Source of the DNA: Puniceicoccales bacterium
GTDB lineage: Bacteria; Verrucomicrobiota; Verrucomicrobiia; Opitutales; UBA953
Assembly: GCA_031269335.1 (NCBI GenBank)
Contig: JAISZI010000015.1
Location: 1-47,146 of the forward strand
DNA length: 47,146 nt
Direction: 5' to 3'
The notes under the pieces were generated by a model. It was not told the origin of the DNA. It ran no database searches and was given only the letters and a program-made list of their open reading frames with translations. A program made the position numbers and the translations under genes. This document shows positions 1-47,146 of the stretch, in pieces (position 1 is the stretch's first letter; every line of letters starts with the position of its first letter).

Positions 1-1413
1 GTGAACGTCAAAGACGTCGAAAAACTAAACGACAATCTGCAGCAAACAGCAACCACTGCGCCCAAAACAAGCAGAGCCATCGACAAAGTCTCCGCAAGCA
101 CTCGCCAACTCGCCAAGGATGCCGCAGCAGCCCGGCGAACATCACCGACAAGCTCACTCTCGGCTGACGCCGCCGCGCTCGACAAAACCGCCGCCGCCGC
201 CCAGCGCACCGCATCGGCCTTCACCGGTGTAGCCAAAGGCCAAGTGGAAATTTCAAAAACGGCGAAGGCAATGGGTTTCGCAACAGGGCTTCAACACGTT
301 CGCTCACTCGCGATGTCGCTCGGCGGTGGTTTCACCAACCAGTTGGGGTCAGGAGGGTTACAGGCTTACGGCGTGAGCGATTCCACCGCGAAAAATACGT
401 CGGCGGGTATCGAGTTGGGCGGCGCGGGGCTGACGGGTGCTACCCTGGGCAGTTATTTCGGACCGTTAGGCTCCATACTTGGAACCGCCGCCGGAACCAT
501 CCTCAAAGGCGGCGAACTTATAGTGCAGGGCGCAAAGGAGATAGGTTCGCTTGGAAACAAAATAAACGCAGGGCATTTCTCCTTTTATGACGCCAACAAA
601 TTGGAAAGCGAAGATCAACGCGCCTTAAAAATCGAGGCGTTGAATGCCGCAATCTCGCGTAACCGCGAATCTAAACGTGAAACTGAAAAATGGAGTTTCG
701 ACGCAATTGCCTTACGTTTGGGCGGAGAAAATGCCCGCATAGACAAAGAATACGAGACCCTCACCCGACTCCGCCACCAAATGCGAGAACTTGACGCCCA
801 AACCATCGCCGGGCGCTCAGCCAAACGGGCCGCGCCCGCCGTGGAAAAGCTGAATGAGCAGCTCCAAGCGTGGGAAGACGCGCAAGCAAGCACCCCCGAC
901 GAAATCCGCCGCGTCCTCACCCGCAAAACCCGCGAACTCGCCGTAAAAATCGATCTTCCCACCGACGGCCTCACCCCGGAAAACCTGCAACATCGTCTCA
1001 CTCAACATGTTGAGGTCCTCACCGAAAACCTGTCTTCTCCCACTTTTAAAACGAGAGACGATGCCCGCTTCAACCTCGCAGAGATTGCCCGCCTCAACCT
1101 CATCCCCCAAGCCGCCGCCATCACGCAGACCAACAACAACTTAGCCAAAAAACCCCCTGAAACTCCAATCCCCGCCAGCACTCTGGCCCCCCGCGAAGGC
1201 AGCATCACCACGCCCCGCCTGGCCGCCGACGCACTCACCCGCATTGGAGGCAACACCGGCGGCGGCTACAACGCCAATACCCACTGGCAAGCCACCCTCG
1301 CCCGCAATTCCTCCCGCCAAATTCAGCTTTTCGAAGAAACCAACCGACTCCTCCGCGAAAAACTCACACTCACCACCGCAACCACCTCACCCTCGCCCGC
1401 CATCGCGGGTTAA
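1..1413 (+). CDS. Tape-measure-like phage protein, 5' end possibly outside the window
   Basis: The reading frame is open from the first base, so the GTG at position 1 may be internal and the N-terminus may be missing. The visible 470 residues start with a Lys/Ala/Thr-rich helical stretch (about 1-75). A Gly/Ala-rich hydrophobic segment follows at about 135-185 (GLTGATLGSYFGPLG, GTAAGTILKGG). Then come long charged helices (about 200-300) and a Pro/Thr-rich tail. Helix plus an internal Gly-rich hydrophobic patch is common in phage tail tape-measure and internal virion proteins, and the methylase and small virion-like genes downstream favour a prophage. No enzymatic motif is seen. The stop lies 4 bases before the methylase start, so the two are probably co-transcribed. 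Identity as tape measure is inference; another virion or minor tail protein is possible. Confidence 0.5.
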   Translation: MNVKDVEKLNDNLQQTATTAPKTSRAIDKVSASTRQLAKDAAAARRTSPTSSLSADAAALDKTAAAAQRTASAFTGVAKGQVEISKTAKAMGFATGLQHVRSLAMSLGGGFTNQLGSGGLQAYGVSDSTAKNTSAGIELGGAGLTGATLGSYFGPLGSILGTAAGTILKGGELIVQGAKEIGSLGNKINAGHFSFYDANKLESEDQRALKIEALNAAISRNRESKRETEKWSFDAIALRLGGENARIDKEYETLTRLRHQMRELDAQTIAGRSAKRAAPAVEKLNEQLQAWEDAQASTPDEIRRVLTRKTRELAVKIDLPTDGLTPENLQHRLTQHVEVLTENLSSPTFKTRDDARFNLAEIARLNLIPQAAAITQTNNNLAKKPPETPIPASTLAPREGSITTPRLAADALTRIGGNTGGGYNANTHWQATLARNSSRQIQLFEETNRLLREKLTLTTATTSPSPAIAG

Positions 1414-1417
1414 AAAA

Positions 1418-2215
1418 ATGGAAAAAATATCGCCTGCGTTCCCGTATCCCGGCGGGAAATCCCGCTTACTGAAACACATTCTCCCGCTAATCCCGGAACA
1501 CGCAATTTACGTGGAGCCATTCGCGGGAGGGCTGGCTGTCTTGCTCGCGAAAAAACGAGCGAAAACCGAAGTCGTAAATGACCTGGACAAAGAAATCGTT
1601 AACTTTTACCGATGCCTGCGGTCTCATAAAACCGCTCTTATCAACGAGATTGGAGGTTCAGCGCGGATAAACTCGCGAGAGGATTTTACCGAGCTGCTTG
1701 CGCCACCGGCAGGCGACGCGACCGACTTGCAACGCGCTGCGCGATGGTTCGTTGTTCGAGTGTGTTCTTACGGAGGTCAGAGTGAGTGTTGGGGTAGGTC
1801 TCTAACTGGGTATCACGGGTGGGAAGCCACCCGCCACGAAGCCGCAATTTCACGGGTCTCGGAACGACTTCAAAGGGTTTTTATCGAAAATCGAGATTGG
1901 GAGGAAATCGTGACACGATTCGATTCGCCAGACACGTTTTTTTACTTCGATCCGCCTTATGTAAATGCCAGTGTAACAGCTTATCATCCATTCTCTTACG
2001 ACGAAATGAAACGAATTAGAAACCGGCTCGATAAATTGCAGGGGACATGGTTGCTTTCGTGTGACGATAGCCCTTCTTGCCGAGAGATTTTCGCCGGTCT
2101 TCCGGTGCGTGAACTAAAAATTGGATACACGCTTGGGTCTCGTTACGTCACACGAAAACAAGCCGGCGAATTGCTCGTATTCCACCCTAAACTTGCGCAT
2201 CTCCCTCATGCTTAA
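1418..2215 (+). CDS. DNA adenine N6-methyltransferase, Dam/D12 class, prophage orphan
   Basis: This 265-residue protein transfers methyl from S-adenosylmethionine to adenine N6 in a short DNA site. The start is the ATG at 1418; upstream in-frame codons lie inside the preceding gene. The N-terminal FPYPGGKSRL binds the cofactor in this family, YVEPFAGGLAVLL is motif I, VVNDLDKEIVNFY carries the acidic cofactor contact, and FFYFDPPYVNA contains the catalytic DPPY (motif IV). Length and motif order match the D12 class (Dam, M.DpnIIA). No restriction endonuclease gene lies nearby, so it is probably a phage-encoded solitary methylase protecting phage DNA from host restriction. The target sequence cannot be read from the protein. 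Its last 8 bases overlap the next gene's start. Confidence 0.93.
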   Translation: MEKISPAFPYPGGKSRLLKHILPLIPEHAIYVEPFAGGLAVLLAKKRAKTEVVNDLDKEIVNFYRCLRSHKTALINEIGGSARINSREDFTELLAPPAGDATDLQRAARWFVVRVCSYGGQSECWGRSLTGYHGWEATRHEAAISRVSERLQRVFIENRDWEEIVTRFDSPDTFFYFDPPYVNASVTAYHPFSYDEMKRIRNRLDKLQGTWLLSCDDSPSCREIFAGLPVRELKIGYTLGSRYVTRKQAGELLVFHPKLAHLPHA

Positions 2216-2885
2216 CAACTTTCCAAAACACCTCAACCCCGGCGACCCGCTCACCGCCTCCTGGCTAAACCAACTACTCGCCGCCGCCCGCGCCAACACC
2301 CCCCGCGGCGGACCGGGCATCCTTGCCACCCGCGACTCCACCGGCACCGTCCTCACCGCCCGCCGCACCCCCGCCGCACCCCCGCAAAACACCCAAAACA
2401 CCGTCGTTCTCGGCTTCCTCCAACCCATCCTCACCACCACCAAGGGAACCAACCCCCAACCCGCCTGGAGCGTCACTCCCGGCTTCGTCGGAGGCGGCAA
2501 CCCGCCGCCGATTCACATGCCCAACGGCGTCACCCTCGGACGCGATCCCTCCGACAACACCATTCCCAGCGACGACCCCGCGGACTGGTCGCAACCCTGC
2601 CGCGAGGCCGGCGCGATATACCTGCGCGCCGTCAAAGGTTCCGGCGACTCCACCACAGGCCGCTGGCCCGCCCAAGTCCACATCCACTTCCAACCCGGGA
2701 ATGCCGACACCCCCGCACCAGAATCTATCGAAGAAGAAGGCTACCTACTCATCGGCCGCGTTTACGATGCCGCCGCCACCGCCAACCCGCCCTCATCTAC
2801 GAAAGACTGGGCAGTCCAAAGCCTCAACAACCGCAATAAAGACTGCCAGCAAATGGGAGGACTCTGGCTCTGGTGGGGACTTTGA
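2208..2885 (+). CDS. Hypothetical prophage virion-type protein
   Basis: A 225-residue protein not recognised as a named family. The start chosen is the ATG at 2208, which overlaps the methylase stop (ATGCTTAA) and suggests coupled translation; an upstream in-frame ATG at 2121 lies deep inside the methylase gene. Residues 1-20 (NNFPKHLNPGDPLTASWLNQ) look like the start of small phage structural proteins. A Pro/Thr/Gly-rich low-complexity middle follows, and the C-terminus is Trp-rich (GGLWLWWGL). No signal peptide, membrane span or catalytic motif is seen. Position between a tape-measure-like gene and another small unknown suggests a tail or fibre-region component. Third codon positions are overwhelmingly C, as in its neighbours. 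Confidence 0.6.
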   Translation: MLNNFPKHLNPGDPLTASWLNQLLAAARANTPRGGPGILATRDSTGTVLTARRTPAAPPQNTQNTVVLGFLQPILTTTKGTNPQPAWSVTPGFVGGGNPPPIHMPNGVTLGRDPSDNTIPSDDPADWSQPCREAGAIYLRAVKGSGDSTTGRWPAQVHIHFQPGNADTPAPESIEEEGYLLIGRVYDAAATANPPSSTKDWAVQSLNNRNKDCQQMGGLWLWWGL

Positions 2886-2899
2886 ACTTTTGTAAACCA

Positions 2900-3460
2900 A
2901 TGGCATATCCGTCCTTAGACATTGCCCTTCTCGGAGGCTTCCCCGGTTTTTCCCCCGCATGGCGCGCCAACGGCCAAAACGGCACCGGCGGCGAAGGCAT
3001 CCGCGCCGTGCCCGCGCTCAAAGCCCAGTCAAACCGCATGGGCGACGTCTATGCTATAGAGAGTGTAGTTCCCGCCGCAGACCCCGACGATGCCCCCGTG
3101 ACCCATCTCGGTACCCTCGTCACCGGCCTCATCCCAGGCGTCCGCTACCGCGTCTATTTCGTCAACCGCCCAAATCCGCCGGAAGGCTCATCACAAACCC
3201 CTGAACCATACGTAGATACGGAAGAATTTCGCGCCCAAAAAACTTGGCACCTCATCGACGCCACCGGCGACGCCTCACCCTACAACGCCAACGGCACCGT
3301 CGCCCCCGAACACCCCGACGGCACCCCCAAATACACCGCCACCGGTCCCGCCACCCGCTCAGTCGCCATCTCCTTTGGAAACGTCGAATACGCCTCTTAC
3401 TACGGCACCCCCGGCCACTACACCCGCCCCGCCGAGTGGGACCAGTTACCAAACAACTAA
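2900..3460 (+). CDS. Hypothetical prophage protein with a short FN3-like stretch
   Basis: A 186-residue protein from the ATG at 2900 (MAYPSLDIALLGGFPGF). An ATG at 2873 in the same frame would add nine residues and overlap the previous gene by 13 bases. A central segment (VTHLGTLVTGLIPGVRYRVY) resembles the Pro-Gly-x-x-Tyr strand turn typical of fibronectin type III folds, which are frequent in phage tail tips and fibres; this is a weak resemblance over one stretch only. The C-terminal part is rich in Tyr, Gly and Pro. No known family is recognised. It is probably co-expressed with the gene before it. About 110 bases without a gene follow before the next start. Confidence 0.55.
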   Translation: MAYPSLDIALLGGFPGFSPAWRANGQNGTGGEGIRAVPALKAQSNRMGDVYAIESVVPAADPDDAPVTHLGTLVTGLIPGVRYRVYFVNRPNPPEGSSQTPEPYVDTEEFRAQKTWHLIDATGDASPYNANGTVAPEHPDGTPKYTATGPATRSVAISFGNVEYASYYGTPGHYTRPAEWDQLPNN

Positions 3461-3569
3461 TCACCCGAACCCATGAAAAAATATATTTACGAATGAAGGA
3501 AACTGTGCATTGTTTGCTTCGTCGCGGCACAATGACGCGCAAACGACAAACGACAGAAAAACCAAAACC

Positions 3570-4418
3570 ATGTCTAAATACCAAATAGTTCACTCCTGTG
3601 GGCACGACCACACTTACAACTTGCTCGGCAAGCACAACGACCGCGACCGAAAGGCCGAATGGCTCGCCGACCAACCCTGCCCAGAGTGCCGACGGGCGGC
3701 GGATAAAGCTGCCCGCGAATCCCAAAATCTCGAAATGGGGCGCATTAACCGCGAAAACGGGGCAGTTCCGCTCGACGGCACAGATGCCCAAGTCGGCTGG
3801 GCGGAAAGCATCCGCGCCACGGTGTTTCAAGTTTTTGCGCCGATCATGCTTTCCTCGCACCCGAACGCTCCCCTGCTCAAACCAATCCTCGCTTGGTTAA
3901 TGGATCAATCCTCGTCCGCGTGGTGGATAGATAACTGGAAGTCGGTCCACCCGGGCGGGAACGAGGTGCAACAACTGTTTTCGCTCGTTGGGGGGAAGCC
4001 ACAGCTCCCCCCCAACCCCAAACAAGTAATAAAGCACTTCCTGCTGGAATGGCCCGACCTTACCGCCAGTCTCGCCGATTCGCTCGGAATTTCGCTTGAG
4101 CATAAGCAAAAACTGACCGCCAATGCCCAAAAAAAATACGAGGAAGAAAAGGAAAAAAACCTCAACGCGCTGAAAGAAGCGGATATTGCTCGCGCCAGGG
4201 ACCTCGGCATCACCGGAAAAATTGAGATCTGGCGGTCTCGCCCCGATGAAACCACTCGCCCCCCGCAAAAGAGGGTGTATGCGGATGCGTTCACCTATTT
4301 TCACGAGGGTTTCCGAGCGGGAACCATCGAAAACAAAACCGGAATCGAAGATTCTGCCCTGATCTCCTTTGCTAAAATCCTTTGCGCGCATTGGAAAGCC
4401 GTGAAACTCGACGCCTAA
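3570..4418 (+). CDS. CGH/CPEC zinc-motif protein of mobile elements
   Basis: A 282-residue protein starting at the ATG at 3570 (MSKYQIVHSCGHDHTYNLLG); the longer frame from 3510 adds only a low-quality leader. The N-terminus carries a likely zinc-binding CGH motif at residues 10-12 and a CPEC motif near residue 38, separated by a conserved-looking segment (KHNDRDRKAEWLADQPCPEC). I recall this N-terminal pattern from many plasmid and prophage genes, though its role is unknown to me. The middle is Trp-rich, followed by a charged helix (about 180-215, EKEKNLNALKEADIARARD). The neighbour at 4453 is 34 bases away on the same strand and is probably its partner. No enzyme motif is visible. Confidence 0.7.
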   Translation: MSKYQIVHSCGHDHTYNLLGKHNDRDRKAEWLADQPCPECRRAADKAARESQNLEMGRINRENGAVPLDGTDAQVGWAESIRATVFQVFAPIMLSSHPNAPLLKPILAWLMDQSSSAWWIDNWKSVHPGGNEVQQLFSLVGGKPQLPPNPKQVIKHFLLEWPDLTASLADSLGISLEHKQKLTANAQKKYEEEKEKNLNALKEADIARARDLGITGKIEIWRSRPDETTRPPQKRVYADAFTYFHEGFRAGTIENKTGIEDSALISFAKILCAHWKAVKLDA

Positions 4419-4452
4419 ACCACTGTCACCCAGAGAAAAAATACGGCTTCTA

Positions 4453-4911
4453 ATGGACTTCCTAAAAATAGAAAATGCCGGGGCGGAAATCGTCTCTTCC
4501 AACTTCTGGGGCAGCGAATACTCACGGAAAGGTTACTATTACCTTTCCGTGAACGCGGGCGCATTTCGCCTCCTTGTCCCACAATCGCAACACGCTGAAC
4601 TCGAAGAAATGCGCCGTGGGGCGCGGTATGTTGTGGTCTCCATGCTCCCCAAAAAGCAGTGGGAACCGCGCAAGTTCTGCGTTCAATGGGTAGTCGAGGA
4701 TGGAGGCGAAGAACCCTATGCGATTCAAATGTCGGAGCCGCAAATTGACCGCATTTGCACGCCAGAAGATATTGGTAAGCAGTGGATTGCTTCCATTTGG
4801 AATTTGAAAAAAGGTGTTCCCCACAAGTGCTTGGAGCGTCCGGCTTTTTTTCAAATTGTCCCGGCGCTCCCGTGGTTGAAAAAAATAAATCCAAATTCTC
4901 GAAATTCATAA
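4453..4911 (+). CDS. Conserved hypothetical partner of the CGH/CPEC protein
   Basis: A 152-residue soluble protein with no signal peptide or membrane span. It reads MDFLKIENAGAEIVSSNFWG at the N-terminus, and its body is strand-rich, including a paired-strand stretch around RRGARYVVVSMLP. It ends in a short Pro/Trp segment (ERPAFFQIVPALPWLKKI). I recognise it only as a type of small protein that often follows CGH/CPEC-motif genes in mobile elements; that recollection needs a database check. Function is unknown. It is followed 19 bases later by a Cro/C1-type regulator. Confidence 0.65.
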   Translation: MDFLKIENAGAEIVSSNFWGSEYSRKGYYYLSVNAGAFRLLVPQSQHAELEEMRRGARYVVVSMLPKKQWEPRKFCVQWVVEDGGEEPYAIQMSEPQIDRICTPEDIGKQWIASIWNLKKGVPHKCLERPAFFQIVPALPWLKKINPNSRNS

Positions 4912-4930
4912 AGCTCTCAAAACAAACAAA

Positions 4931-5290
4931 ATGCAAAAACCAAAGAAAAAAACGAAACGGGTGGTATATACCACCACGAAAAACGCTTTCCTCGACACTA
5001 TCGCACGCCGCCGCGGCGAATCCCTGCAGCTGGGATTCGCCGCACGCCTTCGACTCCTCATGCGCGAAAAAGAAATCACCGCCCGCGCCCTCGGCGCACA
5101 GATCGGCGTCTCCGGCAACTCCATCGGCGCCTATATTAAAGATGAAAATCCCTCCATCCCCCGCTCCGCAGAACTTTACAAACTCTCAAAATTTTTCGGG
5201 AAAACGATGGAATGGATGCTCACCGGTTCCCCGCCGGAACCTCCTAAACAAAAACAACTTAGCTCAACCTCAACCAGCAAAAAAAAATGA
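4931..5290 (+). CDS. XRE (Cro/C1)-type helix-turn-helix regulator
   Basis: A 119-residue DNA-binding protein. A basic N-terminal tail (KPKKKTKRVVYTTT) precedes a helix-turn-helix domain at roughly residues 36-100: FAARLRLLMREKEITARALG gives helices 1-2, and QIGVSGNSIGAYIKDENPSI gives the recognition helix and the loop typical of XRE proteins. The rest (YKLSKFFGKTMEWMLTG) is the usual helix 5 with the Trp-Met-Leu-Thr-Gly ending seen in phage repressors. The C-terminus is a short Lys/Ser/Thr tail. It probably regulates the prophage module or its neighbours. Its stop overlaps the next start by four bases (ATGA), so the two are translated together. Confidence 0.85.
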   Translation: MQKPKKKTKRVVYTTTKNAFLDTIARRRGESLQLGFAARLRLLMREKEITARALGAQIGVSGNSIGAYIKDENPSIPRSAELYKLSKFFGKTMEWMLTGSPPEPPKQKQLSSTSTSKKK

Positions 5291-5688
5291 CCAAAACCGA
5301 ACAAAAAAAAGCAATTGAAACCGCCGAACGCGCCCTCCACGGTCTCACCCTCGACATCCAAGCCGCCGAAATGCTTCTCGAAGATGCAGAAGAGTCTTGG
5401 GACCATTTCACCGCCAACATCGCCGCCCAGTCCTTCGCCGAAACCGCCATCGCCGCATCCGAAGTCATATTGAAGCTCTACCGCCCATTCACCAACCCCG
5501 ACGGCCTCAGCTTCACCACCACCTTCGCGGTTGAAAAATCCGCCGACGCCACCGCCCTCTCCGCCAAAAAATGCTCCACCTCCCACCCCTCCCAAATACA
5601 CCCCCAAGCCAAAAACACCCTCGCCCTCGCCCAAAAAACCCTCACCGCCGCCAAGGCCGCCCTCCTCGCCGCAAAACCCCCCGCCTGA
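5287..5688 (+). CDS. Small helical hypothetical protein coupled to the XRE regulator
   Basis: A 133-residue protein beginning at the ATG that overlaps the regulator's stop codon. It is Ala/Glu-rich and probably mostly helical: residues 1-65 look like two amphipathic helices (TEQKKAIETAERALHGLTLD, AAEMLLEDAEESWDHFTANI), and the Ala/Lys-rich C-terminus forms another. No domain is recognised. Coupling to the regulator suggests a partner or a small prophage accessory protein. It is the last prophage-like gene before the junction region. Confidence 0.6.
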   Translation: MTKTEQKKAIETAERALHGLTLDIQAAEMLLEDAEESWDHFTANIAAQSFAETAIAASEVILKLYRPFTNPDGLSFTTTFAVEKSADATALSAKKCSTSHPSQIHPQAKNTLALAQKTLTAAKAALLAAKPPA

Positions 5689-6120
5689 CGCCTGATCCCC
5701 GCCTCTCAGTCTCAATAAGCCCGTCGTTTTATCTCCATCATGCTAAAAAAACATTTCCCGCCGTCAGACAATTTTTTAATTTCGAGACAAATTAAGATAA
5801 GTCATTGGGAATCCGGTAGTTAAGAGCCTTTGTCATACAAATTTGGAATTTCCTGCCGTCTCAAAGCCAACAACGCCGTGGTGCGCACCGGAGAGTGTCA
5901 TCTCCTCGATTTTGCGCGTAATGGTGTCGGCAAGCATGGTGTTCCCCCCCACTCTGGCTTGTTTCGCAAGATTTTCGAGGGCGGGTTTGTGGCGTGGACC
6001 CAAAGTGGCGTAAATGGAGAAAATGCTTTTGTCCCGCCCCTCCGAGATGCAAGATCATTTTTAACACAAAGATTTCCCGTGTTTCGGAACTTCCCCAAAA
6101 CTTTTTTGTTTAGCCTTTTC
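5689..6120. other. Intergenic junction between the prophage-like block and the rhamnosidase gene
   Basis: About 430 bases without an intact gene. The first 140 bases hold nothing recognisable. The remainder contains the decayed minus-strand gene end at 5833-6054. The plus-strand frame of the downstream rhamnosidase is open back to 5830 through this remnant, but that leader has no secretion signal at its beginning, and the signal peptide begins only near 6106-6121. No integrase, att-like direct repeat or tRNA was found. A shift from prophage-type genes to secreted enzymes happens here. Confidence 0.5.
5833..6054 (-). pseudogene. 3' end of a truncated minus-strand gene, family unknown
   Basis: On the minus strand a frame stays open for 73 codons and ends at a TGA (5835-5833); it is blocked upstream by an in-frame TGA at 6057-6055. 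The translation reads like real protein (for example SIFSIYATLGPRHKPALENL, then ARVGGNTMLADTITRKIEEM, then GAHHGVVGFETAGNSKFV), and its codons fit the region. No start codon lies at its upstream end; the only ATG would give 34 residues. It is therefore probably the 3' remnant of a gene truncated by rearrangement. I do not recognise the family. Confidence 0.45.
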
Positions 6121-8370
6121 GTGAAGATTCTTCCCTTACTTTTACTCGCACTTCCGGTTGGTTCGTTCGCCGCCTCGCCCGCTCCGACACGACTCACCAC
6201 CGATCTTATCGAACACACCAACCGTGTCTTCCTCAACGGCTACCCCTCGCAAGTCTCGCTGTCCGACCTCAACCACATTATCTCACCCCACCAATTCGCC
6301 GAAATCCGAAACCCCGCCCCAGTCTTCGGCTGGGTCGTCAATGACGACAAACCCGGCACCCTGCAAACAGCCTATCGCATCCTCGTCGCTTCCTCCGTTC
6401 AAAAACTCGCCCAAAATAAAGGCGACATTTGGGACAGCGGGAAAATCAATAGCGACAACTCCGTCGCCGTCACCTTCGCAGGCAACCCGCTCAAAACAGC
6501 AACAACTTATTATTGGAAAGTTAAAACATGGAATAACCACGGCGACGAAAGCGCGTTCTCGCCACCAAAAAGTTTTCGCACCGCCGCGACCCTCGACGGC
6601 AAAACCGCTAACTACCCACTTCAAATTACCGACGAATTTCCCAGCAAAATAAATAGAATAGAACCGAATATCACCTTTGCCGACTTCGGCAAAGCATCCT
6701 TCGGACGGCTGAAAATCACGCTCTCTTCCGACACGGAAAACGCCCGCGTAACCGTGCGCTTAGGCGAATGCCTGAAAAACAATAGAATAGACAAAAATCC
6801 AGGCGGAAGCCGCCGACACAACGCCTACACGATAGAACTCCTGCGCGGCACTCACACCTACACAGTCGGAATGCCTAAAAAAAGGGCACCGCTTACCATG
6901 CCCTCCCACACCGGAGAAGTCATGCCTTTCCGTTATTGCGAAATAGAAAATTACACAAAACCTCTCGAAAAAACGAATTTCACCCGCCAGTCCGTCTCCT
7001 ACCCCTTCGACGACACAGCCGCTTCTTTCTCCTCTTCCGATACGACCTTAAACGCCGTCTGGGAACTCTGCAAATACACCATGAAAGCAACTTCTTTCAT
7101 CGGCGTTTTTATTGATGGCGACCGCGAGCGCACCCCCTACGAAGCAGATGCCTATATAAACCAACTCAGCTACTACTGCGTCGATAGAGAATATACCATC
7201 GCACGGCGCTCCCACGAGTTTTTAATCAAACGGGCTACCTGGCCGACAGAATGGATTTTGCACTCCGTCCTCCTCGCCGGCGCCGATTATCTATACACAG
7301 GAAATTTGAACTCGGCCCGTCTTTTTTACAATGACTTAAAAGCAAAAACCCTGCTGGCTCTAAAAGAAGAAAATGGACTAATAAGCACACGCACGGCAAA
7401 GATGACACCAGAGTTCCTCAAATCAATTCATTTCAAAGGAAAATTGCGCGATATCGTTGACTGGCCTCAAAGCGGTGCTTGGGGGGCAAAAGGCGAGACT
7501 GACGGTTTTGCCTTTACCAAATACAACACCGTCGTTAACGCCTTTCACTATGAAGCACTCCGCCAAATGGAAATCCTCGCAAATGCTTTGGGAAAAAGCG
7601 AAGATAAGATCACTTACGAAAAAGAGGCAAAACGTGTAAAACAACAAATCAATACTCTTCTTTTGGATAAAGAAAGAGGCATTTACACAGACGGTTTGGA
7701 TACGAAACACGCCTCGCTCCATGCCAATATGTTGCCCCGCGCATTTGGCGTTGTCCCACAGGAACACTTCGACACGGTCAGCTCCTTTATACGTTCACGA
7801 AAAATGGCGTGTAGCGTCTATGGCGCACAATACCTTTTAGACGCTGTTTACGAAAACGGCGATGCCGATTACGGTCTCTCCTTGTTGACAAGCAAAGACG
7901 ACCGCAGCTGGTTCAACATGTTAAGAGTCGGCTCTACAATCACCCTCGAAGCATGGGACAATAAATATAAACCAAATCAAGACTGGAACCACGCATGGGG
8001 CGCAGTGCCGGCAAATGCTGTTATCAGAAAATTGATGGGCGTCGAACCCGTAGCACCCGGATTCGCCACCGTGCGAATACGCCCGCAAACAGCCTCGCTC
8101 GCCTGGGCAAAAGCAAGGATACCGACCCTTCGCGGAACAATCGATGTCGCCGTCGAAAATAAACCTGAACACTACACGGTTAATTTTGAAATCCCGCCAA
8201 ATATGAAAGCGGAAATTTGGCTTCCAATCGCCCTGTCCAAAAGAAAAATTTCACTCAACGGAAAAAAACTGAAACCAAGTCCAGCCACCGACAAAAAATT
8301 CGCCCATATCGCAAATGTCCTGCCGGGAAAATACACTTTGAAGGCGATCCCCTTAACATCGCCCGAATAA
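6121..8370 (+). CDS. Secreted alpha-L-rhamnosidase-like glycoside hydrolase (GH78-type)
   Basis: Probably releases terminal alpha-L-rhamnose from plant or microbial polysaccharide outside the cytoplasm. The GTG at 6121 is preferred because it starts a clean signal peptide (KILPLLLLALPVGSFAASPA); a TTG at 6106 would add five residues, and the frame upstream overlaps a gene remnant. In the 749-residue product an FN3-like N-domain (TAYRILVASS, TTYYWKVKTWN) comes first, as in GH78, then beta-sandwich regions. The (alpha/alpha)6 catalytic domain starts near 310. DGDRERTPYEAD (332-343) matches the RER-x-x-x-x-x-D acid motif of GH78, and E610 in ITLEAWDN is a candidate catalytic base. The C-terminus (WGAVPANAVIRKLMGVEPVA) is the usual GH78 ending. 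Substrate is inferred from family only. The secreted protein at 8470 is probably a pathway partner. Confidence 0.82.
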   Translation: MKILPLLLLALPVGSFAASPAPTRLTTDLIEHTNRVFLNGYPSQVSLSDLNHIISPHQFAEIRNPAPVFGWVVNDDKPGTLQTAYRILVASSVQKLAQNKGDIWDSGKINSDNSVAVTFAGNPLKTATTYYWKVKTWNNHGDESAFSPPKSFRTAATLDGKTANYPLQITDEFPSKINRIEPNITFADFGKASFGRLKITLSSDTENARVTVRLGECLKNNRIDKNPGGSRRHNAYTIELLRGTHTYTVGMPKKRAPLTMPSHTGEVMPFRYCEIENYTKPLEKTNFTRQSVSYPFDDTAASFSSSDTTLNAVWELCKYTMKATSFIGVFIDGDRERTPYEADAYINQLSYYCVDREYTIARRSHEFLIKRATWPTEWILHSVLLAGADYLYTGNLNSARLFYNDLKAKTLLALKEENGLISTRTAKMTPEFLKSIHFKGKLRDIVDWPQSGAWGAKGETDGFAFTKYNTVVNAFHYEALRQMEILANALGKSEDKITYEKEAKRVKQQINTLLLDKERGIYTDGLDTKHASLHANMLPRAFGVVPQEHFDTVSSFIRSRKMACSVYGAQYLLDAVYENGDADYGLSLLTSKDDRSWFNMLRVGSTITLEAWDNKYKPNQDWNHAWGAVPANAVIRKLMGVEPVAPGFATVRIRPQTASLAWAKARIPTLRGTIDVAVENKPEHYTVNFEIPPNMKAEIWLPIALSKRKISLNGKKLKPSPATDKKFAHIANVLPGKYTLKAIPLTSPE

Positions 8371-8469
8371 TAATGACACTACACCGCCGTTTTTTTACTT
8401 TACACCGCAACCACACTTCTACAAACACGACCACAACTTTCTTCTTCCTTTCTCTCTAACACACAAAAA

Positions 8470-10140
8470 ATGAAACGTTTCTTCCTTTTTGCCATACATG
8501 CACTCGCGGTCACGCTACCCCTCACGGCAGCGATAGACACTCCAAACGAAACGCCGCGAATCGTCAACATCATCAACTTCATCCGCCAAACGGAACCCCG
8601 CCCCCTAAAGATATCCGACGAAGATTTATATCGCTGCACCGCTCTGCAAGTCAAACAACTTAAACAACTCAATCTCCGCGCTTCCTTCCTCCTGCAATAC
8701 GACGCCCTCATAAACCCTAAATACGCCGCGCTTCTCAAAGACGAAACTTTCCCAGGAACAGAAATCGGCGCATGGTGGGAAATCACCGAACCCCACGCCA
8801 AAGCCGCAGGTATAAAATGGAGAGGACGATTCCCCTGGGATTGGCATGCCAACGTCGGTTTCTCCACAGGCTACACCCCCCAAGAACGCGAACTTCTCAC
8901 TGATGTTTATATGAAAAAATTTTACGAAGTTTTTGGAAAATACCCAGCTTCCGTCGGCTCATGGTTCATAGACGCTCATACGCTTGACTATATGTATAAA
9001 AAATACAACATCACAGCGTCTTGTAATTGCAAAGACCAAATCGGCACCGACGGCTATACCCTCTGGGGCGGCTACTGGAACCAAGCCTATTATCCCAGTA
9101 AAAAAAATGCCTACATGCCCGCACAAAACACTTCGGCTCAAATCCCGGTCCCCATCTTCCGAATGCTCGGCAGTGACCCAATTTACCAATACGACGCCGG
9201 TCTCGGCGGTCGCTCCCAACACGTCATCTCTCTCGAACCCGTTTACGGTGCCGGAGGAAGCCGCGTCGGCGGTGGAAGTAAACAGTGGGTCGATTGGTTC
9301 TTCAAAGCCATGTTCGACGCACCTGCTCTCGGCTTTAATTACGCGCAAGCAGGACAAGAAAATTCTTTTACATGGGAAAAAATGCGGATCGGTCTCGAAT
9401 ATCAACTCCCCATTCTCGCCAACTTGTCCAAACAGAAAAAAATTCGCGTTGAGACACTCGCCGAAAGCGCAGCGTGGTTCCGTAGAAAATATCCCACTAC
9501 GCCGCCCACCGCGTTCTCTGTCCTCGAAGACTACCGCAACAATGGCAAAAAAACCGTTTGGTTTAACAGCCGCTTTTATCGCGTAAATCTACTCTGGCAC
9601 GGCGAAAAATTCCGCTTCCGCGACATCCATCTGTTCGACGAAAATTTTGCATCAGAATACGTCAATCGCGCCGAAAGAAAATCCACAAAATGCAGCTTTA
9701 CAACACTGCCCATCGTTGACGGGAACATCTGGAGCAACGGCAGCGTCTTATCCGGCTTGCGAATTGTCTCCGCACAAACAGGAAAAGAAATTCTCCTGAA
9801 AGAACCTCTCGTAAAACAACAAACACCGGAAATTTTAACCGTCACTTGCGAAACGGCGGACGGCGATTCTTTTCATTTCACCTTCAGCGAAGATTTCATT
9901 GAAGTCGCCTCCACGAAACAAACGCCTCAGTGGATTTTGGAATTAACAGCCCGAAAAAATGCACCTCTGCCATTTAGAAAAATTTCCGCAAAAAAAATAG
10001 AGGCAATCCACCGCAAATTCTCCTACACGCTCTCCTGCGAAAAAGGTAATTTCGTGCCAGCAAAGAACGAACCCCACCGCATCTTCTCCATCCAACCCGA
10101 TTCCGGAAAAATCCGCTTAAACTGCCGCAATGGTCGCTGA
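8470..10140 (+). CDS. Secreted protein of unknown activity beside the rhamnosidase
   Basis: A 556-residue protein with a signal peptide (KRFFLFAIHALAVTLPLTAA, cleaved near 21). The first 300 residues look like a barrel-type catalytic domain of the polysaccharide deacetylase/glycosidase kind. They contain VNIINFIRQTEPR, LKQLNLRASFLLQYDALIN, WWEITEPHAKAAGIKWRG, the Trp/His pair FPWDWHANVGF, SVGSWFIDAHTLDYM and a cysteine-containing CNCKDQIGTDGYTLWGGYW. The C-terminal 200 residues look like beta-sandwich (FHFTFSEDFIEVAS). Searching for a deacetylase Asp-Asp plus HxxxH set found no convincing match. It starts 99 bases after the rhamnosidase gene on the same strand, so both may act on one glycan. 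The exact reaction is not recognised. Confidence 0.65.
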   Translation: MKRFFLFAIHALAVTLPLTAAIDTPNETPRIVNIINFIRQTEPRPLKISDEDLYRCTALQVKQLKQLNLRASFLLQYDALINPKYAALLKDETFPGTEIGAWWEITEPHAKAAGIKWRGRFPWDWHANVGFSTGYTPQERELLTDVYMKKFYEVFGKYPASVGSWFIDAHTLDYMYKKYNITASCNCKDQIGTDGYTLWGGYWNQAYYPSKKNAYMPAQNTSAQIPVPIFRMLGSDPIYQYDAGLGGRSQHVISLEPVYGAGGSRVGGGSKQWVDWFFKAMFDAPALGFNYAQAGQENSFTWEKMRIGLEYQLPILANLSKQKKIRVETLAESAAWFRRKYPTTPPTAFSVLEDYRNNGKKTVWFNSRFYRVNLLWHGEKFRFRDIHLFDENFASEYVNRAERKSTKCSFTTLPIVDGNIWSNGSVLSGLRIVSAQTGKEILLKEPLVKQQTPEILTVTCETADGDSFHFTFSEDFIEVASTKQTPQWILELTARKNAPLPFRKISAKKIEAIHRKFSYTLSCEKGNFVPAKNEPHRIFSIQPDSGKIRLNCRNGR

Positions 10141-10295
10141 CCTTCCGGCAGGTGCCAGCCGGCGGGAGTGCTGGCAGCGGCGGGCGATCCGTGTTTCACG
10201 CCGCCCACGGGGGATGAGTTCCCCGCGCAAAAGCGGGATTGAAGCCGCGCACTCCGCGCTTGCCAAGTGCCACTGTCCGCACACGCTTCTGCGCC

Positions 10296-10769
10296 ATGAC
10301 CGATTCCCTTTCGCAAGAACAAAAAAATACCGTCGCCCGGTGGGTCGCCGAAGGTGCGTCCCTTTCTGAAATCCAAGCGCGGCTCAACACCCAATTCAGA
10401 CTTTCCTTCACCTACATTGAAGTGCGTTTTCTGATAGATGACCTCAATCTGCTCATCAAAGACAAGACGCCTGCCGGTCAGCCTGCCGATGAAACCGTCG
10501 TCGATGCCGCCGATGCTTATGATGGCGCGGAAGAAGATAATGCTCCGGCGAAGAACAGCGTGAGCGTGAGCATTGATCCCGTGCAGCAACCCGGGGTGGC
10601 ACTCGGCGGTTCTGTGACATTCTCCGACGGAGTAACGGGGCAATGGTATCTCGATAGCTACGGGCAGTTGGGCTTTGTCCCTCCGTACAAGGGTTATCAG
10701 CCGACGAAGGAAGACATTCGCAAATTTCAGGATGCCATCCGTGAAGCTGCGGCAAAAATTGGTTATTGA
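10296..10769 (+). CDS. Conserved small cytoplasmic protein, function unknown
   Basis: A 157-residue protein from the ATG at 10296 (MTDSLSQEQKNTVARWVAEG). The N-terminal 60 residues look like a helical winged-helix or HTH fold (GASLSEIQARLNTQFRLSFT), resembling transposase-type DNA-binding segments. An acidic Asp/Ala linker follows (about 65-85). The C-terminal half is a compact beta-rich domain (GGSVTFSDGVTGQWYLDSYG, LGFVPPYKGYQPTKEDIRKF). I believe homologues exist across Verrucomicrobiota, but that is memory, not evidence from this sequence. It lies upstream of pgsA on the same strand and may share its transcript. An alternative start at 10239 adds 19 low-quality residues. Confidence 0.7.
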   Translation: MTDSLSQEQKNTVARWVAEGASLSEIQARLNTQFRLSFTYIEVRFLIDDLNLLIKDKTPAGQPADETVVDAADAYDGAEEDNAPAKNSVSVSIDPVQQPGVALGGSVTFSDGVTGQWYLDSYGQLGFVPPYKGYQPTKEDIRKFQDAIREAAAKIGY

Positions 10770-10804
10770 ACTACACTGAAACCGTTTTCGTAAAACGCCG
10801 CGCC

Positions 10805-11410
10805 ATGCACCGCCTGCCCAACATCATCACACTCTCACGGGTGCCGTGCCTTTTCATCATCTCCGGCTTTATCGCGTGTGATGTGCGCGGGAGCGACACG
10901 CTCGCGTTCGCCTTTTTCCTGCTCGCGGCGATATCGGATTTTTTGGACGGCTGGTTGGCGCGCCTCATGGGTGCCATTTCTAATTTTGGGAAATTGATGG
11001 ACGCACTCACCGACAAAATTCTCAACGTCGGGCTGTTCATCTTCCTCCTTGTGTATCCCGCCGATCAACCGCTGTTGCCCACCGCCAGTGCGTTTTGCGT
11101 GGTCGTAATCCTTGTGCGCGAGCTTCTTATCACCGGATTACGCCTTGTCGCCGCCAGTTCCAACATGGTGCTTGCGGCGGAGCGTTCCGGCAAAATCAAA
11201 ACCTTCCTCCAAGTCGCGGCTATCGCGCTGCTGCTTTTCTCCCACGCCGCTCGGACGGAGTGGGCACTCCCGCCTGCCTTCATTGACAAAGCACACATCG
11301 CCGCGCTCTCCTGCTTTTACATCGCCACGCTCTTAACCGTCACATCTGGCGCGAGTTACCTTATTAAATACTGGCACGTCTTCATGGACGAGCCGCCTCC
11401 AAAACCATGA
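10805..11410 (+). CDS. pgsA: CDP-diacylglycerol--glycerol-3-phosphate 3-phosphatidyltransferase
   Basis: Makes phosphatidylglycerophosphate from CDP-diacylglycerol and glycerol-3-phosphate at the inner membrane. The 201-residue product starts at the ATG at 10805 (MHRLPNIITLSRVPCLFIIS), the typical PgsA beginning; a TTG at 10766 overlapping the preceding stop is less likely. The CDP-alcohol phosphotransferase signature is intact: D48, G49, A52, R53, G62, D66 and D70 (DGWLAR...GKLMDALTD). Several hydrophobic spans follow. Its stop overlaps the next start (ATGA), coupling it to pgpA, which acts on its product. PssA and other CDP-alcohol transferases share the motif, but gene order supports PgsA. 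Confidence 0.93.
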   Translation: MHRLPNIITLSRVPCLFIISGFIACDVRGSDTLAFAFFLLAAISDFLDGWLARLMGAISNFGKLMDALTDKILNVGLFIFLLVYPADQPLLPTASAFCVVVILVRELLITGLRLVAASSNMVLAAERSGKIKTFLQVAAIALLLFSHAARTEWALPPAFIDKAHIAALSCFYIATLLTVTSGASYLIKYWHVFMDEPPPKP

Positions 11411-11940
11411 GCCGTTTCGCAAAACACATCGCCGGGGCACCCGGGCGCTTTTTCACCGCCATTGCCACACTCGGTCCGCTGGGCACGCGGATGCCCGCGC
11501 CCGGAACATGGGGCACGGGTGCAGGGCTGCTGCTGTATTCCGTTTTCCTCGCCCGTTTTAACAACGCTGGAAACTGGCCAATCTTCGTAGGCATTTCGGT
11601 CGCCCTTCTTCTTTTCGCAGTCGCCGTATGTTGGATAGGCGAATTGCAAATGGGCAGAAAAGACCCCGGCGAAATCATCTTGGATGAACTTGTCGCCATG
11701 CCGCTGGTCTTCACCGGCGCGGAAAGTTTTCTCTCCGGCACCGGACATTACTCGTGGGGGTGGACACTCATCGGCTTCGTGCTTTTCCGCATCTTTGATG
11801 TCGCAAAACCTTTTGGAATCAAAAAGTTACAAGCATGGCGCGGCGGTCTTGGCATCGTTGCCGATGACGTCGCCGCCGCTGCCGCCGCCTGCATTTCCCT
11901 GCACGCCCTGCACCTTCTCTCGCTCCTCCTGCCTGCATGA
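11407..11940 (+). CDS. pgpA: Phosphatidylglycerophosphatase A
   Basis: Removes the terminal phosphate from phosphatidylglycerophosphate to give phosphatidylglycerol, completing the step begun by the upstream pgsA. The 177-residue membrane protein shows the family blocks in order: GPLGTRMPAPGTWGTGAG near the N-terminus, KDPGEIILDELVAMPL in the middle with the acidic metal-binding residues, and RIFDVAKPFGIKKLQ followed by GGLGIVADDVAA toward the end. Four hydrophobic stretches fit the known topology. Length is normal for PgpA. Start and stop of this pair overlap by four bases with pgsA, consistent with a small lipid operon. Confidence 0.95.
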   Translation: MSRFAKHIAGAPGRFFTAIATLGPLGTRMPAPGTWGTGAGLLLYSVFLARFNNAGNWPIFVGISVALLLFAVAVCWIGELQMGRKDPGEIILDELVAMPLVFTGAESFLSGTGHYSWGWTLIGFVLFRIFDVAKPFGIKKLQAWRGGLGIVADDVAAAAAACISLHALHLLSLLLPA

Positions 11941-11989
11941 GCGAGTGCGGAAAACCGCCAAAATCGCCGCAAACGAAAGAAAATAAAAC

Positions 11990-13384
11990 ATGCCGCCCGA
12001 CGCCCTTCTTATCCGCCCTATTACGCGTCGCACCGCTGCAACCATTCCGCTCCCCGGTTCAAAGAGCATCACCAACCGCGCCCTTGTCCTCGCCGCACTT
12101 TCCTCGACGCCCGTCACGCTTGAAGGCGCGTTGTTCAGTCGGGACACGCGCATCATGGTAACCGCCCTGCGCGAACTCGGTTTCGCGATAGAAACCGACG
12201 AAAACTCCCGCCGCCTCACTCTTAACGGGCTTGCGGGCAAAATTCCCCGCGAACGCGCCACAATTCATGTCGGCAACGCCGGCACGGTCGCCCGCTTCCT
12301 TACTGCCATGATCGCCCTGCGCCACGGCGGCGAATATAGGTTGGACGGCGACGCTGCCATGCGCTCCCGCCCCATGTCCGGTCTCCTGAACGCCCTCGTT
12401 AATCAGGGCGCACAAATCCTGCCGTTAAGTGCGCCGCCCGACGCCTCAACGCCGGAAACATTTCCCTTCATCTTGCGCCCAAACACGTTGCGCGGCGGCG
12501 AAATCGCTGTGGACGCCTCCGCAAGCTCGCAAATTCTCTCCGCCCTTCTCATCGCAGCCCCGCTTGCCCGTGCCCCCGTGCGTGTGCGAACCACGGGCGC
12601 GACCGTCTCCAAGCCCTTTGTAACAATGACATTGCGCATGATGCGCCAATTCGGATGCACCGAAATACCGGCGACCGGCGCAGACCTTCATGCCTTTGCC
12701 GCCCCCGTGCCTTACCGGCTTGAAAACGGCGTTTACCCAGTCGAACCGGACGCCACCGCCGCCAGTTATTTTCTCGCTTTACCGATTGCCGCGCCCGTCT
12801 CGGTCCGCGTCCCCCTTCCCTGCGAAAGCCTTCAAGGCGACATTGCCTTTGCCCACCACCTTGCACAGCTCGGTCTTTCGCTGCACCCCGCCGCCGATGC
12901 GTGGCTCGCGTCGCCCCCGCCAACATCGCTTCCGGGCGGCGACCTCGATTTCAACGCCATTTCCGACACCTTTCTCACCCTCGGCGCCCTTTCCCCGTTA
13001 CTCGCTTCCCCTCTCACGATTCGCGGCGTCGCTCACGCCCGCCATCAAGAAACCGACCGTTTGCTCGCCCTTGCCGTTGAACTCGAAAAACTCGGGCAAC
13101 ACCCCTTCCCCGACTCGACCGCGTTACGCGCCGACACCTCCCTCGGCAAGATCACCCTTTACCCCGACCGCGACGCTATGCGCCGTGCCACCGCAACCGC
13201 CCCCGTGCGCATTCGCACCTACGAAGACCACCGCCTTGCCATGAGCTTTGCCATCCTCGCTTCTCACGACCTCCACGGCGACGGACGCCCTTGGCTCGCC
13301 ATTGAAGACCCTGCCTGCTGCAGCAAGACCTTCCCCGACTTTTTCCAAATACTGGAATCTATCCACGACGCCCCCGCACCCTGA
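11990..13384 (+). CDS. aroA: 3-phosphoshikimate 1-carboxyvinyltransferase (EPSP synthase)
   Basis: Transfers the enolpyruvyl group of phosphoenolpyruvate to shikimate-3-phosphate in the shikimate pathway. The 464-residue product has the expected blocks: LPGSKSITNRALVLAAL with K25, S26 and R30 for substrate binding; VGNAGTVARFLTA (phosphoenolpyruvate site); DGDAAMRSRPMSGLLNAL; VEPDATAASYFLALPIA; NAISDTFLTLGAL containing the catalytic Asp; HARHQETDRLLALAVELEKL with the catalytic Glu; and the C-terminal YEDHRLAMSFAIL. It is slightly longer than the usual 430-450 residues because of short loops and an N-terminal extension. It begins 50 bases after pgpA and may be read through from it. The other shikimate gene here is aroK at 17478-18089. 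Confidence 0.96.
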   Translation: MPPDALLIRPITRRTAATIPLPGSKSITNRALVLAALSSTPVTLEGALFSRDTRIMVTALRELGFAIETDENSRRLTLNGLAGKIPRERATIHVGNAGTVARFLTAMIALRHGGEYRLDGDAAMRSRPMSGLLNALVNQGAQILPLSAPPDASTPETFPFILRPNTLRGGEIAVDASASSQILSALLIAAPLARAPVRVRTTGATVSKPFVTMTLRMMRQFGCTEIPATGADLHAFAAPVPYRLENGVYPVEPDATAASYFLALPIAAPVSVRVPLPCESLQGDIAFAHHLAQLGLSLHPAADAWLASPPPTSLPGGDLDFNAISDTFLTLGALSPLLASPLTIRGVAHARHQETDRLLALAVELEKLGQHPFPDSTALRADTSLGKITLYPDRDAMRRATATAPVRIRTYEDHRLAMSFAILASHDLHGDGRPWLAIEDPACCSKTFPDFFQILESIHDAPAP

Positions 13385-13463
13385 ACCACAGAAAAATCTT
13401 TTTCCCAACAAAGCTCTTCCGCATTTCCGCCACCTGCCCAACTTCTAACGTCAATGTATTAAC

Positions 13464-14789
13464 ATGCTCGGTCTTAAATTAAATCCAAACACACGGAGAA
13501 AAATTCAGCACTTCCGCTCGATCAAGCGCGGTTATTATTCGTTTCTTGTGCTAACGGTTTTCATCGTCCTCGCCATTGCGGGACCGCTCCTCGTCGGCAA
13601 TCGCGCCCTGATCGTCCGCTACCAAGGTCAATTCTGGTTCCCAACATTCGGCAGCATCGTGCCGGGCACCACTTTCGGCTTCGACTACGAATACGAGACC
13701 GATTACCGCGCCCTCAAAGAACGCTTCGCCCGCGAAAATAAAGGCGATTGGGTCGTCCTCCCGCCCGTCCCCTACAGCGGCACGGAAGTTTGCGAAGTCC
13801 ATGCGCCACTCGAATTACGCGACGGACGCTATTTTCTAAACGGTTCCCCGTTTGCCGAGGGACAAGCCTATTTGCTCCATCCAAACGGACGCCAACGGCG
13901 CATCTGGAGCGTCGTGGACGGGCACCTGCACGGTCTTTTTTCCGGCTACGATGAAAACGGCACGCTGGTGGAAAAAGGGCGTTGGGAAAACGGCAGCCTC
14001 GTCCGTTATGAACGCGTTGGCACCGCCGAGACGAACGCCGCCGCCTTTCACAAAGCAGATTTGGACAAATTGCGGTGTTTCCTCCCCTACCCTAACGCCC
14101 CCGGCGTAGGCGGGCACCTCCTCGGCACCGACGAATCCGGACACGACGTGTTTGCACGCCTTTTTTACGGATTCCGCATCCTGTGCACCGCAAGTTTGAT
14201 TTACCTCGTTCTGACTTACCTCATCGGCATCTCATTAGGCGGCGTCATGGGATTTTTTGGAGGGTGGTTTGACATTATCGCGCAGCGCATCATCGAAATC
14301 TGGAGCAACATTCCCCACATTTATTTGATTATATTTCTTTCTTCGCTGCTCATTCCGAACCTCTTTTGGTTGATGCTCATCATCGTCGCTTTTTCTTGGA
14401 TAACACTTACTTACTACATGCGCACGGGTGCCTATCGCGAAAAGGAACGCGATTACGTAGCCGCTGCCCGTCTCCTCGGCGCGAGCAACACTCGCATCAT
14501 TTTCCGTCACATTCTGCCGAATACCCTCTCGACCGTAGTGACCTTCGTTCCCTTCATGGTTGCGGCAGTCGTTTTTCAGCTTACCGCATTGGATTTCCTC
14601 GGATTCGGACTGCCGCCCACCGAACCAACCTGGGGCGAAATGCTCCGCCAAGGCACCGAAAACTTCGACAGCCCGTGGATACTTGCCAGCGTGGTCGCCT
14701 GCCTCGTCGTCGTGCTCGTTCTCATCACCTTCGTCGGCGAAGCCATTCGCGAAGCGTTCGACCCTAAAAAGTTCACGGTCTTCCGGTAA
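13464..14789 (+). CDS. YejE-type peptide ABC transporter permease with an inserted MORN-like domain
   Basis: An inner-membrane permease subunit of the oligopeptide/microcin C type (YejE), 441 residues. The first membrane span (about 24-46) is followed by an extracytoplasmic region of some 150 residues containing the characteristic WFPTFGSIVPGTTFGFDYEY. Next comes a Gly/Asp-rich part with turns like DGHLHGLFSGYDENGTLVEK and GRWENGSLVRYERVG, which resembles MORN-type repeats. The C-terminal half has the binding-protein-dependent permease spans and the EAA loop around DYVAAARLLGASNTRIIFRH, where the ATPase docks, then FLGFGLPPTEPTWGEMLRQG, typical of DppC/OppC/YejE. The partners expected in an operon (binding protein, YejB, ATPase) are absent here: neighbours are aroA and panD. 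Assignment to YejE rests on the leading insert and C-terminal motifs. Confidence 0.85.
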   Translation: MLGLKLNPNTRRKIQHFRSIKRGYYSFLVLTVFIVLAIAGPLLVGNRALIVRYQGQFWFPTFGSIVPGTTFGFDYEYETDYRALKERFARENKGDWVVLPPVPYSGTEVCEVHAPLELRDGRYFLNGSPFAEGQAYLLHPNGRQRRIWSVVDGHLHGLFSGYDENGTLVEKGRWENGSLVRYERVGTAETNAAAFHKADLDKLRCFLPYPNAPGVGGHLLGTDESGHDVFARLFYGFRILCTASLIYLVLTYLIGISLGGVMGFFGGWFDIIAQRIIEIWSNIPHIYLIIFLSSLLIPNLFWLMLIIVAFSWITLTYYMRTGAYREKERDYVAAARLLGASNTRIIFRHILPNTLSTVVTFVPFMVAAVVFQLTALDFLGFGLPPTEPTWGEMLRQGTENFDSPWILASVVACLVVVLVLITFVGEAIREAFDPKKFTVFR

Positions 14790-14881
14790 CGCCCCTCCCG
14801 CCGGCGCATCCCCGCCGATATTGAGAATTGACGTTTTCCGAAACAACTCCGTGAATATGCCCCTCTCTCACCACATAGACC

Positions 14882-15280
14882 ATGCAAGTCAATCTGTTGC
14901 GCGCAAAAATTCTCCGTGCCGAAGTTACTGATGCCAAACTGCATTACGAAGGCAGTCTCGCAATTGACTCCGATATTATGCGCCTTGTGGGTATCCTGCC
15001 GAACGAGAAAATCCTCGTGGGTAATATCTCCAATGGCAACCGCTTCGAGACATACGCCATTGAGGCACCGGCGGAATCGGGCACCTTCTCGCTTAACGGC
15101 GCAGTCGCACACCTTGGCAAAAAAGGTGATTTGATCGTGATAATGACCTTCGGCTGGTTCAACGAAGCCGAGGCGAAACAACACGAACCGCGCATAGTCG
15201 TATTTGCCGACGCCAACAGACGCATCGTCCGCCTGCTAAATCCTGCCGAGGCGTCTCTCGCCGCACGGTTTGCGAGCTGA
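14882..15280 (+). CDS. panD: Aspartate 1-decarboxylase
   Basis: Converts L-aspartate to beta-alanine for pantothenate and coenzyme A. The 132-residue proenzyme carries HYEGS at residues 21-25; self-cleavage between G24 and S25 gives the pyruvoyl cofactor. Other family blocks are visible: the start [33 protein letters not shown] with the conserved Arg and Tyr, [20 protein letters not shown], and the C-terminal ANRRIVRL region. Length is normal. No other pantothenate genes (panB, panC) lie in the window. It sits on the + strand 92 bases after the permease gene. Confidence 0.96.
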
Positions 15281-15342
15281 GTCCCGGTGTGGTTGCGTTT
15301 GTTTTTTTAACTTTTTTCACGAAACATCAACCTGTTACAACC

Positions 15343-16422
15343 ATGAGCCACCGTCTTTACATACCCGGTCCCATCACCGTTTCTGAAGGCACTTTCCGTG
15401 CCATGACGCAAGGCATGATCGGGCACCGTTCAAAGGACTTCGTCACACTTTACCGGAGTCTGCAGCCAGGACTACAACGCCTCGCCGGAACAACCGACCC
15501 TGTTTATCTCAGCACGAGCAGCTCTTGGGGCATAATGGAAGGCGCACTGCGCAACGTCGTCGCCAAAAAAGTGCTCTGCTGTATGAACGGCGCGTTTTCC
15601 GACAAATGGTTGGACGTCGCCCGCCGAGCGGGAAAAGAAGTCGGCGGACTCCGTTTCGACTGGGGAAAACCCGTTGACCCCGCCGCCGTGCGCACCGAAC
15701 TTGCTAACGGTCAGTATGATGCCATTACCTTTATCCACAGCGAAACTTCGACCGGGACGCTCAGCCCGCTCGCAGAAATCATGGCAGTCGTGCGCGAGTT
15801 CCCCGATGTCATTAGCATCGTGGACACCGTAAGTTCCTTCAGCACCGTGCCCATAGATAAAGACGCACTGGGGATAGACGTGCTCATCACAGGCTCGCAA
15901 AAAGCACTCGCACTCCCGCCGGGTCTTTCCTTCTTGAGCGTGAGTGAACGCGCCCGCGCCCGCGCCACCACCCTGCAAGGACGTGGCTATTACTTCGATT
16001 TTCTCGAATTTCACGCCAATCACGAAAAGGGCATGACGCCTTCGACCCCCGCCATCAGCCTCATTTACGCCCTTCAACACCAGCTCGCCCAAATTGAAGC
16101 CGAGGGCATCAAGACGCGTTACGCCCGCCATTTGCGTCTCAACGAAAAGGTGCGCTCCTGGGGCAAAACCCGCGGATTCTCGCTTTTCCCAGAAGAAAAA
16201 TACGGCACCCGCGGTCTGACTTGCTTCGCAAACACGCTCAACGCCGACCTCGAAGCCGTGAATGCCGCTCTGAAAAGTCGCTTTAACTGCGTAATTGACG
16301 GCGGTTACGGAAAATTGAAGGGGAAAACTTTCCGCATCTCCAACATGGGCGACGAAACCGACGAGACGATCGACACGTTGATAAACGCCCTCGATACCGT
16401 TTTTAGCGAACTGGGCGCGTAA
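15343..16422 (+). CDS. Class V PLP aminotransferase, probably phosphoserine or serine-pyruvate type
   Basis: A 359-residue pyridoxal-phosphate enzyme from the ATG at 15343 (MSHRLYIPGPITVSEGTFRA). The opening LYIPGPITVSE and IGHRSKDF are typical of the alanine-glyoxylate/serine-pyruvate group; the cofactor lysine is K187 in GSQKALALPPG, and the Asp of SIVDTVSSF stacks on the ring. The last part (RISNMGDETDETIDTLINAL) is the usual C-domain. The neighbouring gene, ending only 19 bases away on the other strand, is a phosphoglycerate dehydrogenase. The likely role is therefore phosphohydroxypyruvate transamination in serine synthesis, as class V enzymes do in several phyla that lack classical SerC. 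Serine-glyoxylate aminotransferase is the alternative. Confidence 0.85.
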   Translation: MSHRLYIPGPITVSEGTFRAMTQGMIGHRSKDFVTLYRSLQPGLQRLAGTTDPVYLSTSSSWGIMEGALRNVVAKKVLCCMNGAFSDKWLDVARRAGKEVGGLRFDWGKPVDPAAVRTELANGQYDAITFIHSETSTGTLSPLAEIMAVVREFPDVISIVDTVSSFSTVPIDKDALGIDVLITGSQKALALPPGLSFLSVSERARARATTLQGRGYYFDFLEFHANHEKGMTPSTPAISLIYALQHQLAQIEAEGIKTRYARHLRLNEKVRSWGKTRGFSLFPEEKYGTRGLTCFANTLNADLEAVNAALKSRFNCVIDGGYGKLKGKTFRISNMGDETDETIDTLINALDTVFSELGA

Positions 16423-16441
16423 CAATCGACGTCTTCTCCGG

Positions 16442-17401
16442 CTAAAACTTGTTTGCCTGCGCTAACGGCGGTTTGCCATCAAGGAAGAGCAAAAGGTTTT
16501 CTAATGCCATGCCGGCTTGTCGCTGCACGCTCTCGTGAGTGCGCGAACCAATGTGCGGCGTAATGATGCAACGCGGAGCACGTAAAAGAGGATGGTCGGG
16601 CGGCGGCGGCTCAACATCGAGGACGTCAGAACCATAGCCGCCAAGATGCCCGCTTTCGAGCGCGGCGAGAATGGCAGCATTGTCAACCAGCTCTCCCCGC
16701 CCGCAGTTGAGTAGAATGGCACCGGGCTTCATCAGCGACAACACATTAGCGTTGATGAGGTTGCGCGTCTGCGGCGTAAGGTTGGTGTGCAGGGAAACAA
16801 CGTCGGAGCTTGCCAGCAAAGTCTCAAGTTGCTCGTGACGTTTGAGTTGGTGTGCACCGGCAAACGCTTCGTCCCACCACGTATCGTAGGCGACCGAAGT
16901 CATGCCAAAGGCGTTACCACGAATGACCATTTCTTTGCCAATGCGCCCGAGTCCGATGATGCCGAGCGTCTTACCGGCAATTTCATTCCCAGTGCGACGC
17001 GTCCACCGCCCGGCTTTGGTTTCGTTAATGTGGAAATTGAGGTCCTTCACGAGCGTCAGCAACAAACCAAAAGTGTGCTCAGCGACCGTGGTGTGGTTCA
17101 CACCGGGCGTAAACGTGACCGGTATCTTGTGCGCCGTCGCCTCGGCAAGGTCTATCTTGTCCAAGCCAATACCGTATTTGGCAATGATGCGCAAACGCGG
17201 CAGCGACTTTTTTATGACAGCACCAGTGATGGCGTCGTCTCCACAAAGAAAGGCGTCAAACTCGCCCGCGAGTTCAAGCATTCGGGCTTCCGATAACGGA
17301 CCGCGTTCGCAGACGACTGCGTGCCCGGAATTAGCAAGACGCACAAGATGTTGTCCCGGAGTATCTTGAAAAGATGTAGTGGTTAAAAGGATGCGAGCCA
17401 T
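16442..17401 (-). CDS. serA: D-3-phosphoglycerate dehydrogenase-like 2-hydroxyacid dehydrogenase
   Basis: NAD-dependent D-2-hydroxyacid dehydrogenase of 319 residues, most likely oxidising 3-phosphoglycerate as the first step of serine synthesis. The Rossmann motif is G150-x-G152-x-x-G155 (GLGRIG). The catalytic triad positions are R235 (NCGRGELVD), E264 (DVLDVEPPP) and H283 (TPHIGS). The YGIGLDKIDL block near 76-85 is characteristic of phosphoglycerate dehydrogenases. No C-terminal ACT or intervening domain is present, so it is the short form, probably not serine-regulated. It converges with the aminotransferase gene. Glyoxylate or hydroxypyruvate reductase is the alternative, so the symbol is provisional. 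Confidence 0.85.
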   Translation of the reverse strand: MARILLTTTSFQDTPGQHLVRLANSGHAVVCERGPLSEARMLELAGEFDAFLCGDDAITGAVIKKSLPRLRIIAKYGIGLDKIDLAEATAHKIPVTFTPGVNHTTVAEHTFGLLLTLVKDLNFHINETKAGRWTRRTGNEIAGKTLGIIGLGRIGKEMVIRGNAFGMTSVAYDTWWDEAFAGAHQLKRHEQLETLLASSDVVSLHTNLTPQTRNLINANVLSLMKPGAILLNCGRGELVDNAAILAALESGHLGGYGSDVLDVEPPPPDHPLLRAPRCIITPHIGSRTHESVQRQAGMALENLLLFLDGKPPLAQANKF

Positions 17402-17477
17402 GTTTTTAAGTGCCGCTAATCAAACCCTGTTTCGGATAAAAGCAAGCGCATCGCCTCAACGAAAAAAGACCGCCCGC

Positions 17478-18089
17478 CTAACCGGCAGAAGTATCATTCC
17501 TGTTTTTTTTAGCCTGTGTCAGCTTTATCGCTTCACCCTCTTTTTCCCGCGCAGCAACCTCGCGCCGATAAAGACGCTCTATCGAATCCGCAAGATCTGG
17601 AAAAGTTCGCCCATCTGTCAAAAGCCCGGCACCGGCACGCGAATAAAACGATTCCCGTTGCGCTAACAATTCCTCTATGCGTGCCGCCGGATCGTCGCAT
17701 TGCAAAAGCGGTCGATGCGTGGTGTGCGAAGTGCGCCGCAAAATAGTTTCGGGCGTCGCAAAAAGACAGATGACAACCCCACGCGCCTTGAGCAAATCCA
17801 CCATGCCCTCGCCCGTCACAAGTCCCCCGCCACACGCCACTACCGCACCCTTTTCCGGCAACCATCCCGCGATGCACTCGCGCTCCAACGCACGAAACGC
17901 CTCCTCGCCATTTTTCGCAAAAAAATCTGCAACCGTCATCCCAACACGCCGCTCGATCAAGGCGTCAGTGTCAAACATCGGCCTTCGCCAACGTTCCGCA
18001 AGAATACGCGCCAGCGACGACTTCCCCGTCCCCATAAATCCCGTAAGAAAAAGATTAGGGCAACTCCGGTTCTTTTGCTCTGACACCAT
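17478..18089 (-). CDS. aroK: Shikimate kinase
   Basis: Phosphorylates shikimate with ATP, two steps upstream of chorismate. The 203-residue protein has Walker A from G17 to S24 (GFMGTGKSS), the shikimate-binding D40/D42 pair (FDTDALIE), R66 (EEAFRALERE) and G87-G89 (VVACGGGLV). The lid region (SHTTHRPLLQCDDPAARIEELLAQ) has the conserved RPLL. A basic C-terminal extension of about 20 residues (EKEGEAIKLTQAKKNRND) is longer than in the 170-180-residue norm. The gene is read away from smc, with about 178 bases between their starts, and follows serA's upstream region on the same strand. Confidence 0.95.
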   Translation of the reverse strand: MVSEQKNRSCPNLFLTGFMGTGKSSLARILAERWRRPMFDTDALIERRVGMTVADFFAKNGEEAFRALERECIAGWLPEKGAVVACGGGLVTGEGMVDLLKARGVVICLFATPETILRRTSHTTHRPLLQCDDPAARIEELLAQRESFYSRAGAGLLTDGRTFPDLADSIERLYRREVAAREKEGEAIKLTQAKKNRNDTSAG

Positions 18090-18267
18090 GCCCCCAAAAC
18101 AAGCCCTGCCCGCTTGCCGCCAGCAAGAAAAAACAACACCCGCCCAAAAATCGCCGCCCGCGCCAGCGCGCCCCGCCCGCTATTCCCCTTGCCTCTTTGG
18201 CGGAATCCATTTCCCTCACCGCTTTCCGTCAAAACCGCACTTACCTTTTGCGTCCGCCTGCCACCAT

Positions 18268-21200
18268 ATGTATCTTAAAGAAGTAGTCATTAACGGGTTC
18301 AAGTCTTTTGCCGATCCCACGCGCATTGATTTGCAGCCCGGCATTACTGCCATTGTCGGCCCCAACGGTTGCGGTAAATCCAATATCGTGGACGCCATCC
18401 GCTGGGTGCTCGGCGAACAGTCCGCCAAAGCACTGCGCGGAGGAAATATGCAAGACGTCATCTTCTCGGGCACCGACAAACGCAAACCGCTCCCACTGTG
18501 CGAAGTCGAACTCGTTTTCACCGATTGCGAAGCGCAACTCGGCACTGCCTTCAACGAAGTCGCCATCTCGCGCCGCGTGATCCGCACCGGCGGCAGCGAC
18601 TACTTTCTTAACGGCAAACCATGCCGCCTCAAAGACATACAACGCCTGTTCATGGATACAGGCATCGGACGCGAATCCTACTCCTTCATGATGCAGGGAC
18701 AAATTGACCGCATCCTCTCCGCCAACCCCGCCGACCGACGCGTGCTCTTTGAAGAAGCCGCCGGCATCACCCGATACAAAACACAACGCAAAGAAGCACT
18801 CGGCAAACTTGTGCTCGTTGACCAAAACCTCGCCCGCATCACCGACGTCATCGAAGAAGTCTCACGACAAATCAGCACCCTCAAACGACAAGCCTCAAAA
18901 GCTCTCCGCTACAAACGCCTCAAACACCGCCTCACCCACCTCGACCTCGCATGGCAAAACAACCAATACACTAAACGCCGCACCGAACTCATCTCCCTCG
19001 AAGACCGCGCCACTTCCCTGCGCTCCTGCGTCACCACCTTGCAAAACGGCCTGCGCGAACGCGAAGAACTCCTCGCTTCCACAAAAATCGAACGCACAGC
19101 ACTTTACGAAAAATTACAAGAAAACCAACAACTCGCCTTCAACCTGCGTTCGGAAAAAGAAAACGCCGAACAACAAGCCTCCTTCGCCGACACCCGCGCA
19201 CGCGACACCCGCGCACGCACCTCCCAAGTATCATCAGAACTCGCCGCCCTCGACTCCCGCCTCGCCGAACTCGAAGCCCGCCTCGCCGGACAAAGTGACG
19301 CCAAAGTCGCCCACGCCGACGAAGTAGAGAGCTACGACGAAGAACACCGAATCCGCCAACGCGAACTCAACGAAGCCTCCTCCCGCGTCAACACCTCCGA
19401 ACAACAACTCCGCCAAGAACGACAAGCTCTCCTCATGTCCGAAGGCGAAATCACCCGCCACCGCAGCACCGTCACAAATATCGAAGTTGACCTGAAAAGC
19501 CACCAATCCCGCCACGGCGACCTCGTCAACACCCTCCACCAACTACGCGGACAACGCCTCGGCTTTGAAGCACGCCTCGCCGAAACAAACTCCCTCCTCG
19601 AAATCCGCCGCGCCGAAGTCGCCGAAGCCCGCACCCAAGTCGAAACAGTCACCGAAGAAGGCAAACGCCTCATCGCCGAGTTCCGCCAAACCCAACGCCA
19701 AATTCAAGACGCAGACCGCCAAGTCGCACGTTTGAGCACACAACTCACTATGCTCGAACAACTTCACGCCAAATTCGAAGGCTTCTCCGACGGCGCAAAA
19801 GCCATCCTGCGCGGCGATCTCACCGACGCCATCCCCCCAGACGCCGCCCAACCACTCAACTCGATCCTCTCCATCGAAAACCCAGCCGACGCCACCCTCC
19901 TCGAAAACCTCCTCGGCAACGCCGCCGAAGCCATCGTCATCGACAACACCTCCCGCATCCCCACCATCGTCGCCGCCCTCGACGAAAAAAACCTCGGTCG
20001 CGCCGTCCTCCAAATCCCCCCCCCATCTACCGCCACCACCACCACATCCACATCCACCCCCATCCTCCGCCCAGCATCTACGGTCATCCACGCCAAAAAC
20101 CCCACCCACACACCCCGCCTCAACGCCCTCCTCGAAGGCTGCTTCTTCACCGATACACTCACCAACTTCCTCGAATACTGGACAACACACCCCACCCTCG
20201 AATTTCTCCTCGTCGCCACCGCAGCCGGCGAACTCATTGACCGCCGCGGCCTCATCTACAGCGGCAAAAAAAATCCCAAGGGCAAAAAAGAAAACAGCTT
20301 CTTCCAACGCGAAAACGAAATCCGCCAACTCAAACAAACCCTCGCCACCGCCAACGACGAACTAACCACCCACAACATCGCCGCCATGACACTCCATACG
20401 CGCATGGACGAAAACGAAACCCTCGCCGAAACCCACCGCCGCCGCCTCTCCACCCTCTCCGAAGAACTCTCCGCCCTCCACGCCGAAGAACGCACCACAC
20501 GCCAAATCCTCACCACCAACGACGACGCCATTTCCCGCCAAGAAAAACAAATCGCCGATCTGGAAAACAACCGCCAGCTCGCCCTCGAACGCATGGAAAA
20601 AGCCCGCGCAAACCTCCTCGCAAAAGAAACCCAAATCTCCACCCACCGCGACACCATCACCTCCCTCGAACAACAACTCGAAAACGCCCGCCGCGAAACC
20701 GACCAAGCCCGCGACACCCTCAACGACACCCGCCTCAGCCTCGCCACCAAACGCCAACACCTCCACATGATAGACAACGCCCTCGCCTCTATCAGCAACG
20801 AACTAACCGATACCCGCTCCCGCCGCGACACCCGCCTCCACGAACTCGACACCATGGACGCTCAAATCGCCTCCCTCTCCCAACTCGCCTCAGACTCCCG
20901 CACCCGCGCCTCCCAACTCGAACAAACCATCGCCTCCGTCCTCCTCACCCTCGAAAACAACCGCGCCGCACACGCCAAAATCGAAAACGACATCGAACAA
21001 ACAGACGCCTCCCTGCGCTCCGAACGCACCTCCCTCCACGAAAACGAAACCCTCCTCAAATCCTGCGAACTCCAGCTCGCCGAACAAACCTCCCAATGCG
21101 CCTTCCTCTCCGAAAAAGTCCGCACCGAATACCAACACGACATCACCACCCTCGACTGGAAACGCCAACTCTGGCTCGCCGACGAAGAATTTGAAACCAA

Positions 21201-22032
21201 AGTCAACCTCGACGAACTCAATGACGAGGACGACTCCACCCCTACCCTTTCCCCACGCCCCCGCACCCGCCGCGACCGCGGCGAACCAACCCAGGCAGAC
21301 CTCGCCGCCCTGGACGCCACCGACTGGACACCACTCGTCCACGAAATCACCGAACTGCGCGACCGCATCAACTCCATGGGCGCACTAAATCTCGCCGCCA
21401 TCGAAGAATACACCGAACTGCGCGACCGCCATAACTTCCTCAAAACCCAATCCGATGACCTCTGGAACTCCAAAAACGAACTCACCAAAGCCATCGACGA
21501 ACTCAACCAAACTTCCCAACAACTCTTCAACGACACCTTCAACCAAATCCGCAAAAACTTCATCTTCACCTTTGAACGCCTCTTCAACGGCGGCTCCAGC
21601 GACCTCCAACTCATCGCCGCAGAAGACCCACTCGACTCCGGAATCGAAATCATCGCCCGCCCCCCAGGCACCAAACTCCGCGGCATCTCCCTACTCTCCG
21701 GCGGACAACGCACCATGACCGCCGTCGCCCTCCTCTTCGCAATCTACATGGTCAAACCCTCCCCCTTCTGCGTCCTCGACGAACTCGACGCCCCACTCGA
21801 CGACGCCAACGTCGGACGTTTCACCGATATCGTCCGCGAATTCACCCGCTACTCACAATTTCTCGTCGTCACTCACAACAAACGCACCGTCTCCGCCGCC
21901 GACACCATCTACGGCGTCACCATGCAAGAACGCGGCGTCACCAAACTCCTCTCCATGCGCTTCAACAAAGACACCAACGCCACCGAAGAACTCCCCCTCA
22001 TCTCCCCAACCTCCTTCAGCATGGCAAGGTAA
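18268..22032 (+). CDS. smc: Chromosome segregation ATPase SMC
   Basis: Forms the SMC condensin dimer that organises and separates the chromosome. The ATG at 18268 (MYLKEVVINGFKSFADPTRI) is the canonical start; the open frame upstream overlaps aroK antisense. Of 1254 residues, Walker A is 31-39 (GPNGCGKSN) and QGQIDRIL is a typical N-head block. Two long coiled coils flank a hinge at about 505-665 (FEGFSDGAKAILRGD). The C-head carries LSGGQ at 1143-1147 and Walker B with D1171-E1172 (FCVLDELDAPLDD). The hinge contains an unusual Thr/Ser/Pro run (about 584-610), and a short acidic/basic linker (about 985-1010) breaks the second coil. No ScpA/ScpB genes are nearby. Third codon positions are strongly C-rich. 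Confidence 0.97.
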   Translation: MYLKEVVINGFKSFADPTRIDLQPGITAIVGPNGCGKSNIVDAIRWVLGEQSAKALRGGNMQDVIFSGTDKRKPLPLCEVELVFTDCEAQLGTAFNEVAISRRVIRTGGSDYFLNGKPCRLKDIQRLFMDTGIGRESYSFMMQGQIDRILSANPADRRVLFEEAAGITRYKTQRKEALGKLVLVDQNLARITDVIEEVSRQISTLKRQASKALRYKRLKHRLTHLDLAWQNNQYTKRRTELISLEDRATSLRSCVTTLQNGLREREELLASTKIERTALYEKLQENQQLAFNLRSEKENAEQQASFADTRARDTRARTSQVSSELAALDSRLAELEARLAGQSDAKVAHADEVESYDEEHRIRQRELNEASSRVNTSEQQLRQERQALLMSEGEITRHRSTVTNIEVDLKSHQSRHGDLVNTLHQLRGQRLGFEARLAETNSLLEIRRAEVAEARTQVETVTEEGKRLIAEFRQTQRQIQDADRQVARLSTQLTMLEQLHAKFEGFSDGAKAILRGDLTDAIPPDAAQPLNSILSIENPADATLLENLLGNAAEAIVIDNTSRIPTIVAALDEKNLGRAVLQIPPPSTATTTTSTSTPILRPASTVIHAKNPTHTPRLNALLEGCFFTDTLTNFLEYWTTHPTLEFLLVATAAGELIDRRGLIYSGKKNPKGKKENSFFQRENEIRQLKQTLATANDELTTHNIAAMTLHTRMDENETLAETHRRRLSTLSEELSALHAEERTTRQILTTNDDAISRQEKQIADLENNRQLALERMEKARANLLAKETQISTHRDTITSLEQQLENARRETDQARDTLNDTRLSLATKRQHLHMIDNALASISNELTDTRSRRDTRLHELDTMDAQIASLSQLASDSRTRASQLEQTIASVLLTLENNRAAHAKIENDIEQTDASLRSERTSLHENETLLKSCELQLAEQTSQCAFLSEKVRTEYQHDITTLDWKRQLWLADEEFETKVNLDELNDEDDSTPTLSPRPRTRRDRGEPTQADLAALDATDWTPLVHEITELRDRINSMGALNLAAIEEYTELRDRHNFLKTQSDDLWNSKNELTKAIDELNQTSQQLFNDTFNQIRKNFIFTFERLFNGGSSDLQLIAAEDPLDSGIEIIARPPGTKLRGISLLSGGQRTMTAVALLFAIYMVKPSPFCVLDELDAPLDDANVGRFTDIVREFTRYSQFLVVTHNKRTVSAADTIYGVTMQERGVTKLLSMRFNKDTNATEELPLISPTSFSMAR

Positions 22033-22125
22033 CAACCGGGAGGTCTATGCAGATATTGACCCAGGAGAGAGTCGATATCTGTATAAGAACTGGGTGAATT
22101 CCTACGCTCCACAGTCGTTGTGTCG

Positions 22126-22917
22126 TTATACAAATAAGAGCGCATCTGCTGCAATGCTAACGGGGCAATGGTCGCTGCCGGCGATATTGGGGTGAATTTG
22201 TGGGGAGTGCCATGCGTTTGAGAGTGATGTAGAAGCGAGCCAGTAATCGATGCGCCACCCGATGTTACGTTCTCGTGCCCGCATTCGGTAACTCCACCAT
22301 GTGTATTGCTTAATGGCATCCGGATTTTTTTCGCGAAAGGTGTCGTGAAAACCGCTTTCGAGTAGGCGGGTAAAACTCGCTCGTTCCTCATCTGAAAATC
22401 CGGCGGAGTGGCGATTTTGCGCGGGGTTCTCGAGGTCAATTTCTGTGTGGGCACAATTGAAATCGGCGCAAACAAAGATTGGTTTTTTTGTGGCAAGTTG
22501 GGTGAGGTGTTCTCTGAAATCGGTGTCCCAGCTCAGGCGGTAATCAAGGCGCGTGAGACCGTGGCGGGCGTTGGGGACGTAGGCACAGACGACGTAGCAA
22601 TTTGTAAACTCGGCGCAGATCACACGGCCTTCGCGTGGATGTTCTCCTGCGAAGTCCGACGAAACGGAGAGCGGTTTGACGCGGCTTAAAATGGCTGTGC
22701 CGGAGTAGCCGCTTTTCTCGGCTGGATGAAAAATTTGATAGGGATACGGCAGGGTGAAATCGCCGTTAAAAGACATGTTCATTTTAATTTCTTGGAGACA
22801 GAGAATATCCGGCGAATGTTCTTCAAGAAAGGAGTGAAAAGTCTTGGCGATAATTGAACGGTAGCCGTTCACGTTCCATGAAAACAGGGAGAGCGTGCGG
22901 TTCGTAGCGTCGGACAT
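22126..22917 (-). CDS. Exodeoxyribonuclease III family AP endonuclease
   Basis: Cleaves DNA at abasic sites and trims 3' ends in base excision repair. The 263-residue protein shows the complete active site: N15 and N17 (SWNVNGYRS), E43 (CLQEIK), Y113 (CAYVPNA), D152 and N154 (ADFNCAH), D224 (GWRIDYWLAS), and D249-H250 (GSDHCPV). KSGYSGTAILSR is the usual substrate-binding loop. Length matches ExoIII/ExoA of many bacteria. The gene converges with smc (93 bases between stops, nothing obvious there) and lies 38 bases after the Pro-rich anchored protein gene on the same strand. Confidence 0.95.
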   Translation of the reverse strand: MSDATNRTLSLFSWNVNGYRSIIAKTFHSFLEEHSPDILCLQEIKMNMSFNGDFTLPYPYQIFHPAEKSGYSGTAILSRVKPLSVSSDFAGEHPREGRVICAEFTNCYVVCAYVPNARHGLTRLDYRLSWDTDFREHLTQLATKKPIFVCADFNCAHTEIDLENPAQNRHSAGFSDEERASFTRLLESGFHDTFREKNPDAIKQYTWWSYRMRARERNIGWRIDYWLASTSLSNAWHSPQIHPNIAGSDHCPVSIAADALLFV

Positions 22918-22955
22918 GGTTGGTGTCGGCAGTTGCGCGAGGCGTTTTTTACTTT

Positions 22956-23648
22956 TTACTGAATGGGCACTCCGAAAAGTGATCCGCCGCCGCTTGCCGG
23001 GGGTTCCTCCACCGGTGCTGATTTGGGAGTCTGGCGCGAGCTGGCAGGTCGCGGGGAAGACTTAGCAGGCGACGACCTTGTCGATGGCTGTGGGAGGACA
23101 GGGCGCGGGCGTGGCGGGGGGCGTGGTGTTCCTTCGGGCAAAATACGGCGTGCGATGTCAGTGTTTTCTGCACGAATGGCGAAAACTTGTCCCTGTGCAC
23201 GGGCGTGAACCTGACCGTTTGATAGTATGCGAAACACGCTCACTTCGGTCCCGGCTTTGAGTGGAATTATACCCACTTTCACATTCGCCTCCATGAGCGG
23301 AATATCCATATTGACAGTGAGTTGCGTGCGCGCCGGCCAACGCCACGGTTCGCCAGCGAGTTTAGCGAAGGCGACCGACGTCATCGGAGCTTGTCGCGGC
23401 GATGGTGCGGGTCTCTGCGTCCGAGGTAAGGCAGGCGGTTGTTGGCGCGGCGCGGGGGCGGGTGATGTCGCGATGCGGGGAGCAGCAGGTTTAGGTGCGG
23501 GCTTAGGCGGCGGTGCCAGCGGTTTGATGGGCACCCAGCCCGGTTTCAAACCTTTTTTGGCAGCCTCGTGGGTTTCCTTAAAATCCCATGCAAAGCAGAT
23601 AATTACACCAAGCAATATGCCGGAGAGAACCTTAAAAAAAGTGTCCAT
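22956..23648 (-). CDS. Membrane-anchored Pro-rich protein of unknown function
   Basis: A 230-residue protein with one N-terminal membrane span at about 5-22 (FKVLSGILLGVIICFAWDF), then a Pro/Ala-rich linker (about 45-90). A small beta-rich domain follows at about 90-170 (WRWPARTQLTVNMDIPLMEA, KVGIIPLKAGTEVSVFRILS, VFAIRAENTDIARRIL), which looks like an SH3-like barrel. The tail is again Pro/Ser-rich. It is probably anchored in the inner membrane with the domain outside. No family is recognised. It lies between cydB (148 bases upstream) and the ExoIII gene on the same strand; no functional link is visible. Confidence 0.7.
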   Translation of the reverse strand: MDTFFKVLSGILLGVIICFAWDFKETHEAAKKGLKPGWVPIKPLAPPPKPAPKPAAPRIATSPAPAPRQQPPALPRTQRPAPSPRQAPMTSVAFAKLAGEPWRWPARTQLTVNMDIPLMEANVKVGIIPLKAGTEVSVFRILSNGQVHARAQGQVFAIRAENTDIARRILPEGTPRPPPRPRPVLPQPSTRSSPAKSSPRPASSRQTPKSAPVEEPPASGGGSLFGVPIQ

Positions 23649-23796
23649 GTGTGACGCAAAGAATGTAGAAATGTGGAAAATGGGAAGCAGAAAAATTATT
23701 TTTGCCGAAAAATTTCAACGGTTCTGTCTATTTTCAAGGGATTTTGTCCGGATTCACTTTTTGTAATCGCCGGGAGGAAAAGCTCAAATCAGCGCA

Positions 23797-24930
23797 TCAA
23801 CGAGGGGATTCGCGGCTTATTTTTTCCTTATCCAACTTACGCCAGACGTAGGAGATATAAGCGAGGACAAAGGGGATGAACAGGGAGACGACGGACATCG
23901 TTTTCAATGTGAAAAGGCTGGAACTGCTATTTGCGAGAGTGAGCGAGCTTTTCATGTCAACAGTCGAGGGATAATAAGCGGTGTTGTTCAGCCCTGCGGC
24001 GAGCAGAATTGCGAGCACGGCGAAAACTGTCCCCGGTCCGGAGAACCAAATTCCCTTTGTGAAATTTGGCTTAAACAGAGTTGTCGCAAAGCCCGTTAGA
24101 ACGAGAACGACACCGATCAACAAAAGTGCGGCTGTCCAAGGGAGCGCGATGAAATTATTTAAGTATTTATATTCTTCTGAAACAATAACGTCGGCGGCGT
24201 TTGCTGCGAAGCCGCTTTTAAGGAGCAGGAACACAAGCCACGGCAAGAAAAAGAGCAGAAACCCTGCGGCGTTCAGACAAAGAAAACGACGTGAGTCGGC
24301 GCGAATTTCGTCATCAGCGATATTGTTTATAAAGTAGAGGCAGGCGAGGGATCGCGCCAGGAAAAAGACGGCGATACCGAAAGCGCAGTTCCAAAAATTT
24401 GCAAGTGCTTCGAGACCGTGCCAAGGATTTTTCCAAGTTGAAATAATGGGTGCGAAAGCAACCGTCTCTGTGAGGTTTTCTTTGTTCACAACAAACTCTG
24501 CTCCAGTGAAAAGGGTCGAAATGGCAGCACCGAGCAACAAGGGACCGAGGAGACCATTTGCGAAGAGAAATGCGCGATAGGAATTACGCCCGAGGAGATT
24601 CCCTTTTTTTGAAATATACTCATAAGAAACCGCTTGGACAACGAAGCTAAAAAGTATCAGCATCCACACCCAGTATGCGCCCCCGAAGCTTGTAGAATAG
24701 AACAGCGGGAAAGATGCGAAAAAAGCGCCGCCGAAAGTAACGAGTGTCGTGAAAGTCAGTTCCCATTTTTTTGAAAGAGAACGCAAGAGCATATCGAGGC
24801 GAGACTCTGTTTTCCCGATGGAGTAGAGAAGGGATTGTCCGCCTTGGACGAAGAGCATAAAGGCGAGCAATGCCCCGAGGAGAGAGACGAGGAACCACCA
24901 GTATTCCTGATAAAAGCGAAGCGTGTCCAT
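23797..24930 (-). CDS. cydB: Cytochrome bd ubiquinol/menaquinol oxidase subunit II
   Basis: Integral-membrane partner of CydA in the bd-type terminal oxidase, which reduces oxygen with quinol at high affinity. The 377-residue protein has the N-terminus LRFYQEYWWFLVSLLGALLA and the block KKWELTFTTLVTFGGAFFAS followed by FPLFYSTSFGGAYWVWMLIL. These resemble the CydB form I associate with Bacteroidota rather than the proteobacterial one, which reads quite differently here. About eight to nine hydrophobic spans are visible. It is 46 bases after cydA on the same strand and probably in one transcript. Confidence 0.95.
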   Translation of the reverse strand: MDTLRFYQEYWWFLVSLLGALLAFMLFVQGGQSLLYSIGKTESRLDMLLRSLSKKWELTFTTLVTFGGAFFASFPLFYSTSFGGAYWVWMLILFSFVVQAVSYEYISKKGNLLGRNSYRAFLFANGLLGPLLLGAAISTLFTGAEFVVNKENLTETVAFAPIISTWKNPWHGLEALANFWNCAFGIAVFFLARSLACLYFINNIADDEIRADSRRFLCLNAAGFLLFFLPWLVFLLLKSGFAANAADVIVSEEYKYLNNFIALPWTAALLLIGVVLVLTGFATTLFKPNFTKGIWFSGPGTVFAVLAILLAAGLNNTAYYPSTVDMKSSLTLANSSSSLFTLKTMSVVSLFIPFVLAYISYVWRKLDKEKISRESPR

Positions 24931-24976
24931 GTTTATGTTTTTGGTAGAGGATTAAAAAAAGGTTTGGCAGAGATTT

Positions 24977-26530
24977 TTATTTTTCGGCGCCGGTTTCTTC
25001 TGGTTCGGGACCCAGCTGAATTTGTTTTGACAAGATGCGCAGCTCGGCGAGGAGGAGAACGGAGAACAGTGTAAGGAAAATAAAGAATGTTATTTTTACG
25101 GACGAAGATGGAATGGCGGAAACGGCGGCATTGACCGGAAGGATATCTTGTATCGCCCAGGGTTGACGTCCGACCTCGGCGACTATCCAACCCGCTTGCG
25201 ATGCGATATAAGCCGCTGGAACAGAGAAAATTGCAATCCAGTGCATTCCCCTTTTTTCGTGGAAGTTCTTTTTGAAAATGCAAACCAATGTCACAATAAA
25301 AAACCCGATAAAGTAGAGACCAAGAATGACCATTATGCGGAAAGAGTAAAAGATGAGAGGCACGTTGGGAACGACTTCATCCGGCGTGTTGAAATAGCCG
25401 TATCCAAAGTATTTGAAATGTGTGTCGAGGCGTGTTCGCGATTCCTGCATTGCAGCGGTATCGTTGGCACCGGCGGCTTTGCGATAATCGGCGAGGGCGG
25501 CGAGGGCGAGTTTGCCGCGGCGGATTTTTTCGGAAACAGAAAGTTCGACTCCGTCCTTTGTTTGATAGCCGCCGTTTATGATATCACAGATACCTGGGAC
25601 AAAACCGTCCAAATCGTGAGAGGCGAGCAACGAAAGTATCTTCGGGATAGTAATTTCCCATGACATTGGCGGGGAGTTGTCGTTGTGTTTTTTTTCATAA
25701 TTTACAATGCCGATGGCTGTTAAACCCGCCGATTTTTGTCCGTTGTAAAGACTTTCCATCGCGGCGAGTTTCATTGGTTGAGAGGAAGCAACGTGAAAGG
25801 CGGATTTGTCGCCGGTGAAGAGAGTGAGGGCGAGGCCGGCGAGACCCATGATGGCGGCGATTTTTATACTATCGAGAGCGAAAGTTGTTTCGCGTTTTTT
25901 AAGCAAATACCAAGAGCTGATACCGGTGACGACGGCGGCGGCGAGCATCCAACTCGAAAAGACGGTGTGTAAGAATTTGTTTACGGCGACGGGGGAAAAA
26001 ACGATGGAGAAGAAGTCCACCATTTCGTTGCGCACGGTGGAGGGGTTAAATTCCATGCCGACAGGGTGTTGCATCCAAGCATTTGCCACGAGAATCCAGA
26101 GCGCGGAGAGGGTCGCACCGGCGGTTGTTAGCCAGGTGGAAGCGAGATGGAAACGTTTGCTCACTTTATCCCAGCCAAAGAACATGACCGCAATAAAGGT
26201 GGCTTCCATGAAAAAAGCGAAGATACCCTCAATGGCGAGCGGCGCGCCAAAAATATCGCCGACGAACCAGCTGTAGTTTGACCAGTTTGTGCCGAACTCA
26301 AATTCGAGAATGATGCCGGTTGCGACACCGATGGCGAAGTTTATGCCGAAAATCTTCATCCAAAAGCGGGTGGTTCTACGCCATTTGGGGTCGTTGGTTT
26401 TGACGTAGAGGGTCTCCATTATGGACATGATGACGCCAAGGCCGAGCGTGAGCGGCACGAATAGCCAGTGGTAAATGGCGGTGAGCGCGAACTGCGCCCG
26501 GGACCAGTCGAGTAAAACGAAGTCTGTCAT
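24977..26530 (-). CDS. cydA: Cytochrome bd oxidase subunit I
   Basis: Catalytic haem subunit of the bd oxidase, 517 residues. Residues corresponding to the haem ligands and proton path are present: H21 (IYHWLFVPLTLG), E101 and E109 (LAIEGIFAFFMEATF), H188 (KFLHTVFSSWM), the Met of FYSFRIMVILG, and the GRQPWA motif (EVGRQPWAIQ). The periplasmic quinol-binding loop starts at GDKSAFHVASSQPMKLAAME. Its sequence is of the Bacteroidota-like kind, with a central segment (about 270-380) rich in charged helices. The start codon overlaps the stop of the small DUF4492 gene (ATGA), so translation is coupled. It is expected to work in low oxygen with menaquinol, made with the help of menA at 27288. Confidence 0.96.
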   Translation of the reverse strand: MTDFVLLDWSRAQFALTAIYHWLFVPLTLGLGVIMSIMETLYVKTNDPKWRRTTRFWMKIFGINFAIGVATGIILEFEFGTNWSNYSWFVGDIFGAPLAIEGIFAFFMEATFIAVMFFGWDKVSKRFHLASTWLTTAGATLSALWILVANAWMQHPVGMEFNPSTVRNEMVDFFSIVFSPVAVNKFLHTVFSSWMLAAAVVTGISSWYLLKKRETTFALDSIKIAAIMGLAGLALTLFTGDKSAFHVASSQPMKLAAMESLYNGQKSAGLTAIGIVNYEKKHNDNSPPMSWEITIPKILSLLASHDLDGFVPGICDIINGGYQTKDGVELSVSEKIRRGKLALAALADYRKAAGANDTAAMQESRTRLDTHFKYFGYGYFNTPDEVVPNVPLIFYSFRIMVILGLYFIGFFIVTLVCIFKKNFHEKRGMHWIAIFSVPAAYIASQAGWIVAEVGRQPWAIQDILPVNAAVSAIPSSSVKITFFIFLTLFSVLLLAELRILSKQIQLGPEPEETGAEK

Positions 26531-26781
26531 GGTGTGTGTTTTTGGTGTTGTTCGGGAAGTAAGTTACCGTGCGGGGCAGTGAGTTGTTTGGCTACATAAG
26601 CACTTTTTTGTTCGGGGGTGTCAAAGCGAGAATTTAGGAGATTGGGAAAGAAGAAGAGTTTTAAGACTGCGAAAATGACGAACAATTTGATCAGGATGAT
26701 CGCCCACAGCGTTTTTCCGAGGGTCATACGTCTGAAGCCCTCGGCGTAGAAAGTGATGACGGAAGCGATGAGCCTTTTCAT
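26527..26781 (-). CDS. DUF4492-type small membrane protein heading the cydAB operon
   Basis: An 84-residue protein with a hydrophobic segment at about 24-45 (TLGKTLWAIILIKLFVIFAV). The opening VITFYAEGFRRMTLGKTLWA and LKLFFFPNLLNSRF match my memory of the DUF4492 family, which precedes cydA in Bacteroidota. Its gene is the first of the operon and overlaps cydA by four bases. It probably assists assembly or stability of the bd oxidase, though no function is proven. The tail is polar (about 60-84). Position and pattern make it a real gene despite its size. Confidence 0.85.
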   Translation of the reverse strand: MKRLIASVITFYAEGFRRMTLGKTLWAIILIKLFVIFAVLKLFFFPNLLNSRFDTPEQKSAYVAKQLTAPHGNLLPEQHQKHTP

Positions 26782-26970
26782 TGAAGTAAGACAGCGTGAA
26801 GTCGGGGCATGGAAAGTGAGGGCGGGCAGGATGTCAACGTTTTAAGCGGTGAGGGAAGAAAGTCTGATCCCGTGTTTTTTGTGGTTTGACACGGTGTTTG
26901 AAGCAAAAGACACTTCGCTCCCTTTTCACTTAAACTCGGTCTCTTTTACAGCACACTCAAAAGCACATAA

Positions 26971-27264
26971 ATGGCAGAAGAACAATTCATTGAACTCGAA
27001 GGACGCGTTATCCAGGTCTTGCCTGGCACGATGTTCCGCGTCGAATTGCCCAACAAGCATGTCGTCCTCGGGCGCATATCAGGAAAATTGCGGAAGAACT
27101 TCATCAAAATAATAGTGGGCGACTGGGTTCGGGTGGAAATGGATCCTTCCGACATTACGCAGGCGCGCATTGTTTACCGTTTGCGCAACAACGAGGCTGC
27201 GGCGCTGCGTCCGGCGCGAACGGGCGGGGGCGGGCAACGGCGCGGCGGGTCGAGACGGCGGTAA
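26971..27264 (+). CDS. infA: Translation initiation factor IF-1 with an Arg/Gly-rich tail
   Basis: Binds the ribosomal A site during initiation. Residues 1-74 form the S1/OB-fold typical of IF-1: [40 protein letters not shown], and [20 protein letters not shown]. Usual IF-1 is about 72 residues; this one continues to 97 with a basic Gly/Arg tail ([14 protein letters not shown]). No other translation gene adjoins; menA begins 23 bases later on the same strand. The upstream 190-base gap to the divergent cyd operon must hold promoters for both directions, but no clear consensus was seen. Confidence 0.95.
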
Positions 27265-27287
27265 GGCTGGGCAACGAGGGGCACATT

Positions 27288-28184
27288 ATGCGGGCGGCGT
27301 TTTCGCAGATGTGGGGCTGGTGGCATGCGTGCCGTCCGAAAACCTTGGTGGCGGCGTTGGCGCCGGTGATGCTGGGTTCGGCGTGCGCGGCGGCGGCGGG
27401 TGGTTTTGCGTGGCGATCGGCTGGGCTGGCATCTTTTTTTGCGTTGCTTGTGCAAGTTACGTGTAATTTTGCCAATGACCGAGGCGATTTTGAGCGGGGT
27501 GCCGACACGCCGTTGCGGACTGGACCCGAACGCATGGTCGCAACGGGGCGCATAACGCCGGCGGCGATGCGGCGTGCTACCGTGATAGCGGCGGCGGCGG
27601 CGTTTGTCGTGGGACTGCCGCTTGCGTTTTGGGGCGGTTGGTGGTTGGTGGGCGTCGGCGTGCTTTGCATTGCGGCGTGCCTCGCCTACACGGATGGACC
27701 CTTTCCGTTGGCTTACAATGGGTTAGGCGATATATTTGTGTTGATATTTTTCGGATTTGTGGCGGTGTTGTTCACGGCGCGAGTGCAGTGCGGAGCGTTC
27801 CCCGCTACGGCGTGGGCGGCGGGACTTTCCTGCGGCTTGTTAGCGGTTAACATACTCGTAGTGAACAACGTCCGTGACATGGAAACAGACCGGTTGGCGG
27901 GCAAGCGCACGACGGTTGTGCGCTTTGGGCGCAAGTTCGCAGTCAGGTTTTATGCGGCGAATATGGCGGTGTCTTTGTTGGTGCCCGTGGGATTGTGGAT
28001 GGCAGGGTTGGCGGGTGCGCTGGTGCTCTTATCGTTGGCGGTGGCGCCGTTGGCGACGGCGTTGGTGTGGGGATTCTTTCGCGTGCGCGAGCCTGCCGGC
28101 TACAATGTTTTCCTTGGGAAAACGGCGGCGTTTTTACTCGGACACAGTGCGTTATTTGCGGTTGGGTTGGCGTGGGGACGTTAA
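27288..28184 (+). CDS. menA: 1,4-dihydroxy-2-naphthoate polyprenyltransferase
   Basis: Joins the polyprenyl chain to 1,4-dihydroxy-2-naphthoate in menaquinone synthesis at the membrane. The 298-residue UbiA-family protein has the first Asp-rich motif NFANDRGDFERGAD (about 60-73) and the second VNNVRDMETDRLAGKRT (about 192-208). The start WWHACRPKTLVAALAPVMLG is typical of MenA, and eight to nine hydrophobic spans are visible. The gene lies 23 bases after infA and may be transcribed with it. Third codon positions are strongly G-rich (many GCG, GTG, TTG), in contrast to the C-rich positions of most neighbours. Product quinone would feed the bd oxidase encoded at 24977-26530. Confidence 0.93.
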   Translation: MRAAFSQMWGWWHACRPKTLVAALAPVMLGSACAAAAGGFAWRSAGLASFFALLVQVTCNFANDRGDFERGADTPLRTGPERMVATGRITPAAMRRATVIAAAAAFVVGLPLAFWGGWWLVGVGVLCIAACLAYTDGPFPLAYNGLGDIFVLIFFGFVAVLFTARVQCGAFPATAWAAGLSCGLLAVNILVVNNVRDMETDRLAGKRTTVVRFGRKFAVRFYAANMAVSLLVPVGLWMAGLAGALVLLSLAVAPLATALVWGFFRVREPAGYNVFLGKTAAFLLGHSALFAVGLAWGR

Positions 28185-28285
28185 ACGCGCAATCGGCGAC
28201 CTTGGCGCGCAGGGCGGTTTTTTTGTCAGTGGGACAATGCGGGATTGCTTGATGGCGAGGTTGCCGGTGTGGTGACGCGTTTGCC

Positions 28286-30865
28286 ATGCCGTTGCGTCTT
28301 GTAAAAAGAAGTCACTCTGAAACCGCACTCACGCTTTGGTTGGAGCGGTTGGCAGAGATGTGCTGGGAAAACGAGTTTGCGCCAGAGGTGTTGGAAGCCG
28401 CACGGGCGATTTATCGGCGAGGGGAAATACGCGAAATCAATGCCGCAAACGATGAGGTAGCCGCACGCGGTCAATGGGAAAACGGCGGGGGACGTGCGAT
28501 AGTGGAATGGCGCGACGGGCACCTGCGTTGGCGTGCCACGACGGAAAGTGCCGCGCTTGGCGCAGCATTGGCGGCAGCAACACTTTACGAGCTTGAAGAA
28601 TTAGTGGGCGACGAGATGGCGGGGCGCACCGGAATCCCCAACAACGCACCCGCCGCGTCCGCTAGGTCGCGTCCTAAAAACGAGCACTCCGCACCGGCGC
28701 AAACGGACGACACCGACGAGGCGGCGCTGCTTCTGCTCGCGTTTTCGGTCGAAGATGACGGCGGTGTGCGTTGCGAACCGCGTTGGACGGCGAGCGACGG
28801 CGTAGTCGTGCCCGCTTACGGCACCGAAGCACCGTCCCCGAACACGATCAACCTGCGCCAAAGCGAAGCCTTGCTGCGGCTGGCGACGCGTGCACGCCAC
28901 TGGGGATTCTCCTTTGACGGGAAAACAGCGTGGTATCTGGCACCATCGGCGAGGGTAATGCGTTTCATCCGCGAAGAATTACCAAAATGGAAGCAACGGT
29001 GGCGGGTGGAAGGGGAGGAATCGTTGGCAGATTTCGCACGCGAGGCACCGCCTTTGCTCTTGCGCGCCGATGCCGAAGAAATGCCTGAAAACGGGGATAT
29101 TTTAGAAGACACCGACGATTACACCCCAGCTGTCACCGGCGGCGGCGGCAGCGGTTCACTGGCGAAGAAGCGTTTCGACGGCGGGTGTTTTCGCATTCGT
29201 TGGCGCCTGTGCCTCGGCGATAATTTGTTGCCCGACAAACTGACGCGGCGGGTGTTGAATTCGCCTGGTTCAGCGGTGTTCATGCCTAAATTAGGGTTGG
29301 TCAGGCTTAATGACAAACAGCGTGCGGCGATCGAACAATGGGGCGCGCACCCGGCGGAGTTGCCGCGGCACAACTTACCCGCATTGCTTGCCGACGACCG
29401 TTTGCGCACGGAGGTGTCCGCCCCGCTGTCGGCGTGGCGTGCGGCGCTATCAAGCGAACCTGAGCTGCCGCCAAACTTGCCCGCGTTCCTGCGTCCTTAC
29501 CAAGCACGGGGCGTCGCGTGGCTGGCGCATCTACTCGCATTAGGGGCGCATCCCTTGTTGGCGGACGAGATGGGTTTAGGGAAGACGGTGCAGACGCTCG
29601 CGCTGATTCACGGTGGCGGGGCGGCATTAAGCGAACCCGTTCTCATTGTTTGCCCGGCGAGTGTGATTCCCGTGTGGACGGCGGAGACGGCGCGCTTTTT
29701 CCCAGAAACGCCAGTGCGCGTCCTTCGGCGCGGGCACGACTGGACGGCTTGCCCCGATCCCGTTCTGTGGCTGGCAAGTTACGCCAATCTGCGTCTATCA
29801 CGAGCAGCATTGACGGACATCGAGTTCGCCTACGCCGTCCTCGACGAGGCGCAGTTCATCAAGAACCCCGATTCCAAGACGGCTCGCGCCTGCATGGGCA
29901 TCCGTGCCCGACGGCGGCTGGCACTTACGGGGACGCCACTCGAAAATCATCCGCGCGATCTTTGGACGATTTTCCGTTTCCTCATGCCCAGTTTGTTGGG
30001 GGAACTCCGCGTGTTTGAGGCGCTCTTGGAGCGCGATCCCGCTGCCGTTACGCGAATTGCGTCGCAGGTGGCACCCTTTGTATTGCGGCGCGTAAAACAA
30101 GCCGTGGCACCAGAATTGCCGCCCAAAGTTGTCATGCCCCTGCCCTGTCAAATGAGCGAGACGCAGAGGGAACTTTACCGGGCAATCGCCACCGAAGGAC
30201 TCGCCGCCCTCGACGACACCTCCGATGATGCGCCGGACACGCGTGCGCCGCTGCGCATGCCGAGTTTCCTCGCGTTACTCACGCGCCTGCGGCAGGTTGC
30301 GTGCGACCCGGCATTGTTGCCCAACCATCGAAACAGCCCGCTGTCTGCTTCCGGCAAACTCACCGTGCTTGCAGAACGGCTCGCAGAAGTGATTGAAAGC
30401 GGGAAAAAAGTAGTCGTTTTCAGCCAATTTGTGCGGCTGATTGACCGCGTGGCACTGCTCATAGAGCGGCATTTCTCCTCAATACCGGTTTTTCGGCTAA
30501 CCGGCGCAACGGCGGACAGGGGCACGCCCGTAGCAATGTTTCAACAATGCCAAGGCTCTGCGGTGATGCTGGCGAGTTTGAGGGCAGCGGGAACGGGCGT
30601 CACGCTCAACAGCGCCGAATACGTTTTTCTGCTCGACCCGTGGTGGAACCCCGCCGTCGAGGAACAAGCCATTGACCGGGCACATCGCATCGGGCAGCAA
30701 AACCCGGTTTTTGTCTATCGCATGACAACCGAGGGCACGGTGGAGGCACGCGTGGAAGCGTTGAAAGAGGCGAAGACCCAGCTTTTCTCGCGACTCGTCG
30801 GCGACATGCCGGACAGAAGTGACTGGCGGGCGGCATTACCCGCGTTGCGGGCGTTGATCGAGTGA
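28286..30865 (+). CDS. SNF2/Rad54-family DEAD/DEAH-box helicase-like ATPase
   Basis: A 859-residue DNA-dependent ATPase of the Swi2/Snf2 superfamily that probably translocates on duplex DNA or strips proteins from it. The Walker A motif is GLGKT at 430-434 (DEMGLGKTVQTLALIHGGGA), and the DEAQ box is 520-523 (VLDEAQFIKNPDSKTARACM). LALTGTPLENHPRDLWTIF is motif III. The C-lobe has VVFSQFVRLIDR, ASLRAAGTGVTLNSAEYVFL, then DPWWNPAVEEQAIDRAHRIG, the arginine-finger motif VI. The N-terminal 400 residues have no clear domain; residues 10-95 resemble the region that precedes SWIM-type zinc fingers in bacterial SNF2 proteins, but its cysteines are missing. It has no phage or restriction neighbours, suggesting a chromosomal gene. 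Confidence 0.9.
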   Translation: MPLRLVKRSHSETALTLWLERLAEMCWENEFAPEVLEAARAIYRRGEIREINAANDEVAARGQWENGGGRAIVEWRDGHLRWRATTESAALGAALAAATLYELEELVGDEMAGRTGIPNNAPAASARSRPKNEHSAPAQTDDTDEAALLLLAFSVEDDGGVRCEPRWTASDGVVVPAYGTEAPSPNTINLRQSEALLRLATRARHWGFSFDGKTAWYLAPSARVMRFIREELPKWKQRWRVEGEESLADFAREAPPLLLRADAEEMPENGDILEDTDDYTPAVTGGGGSGSLAKKRFDGGCFRIRWRLCLGDNLLPDKLTRRVLNSPGSAVFMPKLGLVRLNDKQRAAIEQWGAHPAELPRHNLPALLADDRLRTEVSAPLSAWRAALSSEPELPPNLPAFLRPYQARGVAWLAHLLALGAHPLLADEMGLGKTVQTLALIHGGGAALSEPVLIVCPASVIPVWTAETARFFPETPVRVLRRGHDWTACPDPVLWLASYANLRLSRAALTDIEFAYAVLDEAQFIKNPDSKTARACMGIRARRRLALTGTPLENHPRDLWTIFRFLMPSLLGELRVFEALLERDPAAVTRIASQVAPFVLRRVKQAVAPELPPKVVMPLPCQMSETQRELYRAIATEGLAALDDTSDDAPDTRAPLRMPSFLALLTRLRQVACDPALLPNHRNSPLSASGKLTVLAERLAEVIESGKKVVVFSQFVRLIDRVALLIERHFSSIPVFRLTGATADRGTPVAMFQQCQGSAVMLASLRAAGTGVTLNSAEYVFLLDPWWNPAVEEQAIDRAHRIGQQNPVFVYRMTTEGTVEARVEALKEAKTQLFSRLVGDMPDRSDWRAALPALRALIE

Positions 30866-30984
30866 GGTCGCACACGGCTGCAGAAAAAAAAGACGCGATG
30901 AAAACCTTTGTTGACAAACAATCGGAAAACGACGTCCTCCGTTCGCTCTTGGAAACAACAAAACGTAAAAACTTTTTTTAACAC

Positions 30985-31266
30985 ATGGTTCGTATTCGTC
31001 TTCAACGTCACGGCGCGACACACGCCCCTAACTATCGCATGGTTGCCTGCGAACAAACCGTTCGTCGCGACGGGCGTTTTGTTGAGATTCTCGGTATCTA
31101 CAATCCCTGCGCCAAAGGTAAAACCGAGCCTTTGCGCCTCAACCTCGACCGCGTGGACTACTGGATCAGCGTAGGTGCGCAGCCGTCCGACACAGCCCGC
31201 TCTCTCATCAAGACCGCCCGCAAAGCAGCGCGTAAAGCCGCGCCTGTGGATACTGCCACCGCCTAA
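30985..31266 (+). CDS. rpsP: Small ribosomal subunit protein bS16
   Basis: A 93-residue 30S subunit protein. It begins VRIRLQRHGATHAPNYRMVA and continues EQTVRRDGRFVEILGIYNPC and LNLDRVDYWISVGAQPSDTA, the usual S16 blocks. The C-terminus is Lys/Ala-rich. It opens the rpsP-trmD-rplS cluster. No ribosome binding site of the Shine-Dalgarno type precedes the ATG; an A/T-rich leader is seen instead. A TTGACA lies 74 bases upstream (30911-30916) but lacks a matching -10 box. Confidence 0.96.
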   Translation: MVRIRLQRHGATHAPNYRMVACEQTVRRDGRFVEILGIYNPCAKGKTEPLRLNLDRVDYWISVGAQPSDTARSLIKTARKAARKAAPVDTATA

Positions 31267-31341
31267 ACGCGGGGTGTCTTTTTTTCGGCGACATGTCCCC
31301 TCTCATCGTGGGGCAGTGTTTTTTTGTCCCTGCCGGATACC

Positions 31342-32049
31342 ATGCGCATCGACTTGCTCACGCTTTTCCCAAAAATGACGGAGGGTTTCTTTTCAGAAAG
31401 CATCCTCGGTCGTGCCGTGGAAAACAAGCTGCTCGAAATCGTCGTCCACGACATTCGTGACTGGTCTCAAGACAAACATCGGCGCGTGGACGACGCGCCT
31501 TTTGGCGGCGGCGCCGGCATGGTGTTGTCCCCAAAAGTGCTCTTCGACGCCATCGAAGCAGTGCGCCCGCCCGAAGGATGCCCGGTCATTTACCTGTGCC
31601 CCGACGGAGAACCACTCACCGGCGCACTCGCCCGATCCCTGAGCACCTTGCCGCACCTCGTCCTCTTGAGCGGTCACTACGAAGGCATTGACCAGCGCGT
31701 GCGCGACACCTTGGTCACACGCGAGATTTCCATCGGCGACTACGTGCTCACCAATGGCTCCCTTGCCGCCGCCGTCTTAACGGACTGCGTTGTGCGCCAC
31801 ATCCCCGGCGTGTTAGGCGAAGAAAACTCCTTGACCGCAGACAGCTTCAACAACAACCTTCTCTCCTTTCCGCAATACACGCGACCTGCGGTTTTCCGTG
31901 GATTGCCCGTTCCGCCCGTCCTCCTCAGTGGAAACCACGGCGCAATCAATCAATGGCGGCACGAACAACAAATCGCAAAAACACGGCTCCGCCGCCCAGA
32001 CCTTTTTAGAAAAAACCAAACTAACACTCATGAGTCAGCAAATCCTTAA
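31342..32049 (+). CDS. trmD: tRNA (guanine-37-N1)-methyltransferase
   Basis: Methylates G37 of tRNAs that read CNN codons, preventing frameshifts. The start is the ATG at 31342 (MRIDLLTLFPKMTEGFFSES), since the frame from 31324 adds six residues. The 235-residue protein has the SPOUT-fold blocks: VDDAPFGGGAGMVLSP, LLSGHYEGIDQRVRD, and ISIGDYVLTNGSLAAAVLTD, which forms the deep knot, then the DNA/RNA-binding C-domain ending VPPVLLSGNHGAINQWRHEQ. Length is normal. It follows rpsP by 75 bases; rimM, which usually lies between, is absent. Its last 20 bases overlap the rplS start. Confidence 0.96.
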   Translation: MRIDLLTLFPKMTEGFFSESILGRAVENKLLEIVVHDIRDWSQDKHRRVDDAPFGGGAGMVLSPKVLFDAIEAVRPPEGCPVIYLCPDGEPLTGALARSLSTLPHLVLLSGHYEGIDQRVRDTLVTREISIGDYVLTNGSLAAAVLTDCVVRHIPGVLGEENSLTADSFNNNLLSFPQYTRPAVFRGLPVPPVLLSGNHGAINQWRHEQQIAKTRLRRPDLFRKNQTNTHESANP

Positions 32050-32419
32050 TTCCGTCAATGCGTCCCAGCTTAAAAGCGGACGAGACAATTTCAAAGTAGG
32101 CGACGGTGTAAAAGTTTACACCATCGTCCGCGAAGGCGAAAAAGAGCGAACACAGATTTTTTCCGGAATCGTCATTTCGCGCAAAGGCGGCGGCATAGCG
32201 GAGACATTCACCGTGCGCCGCATCTCCTACGGCGAAGGCGTCGAACGCGTCTTCCCCGTCCACAGCCCGTTGATCGAGAAAGTGGTCGTCGAACGCAAGT
32301 CCGTGCCCATGAAGGCACGCCTGTTCTATCTGCGCAAACGCCTCGGCAAACAAGCGACCAAGGTGCGCGAAAAACGTTTCGTCGAAACCGCCGCGCAGGT
32401 TGCCCCCGCGAGCAAGTAA
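32030..32419 (+). CDS. rplS: Large ribosomal subunit protein bL19
   Basis: A 129-residue 50S subunit protein. The start is the ATG at 32030, which lies inside the 3' end of trmD in another frame; the frame upstream is only an antisense-like extension. Family blocks are FKVGDGVKVYTIVREGEKER, QIFSGIVISRKGGGIAETFT, RRISYGEGVERVFPVHSPLI and KARLFYLRKRLGKQATKVRE. The C-terminal tail is short and acidic/basic mixed. It is the last gene of the cluster and is followed by a clear hairpin terminator. Translation is probably coupled to trmD. Confidence 0.96.
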   Translation: MSQQILNSVNASQLKSGRDNFKVGDGVKVYTIVREGEKERTQIFSGIVISRKGGGIAETFTVRRISYGEGVERVFPVHSPLIEKVVVERKSVPMKARLFYLRKRLGKQATKVREKRFVETAAQVAPASK

Positions 32420-32461
32420 CGCATTGCCGCTACAAGACATGCGGGCGAATCCCACCCGCAC

Positions 32462-32487
32462 ACCACAGCTACCCGGCTGTGGTTCTT
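32462..32487 (+). terminator. Rho-independent terminator after rplS
   Basis: A perfect 8-bp stem (ACCACAGC / GCTGTGGT) closes a 6-base loop (TACCCG) and is followed by TCTTTGTG. It lies 43 bases after the rplS stop and 16 bases before the convergent ExoD-like gene's stop, so it could serve both strands, though the T-run is only on the + side and is short. Confidence 0.7.
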
Positions 32488-32502
32488 TGTGTGTGTGCAC
32501 GT

Positions 32503-33192
32503 TCAACCAGCGCACACCAGCGATTGCACCCAGGTGACGGTTTTTTTCACAACCGCCCACCCGTAGAGCCATATCAGCACACCCCAGGTTCCCCAAAAAA
32601 GAAGGTTTATCACCGATGCCACCGCAGCACGGACCAACATCTTGCCGTCCGACTCCAGCAACGCCGCCGCCGTAAGTGCAATGGCAAACGCAGGAAAAAA
32701 ATTTGAACACGGGATAAATCCGGGCAACGCCAACAACAACGCACACACAAAGATATTCGCGCCACACACTCGCGCAACCCACGCCGGCGCAAGAAGATTT
32801 CCCCACTGCTCCTTCAAATGCCGCTCCATCCAACGCAGCAAACGCCCTGCCCCGCCCAACAGCACCGGAAAAAGTTTTTTTGGCACAATCGCCCCCTCGT
32901 AACGTCGCGGCAGTCGCAACTCCCCCCCAATCATCAAACGCCACCCCAAAAACGCCAACGGCGCACCCATTACCGTAGAAAAACCAGCAAGCGGCACAGG
33001 TTGACAAAACGGCAATGCCAATAAGAAAACCAATAACAACGACGACCGCCCTTCCAACCGTTCCACCAGCCCCCCCAACGTCACATCCCGCTCGCGACAC
33101 TCCACAGCCAAACGAGAGACAATCGCCCCAATCGACTCCCGTTTCTCCGCTGGCGCGACCGACAGAGGCGTTTCATCAAGCGGCACTTTCAT
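32503..33192 (-). CDS. ExoD-family membrane protein
   Basis: A 229-residue integral-membrane protein of the exopolysaccharide-synthesis ExoD family. The start is the ATG at 33192 (MKVPLDETPLSVAPAEKRES), which overlaps the MscS-like gene's stop; an upstream in-frame ATG at 33270 lies within that gene. Family blocks are RDVTLGGLVERLEGRSSLLL near the N-terminus and the Pro-rich ALPFCQPVPLAGFSTVMGAP, followed by LAFLGWRLMIGGELRLPRRY. The C-terminal half has three or four hydrophobic spans. ExoD affects exopolysaccharide production in rhizobia, but the biochemical function is unknown. It is coupled to the upstream mechanosensitive-channel gene. Confidence 0.85.
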   Translation of the reverse strand: MKVPLDETPLSVAPAEKRESIGAIVSRLAVECRERDVTLGGLVERLEGRSSLLLVFLLALPFCQPVPLAGFSTVMGAPLAFLGWRLMIGGELRLPRRYEGAIVPKKLFPVLLGGAGRLLRWMERHLKEQWGNLLAPAWVARVCGANIFVCALLLALPGFIPCSNFFPAFAIALTAAALLESDGKMLVRAAVASVINLLFWGTWGVLIWLYGWAVVKKTVTWVQSLVCAG

Positions 33193-34076
33193 GGGACGAC
33201 AGACGGCGATGTCGCATGCGAAGCACCGCCGGCAAGGTGAACATCGCACTGCGGATACGGAATCGTGCAACCGCCGGCTTCCAGCGCCCCCTTGATTTTT
33301 TCCAGTAAATCTGCCCGCACCGCCGCATAGTCCCGCGTATTAACCCAAGAACGCACCGCTATATTGACCGCACTCTCCCCCAGCGAATCAACCAAAACAG
33401 CCGCCACCGGCGTTTCGAGCACACGGGTATCCTTCTTCAGCACACCACTGATAATGCGCTTCACCGTGTCAAGATTGTCCCCGTAGCCAACACCGATCAA
33501 CAAGTCCACTCGGCGCAACGGGTTAGCCGTAGCATTTGTCACCGGTTGCGCCATAAATGTCGCGTTGGGAACGATAATAACGCGATTGTCCGCCGTCCGC
33601 AAACGGGCAGAAAAAATACCAATCTCCTCGACAATCCCCGCAATACTCCCGACCTCAATAGCATCCTCCACCTTGAACGGACGCAGAATGATGAGCATGA
33701 CACCCGCCGCAAAGTTAGAAAGCGCCCCCTGCACAGCCAACCCAAGTGCCAACCCGATCGCACCAAGCAGGGCAATAAACGAAGTCGTCTGCACCCCAAA
33801 AATATCGAACACCACCAATACTACGACCGCGAATAAAAAACTTTGCAACGCACGACAAAAAAAACGCCTCAACGTCACGTCAAACCGCGTGCGCTCCAAC
33901 ATCTTTTCAACGACACGCACAAACAAACGCCCACCCCAATGCCCAACCGCCAACACAACCACCGCACCGACCATACGCCAAAACCAAATGGGACCGTGCG
34001 TAGCAACAAGGTCTATCGTTTTACCAAGCAAGTCCTGAACTCCTTGCACTTCAGCAAAAACTACTAATTGGGACAT
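33189..34076 (-). CDS. MscS-family small-conductance mechanosensitive channel
   Basis: A 295-residue inner-membrane channel that opens under membrane tension and releases solutes after hypo-osmotic shock. The ATG at 34076 (MSQLVVFAEVQGVQDLLGKT) is chosen; the longer frame from 34184 starts within repeats. Three membrane spans are visible. The pore-lining TM3 reads ALLGAIGLALGLAVQGALSN, followed by the conserved FAAGVMLIILRPFKVEDAIE and the beta domain (GSIAGIVEEIGIFSARLRTA, DNRVIIVPNATFMAQPVTN). Length matches E. coli MscS (286). Its stop overlaps the ExoD-like start (ATGA), so the pair is co-translated. Confidence 0.93.
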   Translation of the reverse strand: MSQLVVFAEVQGVQDLLGKTIDLVATHGPIWFWRMVGAVVVLAVGHWGGRLFVRVVEKMLERTRFDVTLRRFFCRALQSFLFAVVVLVVFDIFGVQTTSFIALLGAIGLALGLAVQGALSNFAAGVMLIILRPFKVEDAIEVGSIAGIVEEIGIFSARLRTADNRVIIVPNATFMAQPVTNATANPLRRVDLLIGVGYGDNLDTVKRIISGVLKKDTRVLETPVAAVLVDSLGESAVNIAVRSWVNTRDYAAVRADLLEKIKGALEAGGCTIPYPQCDVHLAGGASHATSPSVVP

Positions 34077-34151
34077 GCCGCAAAAAAAACAATGTCCGCG
34101 CCTCTTGTCATGCCTTTTTTCACAGCAAAGGAGATATCCCCCTCTATTTGG

Positions 34152-34182
34152 AGTTGTGAGTTGTGAGTTGTGAGTTGTGAGC
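34152..34182 (+). repeat. 7-bp tandem repeat, about 4.4 copies
   Basis: The unit AGTTGTG is repeated four times in perfect register and ends in AG. It directly abuts the left arm of the large inverted repeat. Confidence 0.85.
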
Positions 34183-34616
34183 AAGTGCTGCGCCCGCCGT
34201 GAACGGCGGGGGCAGGAGAGGAGAGGAGAGGAGAGGAGAGGAGAGGAGAGGAGAGGAGAGGAGAGAGGGAAAGGCTCGATCTTAGCCCCAAAGGGGCGGT
34301 CCTAATATAGCCCAGGGTAACGCCCTGGGTATTCGGATATCATCTCATTAACCATAGTCCCAAAGGGGCGGCACCAATCCAGCCCAGGGCAACGCCCTGG
34401 GCTATCGGATGCGCCGTTGGCGTGGGTAAATTGGCGTGCTCCGTCGCCGTCGCCCCATCCTTCCCCAGGGCGTTGCCCTGGGATGACATTGGTGCCGCCC
34501 TTTTGGGGCTTCTGTGGTTTTTGTGGTTTTCCTAAGTACCTGCGGCGTATATTAGGACCGCCCCTCTGGGGCTAAGATCGAGACCCCGCCGTAAACGGCG
34601 GGCACAGCACTTGCTC
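34179..34616. repeat. Large imperfect inverted repeat with nested palindromes
   Basis: The outer arms match as reverse complements: GAGCAAGTGCTG at 34179-34190 with CAGCACTTGCTC at 34605-34616. The inner arms, about 35 bases at 34274-34309 and 34548-34583, differ at only about one position in the core (CGATCTTAGCCCCA... against ...TGGGGCTAAGATCG). A third arm pair (34359-34378 and 34488-34508) holds CCCAAAGGGGCGG. Between arms lie self-complementary CCCAGGG...CCCTGGG elements at 34311-34329, 34382-34402 and 34463-34482. The tandem repeat (34213-34266) sits in the left half only. The whole unit could fold as a long cruciform or structured RNA. A related copy is at 39336-39473. Confidence 0.85.
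34213..34266 (+). repeat. 5-bp tandem repeat (GGAGA)n, about 10-11 copies
   Basis: A purine-only array of the unit GGAGA in perfect register, placed within the left arm of the inverted repeat and absent from the right arm. Such pure arrays can slip in replication. Confidence 0.9.
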
Positions 34617-34651
34617 TGTGTGCACGCTCTTCTCAGAAGCTATCGGGGAAA

Positions 34652-34737
34652 CTCCTATTCCCTATCTCCTATTCCCTATCTCCTATTCCCTATCTCCTAC
34701 TCCCTATCTCCTACTCCCTATCTCCTACTCGCTGTCT
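34652..34737 (+). repeat. 14-bp tandem repeat, six copies
   Basis: Six units of CTCCTATTCCCTAT and the variant CTCCTACTCCCTAT follow one another from 34652 to 34735. The last, most divergent unit contains the stop codon of the DUF3106-like gene on the minus strand, so the array begins inside that gene's final codons. Confidence 0.9.
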
Positions 34738-35396
34738 CCTGTGTTTTTTTGCGGCGGAGGGGGCATATCTGGCGGTGGGTGGAGGGGGCGGGGAGGACGG
34801 GTGGGGTGCGCGGATTGAGAGGGGTGAAGGGGGCGGGACGAATGCGAGGGATGCGCGGATTGGGGGGGGCGAGGGGGGCGGTGGGGGAATTTTTTGAGGA
34901 TTTCGCGGACGTATTCGCGGCGTTCTTCGCGGGTCATTTTGTTGAATTTTGTTTGTTCTTCGCGGGATTTTTCCGGGGGCAATAGACGCCAGTAGCGTAG
35001 GACGACGTTGTGGTCTCTGCGAAAGGGCGGCGGGCGGGCACCGGGGGGAGCGTTACGGAGTTGTTCGAGCTTTTTGCGAAGGGACTGTTTTTCTTCTGGC
35101 GTCATCTTGGCGAGGATGTCGATGGATTGGCGCAGGGATTCGAGTTTATCTTGCGGGAGGTTGACGATGCGGATGAGGGTGCGCACTTCGTCGGTTGAAA
35201 GCGTGTTTAGGGTGTCGTCAGTGATGCTGTTGGGGGCGGGCGTCGTTTTGGTCGGCGGCTGGGTCTGGGTTGGCGCGGGCGGGGTGGGGGTTGGCTGGGC
35301 GGTTTTTACATTCGACTCGGCGGCGACGGCGGTGATGGCGGAAGCGGCGAAAAAGATAGCCGTGCGAAGGTGGCGACAAGATGTTTTAGTCTTCAT
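34725..35396 (-). CDS. DUF3106-like periplasmic Pro-rich protein
   Basis: A 223-residue secreted protein with a signal peptide (about 1-26, TAIFFAASAITAVAA). A Pro/Thr linker is followed by a charged helical region with LDSLR-type periodicity (residues 70-120: DILAKMTPEEKQSLRKKLEQ), and NVVLRYWRLLPPEKSREEQT, then TREERREYVREILKKFP. These Met-Thr-x-Glu-Glu helices resemble DUF3106/Spy-like periplasmic proteins. The last 60 residues are a Pro/His-rich low-complexity tail (for example RPLHPSQSAHPTRPPRPLHP). The gene overlaps the anti-sigma-like gene by 11 bases, suggesting one operon with the ECF sigma factor. The stop codon lies in a tandem repeat. Function is not established. Confidence 0.75.
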   Translation of the reverse strand: MKTKTSCRHLRTAIFFAASAITAVAAESNVKTAQPTPTPPAPTQTQPPTKTTPAPNSITDDTLNTLSTDEVRTLIRIVNLPQDKLESLRQSIDILAKMTPEEKQSLRKKLEQLRNAPPGARPPPFRRDHNVVLRYWRLLPPEKSREEQTKFNKMTREERREYVREILKKFPHRPPRPPQSAHPSHSSRPLHPSQSAHPTRPPRPLHPPPDMPPPPQKNTGDSE

Positions 35397-35874
35397 AGAA
35401 GGTGGTGAGTGTTTCGAGCCAGGCGAGGGCGTTGTTGTTGAGGCCGGAGATCGCTTGGACGGTCTCGTGGTCTAGTATGACGGGTTCTGCGGGTTGGAGG
35501 AGGGAGTCGAGGGCGGGGTCATCGGCGATGGCTTTGGCGAGTATTTCTTCCGGCGTGTATTTAGTATGGGAGGGAAAGTGGAGTGCGAAGATGAGGACGG
35601 CGGCGGCGGTGATTGTGGAAACGCTCCATCGGAGGATTTTTGTGAACTGGACGGCATGGAGGGCTGCTCGGAAGAATTTTTCTGCGCGGTCTGCGCGTGG
35701 GGGGAGGGGGAGGTGGCGGAGGCGGGCGTCGAGGACGGCGTCAACGCGTTTGTCGTCCTCGGCGATGGCGAGCAGGGTTTTTTCGACAAGAAGCGGAGGC
35801 GGGGAGAGCGTGTGTGTGGCGAGGAGGGAGTCGATGTGTTGATCGAGAAGATCGCTGGCTGGTTCCGTGTTCAT
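35386..35874 (-). CDS. Anti-sigma-like single-span membrane protein
   Basis: A 162-residue protein from the ATG at 35874 (MNTEPASDLLDQHIDSLLAT). The N-terminal part is soluble and helical, a membrane span lies at about 80-100 (ILRWSVSTITAAAVLIFALH), and the C-terminal 60 residues face the other side. This topology and its place directly after an ECF sigma gene suggest a regulator or anti-sigma factor, though the classical zinc (HxxxCxxC) motif is absent. The 3' end overlaps the start of the DUF3106-like gene. About 75 bases separate it from the sigma gene stop. Confidence 0.65.
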   Translation of the reverse strand: MNTEPASDLLDQHIDSLLATHTLSPPPLLVEKTLLAIAEDDKRVDAVLDARLRHLPLPPRADRAEKFFRAALHAVQFTKILRWSVSTITAAAVLIFALHFPSHTKYTPEEILAKAIADDPALDSLLQPAEPVILDHETVQAISGLNNNALAWLETLTTFYED

Positions 35875-35948
35875 GGTGTTTGTTTTTGCGTGGTATGTCG
35901 TAAAACCCCGTGGAGGGGGCGAAAGTTGCAGTGGTGTGTGCGTGGTTG

Positions 35949-36530
35949 TTAAAGGTCTTTGAGGATTTCGCGCAGCTTTTGGCGTCCGCGGAAAATCCAT
36001 GCTTTTACGAGAGAGACGGTGGCGTCCATGACGTTGGCGATTTCTTCGTAGGAGAGTTCTTGTTGTTTGTGGAGGAGGAGGGCGGTGCGTTGGTTTTCGG
36101 AGAGTTGCAGGAGGGCGGAGGCGAAGGATTCTTCGATTTCTGCGCAGCGGCGTTCGGATTGGTTGTCGATGGAAATTTCTGTGGTGAAGTCGGTTGGGTC
36201 GCAGGGTTCGGCTGGTTTACGGCGGAGGCGGCGGTGTTCGTTGAGGAGGATGTTGCGGGCGATATGGAAAATGTAGCTGGAGAAGCGGGCGCGGGGTTCG
36301 TAGGTGCTGGCGTTGCGGTAGAGGCGGATAAAAACGGTTTGGGTGAGGTCTTCGGCGGTTTGGACGGAGCGGAGGGAGCGGTAAAAAAAATTGATTAGCG
36401 GGGTTTGCCATTTGGTGACGAGGATGCGGAGTGCTTGTTGGTCGCCTTCGCCGACGAGGCGCATGAGTTGGACGTCGGTGGCGTCGTCGCCATTGTCATT
36501 TTGACGGGTTTTGGAGGTGTCTTCGCTCAT
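35949..36530 (-). CDS. ECF (extracytoplasmic function) RNA polymerase sigma factor
   Basis: A 193-residue sigma-70 family protein. Region 2 covers about 25-95: DQQALRILVTKWQTPLINFF, SVQTAEDLTQTVFIRLYRNA, and ARFSSYIFHIARNILLNEHR. Region 4 covers about 135-188 (LLQLSENQRTALLLHKQQEL, SYEEIANVMDATVSLVKAWI), ending with FRGRQKLREIL. It probably directs transcription of an envelope-linked set including the following membrane protein and DUF3106-like gene. An Asn/Asp-rich N-tail of about 20 residues precedes region 2. No obvious autoregulated promoter was found upstream, where holB's stop lies only 60 bases away. Confidence 0.93.
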   Translation of the reverse strand: MSEDTSKTRQNDNGDDATDVQLMRLVGEGDQQALRILVTKWQTPLINFFYRSLRSVQTAEDLTQTVFIRLYRNASTYEPRARFSSYIFHIARNILLNEHRRLRRKPAEPCDPTDFTTEISIDNQSERRCAEIEESFASALLQLSENQRTALLLHKQQELSYEEIANVMDATVSLVKAWIFRGRQKLREILKDL

Positions 36531-36590
36531 GAGTTTGCCGATGGAGGAAACCCCGCTGATGCAGGAAAGAAACGCGGGGCGGGGGAGAAA

Positions 36591-37493
36591 TTATTTTGCG
36601 TGCCATGCGCGCATCCATTGCAGGAGGGCGGATTCGAGCGCGGCGATTTCGTTAAAGTTTGTGGCGAGGAGGCGGTCTGATCGTTCGAGTTCGAGGATTG
36701 AGGTGTGGAGCGCGTTTGTGCGTGCGAGGGAAGGTGCGCGGGCGTGGATGGCGCAAAGGCGATTTTCCATATCTGCGTAGCGGGCGGCGCGGATATTCTT
36801 GAGGATGCCCAACTGGAGTGCCTCTTTCTGTTCTTTATCAAGGGATTCCGTTTCTTCTTCTTGTTTTTTCCATTCAACGGAGGCGGCGGTTTTAAGGAGT
36901 TTGTCGAAACGTGCCGCGAGGCCATAGAGGGTGAAGATGAGGGAGGCGATGTGTTGGGTGGTATTTCTTGCGGGTGAGGCAAGGGAGCAAATCCAGTTAT
37001 CGAGGGCAAACAACCATTCTTCCCAAGCGGGGTCGGGGGGTGGAGGAGACGCTGGCGGGACGTGGAAGTGGAGGGTGCGGCTGAGGATGGTTTGGCGGAC
37101 GTGGGTGCGTTTAGTGGTGAGCAGAAAGAGGGTGGTGTCGGCTGGGGGTTCTTCGAGGGTTTTGAGGAAGGTGTCGGCGGCGTCGGATGCCATGCGTTCG
37201 GCTTCGAGGATGATGGCGACTTTGCGTTTGCCGATGCAGGCTGTTTGCTGGATTTGGCGCACCGTGTCGCGGACTTCGTCGATGGGAATTCTGCGGCTTT
37301 TGTTGGAGGGACGCAGGAATAGGCGGTCGGGGTGGACGGCGAGCTTGTGGGGTTGAGTTTCGAGGAGGCGGGCGGCGATGGTGTCGCAGGCGTTTTGGAG
37401 TGTGCCGATGTCCTCGCCATAGAGCAGGATGGCGTGCGGCAGGCGGTTGTTTGCGAGCGATTGCAAGAGGATTTCCGTGGCAGGTGGCAACAT
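36591..37493 (-). CDS. holB: DNA polymerase III delta' subunit (clamp loader)
   Basis: A 300-residue AAA+-fold clamp-loader subunit. The ATG at 37493 (MLPPATEILLQSLANNRLPH) is chosen; the frame upstream (to 37646) reads across the intergenic region and the nuoG leader. Typical blocks are NRLPHAILLYGEDIGTLQNA, where the P-loop is degenerate as in non-catalytic delta', and RIPIDEVRDTVRQIQQTACI, then GKRKVAIILEAERMASDAAD and TFLKTLEEPPADTTLFLLTT. HVRQTILSRTLHFHV contains the SRC-like arginine-finger segment with Cys replaced (SRT). The C-terminal half is helical. Divergent from nuoG, with 134 bases between starts. Confidence 0.9.
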   Translation of the reverse strand: MLPPATEILLQSLANNRLPHAILLYGEDIGTLQNACDTIAARLLETQPHKLAVHPDRLFLRPSNKSRRIPIDEVRDTVRQIQQTACIGKRKVAIILEAERMASDAADTFLKTLEEPPADTTLFLLTTKRTHVRQTILSRTLHFHVPPASPPPPDPAWEEWLFALDNWICSLASPARNTTQHIASLIFTLYGLAARFDKLLKTAASVEWKKQEEETESLDKEQKEALQLGILKNIRAARYADMENRLCAIHARAPSLARTNALHTSILELERSDRLLATNFNEIAALESALLQWMRAWHAK

Positions 37494-37627
37494 TTGCACG
37501 GAGGAAAACAGGTCGAGAAAGGGAAACAAAGCCGTTTTTTGGGAAAACGCCGAAGAAAAACGCGGGGCGCAGAGCAGGCGGCGTTCCCCGCTTGCGTCGA
37601 TGGCGGACATGCACACCTTGTCGTCCG

Positions 37628-39328
37628 ATGCAGTCGTCGTCCGCACAGGTTAGTAAATCTCCCACATTCGTTTCCATTAACCTCGATGGTGAAGATGTCG
37701 CCGTTCCTGCTGGGAAGAATCTTATTGAGGCCGTCCGCCACGTCGGCAGGGAAATTCCCCACTATTGCTACCATCCGAATTTATCGGTGGCAGGGAATTG
37801 CCGGGCGTGTTTAGTGGAAGTGGGGATGCCGCTGCGCAACCGGACGACAGGGGCGGTTGAAATCGGGGAAAACGGGGACATGAAAATCGGCTGGCAGCCC
37901 AAGCCGGCCTCTGCGTGCACGACGATTGTCGCGGAGGGTTTACACGTGCGGCTGGATTCGCCGTTCACGCGTGCCTGCCGCGAGGAGATAACCGAGTTTC
38001 TCCTGCTCAATCATCCGCTGGATTGCCCGATTTGCGACAAGGCTGGCGAGTGCGATTTACAACGATTTTCGGCAGCGTGCGGGCGCGGTTTCTCGCGCTA
38101 CGAAGAAGAAAAAAACATTAAACCAAAAAAGTCGCGAATCGGACCCCGTATCCTGCTGGATAATGAACGTTGTATTTTGTGCGGCCGGTGCGTGCGATTT
38201 TTCCGCGAAGTGGCGCGGGAACCTGTCTTAGGTTTCGTCAACCGAGGTTCGGCTTCCATGGCAACGTGTTATCCGGCGCACGGGATCACCAGTAATTACG
38301 CACTCAACACCGTGGACATCTGCCCCGTGGGAGCACTCACCAGCGTAGATTTTCGTTTCAAATCGCGTGTCTGGTTCCTTAAACAAACGCCGAGCATCTG
38401 CCCCGAAAGCAGTGTTGGCGTGAACACGACGATCTGGAGTCGCGACGGCAAAATTCTCCGCATCACGCCGCGCCGCAACGATGCCGTAAATGATTGCTGG
38501 ATGCCTGATTCGGGACGCGATCTTTACAAAATGGTGACGGCTCCCAATCGCGTGCTCGATCACCTGTGCGAAGGCGTGGCGGTGGGCGTTGACGAAGCGC
38601 GCAGGGTGGCAGCAGCCCTTTTGCGGAACCACGCTGGACATACGGCATATATTGCATCGGGGCGGCTTTGCGTAGAGGAACAAGTAGCGCTGAAAAAACT
38701 TGTGAACACGATGCCGGGGCGGCTTTGGCTCCCGCGGCATATTGGCGAAAATGACGGCTTGCTCCTCAGCGAAGACAGGACGCCGAACATGCGCGGCGCC
38801 CTGATCACGGGCTTGATCGACAGGTTGCCCGATGCAAATTTGGACGATCTCGCCGCCTCAATAAACGCCGAGGAGACACGCCTTCTTGTTGTTCTGCGCG
38901 AAGATATTACAACGCTGGGCGTCCCGATCGAATTGTTAAAAAAATCGGGCGTAAAAATCATTTATCTTTCGACGCAAGCAGACGCAATGGCATCGCTTGC
39001 CAGTGTGGTAATACCGGGGTTGTTTGAGTTCGAGAAAAACGGATGTTTTGTGAACGAACAATTCCGCCTGCAACGCTTCTTGCAGGCAGTATCCGCTCCC
39101 GCCGGCATCCCGCCCGAAGTGGAAACGCTCGCGTGGCTCGCCGCAAGCACCGCAGCGGACGGGGCGGAATCCGAGAATCAGAACAAGACACAGCCCTTGG
39201 CTCAAACAGGGCAACTGGCTGAAATCCATTTTTCGGATATTCCCGACGAAGGCTTACTCTTGGATACTTCCCCGTGGCGCCACCTGCCTTTCCCAGAAAC
39301 AAAATCGCTACACTTCGCAGGTGATTAA
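37628..39328 (+). CDS. Short NuoG-like NADH-quinone oxidoreductase subunit
   Basis: A 566-residue iron-sulfur protein of respiratory complex I, chain G type. The start is the ATG at 37628 (MQSSSAQVSKSPTFVSINLD). The N-terminal 2Fe-2S ferredoxin fold has C47, C58, C61 and C97. H129 with C133, C136 and C142 bind the His-ligated 4Fe-4S cluster (HPLDCPICDKAGECDLQ), and C182, C185, C188 and C232 bind the next cluster (CILCGRCVRF). The molybdopterin-like domain begins near 253, but its TPSICPESSVGVN has lost the second Cys of the usual CxxC. The protein is much shorter than E. coli NuoG (908 residues). No nuoE, F, H or I is nearby, so it is isolated. Formate dehydrogenase-type chains are an alternative. 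Confidence 0.88.
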   Translation: MQSSSAQVSKSPTFVSINLDGEDVAVPAGKNLIEAVRHVGREIPHYCYHPNLSVAGNCRACLVEVGMPLRNRTTGAVEIGENGDMKIGWQPKPASACTTIVAEGLHVRLDSPFTRACREEITEFLLLNHPLDCPICDKAGECDLQRFSAACGRGFSRYEEEKNIKPKKSRIGPRILLDNERCILCGRCVRFFREVAREPVLGFVNRGSASMATCYPAHGITSNYALNTVDICPVGALTSVDFRFKSRVWFLKQTPSICPESSVGVNTTIWSRDGKILRITPRRNDAVNDCWMPDSGRDLYKMVTAPNRVLDHLCEGVAVGVDEARRVAAALLRNHAGHTAYIASGRLCVEEQVALKKLVNTMPGRLWLPRHIGENDGLLLSEDRTPNMRGALITGLIDRLPDANLDDLAASINAEETRLLVVLREDITTLGVPIELLKKSGVKIIYLSTQADAMASLASVVIPGLFEFEKNGCFVNEQFRLQRFLQAVSAPAGIPPEVETLAWLAASTAADGAESENQNKTQPLAQTGQLAEIHFSDIPDEGLLLDTSPWRHLPFPETKSLHFAGD

Positions 39329-39335
39329 CCATAGA

Positions 39336-39406
39336 AGCCCTCTGAAGGGGCGGTTCCTATGCCGCAATTGGAGCGGAACCGCCCCTTTGGGGCTTTGTTT
39401 TTTGTG
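39336..39406. terminator. Long hairpin terminator downstream of nuoG
   Basis: An imperfect stem of about 20 bases (39336-39357 with 39375-39394; core GGGGCGGTTCC / GGAACCGCCCC) is followed by TTGTTTTTTG. It starts 8 bases after the nuoG stop codon. The stem is built from the same GGGGCGG element found in the 34-kb repeat island, so a dispersed repeat appears to serve as terminator. Confidence 0.7.
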
Positions 39407-39581
39407 GGTTCCCAACACCCAGGGCGCTGCCCTGGGCTATATTAGAGCTGCCCCTTTGGGGCGAAGATCGAGCCTCCCGGCGTGAACGCTGTAGCTCCCC
39501 AACAAATCCCCTTTTGTGTTTTTTGTGCCTTCTGTGGTTTCTCAACTAACTGAACCACAAAAAGCACAAAAGGCACAAAAC
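39336..39581. repeat. Second copy of the dispersed GC-palindrome repeat family
   Basis: The segment TATATTAG...GCCCCTTTGGGGC...AAGATCGAG (39439-39473) matches the right inner arm of the 34-kb island (34548-34582) with few differences. A CCCAGGGC...GCCCTGGG palindrome (39418-39436) and the terminator hairpin precede it. A further imperfect inverted repeat (39511-39581) of TTTTGTG/CACAAAA modules follows, also represented at about 34510-34530. The array fills most of the 329 bases between nuoG and the giant surface-protein gene; nothing else but a pyrimidine-rich tract (39596-39640) is seen there. Confidence 0.8.
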
Positions 39582-39657
39582 GAATATCGCGCAATATCTC
39601 CTCTTTCCTCTCCTATCCTCTCCCCTCTTTCCTCTCCTTATCTGCCCGCAAGCCGCA

Positions 39658-42600
39658 TTATGCCGCTGCAGCCAGGCGACGTTTTCGGCGGCGGCCGATT
39701 AGCGCGAAGGCCGCTATAAATACGCCGGAAAAGAGGCCGTAGGTGGCGGGTTCGGGGATGCCGGTGTAGCTGGTTTGTTCGAGCATGAGATTGCCTTCCA
39801 CCGTGAAAAACAAACTGAAGCGGCTGTTCATTATCTCCAACTCATTTTGATTGAAAATTAGCAGGGCGAGTGCTTCGCCTTTCTCGCGGTCGGTGCTTCC
39901 TGTCATGGTGTTTATATTCATTCCTATCGTGTCCAATCCCGACATGAGCGTAAATTTATCGTTTTGAGAGGGTTGAGGGATGTAGCCAAAGGCGTCTGCT
40001 CGCAGCGTTTTTCCGCCAGAGAGTTCGACTCCGGCACTGCCTCCGCCGCTGTTTTTGAGGGCGAGTTTGGCGACGTCTTCATTGACGTCTTCTTGGGCGA
40101 GGCGGAACACAAGGGTTACGTTCGCGCTGGTGTTTGTGCCAATTTTTATTCCTTCTCCCAGTCCCGTTTCTTGAATGGTAAACTTCCCCGGATTCACGAC
40201 GAGGGTTGAGTTCGTTTCCATCTGGAAAGTGTTCGTGTATATTCTCCCGCCGCCGCCGACATAAAGTGTCGCGGCACTTTTCGTGTAAAAGGTGGAACCC
40301 GTTGTTCCGTATTGCGTTCCGGCGGGGACGTGCAGGTGCAAAATACCGTTGGGTTCGACAGTGGTTTTGCCGACGAAAGTGCTGGCGTTTCCGGCGAAAT
40401 AAACGGGCATGCTTCCGGCTATCTTTAGAGTCCCCGCGCCTGAGATATTGCCGCTGAGGTATTGGTAATCGTTATTGTTTGCAAATTCGACCGTCGCGTT
40501 CTGGTGAATTCTTATTTCTCCGGCGAATCGGTTGTGGTAATAGGTTGCGGTGCCGTCGAAGGTCTCGGCGATGGTGCCTATGCCGCCGGAAATTTTCAGG
40601 TATGCGTTACTGGGCACACCGCCGTCGCTTCGGACGTTGAGGGAGCCTTGGAAGCTGTTGCGTTCGCCGGCGATTTCGATGTAGCCGCCGTTGAAGTCGA
40701 GTTTGCCGTCGATGGACGCGGCGTGTGTGTAGCCGTCGGCTCCGATCTCACCGTACCCGTGCCCGATGTGCCCGCCGAGGCGTTGCCCGTTTGCGTAATC
40801 ACTGGCGGTGTTGACGAAAGTTAGCATGGCTCCAGTCTCTATCTCAATCGCGCCGTTGTAGTTGCGCGTGGAGGTCAACGGACCTGAACTCCCCACGCTG
40901 TAAGCGAATTCCAATCCCTCGCCGCTGTTTCCGAGACCGCTCTGCACCGTCAGGTGCCCTTCTTTGACCCGGGTTGCGCCGCCGACGAAGGTTCCGTCCC
41001 CGACGGGAACTCCGTTGTAAGTATGTTCGGTGTTGAAGATTACCATGCCGCCTCCCGTTTTTTCAACGTTTCCTATGCCGGAAATGATAAAGGTGGGCGT
41101 GACTGCGTCATTAACGATCTCAGTGCCTTCTTTTCTGAGGACGAGGGTGGCGTTCGTGCCAGAGAGTTCTATCCCGTTGGCAAAGCTGAACTTATCGTTG
41201 CCGCCATTGCCGCTGGTTTCCGTTTCCTTATAGACGAGGGTGGCTTTGCCGCTATTTTCCACCAGAAGGATGGGCGAGGTGACCTTGTTATTAAAGGTGG
41301 GGTTCGCTTGGTTGCCGACGGTGATGCGCACTGGAACTCCCTCATACTGTCCGGTGCCGCCGACGGGGGTGAAGGGTCCTACGACGCGGATTTCGTCGCC
41401 GTCGAACACGAAGTCGCTCCCGTTTCCGAGGACGAGCAGGGAGTGGACTTCGATGGCGTTGCCACTGTTCGACACTTGCACGTCGAGCGTCAGGGGAGCT
41501 TCGGGGGGGGTATCGACGCGGAGGCGTTTGTCGAAAATCGCACGTTCTCCGGCTTCAAAAGCGAGTTCGCCCCCGTTCGTCACGGCATATTCTCGATTGG
41601 TCTCATAGAATTCGCTGTGGCGCCATATCTCGTTGGCAGTATCGAGGTTCCAGACCTGACCCATTGTGCCGTCCCAATAGAGACCCGGCAAGATGCGGTC
41701 GCCGATGTAGATTTCGCCTTCCTCAGCGAGTTTGTCGAAGCGCCACACGAGGTCGGTGCCGAGGTCTATCGCGTTGCCGCCAAGGGTGATGGTGACGTTT
41801 TGCCCCTGTGCCCAACCGCTATTGTCGATGAAGGTCGGAGCGTTGGGGGTGGTAAGGCTGGGACTATTAAAGAGGTCAACGGCGTATCCTGAAACGAAAT
41901 TTGACGCGTTGAAACTCGCGTCAAAGGAGACCTTGAGTGCACTGCCGGATTGGGCGGTTAGCGTGCCGGTGGAAATGAAGCCGTGGCTACCGTTTTCGGC
42001 GACGATGAACTCGATGATGCCGCCACTGTGCAAGGTCACGCTTCCAGCAGCATCACTGCTGCTTCCCGTAGTCAGGCTTCCGGCGGCACTGGCAGTGGCA
42101 TTAACCAAAAGTTTCCCGCCGCTGTAAATGTTTGCTGTGATGGGAGTTGTGACGGAAGTTGTCGCGTGGCCAACCCCTGCGTTAAGCTCCAGTTTAGACG
42201 ATCCCAAGACCGAGATGTTTCCGTTGGCATTGTTGGCGGCATTGATGACGAAAGTGCCTCCGCCGCTGGTGGTTATGCCGCCGGCGAAAGTGTTGCCAGC
42301 ACCATTGACGGTTGTTGTGCCAGTGCCTGTGTTTTGCACGAGGCCACCGTAACTGTTTCCCGTCGTGGCAATTTCGAGAGTTCCTACGTTGCTGTTGGTT
42401 ACGGTGTTATCGGTCGTGCCGCCCGCACCTGCGTAGTTGGAGAGTTTCAGCGCGCCGTGCCCGATATTGCTCACATTTCCTTTGACAGACGGGCTTGCTC
42501 TTTCCACGAGCGGCGGCGCGCCGCCCCCGCTGGTCGCTTCCGCGACGTCGGCGGCACTCGCATTGGCGATGAGGTGGATGCCCACGCCGGTTTCGCCGGA

Positions 42601-45600
42601 TTTGCGGATAAGCACGTCGCCGGGTCCCTTAAATGTCACCTCGTAAGTCGCGCTGCTGGAAGAACCTATCGTCGTGCCGTCGAGGACGAGTTTGCCGTCT
42701 TTGTCCAGAATAGTCACCGTGCTGTTGGCGACGACTTCGCCCGTCGTGGCACTGGTGCTGCTCGGACCTTTGTCGTTGTGGAAGGAGAGCGTCTTGTTTC
42801 CGGCCACACTGAAATCGCCCGCAAAGCGGTAGTTATTAGGCAATTCCAAATCGGCGTAGTCCGGCGCATCCGGGCTTGGCGGCGTACTACCACCGACATA
42901 AGCACCCGGCTCGTAAATACCTGATCCGTTCTCATAACCCGGCACATACCAATCTCTTACCGGGTGGATGGTGCCTCCCTTGAAGGTGATGCGGGCGCCG
43001 TCGTTGTAGCTGCCGATAGACTTCGGGTTGCCGACGTAGAGATGCCCGCCTTCGAGGACGATCCCGCCGGAGAGTCCGGGGATGGGCGTGCTGTCGTCAC
43101 CCGGCGGGTCCGGGTCGTTATCGCCGCGAATATAGAGGTGTCCGGCTCCTTTTTTATAGAGAACTGAACCGAGCGAACCCGTGATCGTTTCGTTTAATTC
43201 GACGATAGAGTCGCTGTCTGCGGTGTTGATGATGAGGTTGTTATAACGTGCGGCACCCTCGCTTATGCTAACGAGAAAAATGGGGAGGTTGATGCTCAGG
43301 CGGGCGTTAACATCGATGAGCACGGAGACATTGCCTTCTTCGCCGTTGTCGAGCGTGAGGCGGCTGCCGTTCACGTCCGAAAAGTTCAGCCCGGAGGCGA
43401 ACGTGATGTGCGCAGCTTTGTCCGTGCCTTCCACCAAGATCGAACCAGCCAACGCCACTTTAGTGGCATCGTCACGCACCGCGGAAAAACCGTCCGATGT
43501 GATGGGAATAACGAGGTTTGACCAATCCCAGTCGGCCGAACCCGGTTCGACCGTGGTGTCGAAGGTGATGAGATTCCCGATGTCCGTCAAAATACCCAAC
43601 GACCCCGGATAGCGGGCAATGCCCGGCGAAACCGTGTCCCGCCAGTTGGATACGCTGGGACCACCGCCCGACGGAGTGTAAACCCCTTCCCACCACACAA
43701 AATAGTCTTCAGAATTAGGTTGCGACGAGACGAGCGCCGCCAAATTGCCCGACCACACAAGCTCGTCGCCGAGCGGCAGCAACACGTTTTGCCCGTCGCT
43801 GTTGAGCATGACAATGGTGATGCCACGCGAATCAGGCTGCCCAGGCTGATCGAGATAGACCCCGCGCACAAGCTCGCCGCGCCTGTGCCCAGTCGTGACT
43901 ACACGCGTGGGTCCAAGGCCGTCGTCGGTGTCTCCCTGCCAATTAACAAAGTGAATCGCCCCGGCGTGGTCATCTCCTATCTGCCCAAAGGTGAAGAGGA
44001 TAGGCGCGCCTTCGGAGGGAAGGGCTTCGTTGGCGGTGAACTTGATGTATCCCACCGTACCGGCGTCGGCTCCGATCGTGCTGTAGCGCGTATCTGGCAC
44101 GCCGCCGCCCACGGAAGTCAGGCTCGCCCGCAAAGACTGCGATGTTTCAGCGAGGTCGAGCGTGCCCCCTCCGCTGGTGAAGTGCAGGTCGGCGACGCCG
44201 GAGAGCAGTCCCGCAGTCTGCATGGAGATCGTGCCGGAGTTGCTGATTTCGAGGTGGTTAGTGCGCAGGTTGAGTCCGATGGTGGTGGTGTTCGGCGTAT
44301 CTTTTAACATGCGGTCTGCCACGAGCCAGCCGAGGGCATCCGTCGCGTCAGGCGCAACGCGCCCGTGGATAGTGGAATTGCCGTCGAAACGCAAAATCCC
44401 CGCACCGTTGAAGCCCATGCCCGTGCCGCCTTCCCCGCCGCCGACTATGAACGCCGCCCCTTGCCCCACCAAGTAAAATGGCTGCGCGCCGTTCGGACCA
44501 GAGGAAACCGTGACCGCGCCGGGCGTCTCGACGACAAGTGCCGCCCTCCCGGTGGCGTAGTTGTCCGCTTGCACATCAAACGCCGTGTTATCAATGACTA
44601 CGACATTCCCCGCGCCGAAATATCCAGCGCGACCGGATGTGCTCGGCGGGGCGATGATCACGTCTCCCGCCGCCGCACGCCCGATAAGCGCACCGGCGTT
44701 CACGTTCGCTTGGGAAAAATTGTTGTTGTTGTTCGTCAACACGACCGCTCCGACACCGATTTTCGTAAGGGGATAACTGCCCGTGATTTGCGAATCTATC
44801 TGCAGCACAGCACCCTCGCCGGCACTGAAATTCATTGCACGCGGCAAGATAAGCTGCTGCGTAGAATTGAGAATAATTGTGTTGGCGCAATTTTCTACTT
44901 CTACTTCGTTCGTTTTTAATACGCTGATGGTGTTAAAGTTGAGGTTAGTAGAGCCGATTTTGATTTCATTGGAGAGCGTGCGCGTTGTTTTTGTCGGGTC
45001 GGTGCTCCACGGGACAAAGACCAAATTGCTATCAGAAGTAATCAGTCCCGTGCCGAAGGGACCACTCTCAAGTGTGCCGCCATTCATTACAGAGTCGGCT
45101 CCCAAGACAACGTAGAAGTTGTAAGTGGTAGAGCCGTTAATGTCCGTACCGCCAGAGTAAGTGCTTCCCGAATTAAAAAAGCGCATTATGTAGTAGCCGG
45201 CATTGTTGTAGTCAAATCGAAGTTTTTTGTTCGCGCCGCCCGAAATCACAAAATTCTCCCCAAATGCCGGTCCGATTTTTCCAAAAGAAGAACTCGTGCC
45301 AATCGAATACTGAGAATCAGGCCGAAGTATAAGTTGGGTGGCATCTATAGAATTGAGGTCCAATGTCCAATCTTCGCCTTGATTTCTGTCAAACATCAAG
45401 TTCCCAAGGAGATAGGAGGTACTAGCACTCCCTGTAAATATCAACTGATTGGTAATGCGGCGTCGGCGTTCCGCCGCGTTGGGGTCAGTGCCAGTTAGCG
45501 TGCTATAACCGGCATTGGTGGCATAGATAACGCTGGTACTCCCACTGATGGTAAGCGGTGCCGTTCCGAGTGCGTTGTCATTCCCAAGATAGAGATAACT

Positions 45601-47146
45601 ATAACTCCCCCCTAACGAAACCCCGTTCTCAATGATATTATTACCATTAAGATAAAGAGAACCAGACGAACCGCTCATTGAAATACCACCCGAAAGGATA
45701 TTATTACCATTAAGATAAATTATGTTAGTAGTAGCAGCTGAGGTTGAGGTGATGCCACCAAAGGAGTTGTCTCCTATAAGATAAAGGGTGATATAATTCG
45801 AATTTATCGAGAGGGAGGCGGGCTGCGTCGGGTCCAGGTCGCTGACACCGCCGACAAGGTATAAATATTTACGATAGCTCGCGTTCGTCACATTCGTAGT
45901 TATGGCATGGTTCCCGGGAGCAAGGAGAATGCCTGTGCTGCTCTTCGAAGCGTCTATATACAGATAGCGAGCTGCATTGCTTGCTACTCCGAGTACAGTG
46001 CCTTCCTGTAAGTCAATGCCGCCGTAGAGCAGAAAACCACCCGGGGTATTCACATGGTAGACGCTTCTCGTTCCCTCAACCCTGGTCACGGAAGTCGCCG
46101 AAGAGCCGAAGGTGACAAGCCCCTCGCCGAGCGGAGTGGCGTTTAGGTTGGCTGTGCTGTCCGTGGGATAGAGGATTTGCAGATGACCGATATTGTCGTC
46201 CCAAGTAAAACCTCCCTCGAAGGTGTTGTTGGAACCAGTGATCCGCAGATCGCCCCCGAGTGTAGCACTGTCTGCAATGCTTCTTGTCTTGATGATGCCA
46301 CCAGTGCCAGTGATCTGACCAGCGAGGATAACATAGCCCTCAGCGTGCTTGGCATTGAGAACGAGGTTCAGGTTGCTGTTCAGCTGAATAGGTGCGCTGA
46401 TCTCAAGGGTGGAGAGACCGCTGTGCTTTATTCGAGCGGTGACATCGCCGTCGTCCGCAAAAATAAGATTTCCACCGTTACTGCTGTTAAGGAAAAACTT
46501 TCGCGTATTGGTTTCAATATTGAGGTGGGCGAGCGTGTAGGCGGTATTGTCCACAAGGACTATTTTGCTGTCAAGCCGCTCGTCTATGTCGCGAAAAGTG
46601 GCAGATTTAAGCCCACCCAGAGATCCAGGGACATTGGCGACGGTCCCGCTTCCGGAAAGCCAATTGCCCGGCTCGCTCCATTTTACACCGGCAAAATTGG
46701 GCTGCGATTGCCCCGTCCATTCCGCCGTGAGAAGGGCATCTTCGGCGGGTTTAAGAAACCAACGCAAAGAAACACTGTCCTGCTCAACCGCACCACCCGT
46801 TTCATAGCCAGAAAATACGACGTTACTTAATTGTGTTGAGCTGAGAGAAGGTTCGGTGACAAAAGAAACATAATTTGGAGAAGTCGAGGAATCCCAACCG
46901 CCGCCGCTGCCCTGAATGAAAAAGACGGGGTTGGCGTTATCCCAGCTTGTGAGGCTTTGAAATTCCAATCTTCCCGACTCGCCGAGGACAAAAGAGCCTC
47001 CATTCGCGCCAACAGTCAACGCACCAAGCCCGACATCTAAATTAGTGATATCCAGCACGCCGCTATTTGAAATGGTAAACGAAGCTGTCTTGGTACCGTT
47101 TTCATCAAGCAATTGGTTCGCATTAGTAAAGCGCAGGGTTCCTCCG
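39658..47146 (-). CDS. Giant autotransporter-type repeat surface protein with PEP-CTERM tail, 5' end outside window
   Basis: At least 2490 residues; the frame is still open at the right edge (GTLRFTNANQLLDENG just before), so start and signal peptide are missing. The protein is Gly/Asn/Ser/Thr-rich beta-helix sequence made of autotransporter-associated beta-strand repeats (for example GGATRVKEGHLTVQSGLG and GGIVLEGGHLYVGNPKSIG). Three sections each begin with a Trp-rich module (TAEWTGQSQPNFAGVKWSEP; LVWSGNLAALVSSQPNSEDY; LYWDGTMGQVWNLDTANEIW). The C-terminus is a PEP-CTERM sorting signal: Ile-Pro-Glu-Pro-Ala, a membrane span and basic residues (RRRKRR). It lacks an autotransporter beta-barrel, so it is probably exported and sorted by an exosortase-type route. 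No exosortase gene lies in the window. Function may be adhesion or matrix formation. Confidence 0.88.
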   Translation of the reverse strand, partial: GGTLRFTNANQLLDENGTKTASFTISNSGVLDITNLDVGLGALTVGANGGSFVLGESGRLEFQSLTSWDNANPVFFIQGSGGGWDSSTSPNYVSFVTEPSLSSTQLSNVVFSGYETGGAVEQDSVSLRWFLKPAEDALLTAEWTGQSQPNFAGVKWSEPGNWLSGSGTVANVPGSLGGLKSATFRDIDERLDSKIVLVDNTAYTLAHLNIETNTRKFFLNSSNGGNLIFADDGDVTARIKHSGLSTLEISAPIQLNSNLNLVLNAKHAEGYVILAGQITGTGGIIKTRSIADSATLGGDLRITGSNNTFEGGFTWDDNIGHLQILYPTDSTANLNATPLGEGLVTFGSSATSVTRVEGTRSVYHVNTPGGFLLYGGIDLQEGTVLGVASNAARYLYIDASKSSTGILLAPGNHAITTNVTNASYRKYLYLVGGVSDLDPTQPASLSINSNYITLYLIGDNSFGGITSTSAATTNIIYLNGNNILSGGISMSGSSGSLYLNGNNIIENGVSLGGSYSYLYLGNDNALGTAPLTISGSTSVIYATNAGYSTLTGTDPNAAERRRRITNQLIFTGSASTSYLLGNLMFDRNQGEDWTLDLNSIDATQLILRPDSQYSIGTSSSFGKIGPAFGENFVISGGANKKLRFDYNNAGYYIMRFFNSGSTYSGGTDINGSTTYNFYVVLGADSVMNGGTLESGPFGTGLITSDSNLVFVPWSTDPTKTTRTLSNEIKIGSTNLNFNTISVLKTNEVEVENCANTIILNSTQQLILPRAMNFSAGEGAVLQIDSQITGSYPLTKIGVGAVVLTNNNNNFSQANVNAGALIGRAAAGDVIIAPPSTSGRAGYFGAGNVVVIDNTAFDVQADNYATGRAALVVETPGAVTVSSGPNGAQPFYLVGQGAAFIVGGGEGGTGMGFNGAGILRFDGNSTIHGRVAPDATDALGWLVADRMLKDTPNTTTIGLNLRTNHLEISNSGTISMQTAGLLSGVADLHFTSGGGTLDLAETSQSLRASLTSVGGGVPDTRYSTIGADAGTVGYIKFTANEALPSEGAPILFTFGQIGDDHAGAIHFVNWQGDTDDGLGPTRVVTTGHRRGELVRGVYLDQPGQPDSRGITIVMLNSDGQNVLLPLGDELVWSGNLAALVSSQPNSEDYFVWWEGVYTPSGGGPSVSNWRDTVSPGIARYPGSLGILTDIGNLITFDTTVEPGSADWDWSNLVIPITSDGFSAVRDDATKVALAGSILVEGTDKAAHITFASGLNFSDVNGSRLTLDNGEEGNVSVLIDVNARLSINLPIFLVSISEGAARYNNLIINTADSDSIVELNETITGSLGSVLYKKGAGHLYIRGDNDPDPPGDDSTPIPGLSGGIVLEGGHLYVGNPKSIGSYNDGARITFKGGTIHPVRDWYVPGYENGSGIYEPGAYVGGSTPPSPDAPDYADLELPNNYRFAGDFSVAGNKTLSFHNDKGPSSTSATTGEVVANSTVTILDKDGKLVLDGTTIGSSSSATYEVTFKGPGDVLIRKSGETGVGIHLIANASAADVAEATSGGGAPPLVERASPSVKGNVSNIGHGALKLSNYAGAGGTTDNTVTNSNVGTLEIATTGNSYGGLVQNTGTGTTTVNGAGNTFAGGITTSGGGTFVINAANNANGNISVLGSSKLELNAGVGHATTSVTTPITANIYSGGKLLVNATASAAGSLTTGSSSDAAGSVTLHSGGIIEFIVAENGSHGFISTGTLTAQSGSALKVSFDASFNASNFVSGYAVDLFNSPSLTTPNAPTFIDNSGWAQGQNVTITLGGNAIDLGTDLVWRFDKLAEEGEIYIGDRILPGLYWDGTMGQVWNLDTANEIWRHSEFYETNREYAVTNGGELAFEAGERAIFDKRLRVDTPPEAPLTLDVQVSNSGNAIEVHSLLVLGNGSDFVFDGDEIRVVGPFTPVGGTGQYEGVPVRITVGNQANPTFNNKVTSPILLVENSGKATLVYKETETSGNGGNDKFSFANGIELSGTNATLVLRKEGTEIVNDAVTPTFIISGIGNVEKTGGGMVIFNTEHTYNGVPVGDGTFVGGATRVKEGHLTVQSGLGNSGEGLEFAYSVGSSGPLTSTRNYNGAIEIETGAMLTFVNTASDYANGQRLGGHIGHGYGEIGADGYTHAASIDGKLDFNGGYIEIAGERNSFQGSLNVRSDGGVPSNAYLKISGGIGTIAETFDGTATYYHNRFAGEIRIHQNATVEFANNNDYQYLSGNISGAGTLKIAGSMPVYFAGNASTFVGKTTVEPNGILHLHVPAGTQYGTTGSTFYTKSAATLYVGGGGRIYTNTFQMETNSTLVVNPGKFTIQETGLGEGIKIGTNTSANVTLVFRLAQEDVNEDVAKLALKNSGGGSAGVELSGGKTLRADAFGYIPQPSQNDKFTLMSGLDTIGMNINTMTGSTDREKGEALALLIFNQNELEIMNSRFSLFFTVEGNLMLEQTSYTGIPEPATYGLFSGVFIAAFALIGRRRKRRLAAAA

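Follow-up and report, generated by a model that had tools for sequence, protein, structure and literature searches.

A predicted MORN-repeat insertion in the periplasmic region of a YejE-type peptide permease from Verrucomicrobiota

INTRODUCTION

The YejABEF importer has been implicated in peptide uptake, microcin C being one example (PMC10924461), and in Agrobacterium YejBEF imports muropeptides together with YepA (PMC9790009). Periplasmic elements of other importer permeases are known to engage the cognate binding protein: the P2 region of MalF contacts MalE (PMC3150292), and a scoop motif located between TM1 and alpha3 of DppB touches DppA, closing off the cavity beneath it (PMC12136057). 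MORN domains, in the best-studied structures, make protein-protein contacts, and lipid binding by them was not supported (PMC7725318).

Here we describe a yejE-type ABC peptide permease gene (ORF 13464-14789, forward strand, ATG start, 441 aa) in a 47,146-nucleotide stretch of verrucomicrobial DNA, the whole of which we refer to as the window. Its product resembles the YejE of YejABEF (PRK15021) in its permease core and in its N-terminal segment with the motifs VRYxGxxxFP, DYRxL, and PPVP, and relatives of the gene stand in clusters of yejB, yejE, yejA, and ATPase genes. Unlike that YejE, it carries a MORN-like insert of ~100 aa between TM1 and the core, and it belongs to a system with separate ATPases and dispersed genes. 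OppC and DppC (8z21, 8z1v, and 8j5q) share its core fold (TMt 0.68-0.77), whereas their TM1-TM2 region is shorter and lacks the MORN insert. The insert shares two 23-residue units, glycine-rich hairpins, and a profile relationship with MORN_2 (PF07661)/YwqK-type proteins; those proteins are free-standing, whereas the insert sits inside a membrane permease and matches the Pfam model weakly. Like MalF-P2 and the DppB scoop, it is a periplasmic addition to a type I importer permease that would be positioned towards the binding protein, but it differs from both in fold and position, and we claim no homology.

RESULTS

YejE (PRK15021) was by far the best NCBIfam model among the OppC-like subfamilies (E 2.6e-74, over two stretches), with a score for the ORF of 250 bits that lies below the model's cut-off of 439 bits. 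The permease core (BPD_transp_1, PF00528; aa 213-436, 14100..14771, +) was recovered by Pfam at E 1.1e-31 and by its nearest folds, and the closest solved chains, by sequence and by fold alike, were OppC and DppC. A basic cytoplasmic N-terminus precedes the predicted first TM helix region (aa 21-43, 13524..13592, +), which was placed by AlphaFold helices at 21-38 and 40-43 and by a positive-inside reading. After TM1 comes the ordinary YejE periplasmic segment (aa 48-104, 13605..13775, +), which aligns with insert-free homologues encoded beside yejB and yejA. The preliminary description had called the protein a YejE-type permease, a call that the PRK15021 and BPD_transp_1 matches uphold; judged from its sequence, the ORF encodes the YejE of an oligopeptide ABC importer of the YejABEF type, with peptide import as its predicted activity.

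The clade-specific insert, delimited by homologue alignments, a tree, and AlphaFold, occupies aa 108-206 (13785..14081, +) in the periplasmic TM1-TM2 region, where the whole loop measures ~22 aa in most insert-free YejE. An extracytoplasmic insertion between the first span and the core, proposed earlier from the DNA letters, is thus confirmed, and the DGHLHG / ENGTLVEKGRWENG turns that had drawn attention to it are found within it. AlphaFold modelled the permease from 74 homologues with a mean pLDDT of 92.6 (~91-96 over aa 110-180) and rendered the insert as a confident antiparallel beta-meander, with strands at 132-138, 144-151, 154-162, 168-175, and 178-184 arranged in tandem beta-hairpin units with a period of ~22-24 residues. 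Predicted alone, the insert adopted the same fold as in the whole protein (mean pLDDT 88). The structure prediction that the preliminary description had recommended yields antiparallel beta-hairpins in units of ~23 residues. Two of these units are MORN_2-like: unit 1 (EGQAYLLHPNGRQRRIWSVVDGH; aa 131-153, 13854..13922, +) comprises strands 132-138 and 144-151 and is supported by the insert profile, and unit 2 (LHGLFSGYDENGTLVEKGRWENG; aa 154-176, 13923..13991, +) comprises strands 154-162 and 168-175 and aligns with positions 1-22 of PF07661.

The Pfam MORN_2 model (PF07661) aligned over all 22 of its positions with aa 155-176, below threshold (E 0.021 with the whole protein and 0.0013 with the insert alone; 15.4-19.1 bits, below the gathering score of 29.6), and it matched just 3 of 52 homologue inserts. 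The window YejE was the only MORN_2 match reported in a search of the source genome. We rejected a single-sequence Pfam scan as too weak a proof of a MORN relationship and used profile searches instead. An insert profile built from 52-60 homologues was run against the 7,700 open frames of all collected loci, among which the free-standing MORN_2 targets had been retrieved by the Pfam model, independently of the insert. It recovered free-standing MORN_2/YwqK-type proteins at E 2.5e-23, 5.6e-15, and 1.3e-12, down to 1.9e-5; these proteins, all from related genomes, were the clearly significant matches outside YejE. Unrelated frames were weaker than 0.5, and MORN proteins that had been shuffled or reversed gave E 0.75 or weaker. 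Against 177,635 PDB sequences, the sole significant matches were the N-terminal MORN repeats of SET7/9 (SETD7) (E 1.3e-4), which fall at unit 2 of the insert (aa 154-176). Over 145 genomes of the phylum the profile found YejE together with further non-YejE loci, and all eight of the latter that were read encode free-standing MORN_2-type repeat proteins. Foldseek with the insert alone gave no significant match (TarM-like beta-sheets came first, SET7/9 ranked 12th at E 0.15, and TbMORN1 was among the matches), and we rejected it as decisive proof of a MORN fold for that reason.

Insert-bearing YejE occur in Verrucomicrobiales, including Akkermansiaceae (Akkermansia-like genomes), Luteolibacter, and Haloferula. 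They are also present in the family to which the window belongs, where the close members that bear names are Puniceicoccales/Opitutae MAGs. Going by sequence and isolate names, one sampled genus (f7/g21) appears to be Akkermansia itself, and the MAGs closest to the source genome appear to come from termite or roach guts. The site measures ~22 aa in the YejE of other Opitutales families, Pseudomonadota, and Desulfobacterota. Uniqueness to the window gene was rejected, since homologues across the verrucomicrobial clade carry the insert; one of the refuting outcomes named in the preliminary description, that YejE homologues have the segment throughout, holds within that clade and fails for YejE at large. 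In a tree built with the insert columns removed, all insert-bearing rows fall on one side of one branch (SH-aLRT 87) and a single change is needed, a topology indicating that the insert arose once, in a verrucomicrobial YejE clade. It is retained in all full-length clade members sampled and is present throughout the sampled Akkermansia-like genomes. Its dN/dS among close pairs (0.03-0.22) indicates that it evolves under purifying selection. The insert nevertheless changes faster than the core (59% versus 88% identity to the nearest member of the genus), and only structural glycines are near-invariant in it.

Three YejE from other families of the phylum (L029-L031) carry a different, unrelated segment of ~200 aa at the same site, which argues that the TM1-TM2 site accepts insertions; by these alignments, the region is an insertion hotspot of YejE. 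A further homologue (L026) has an insertion of more than ~200 aa at this TM1-TM2 site. In a separate observation, the YejE of Akkermansia-like genomes and of G066 (L003 and L005-L017) have an extra N-terminal part of ~70-100 aa with hydrophobic stretches, which is missing from the window protein.

In the window, yejE is flanked by housekeeping genes, with pgsA-like, pgpA, and aroA on its upstream side and panD and a gene for a class-V aminotransferase on its downstream side, and no yejA, yejB, or ATPase gene lies beside it there, just as the preliminary description had stated. Elsewhere in the window, positions 8470-10140 encode a protein of 556 aa whose start is signal-like and for which Pfam gave no match at E 0.001, and 39658-47112 (-) is a very long ORF of 2484 aa. 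In relatives with a MORN-bearing yejE, one or two ATPase genes come after an array in the order yejB-yejE-yejA. The genome search for partner genes proposed earlier recovered a candidate YejB on contig C48 and a candidate YejA on C23, together with four candidates for the ATPases (C99, C71, C7, and C46); the notion that the importer is absent from the source genome was rejected on the strength of these candidates. The term orphan accordingly applies locally and not functionally: with partner candidates on other contigs and the cluster intact in relatives, this yejE appears to have been orphaned by the break-up of a cluster, as opposed to encoding a lone permease. The source assembly is fragmented (113 contigs), and yejA, yejB, and yejE lie well inside their contigs. 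Within the genus, yejB stands beside yejE in two genomes (G150 and G151) and on a different contig in four (G145, G147, G148, and G152). The Opp peptide importer genes of the source genome are dispersed as well (contigs C88, C40, C22, C99, C71, C7, and C46), so that cluster break-up looks genome-wide.

The Yej ATPases of the source genome would be either the candidate pair C7/C46, which has synteny with a family member in its favor, or C99/C71. The insert-bearing relatives checked encode the ATPase halves in different or slightly overlapping frames, and in the source genome the halves lie on separate contigs; neither shows the single two-domain YejF of E. coli. Insert-free relatives vary in their ATPase arrangement, and one (L129) looks fused. 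Separate halves lower the identity with the E. coli Yej system and leave membership in the YejE permease family unaffected.

In most genomes with a MORN-bearing YejE, YejB has an insert of its own in the TM1-TM2 periplasmic region (L139 and L140-L167). This YejB insert is variable (roughly 65-130 aa), is not MORN-like by eye, and is unrelated to that of YejE. It is also found in a few genomes whose YejE has no MORN, and it is missing from the YejB of the source genome (L036/L138, G000:C48:27185-28237) and of G146, probably through secondary loss. The two inserts are concordant in 58 of 61 genomes, a figure that reduces to one independent comparison; because there is only one independent event, the co-occurrence is statistically uninformative, and we rejected a statistical link. 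The source genome, which keeps the YejE MORN and has lost the YejB insert, argues that the two are not strictly dependent.

DISCUSSION

Any glycine-rich beta-meander might look like a MORN repeat, and the sub-threshold Pfam scores, the 3 of 52 inserts matched, and the precedence of TarM-type beta-sheets over MORN in Foldseek, where none was significant, would all suit a superficial resemblance. It is MORN proteins, however, that the profile picks out when real targets are set against shuffled ones and when the whole PDB is searched, and by these comparisons a superficial likeness is largely refuted and extremely improbable. The profile matches to MORN_2 proteins (to E 2.5e-23) and to SET7/9 (E 1.3e-4) substantiate the MORN resemblance first noticed in the turns: by profile comparison, the insert is truly related to MORN repeats and consists of approximately two MORN_2 repeats with flanking strands.

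What the MORN domain does is a question of graded probabilities. The preliminary description suggested substrate or envelope binding; we consider docking or gating at least as plausible by analogy. Both Yej inserts lie in the periplasmic TM1-TM2 region, which is also the part of DppB that bears the scoop. The DppB scoop, MalF-P2, and the protein contacts made by MORN domains together favor a periplasmic protein-docking or gating platform for YejA and/or YejB in a YejABEF-type importer, a proposal to which we give an even chance. A role as an envelope anchor, in which the insert would bind peptidoglycan, lipid, or an outer-membrane or periplasmic partner and keep the importer near a substrate source such as muropeptides, suits its periplasmic location and the muropeptide import by Agrobacterium YejBEF with YepA (PMC9790009); MORN lipid binding has, however, been re-examined and found unsupported in TbMORN1 and its relatives (PMC7725318), and we regard such anchoring as unlikely. 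We likewise judge it unlikely that the insert is a functionless passenger tolerated in a permissive loop: unrelated inserts of ~180 aa or more at the same site in the YejE of other lineages (among them L029-L031) and the faster evolution of the insert speak for this, but its retention in every full-length clade member sampled and the purifying selection upon it speak against. Direct binding or filtering of substrate, which would extend the specificity of the importer, accords with a position that seems to adjoin the periplasmic entrance of a peptide importer; yet recognition in this importer class rests mainly with the binding protein, and the sequence of the insert varies much more than that of the core, with near-invariance limited to its structural glycines, so that this role appears quite improbable.

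Under the docking or gating proposal, the MORN domain would lie next to the entrance of the translocation path, where it would contact YejA, the enlarged TM1-TM2 region of YejB, or both during peptide hand-over. The window YejE would find its partners in trans: YejB from C48, YejA from C23, and two separate ATPases, from either C7/C46 or C99/C71. We offer only tentatively, as possible, an extension of this proposal in which the verrucomicrobial Yej system, including that of Akkermansia-like gut bacteria, has a two-part periplasmic vestibule (YejE MORN plus the YejB domain) that docks YejA and controls peptide hand-over, resembling MalF-P2 but evolved separately, out of a MORN repeat.

In the literature searched, which was largely open-access, we found no study of a MORN-bearing ABC permease or of Akkermansia YejE. 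To our knowledge, hardly any function has been assigned to the MORN_2/YwqK proteins of bacteria, and the YejE insert gives the bacterial MORN repeat a concrete molecular setting. Comparing YejE with and without the insert offers a natural way to study the engagement of the binding protein by type I peptide importers, and the Akkermansia-like genomes that carry a MORN YejE provide a setting in which the role of the insert could be tested.
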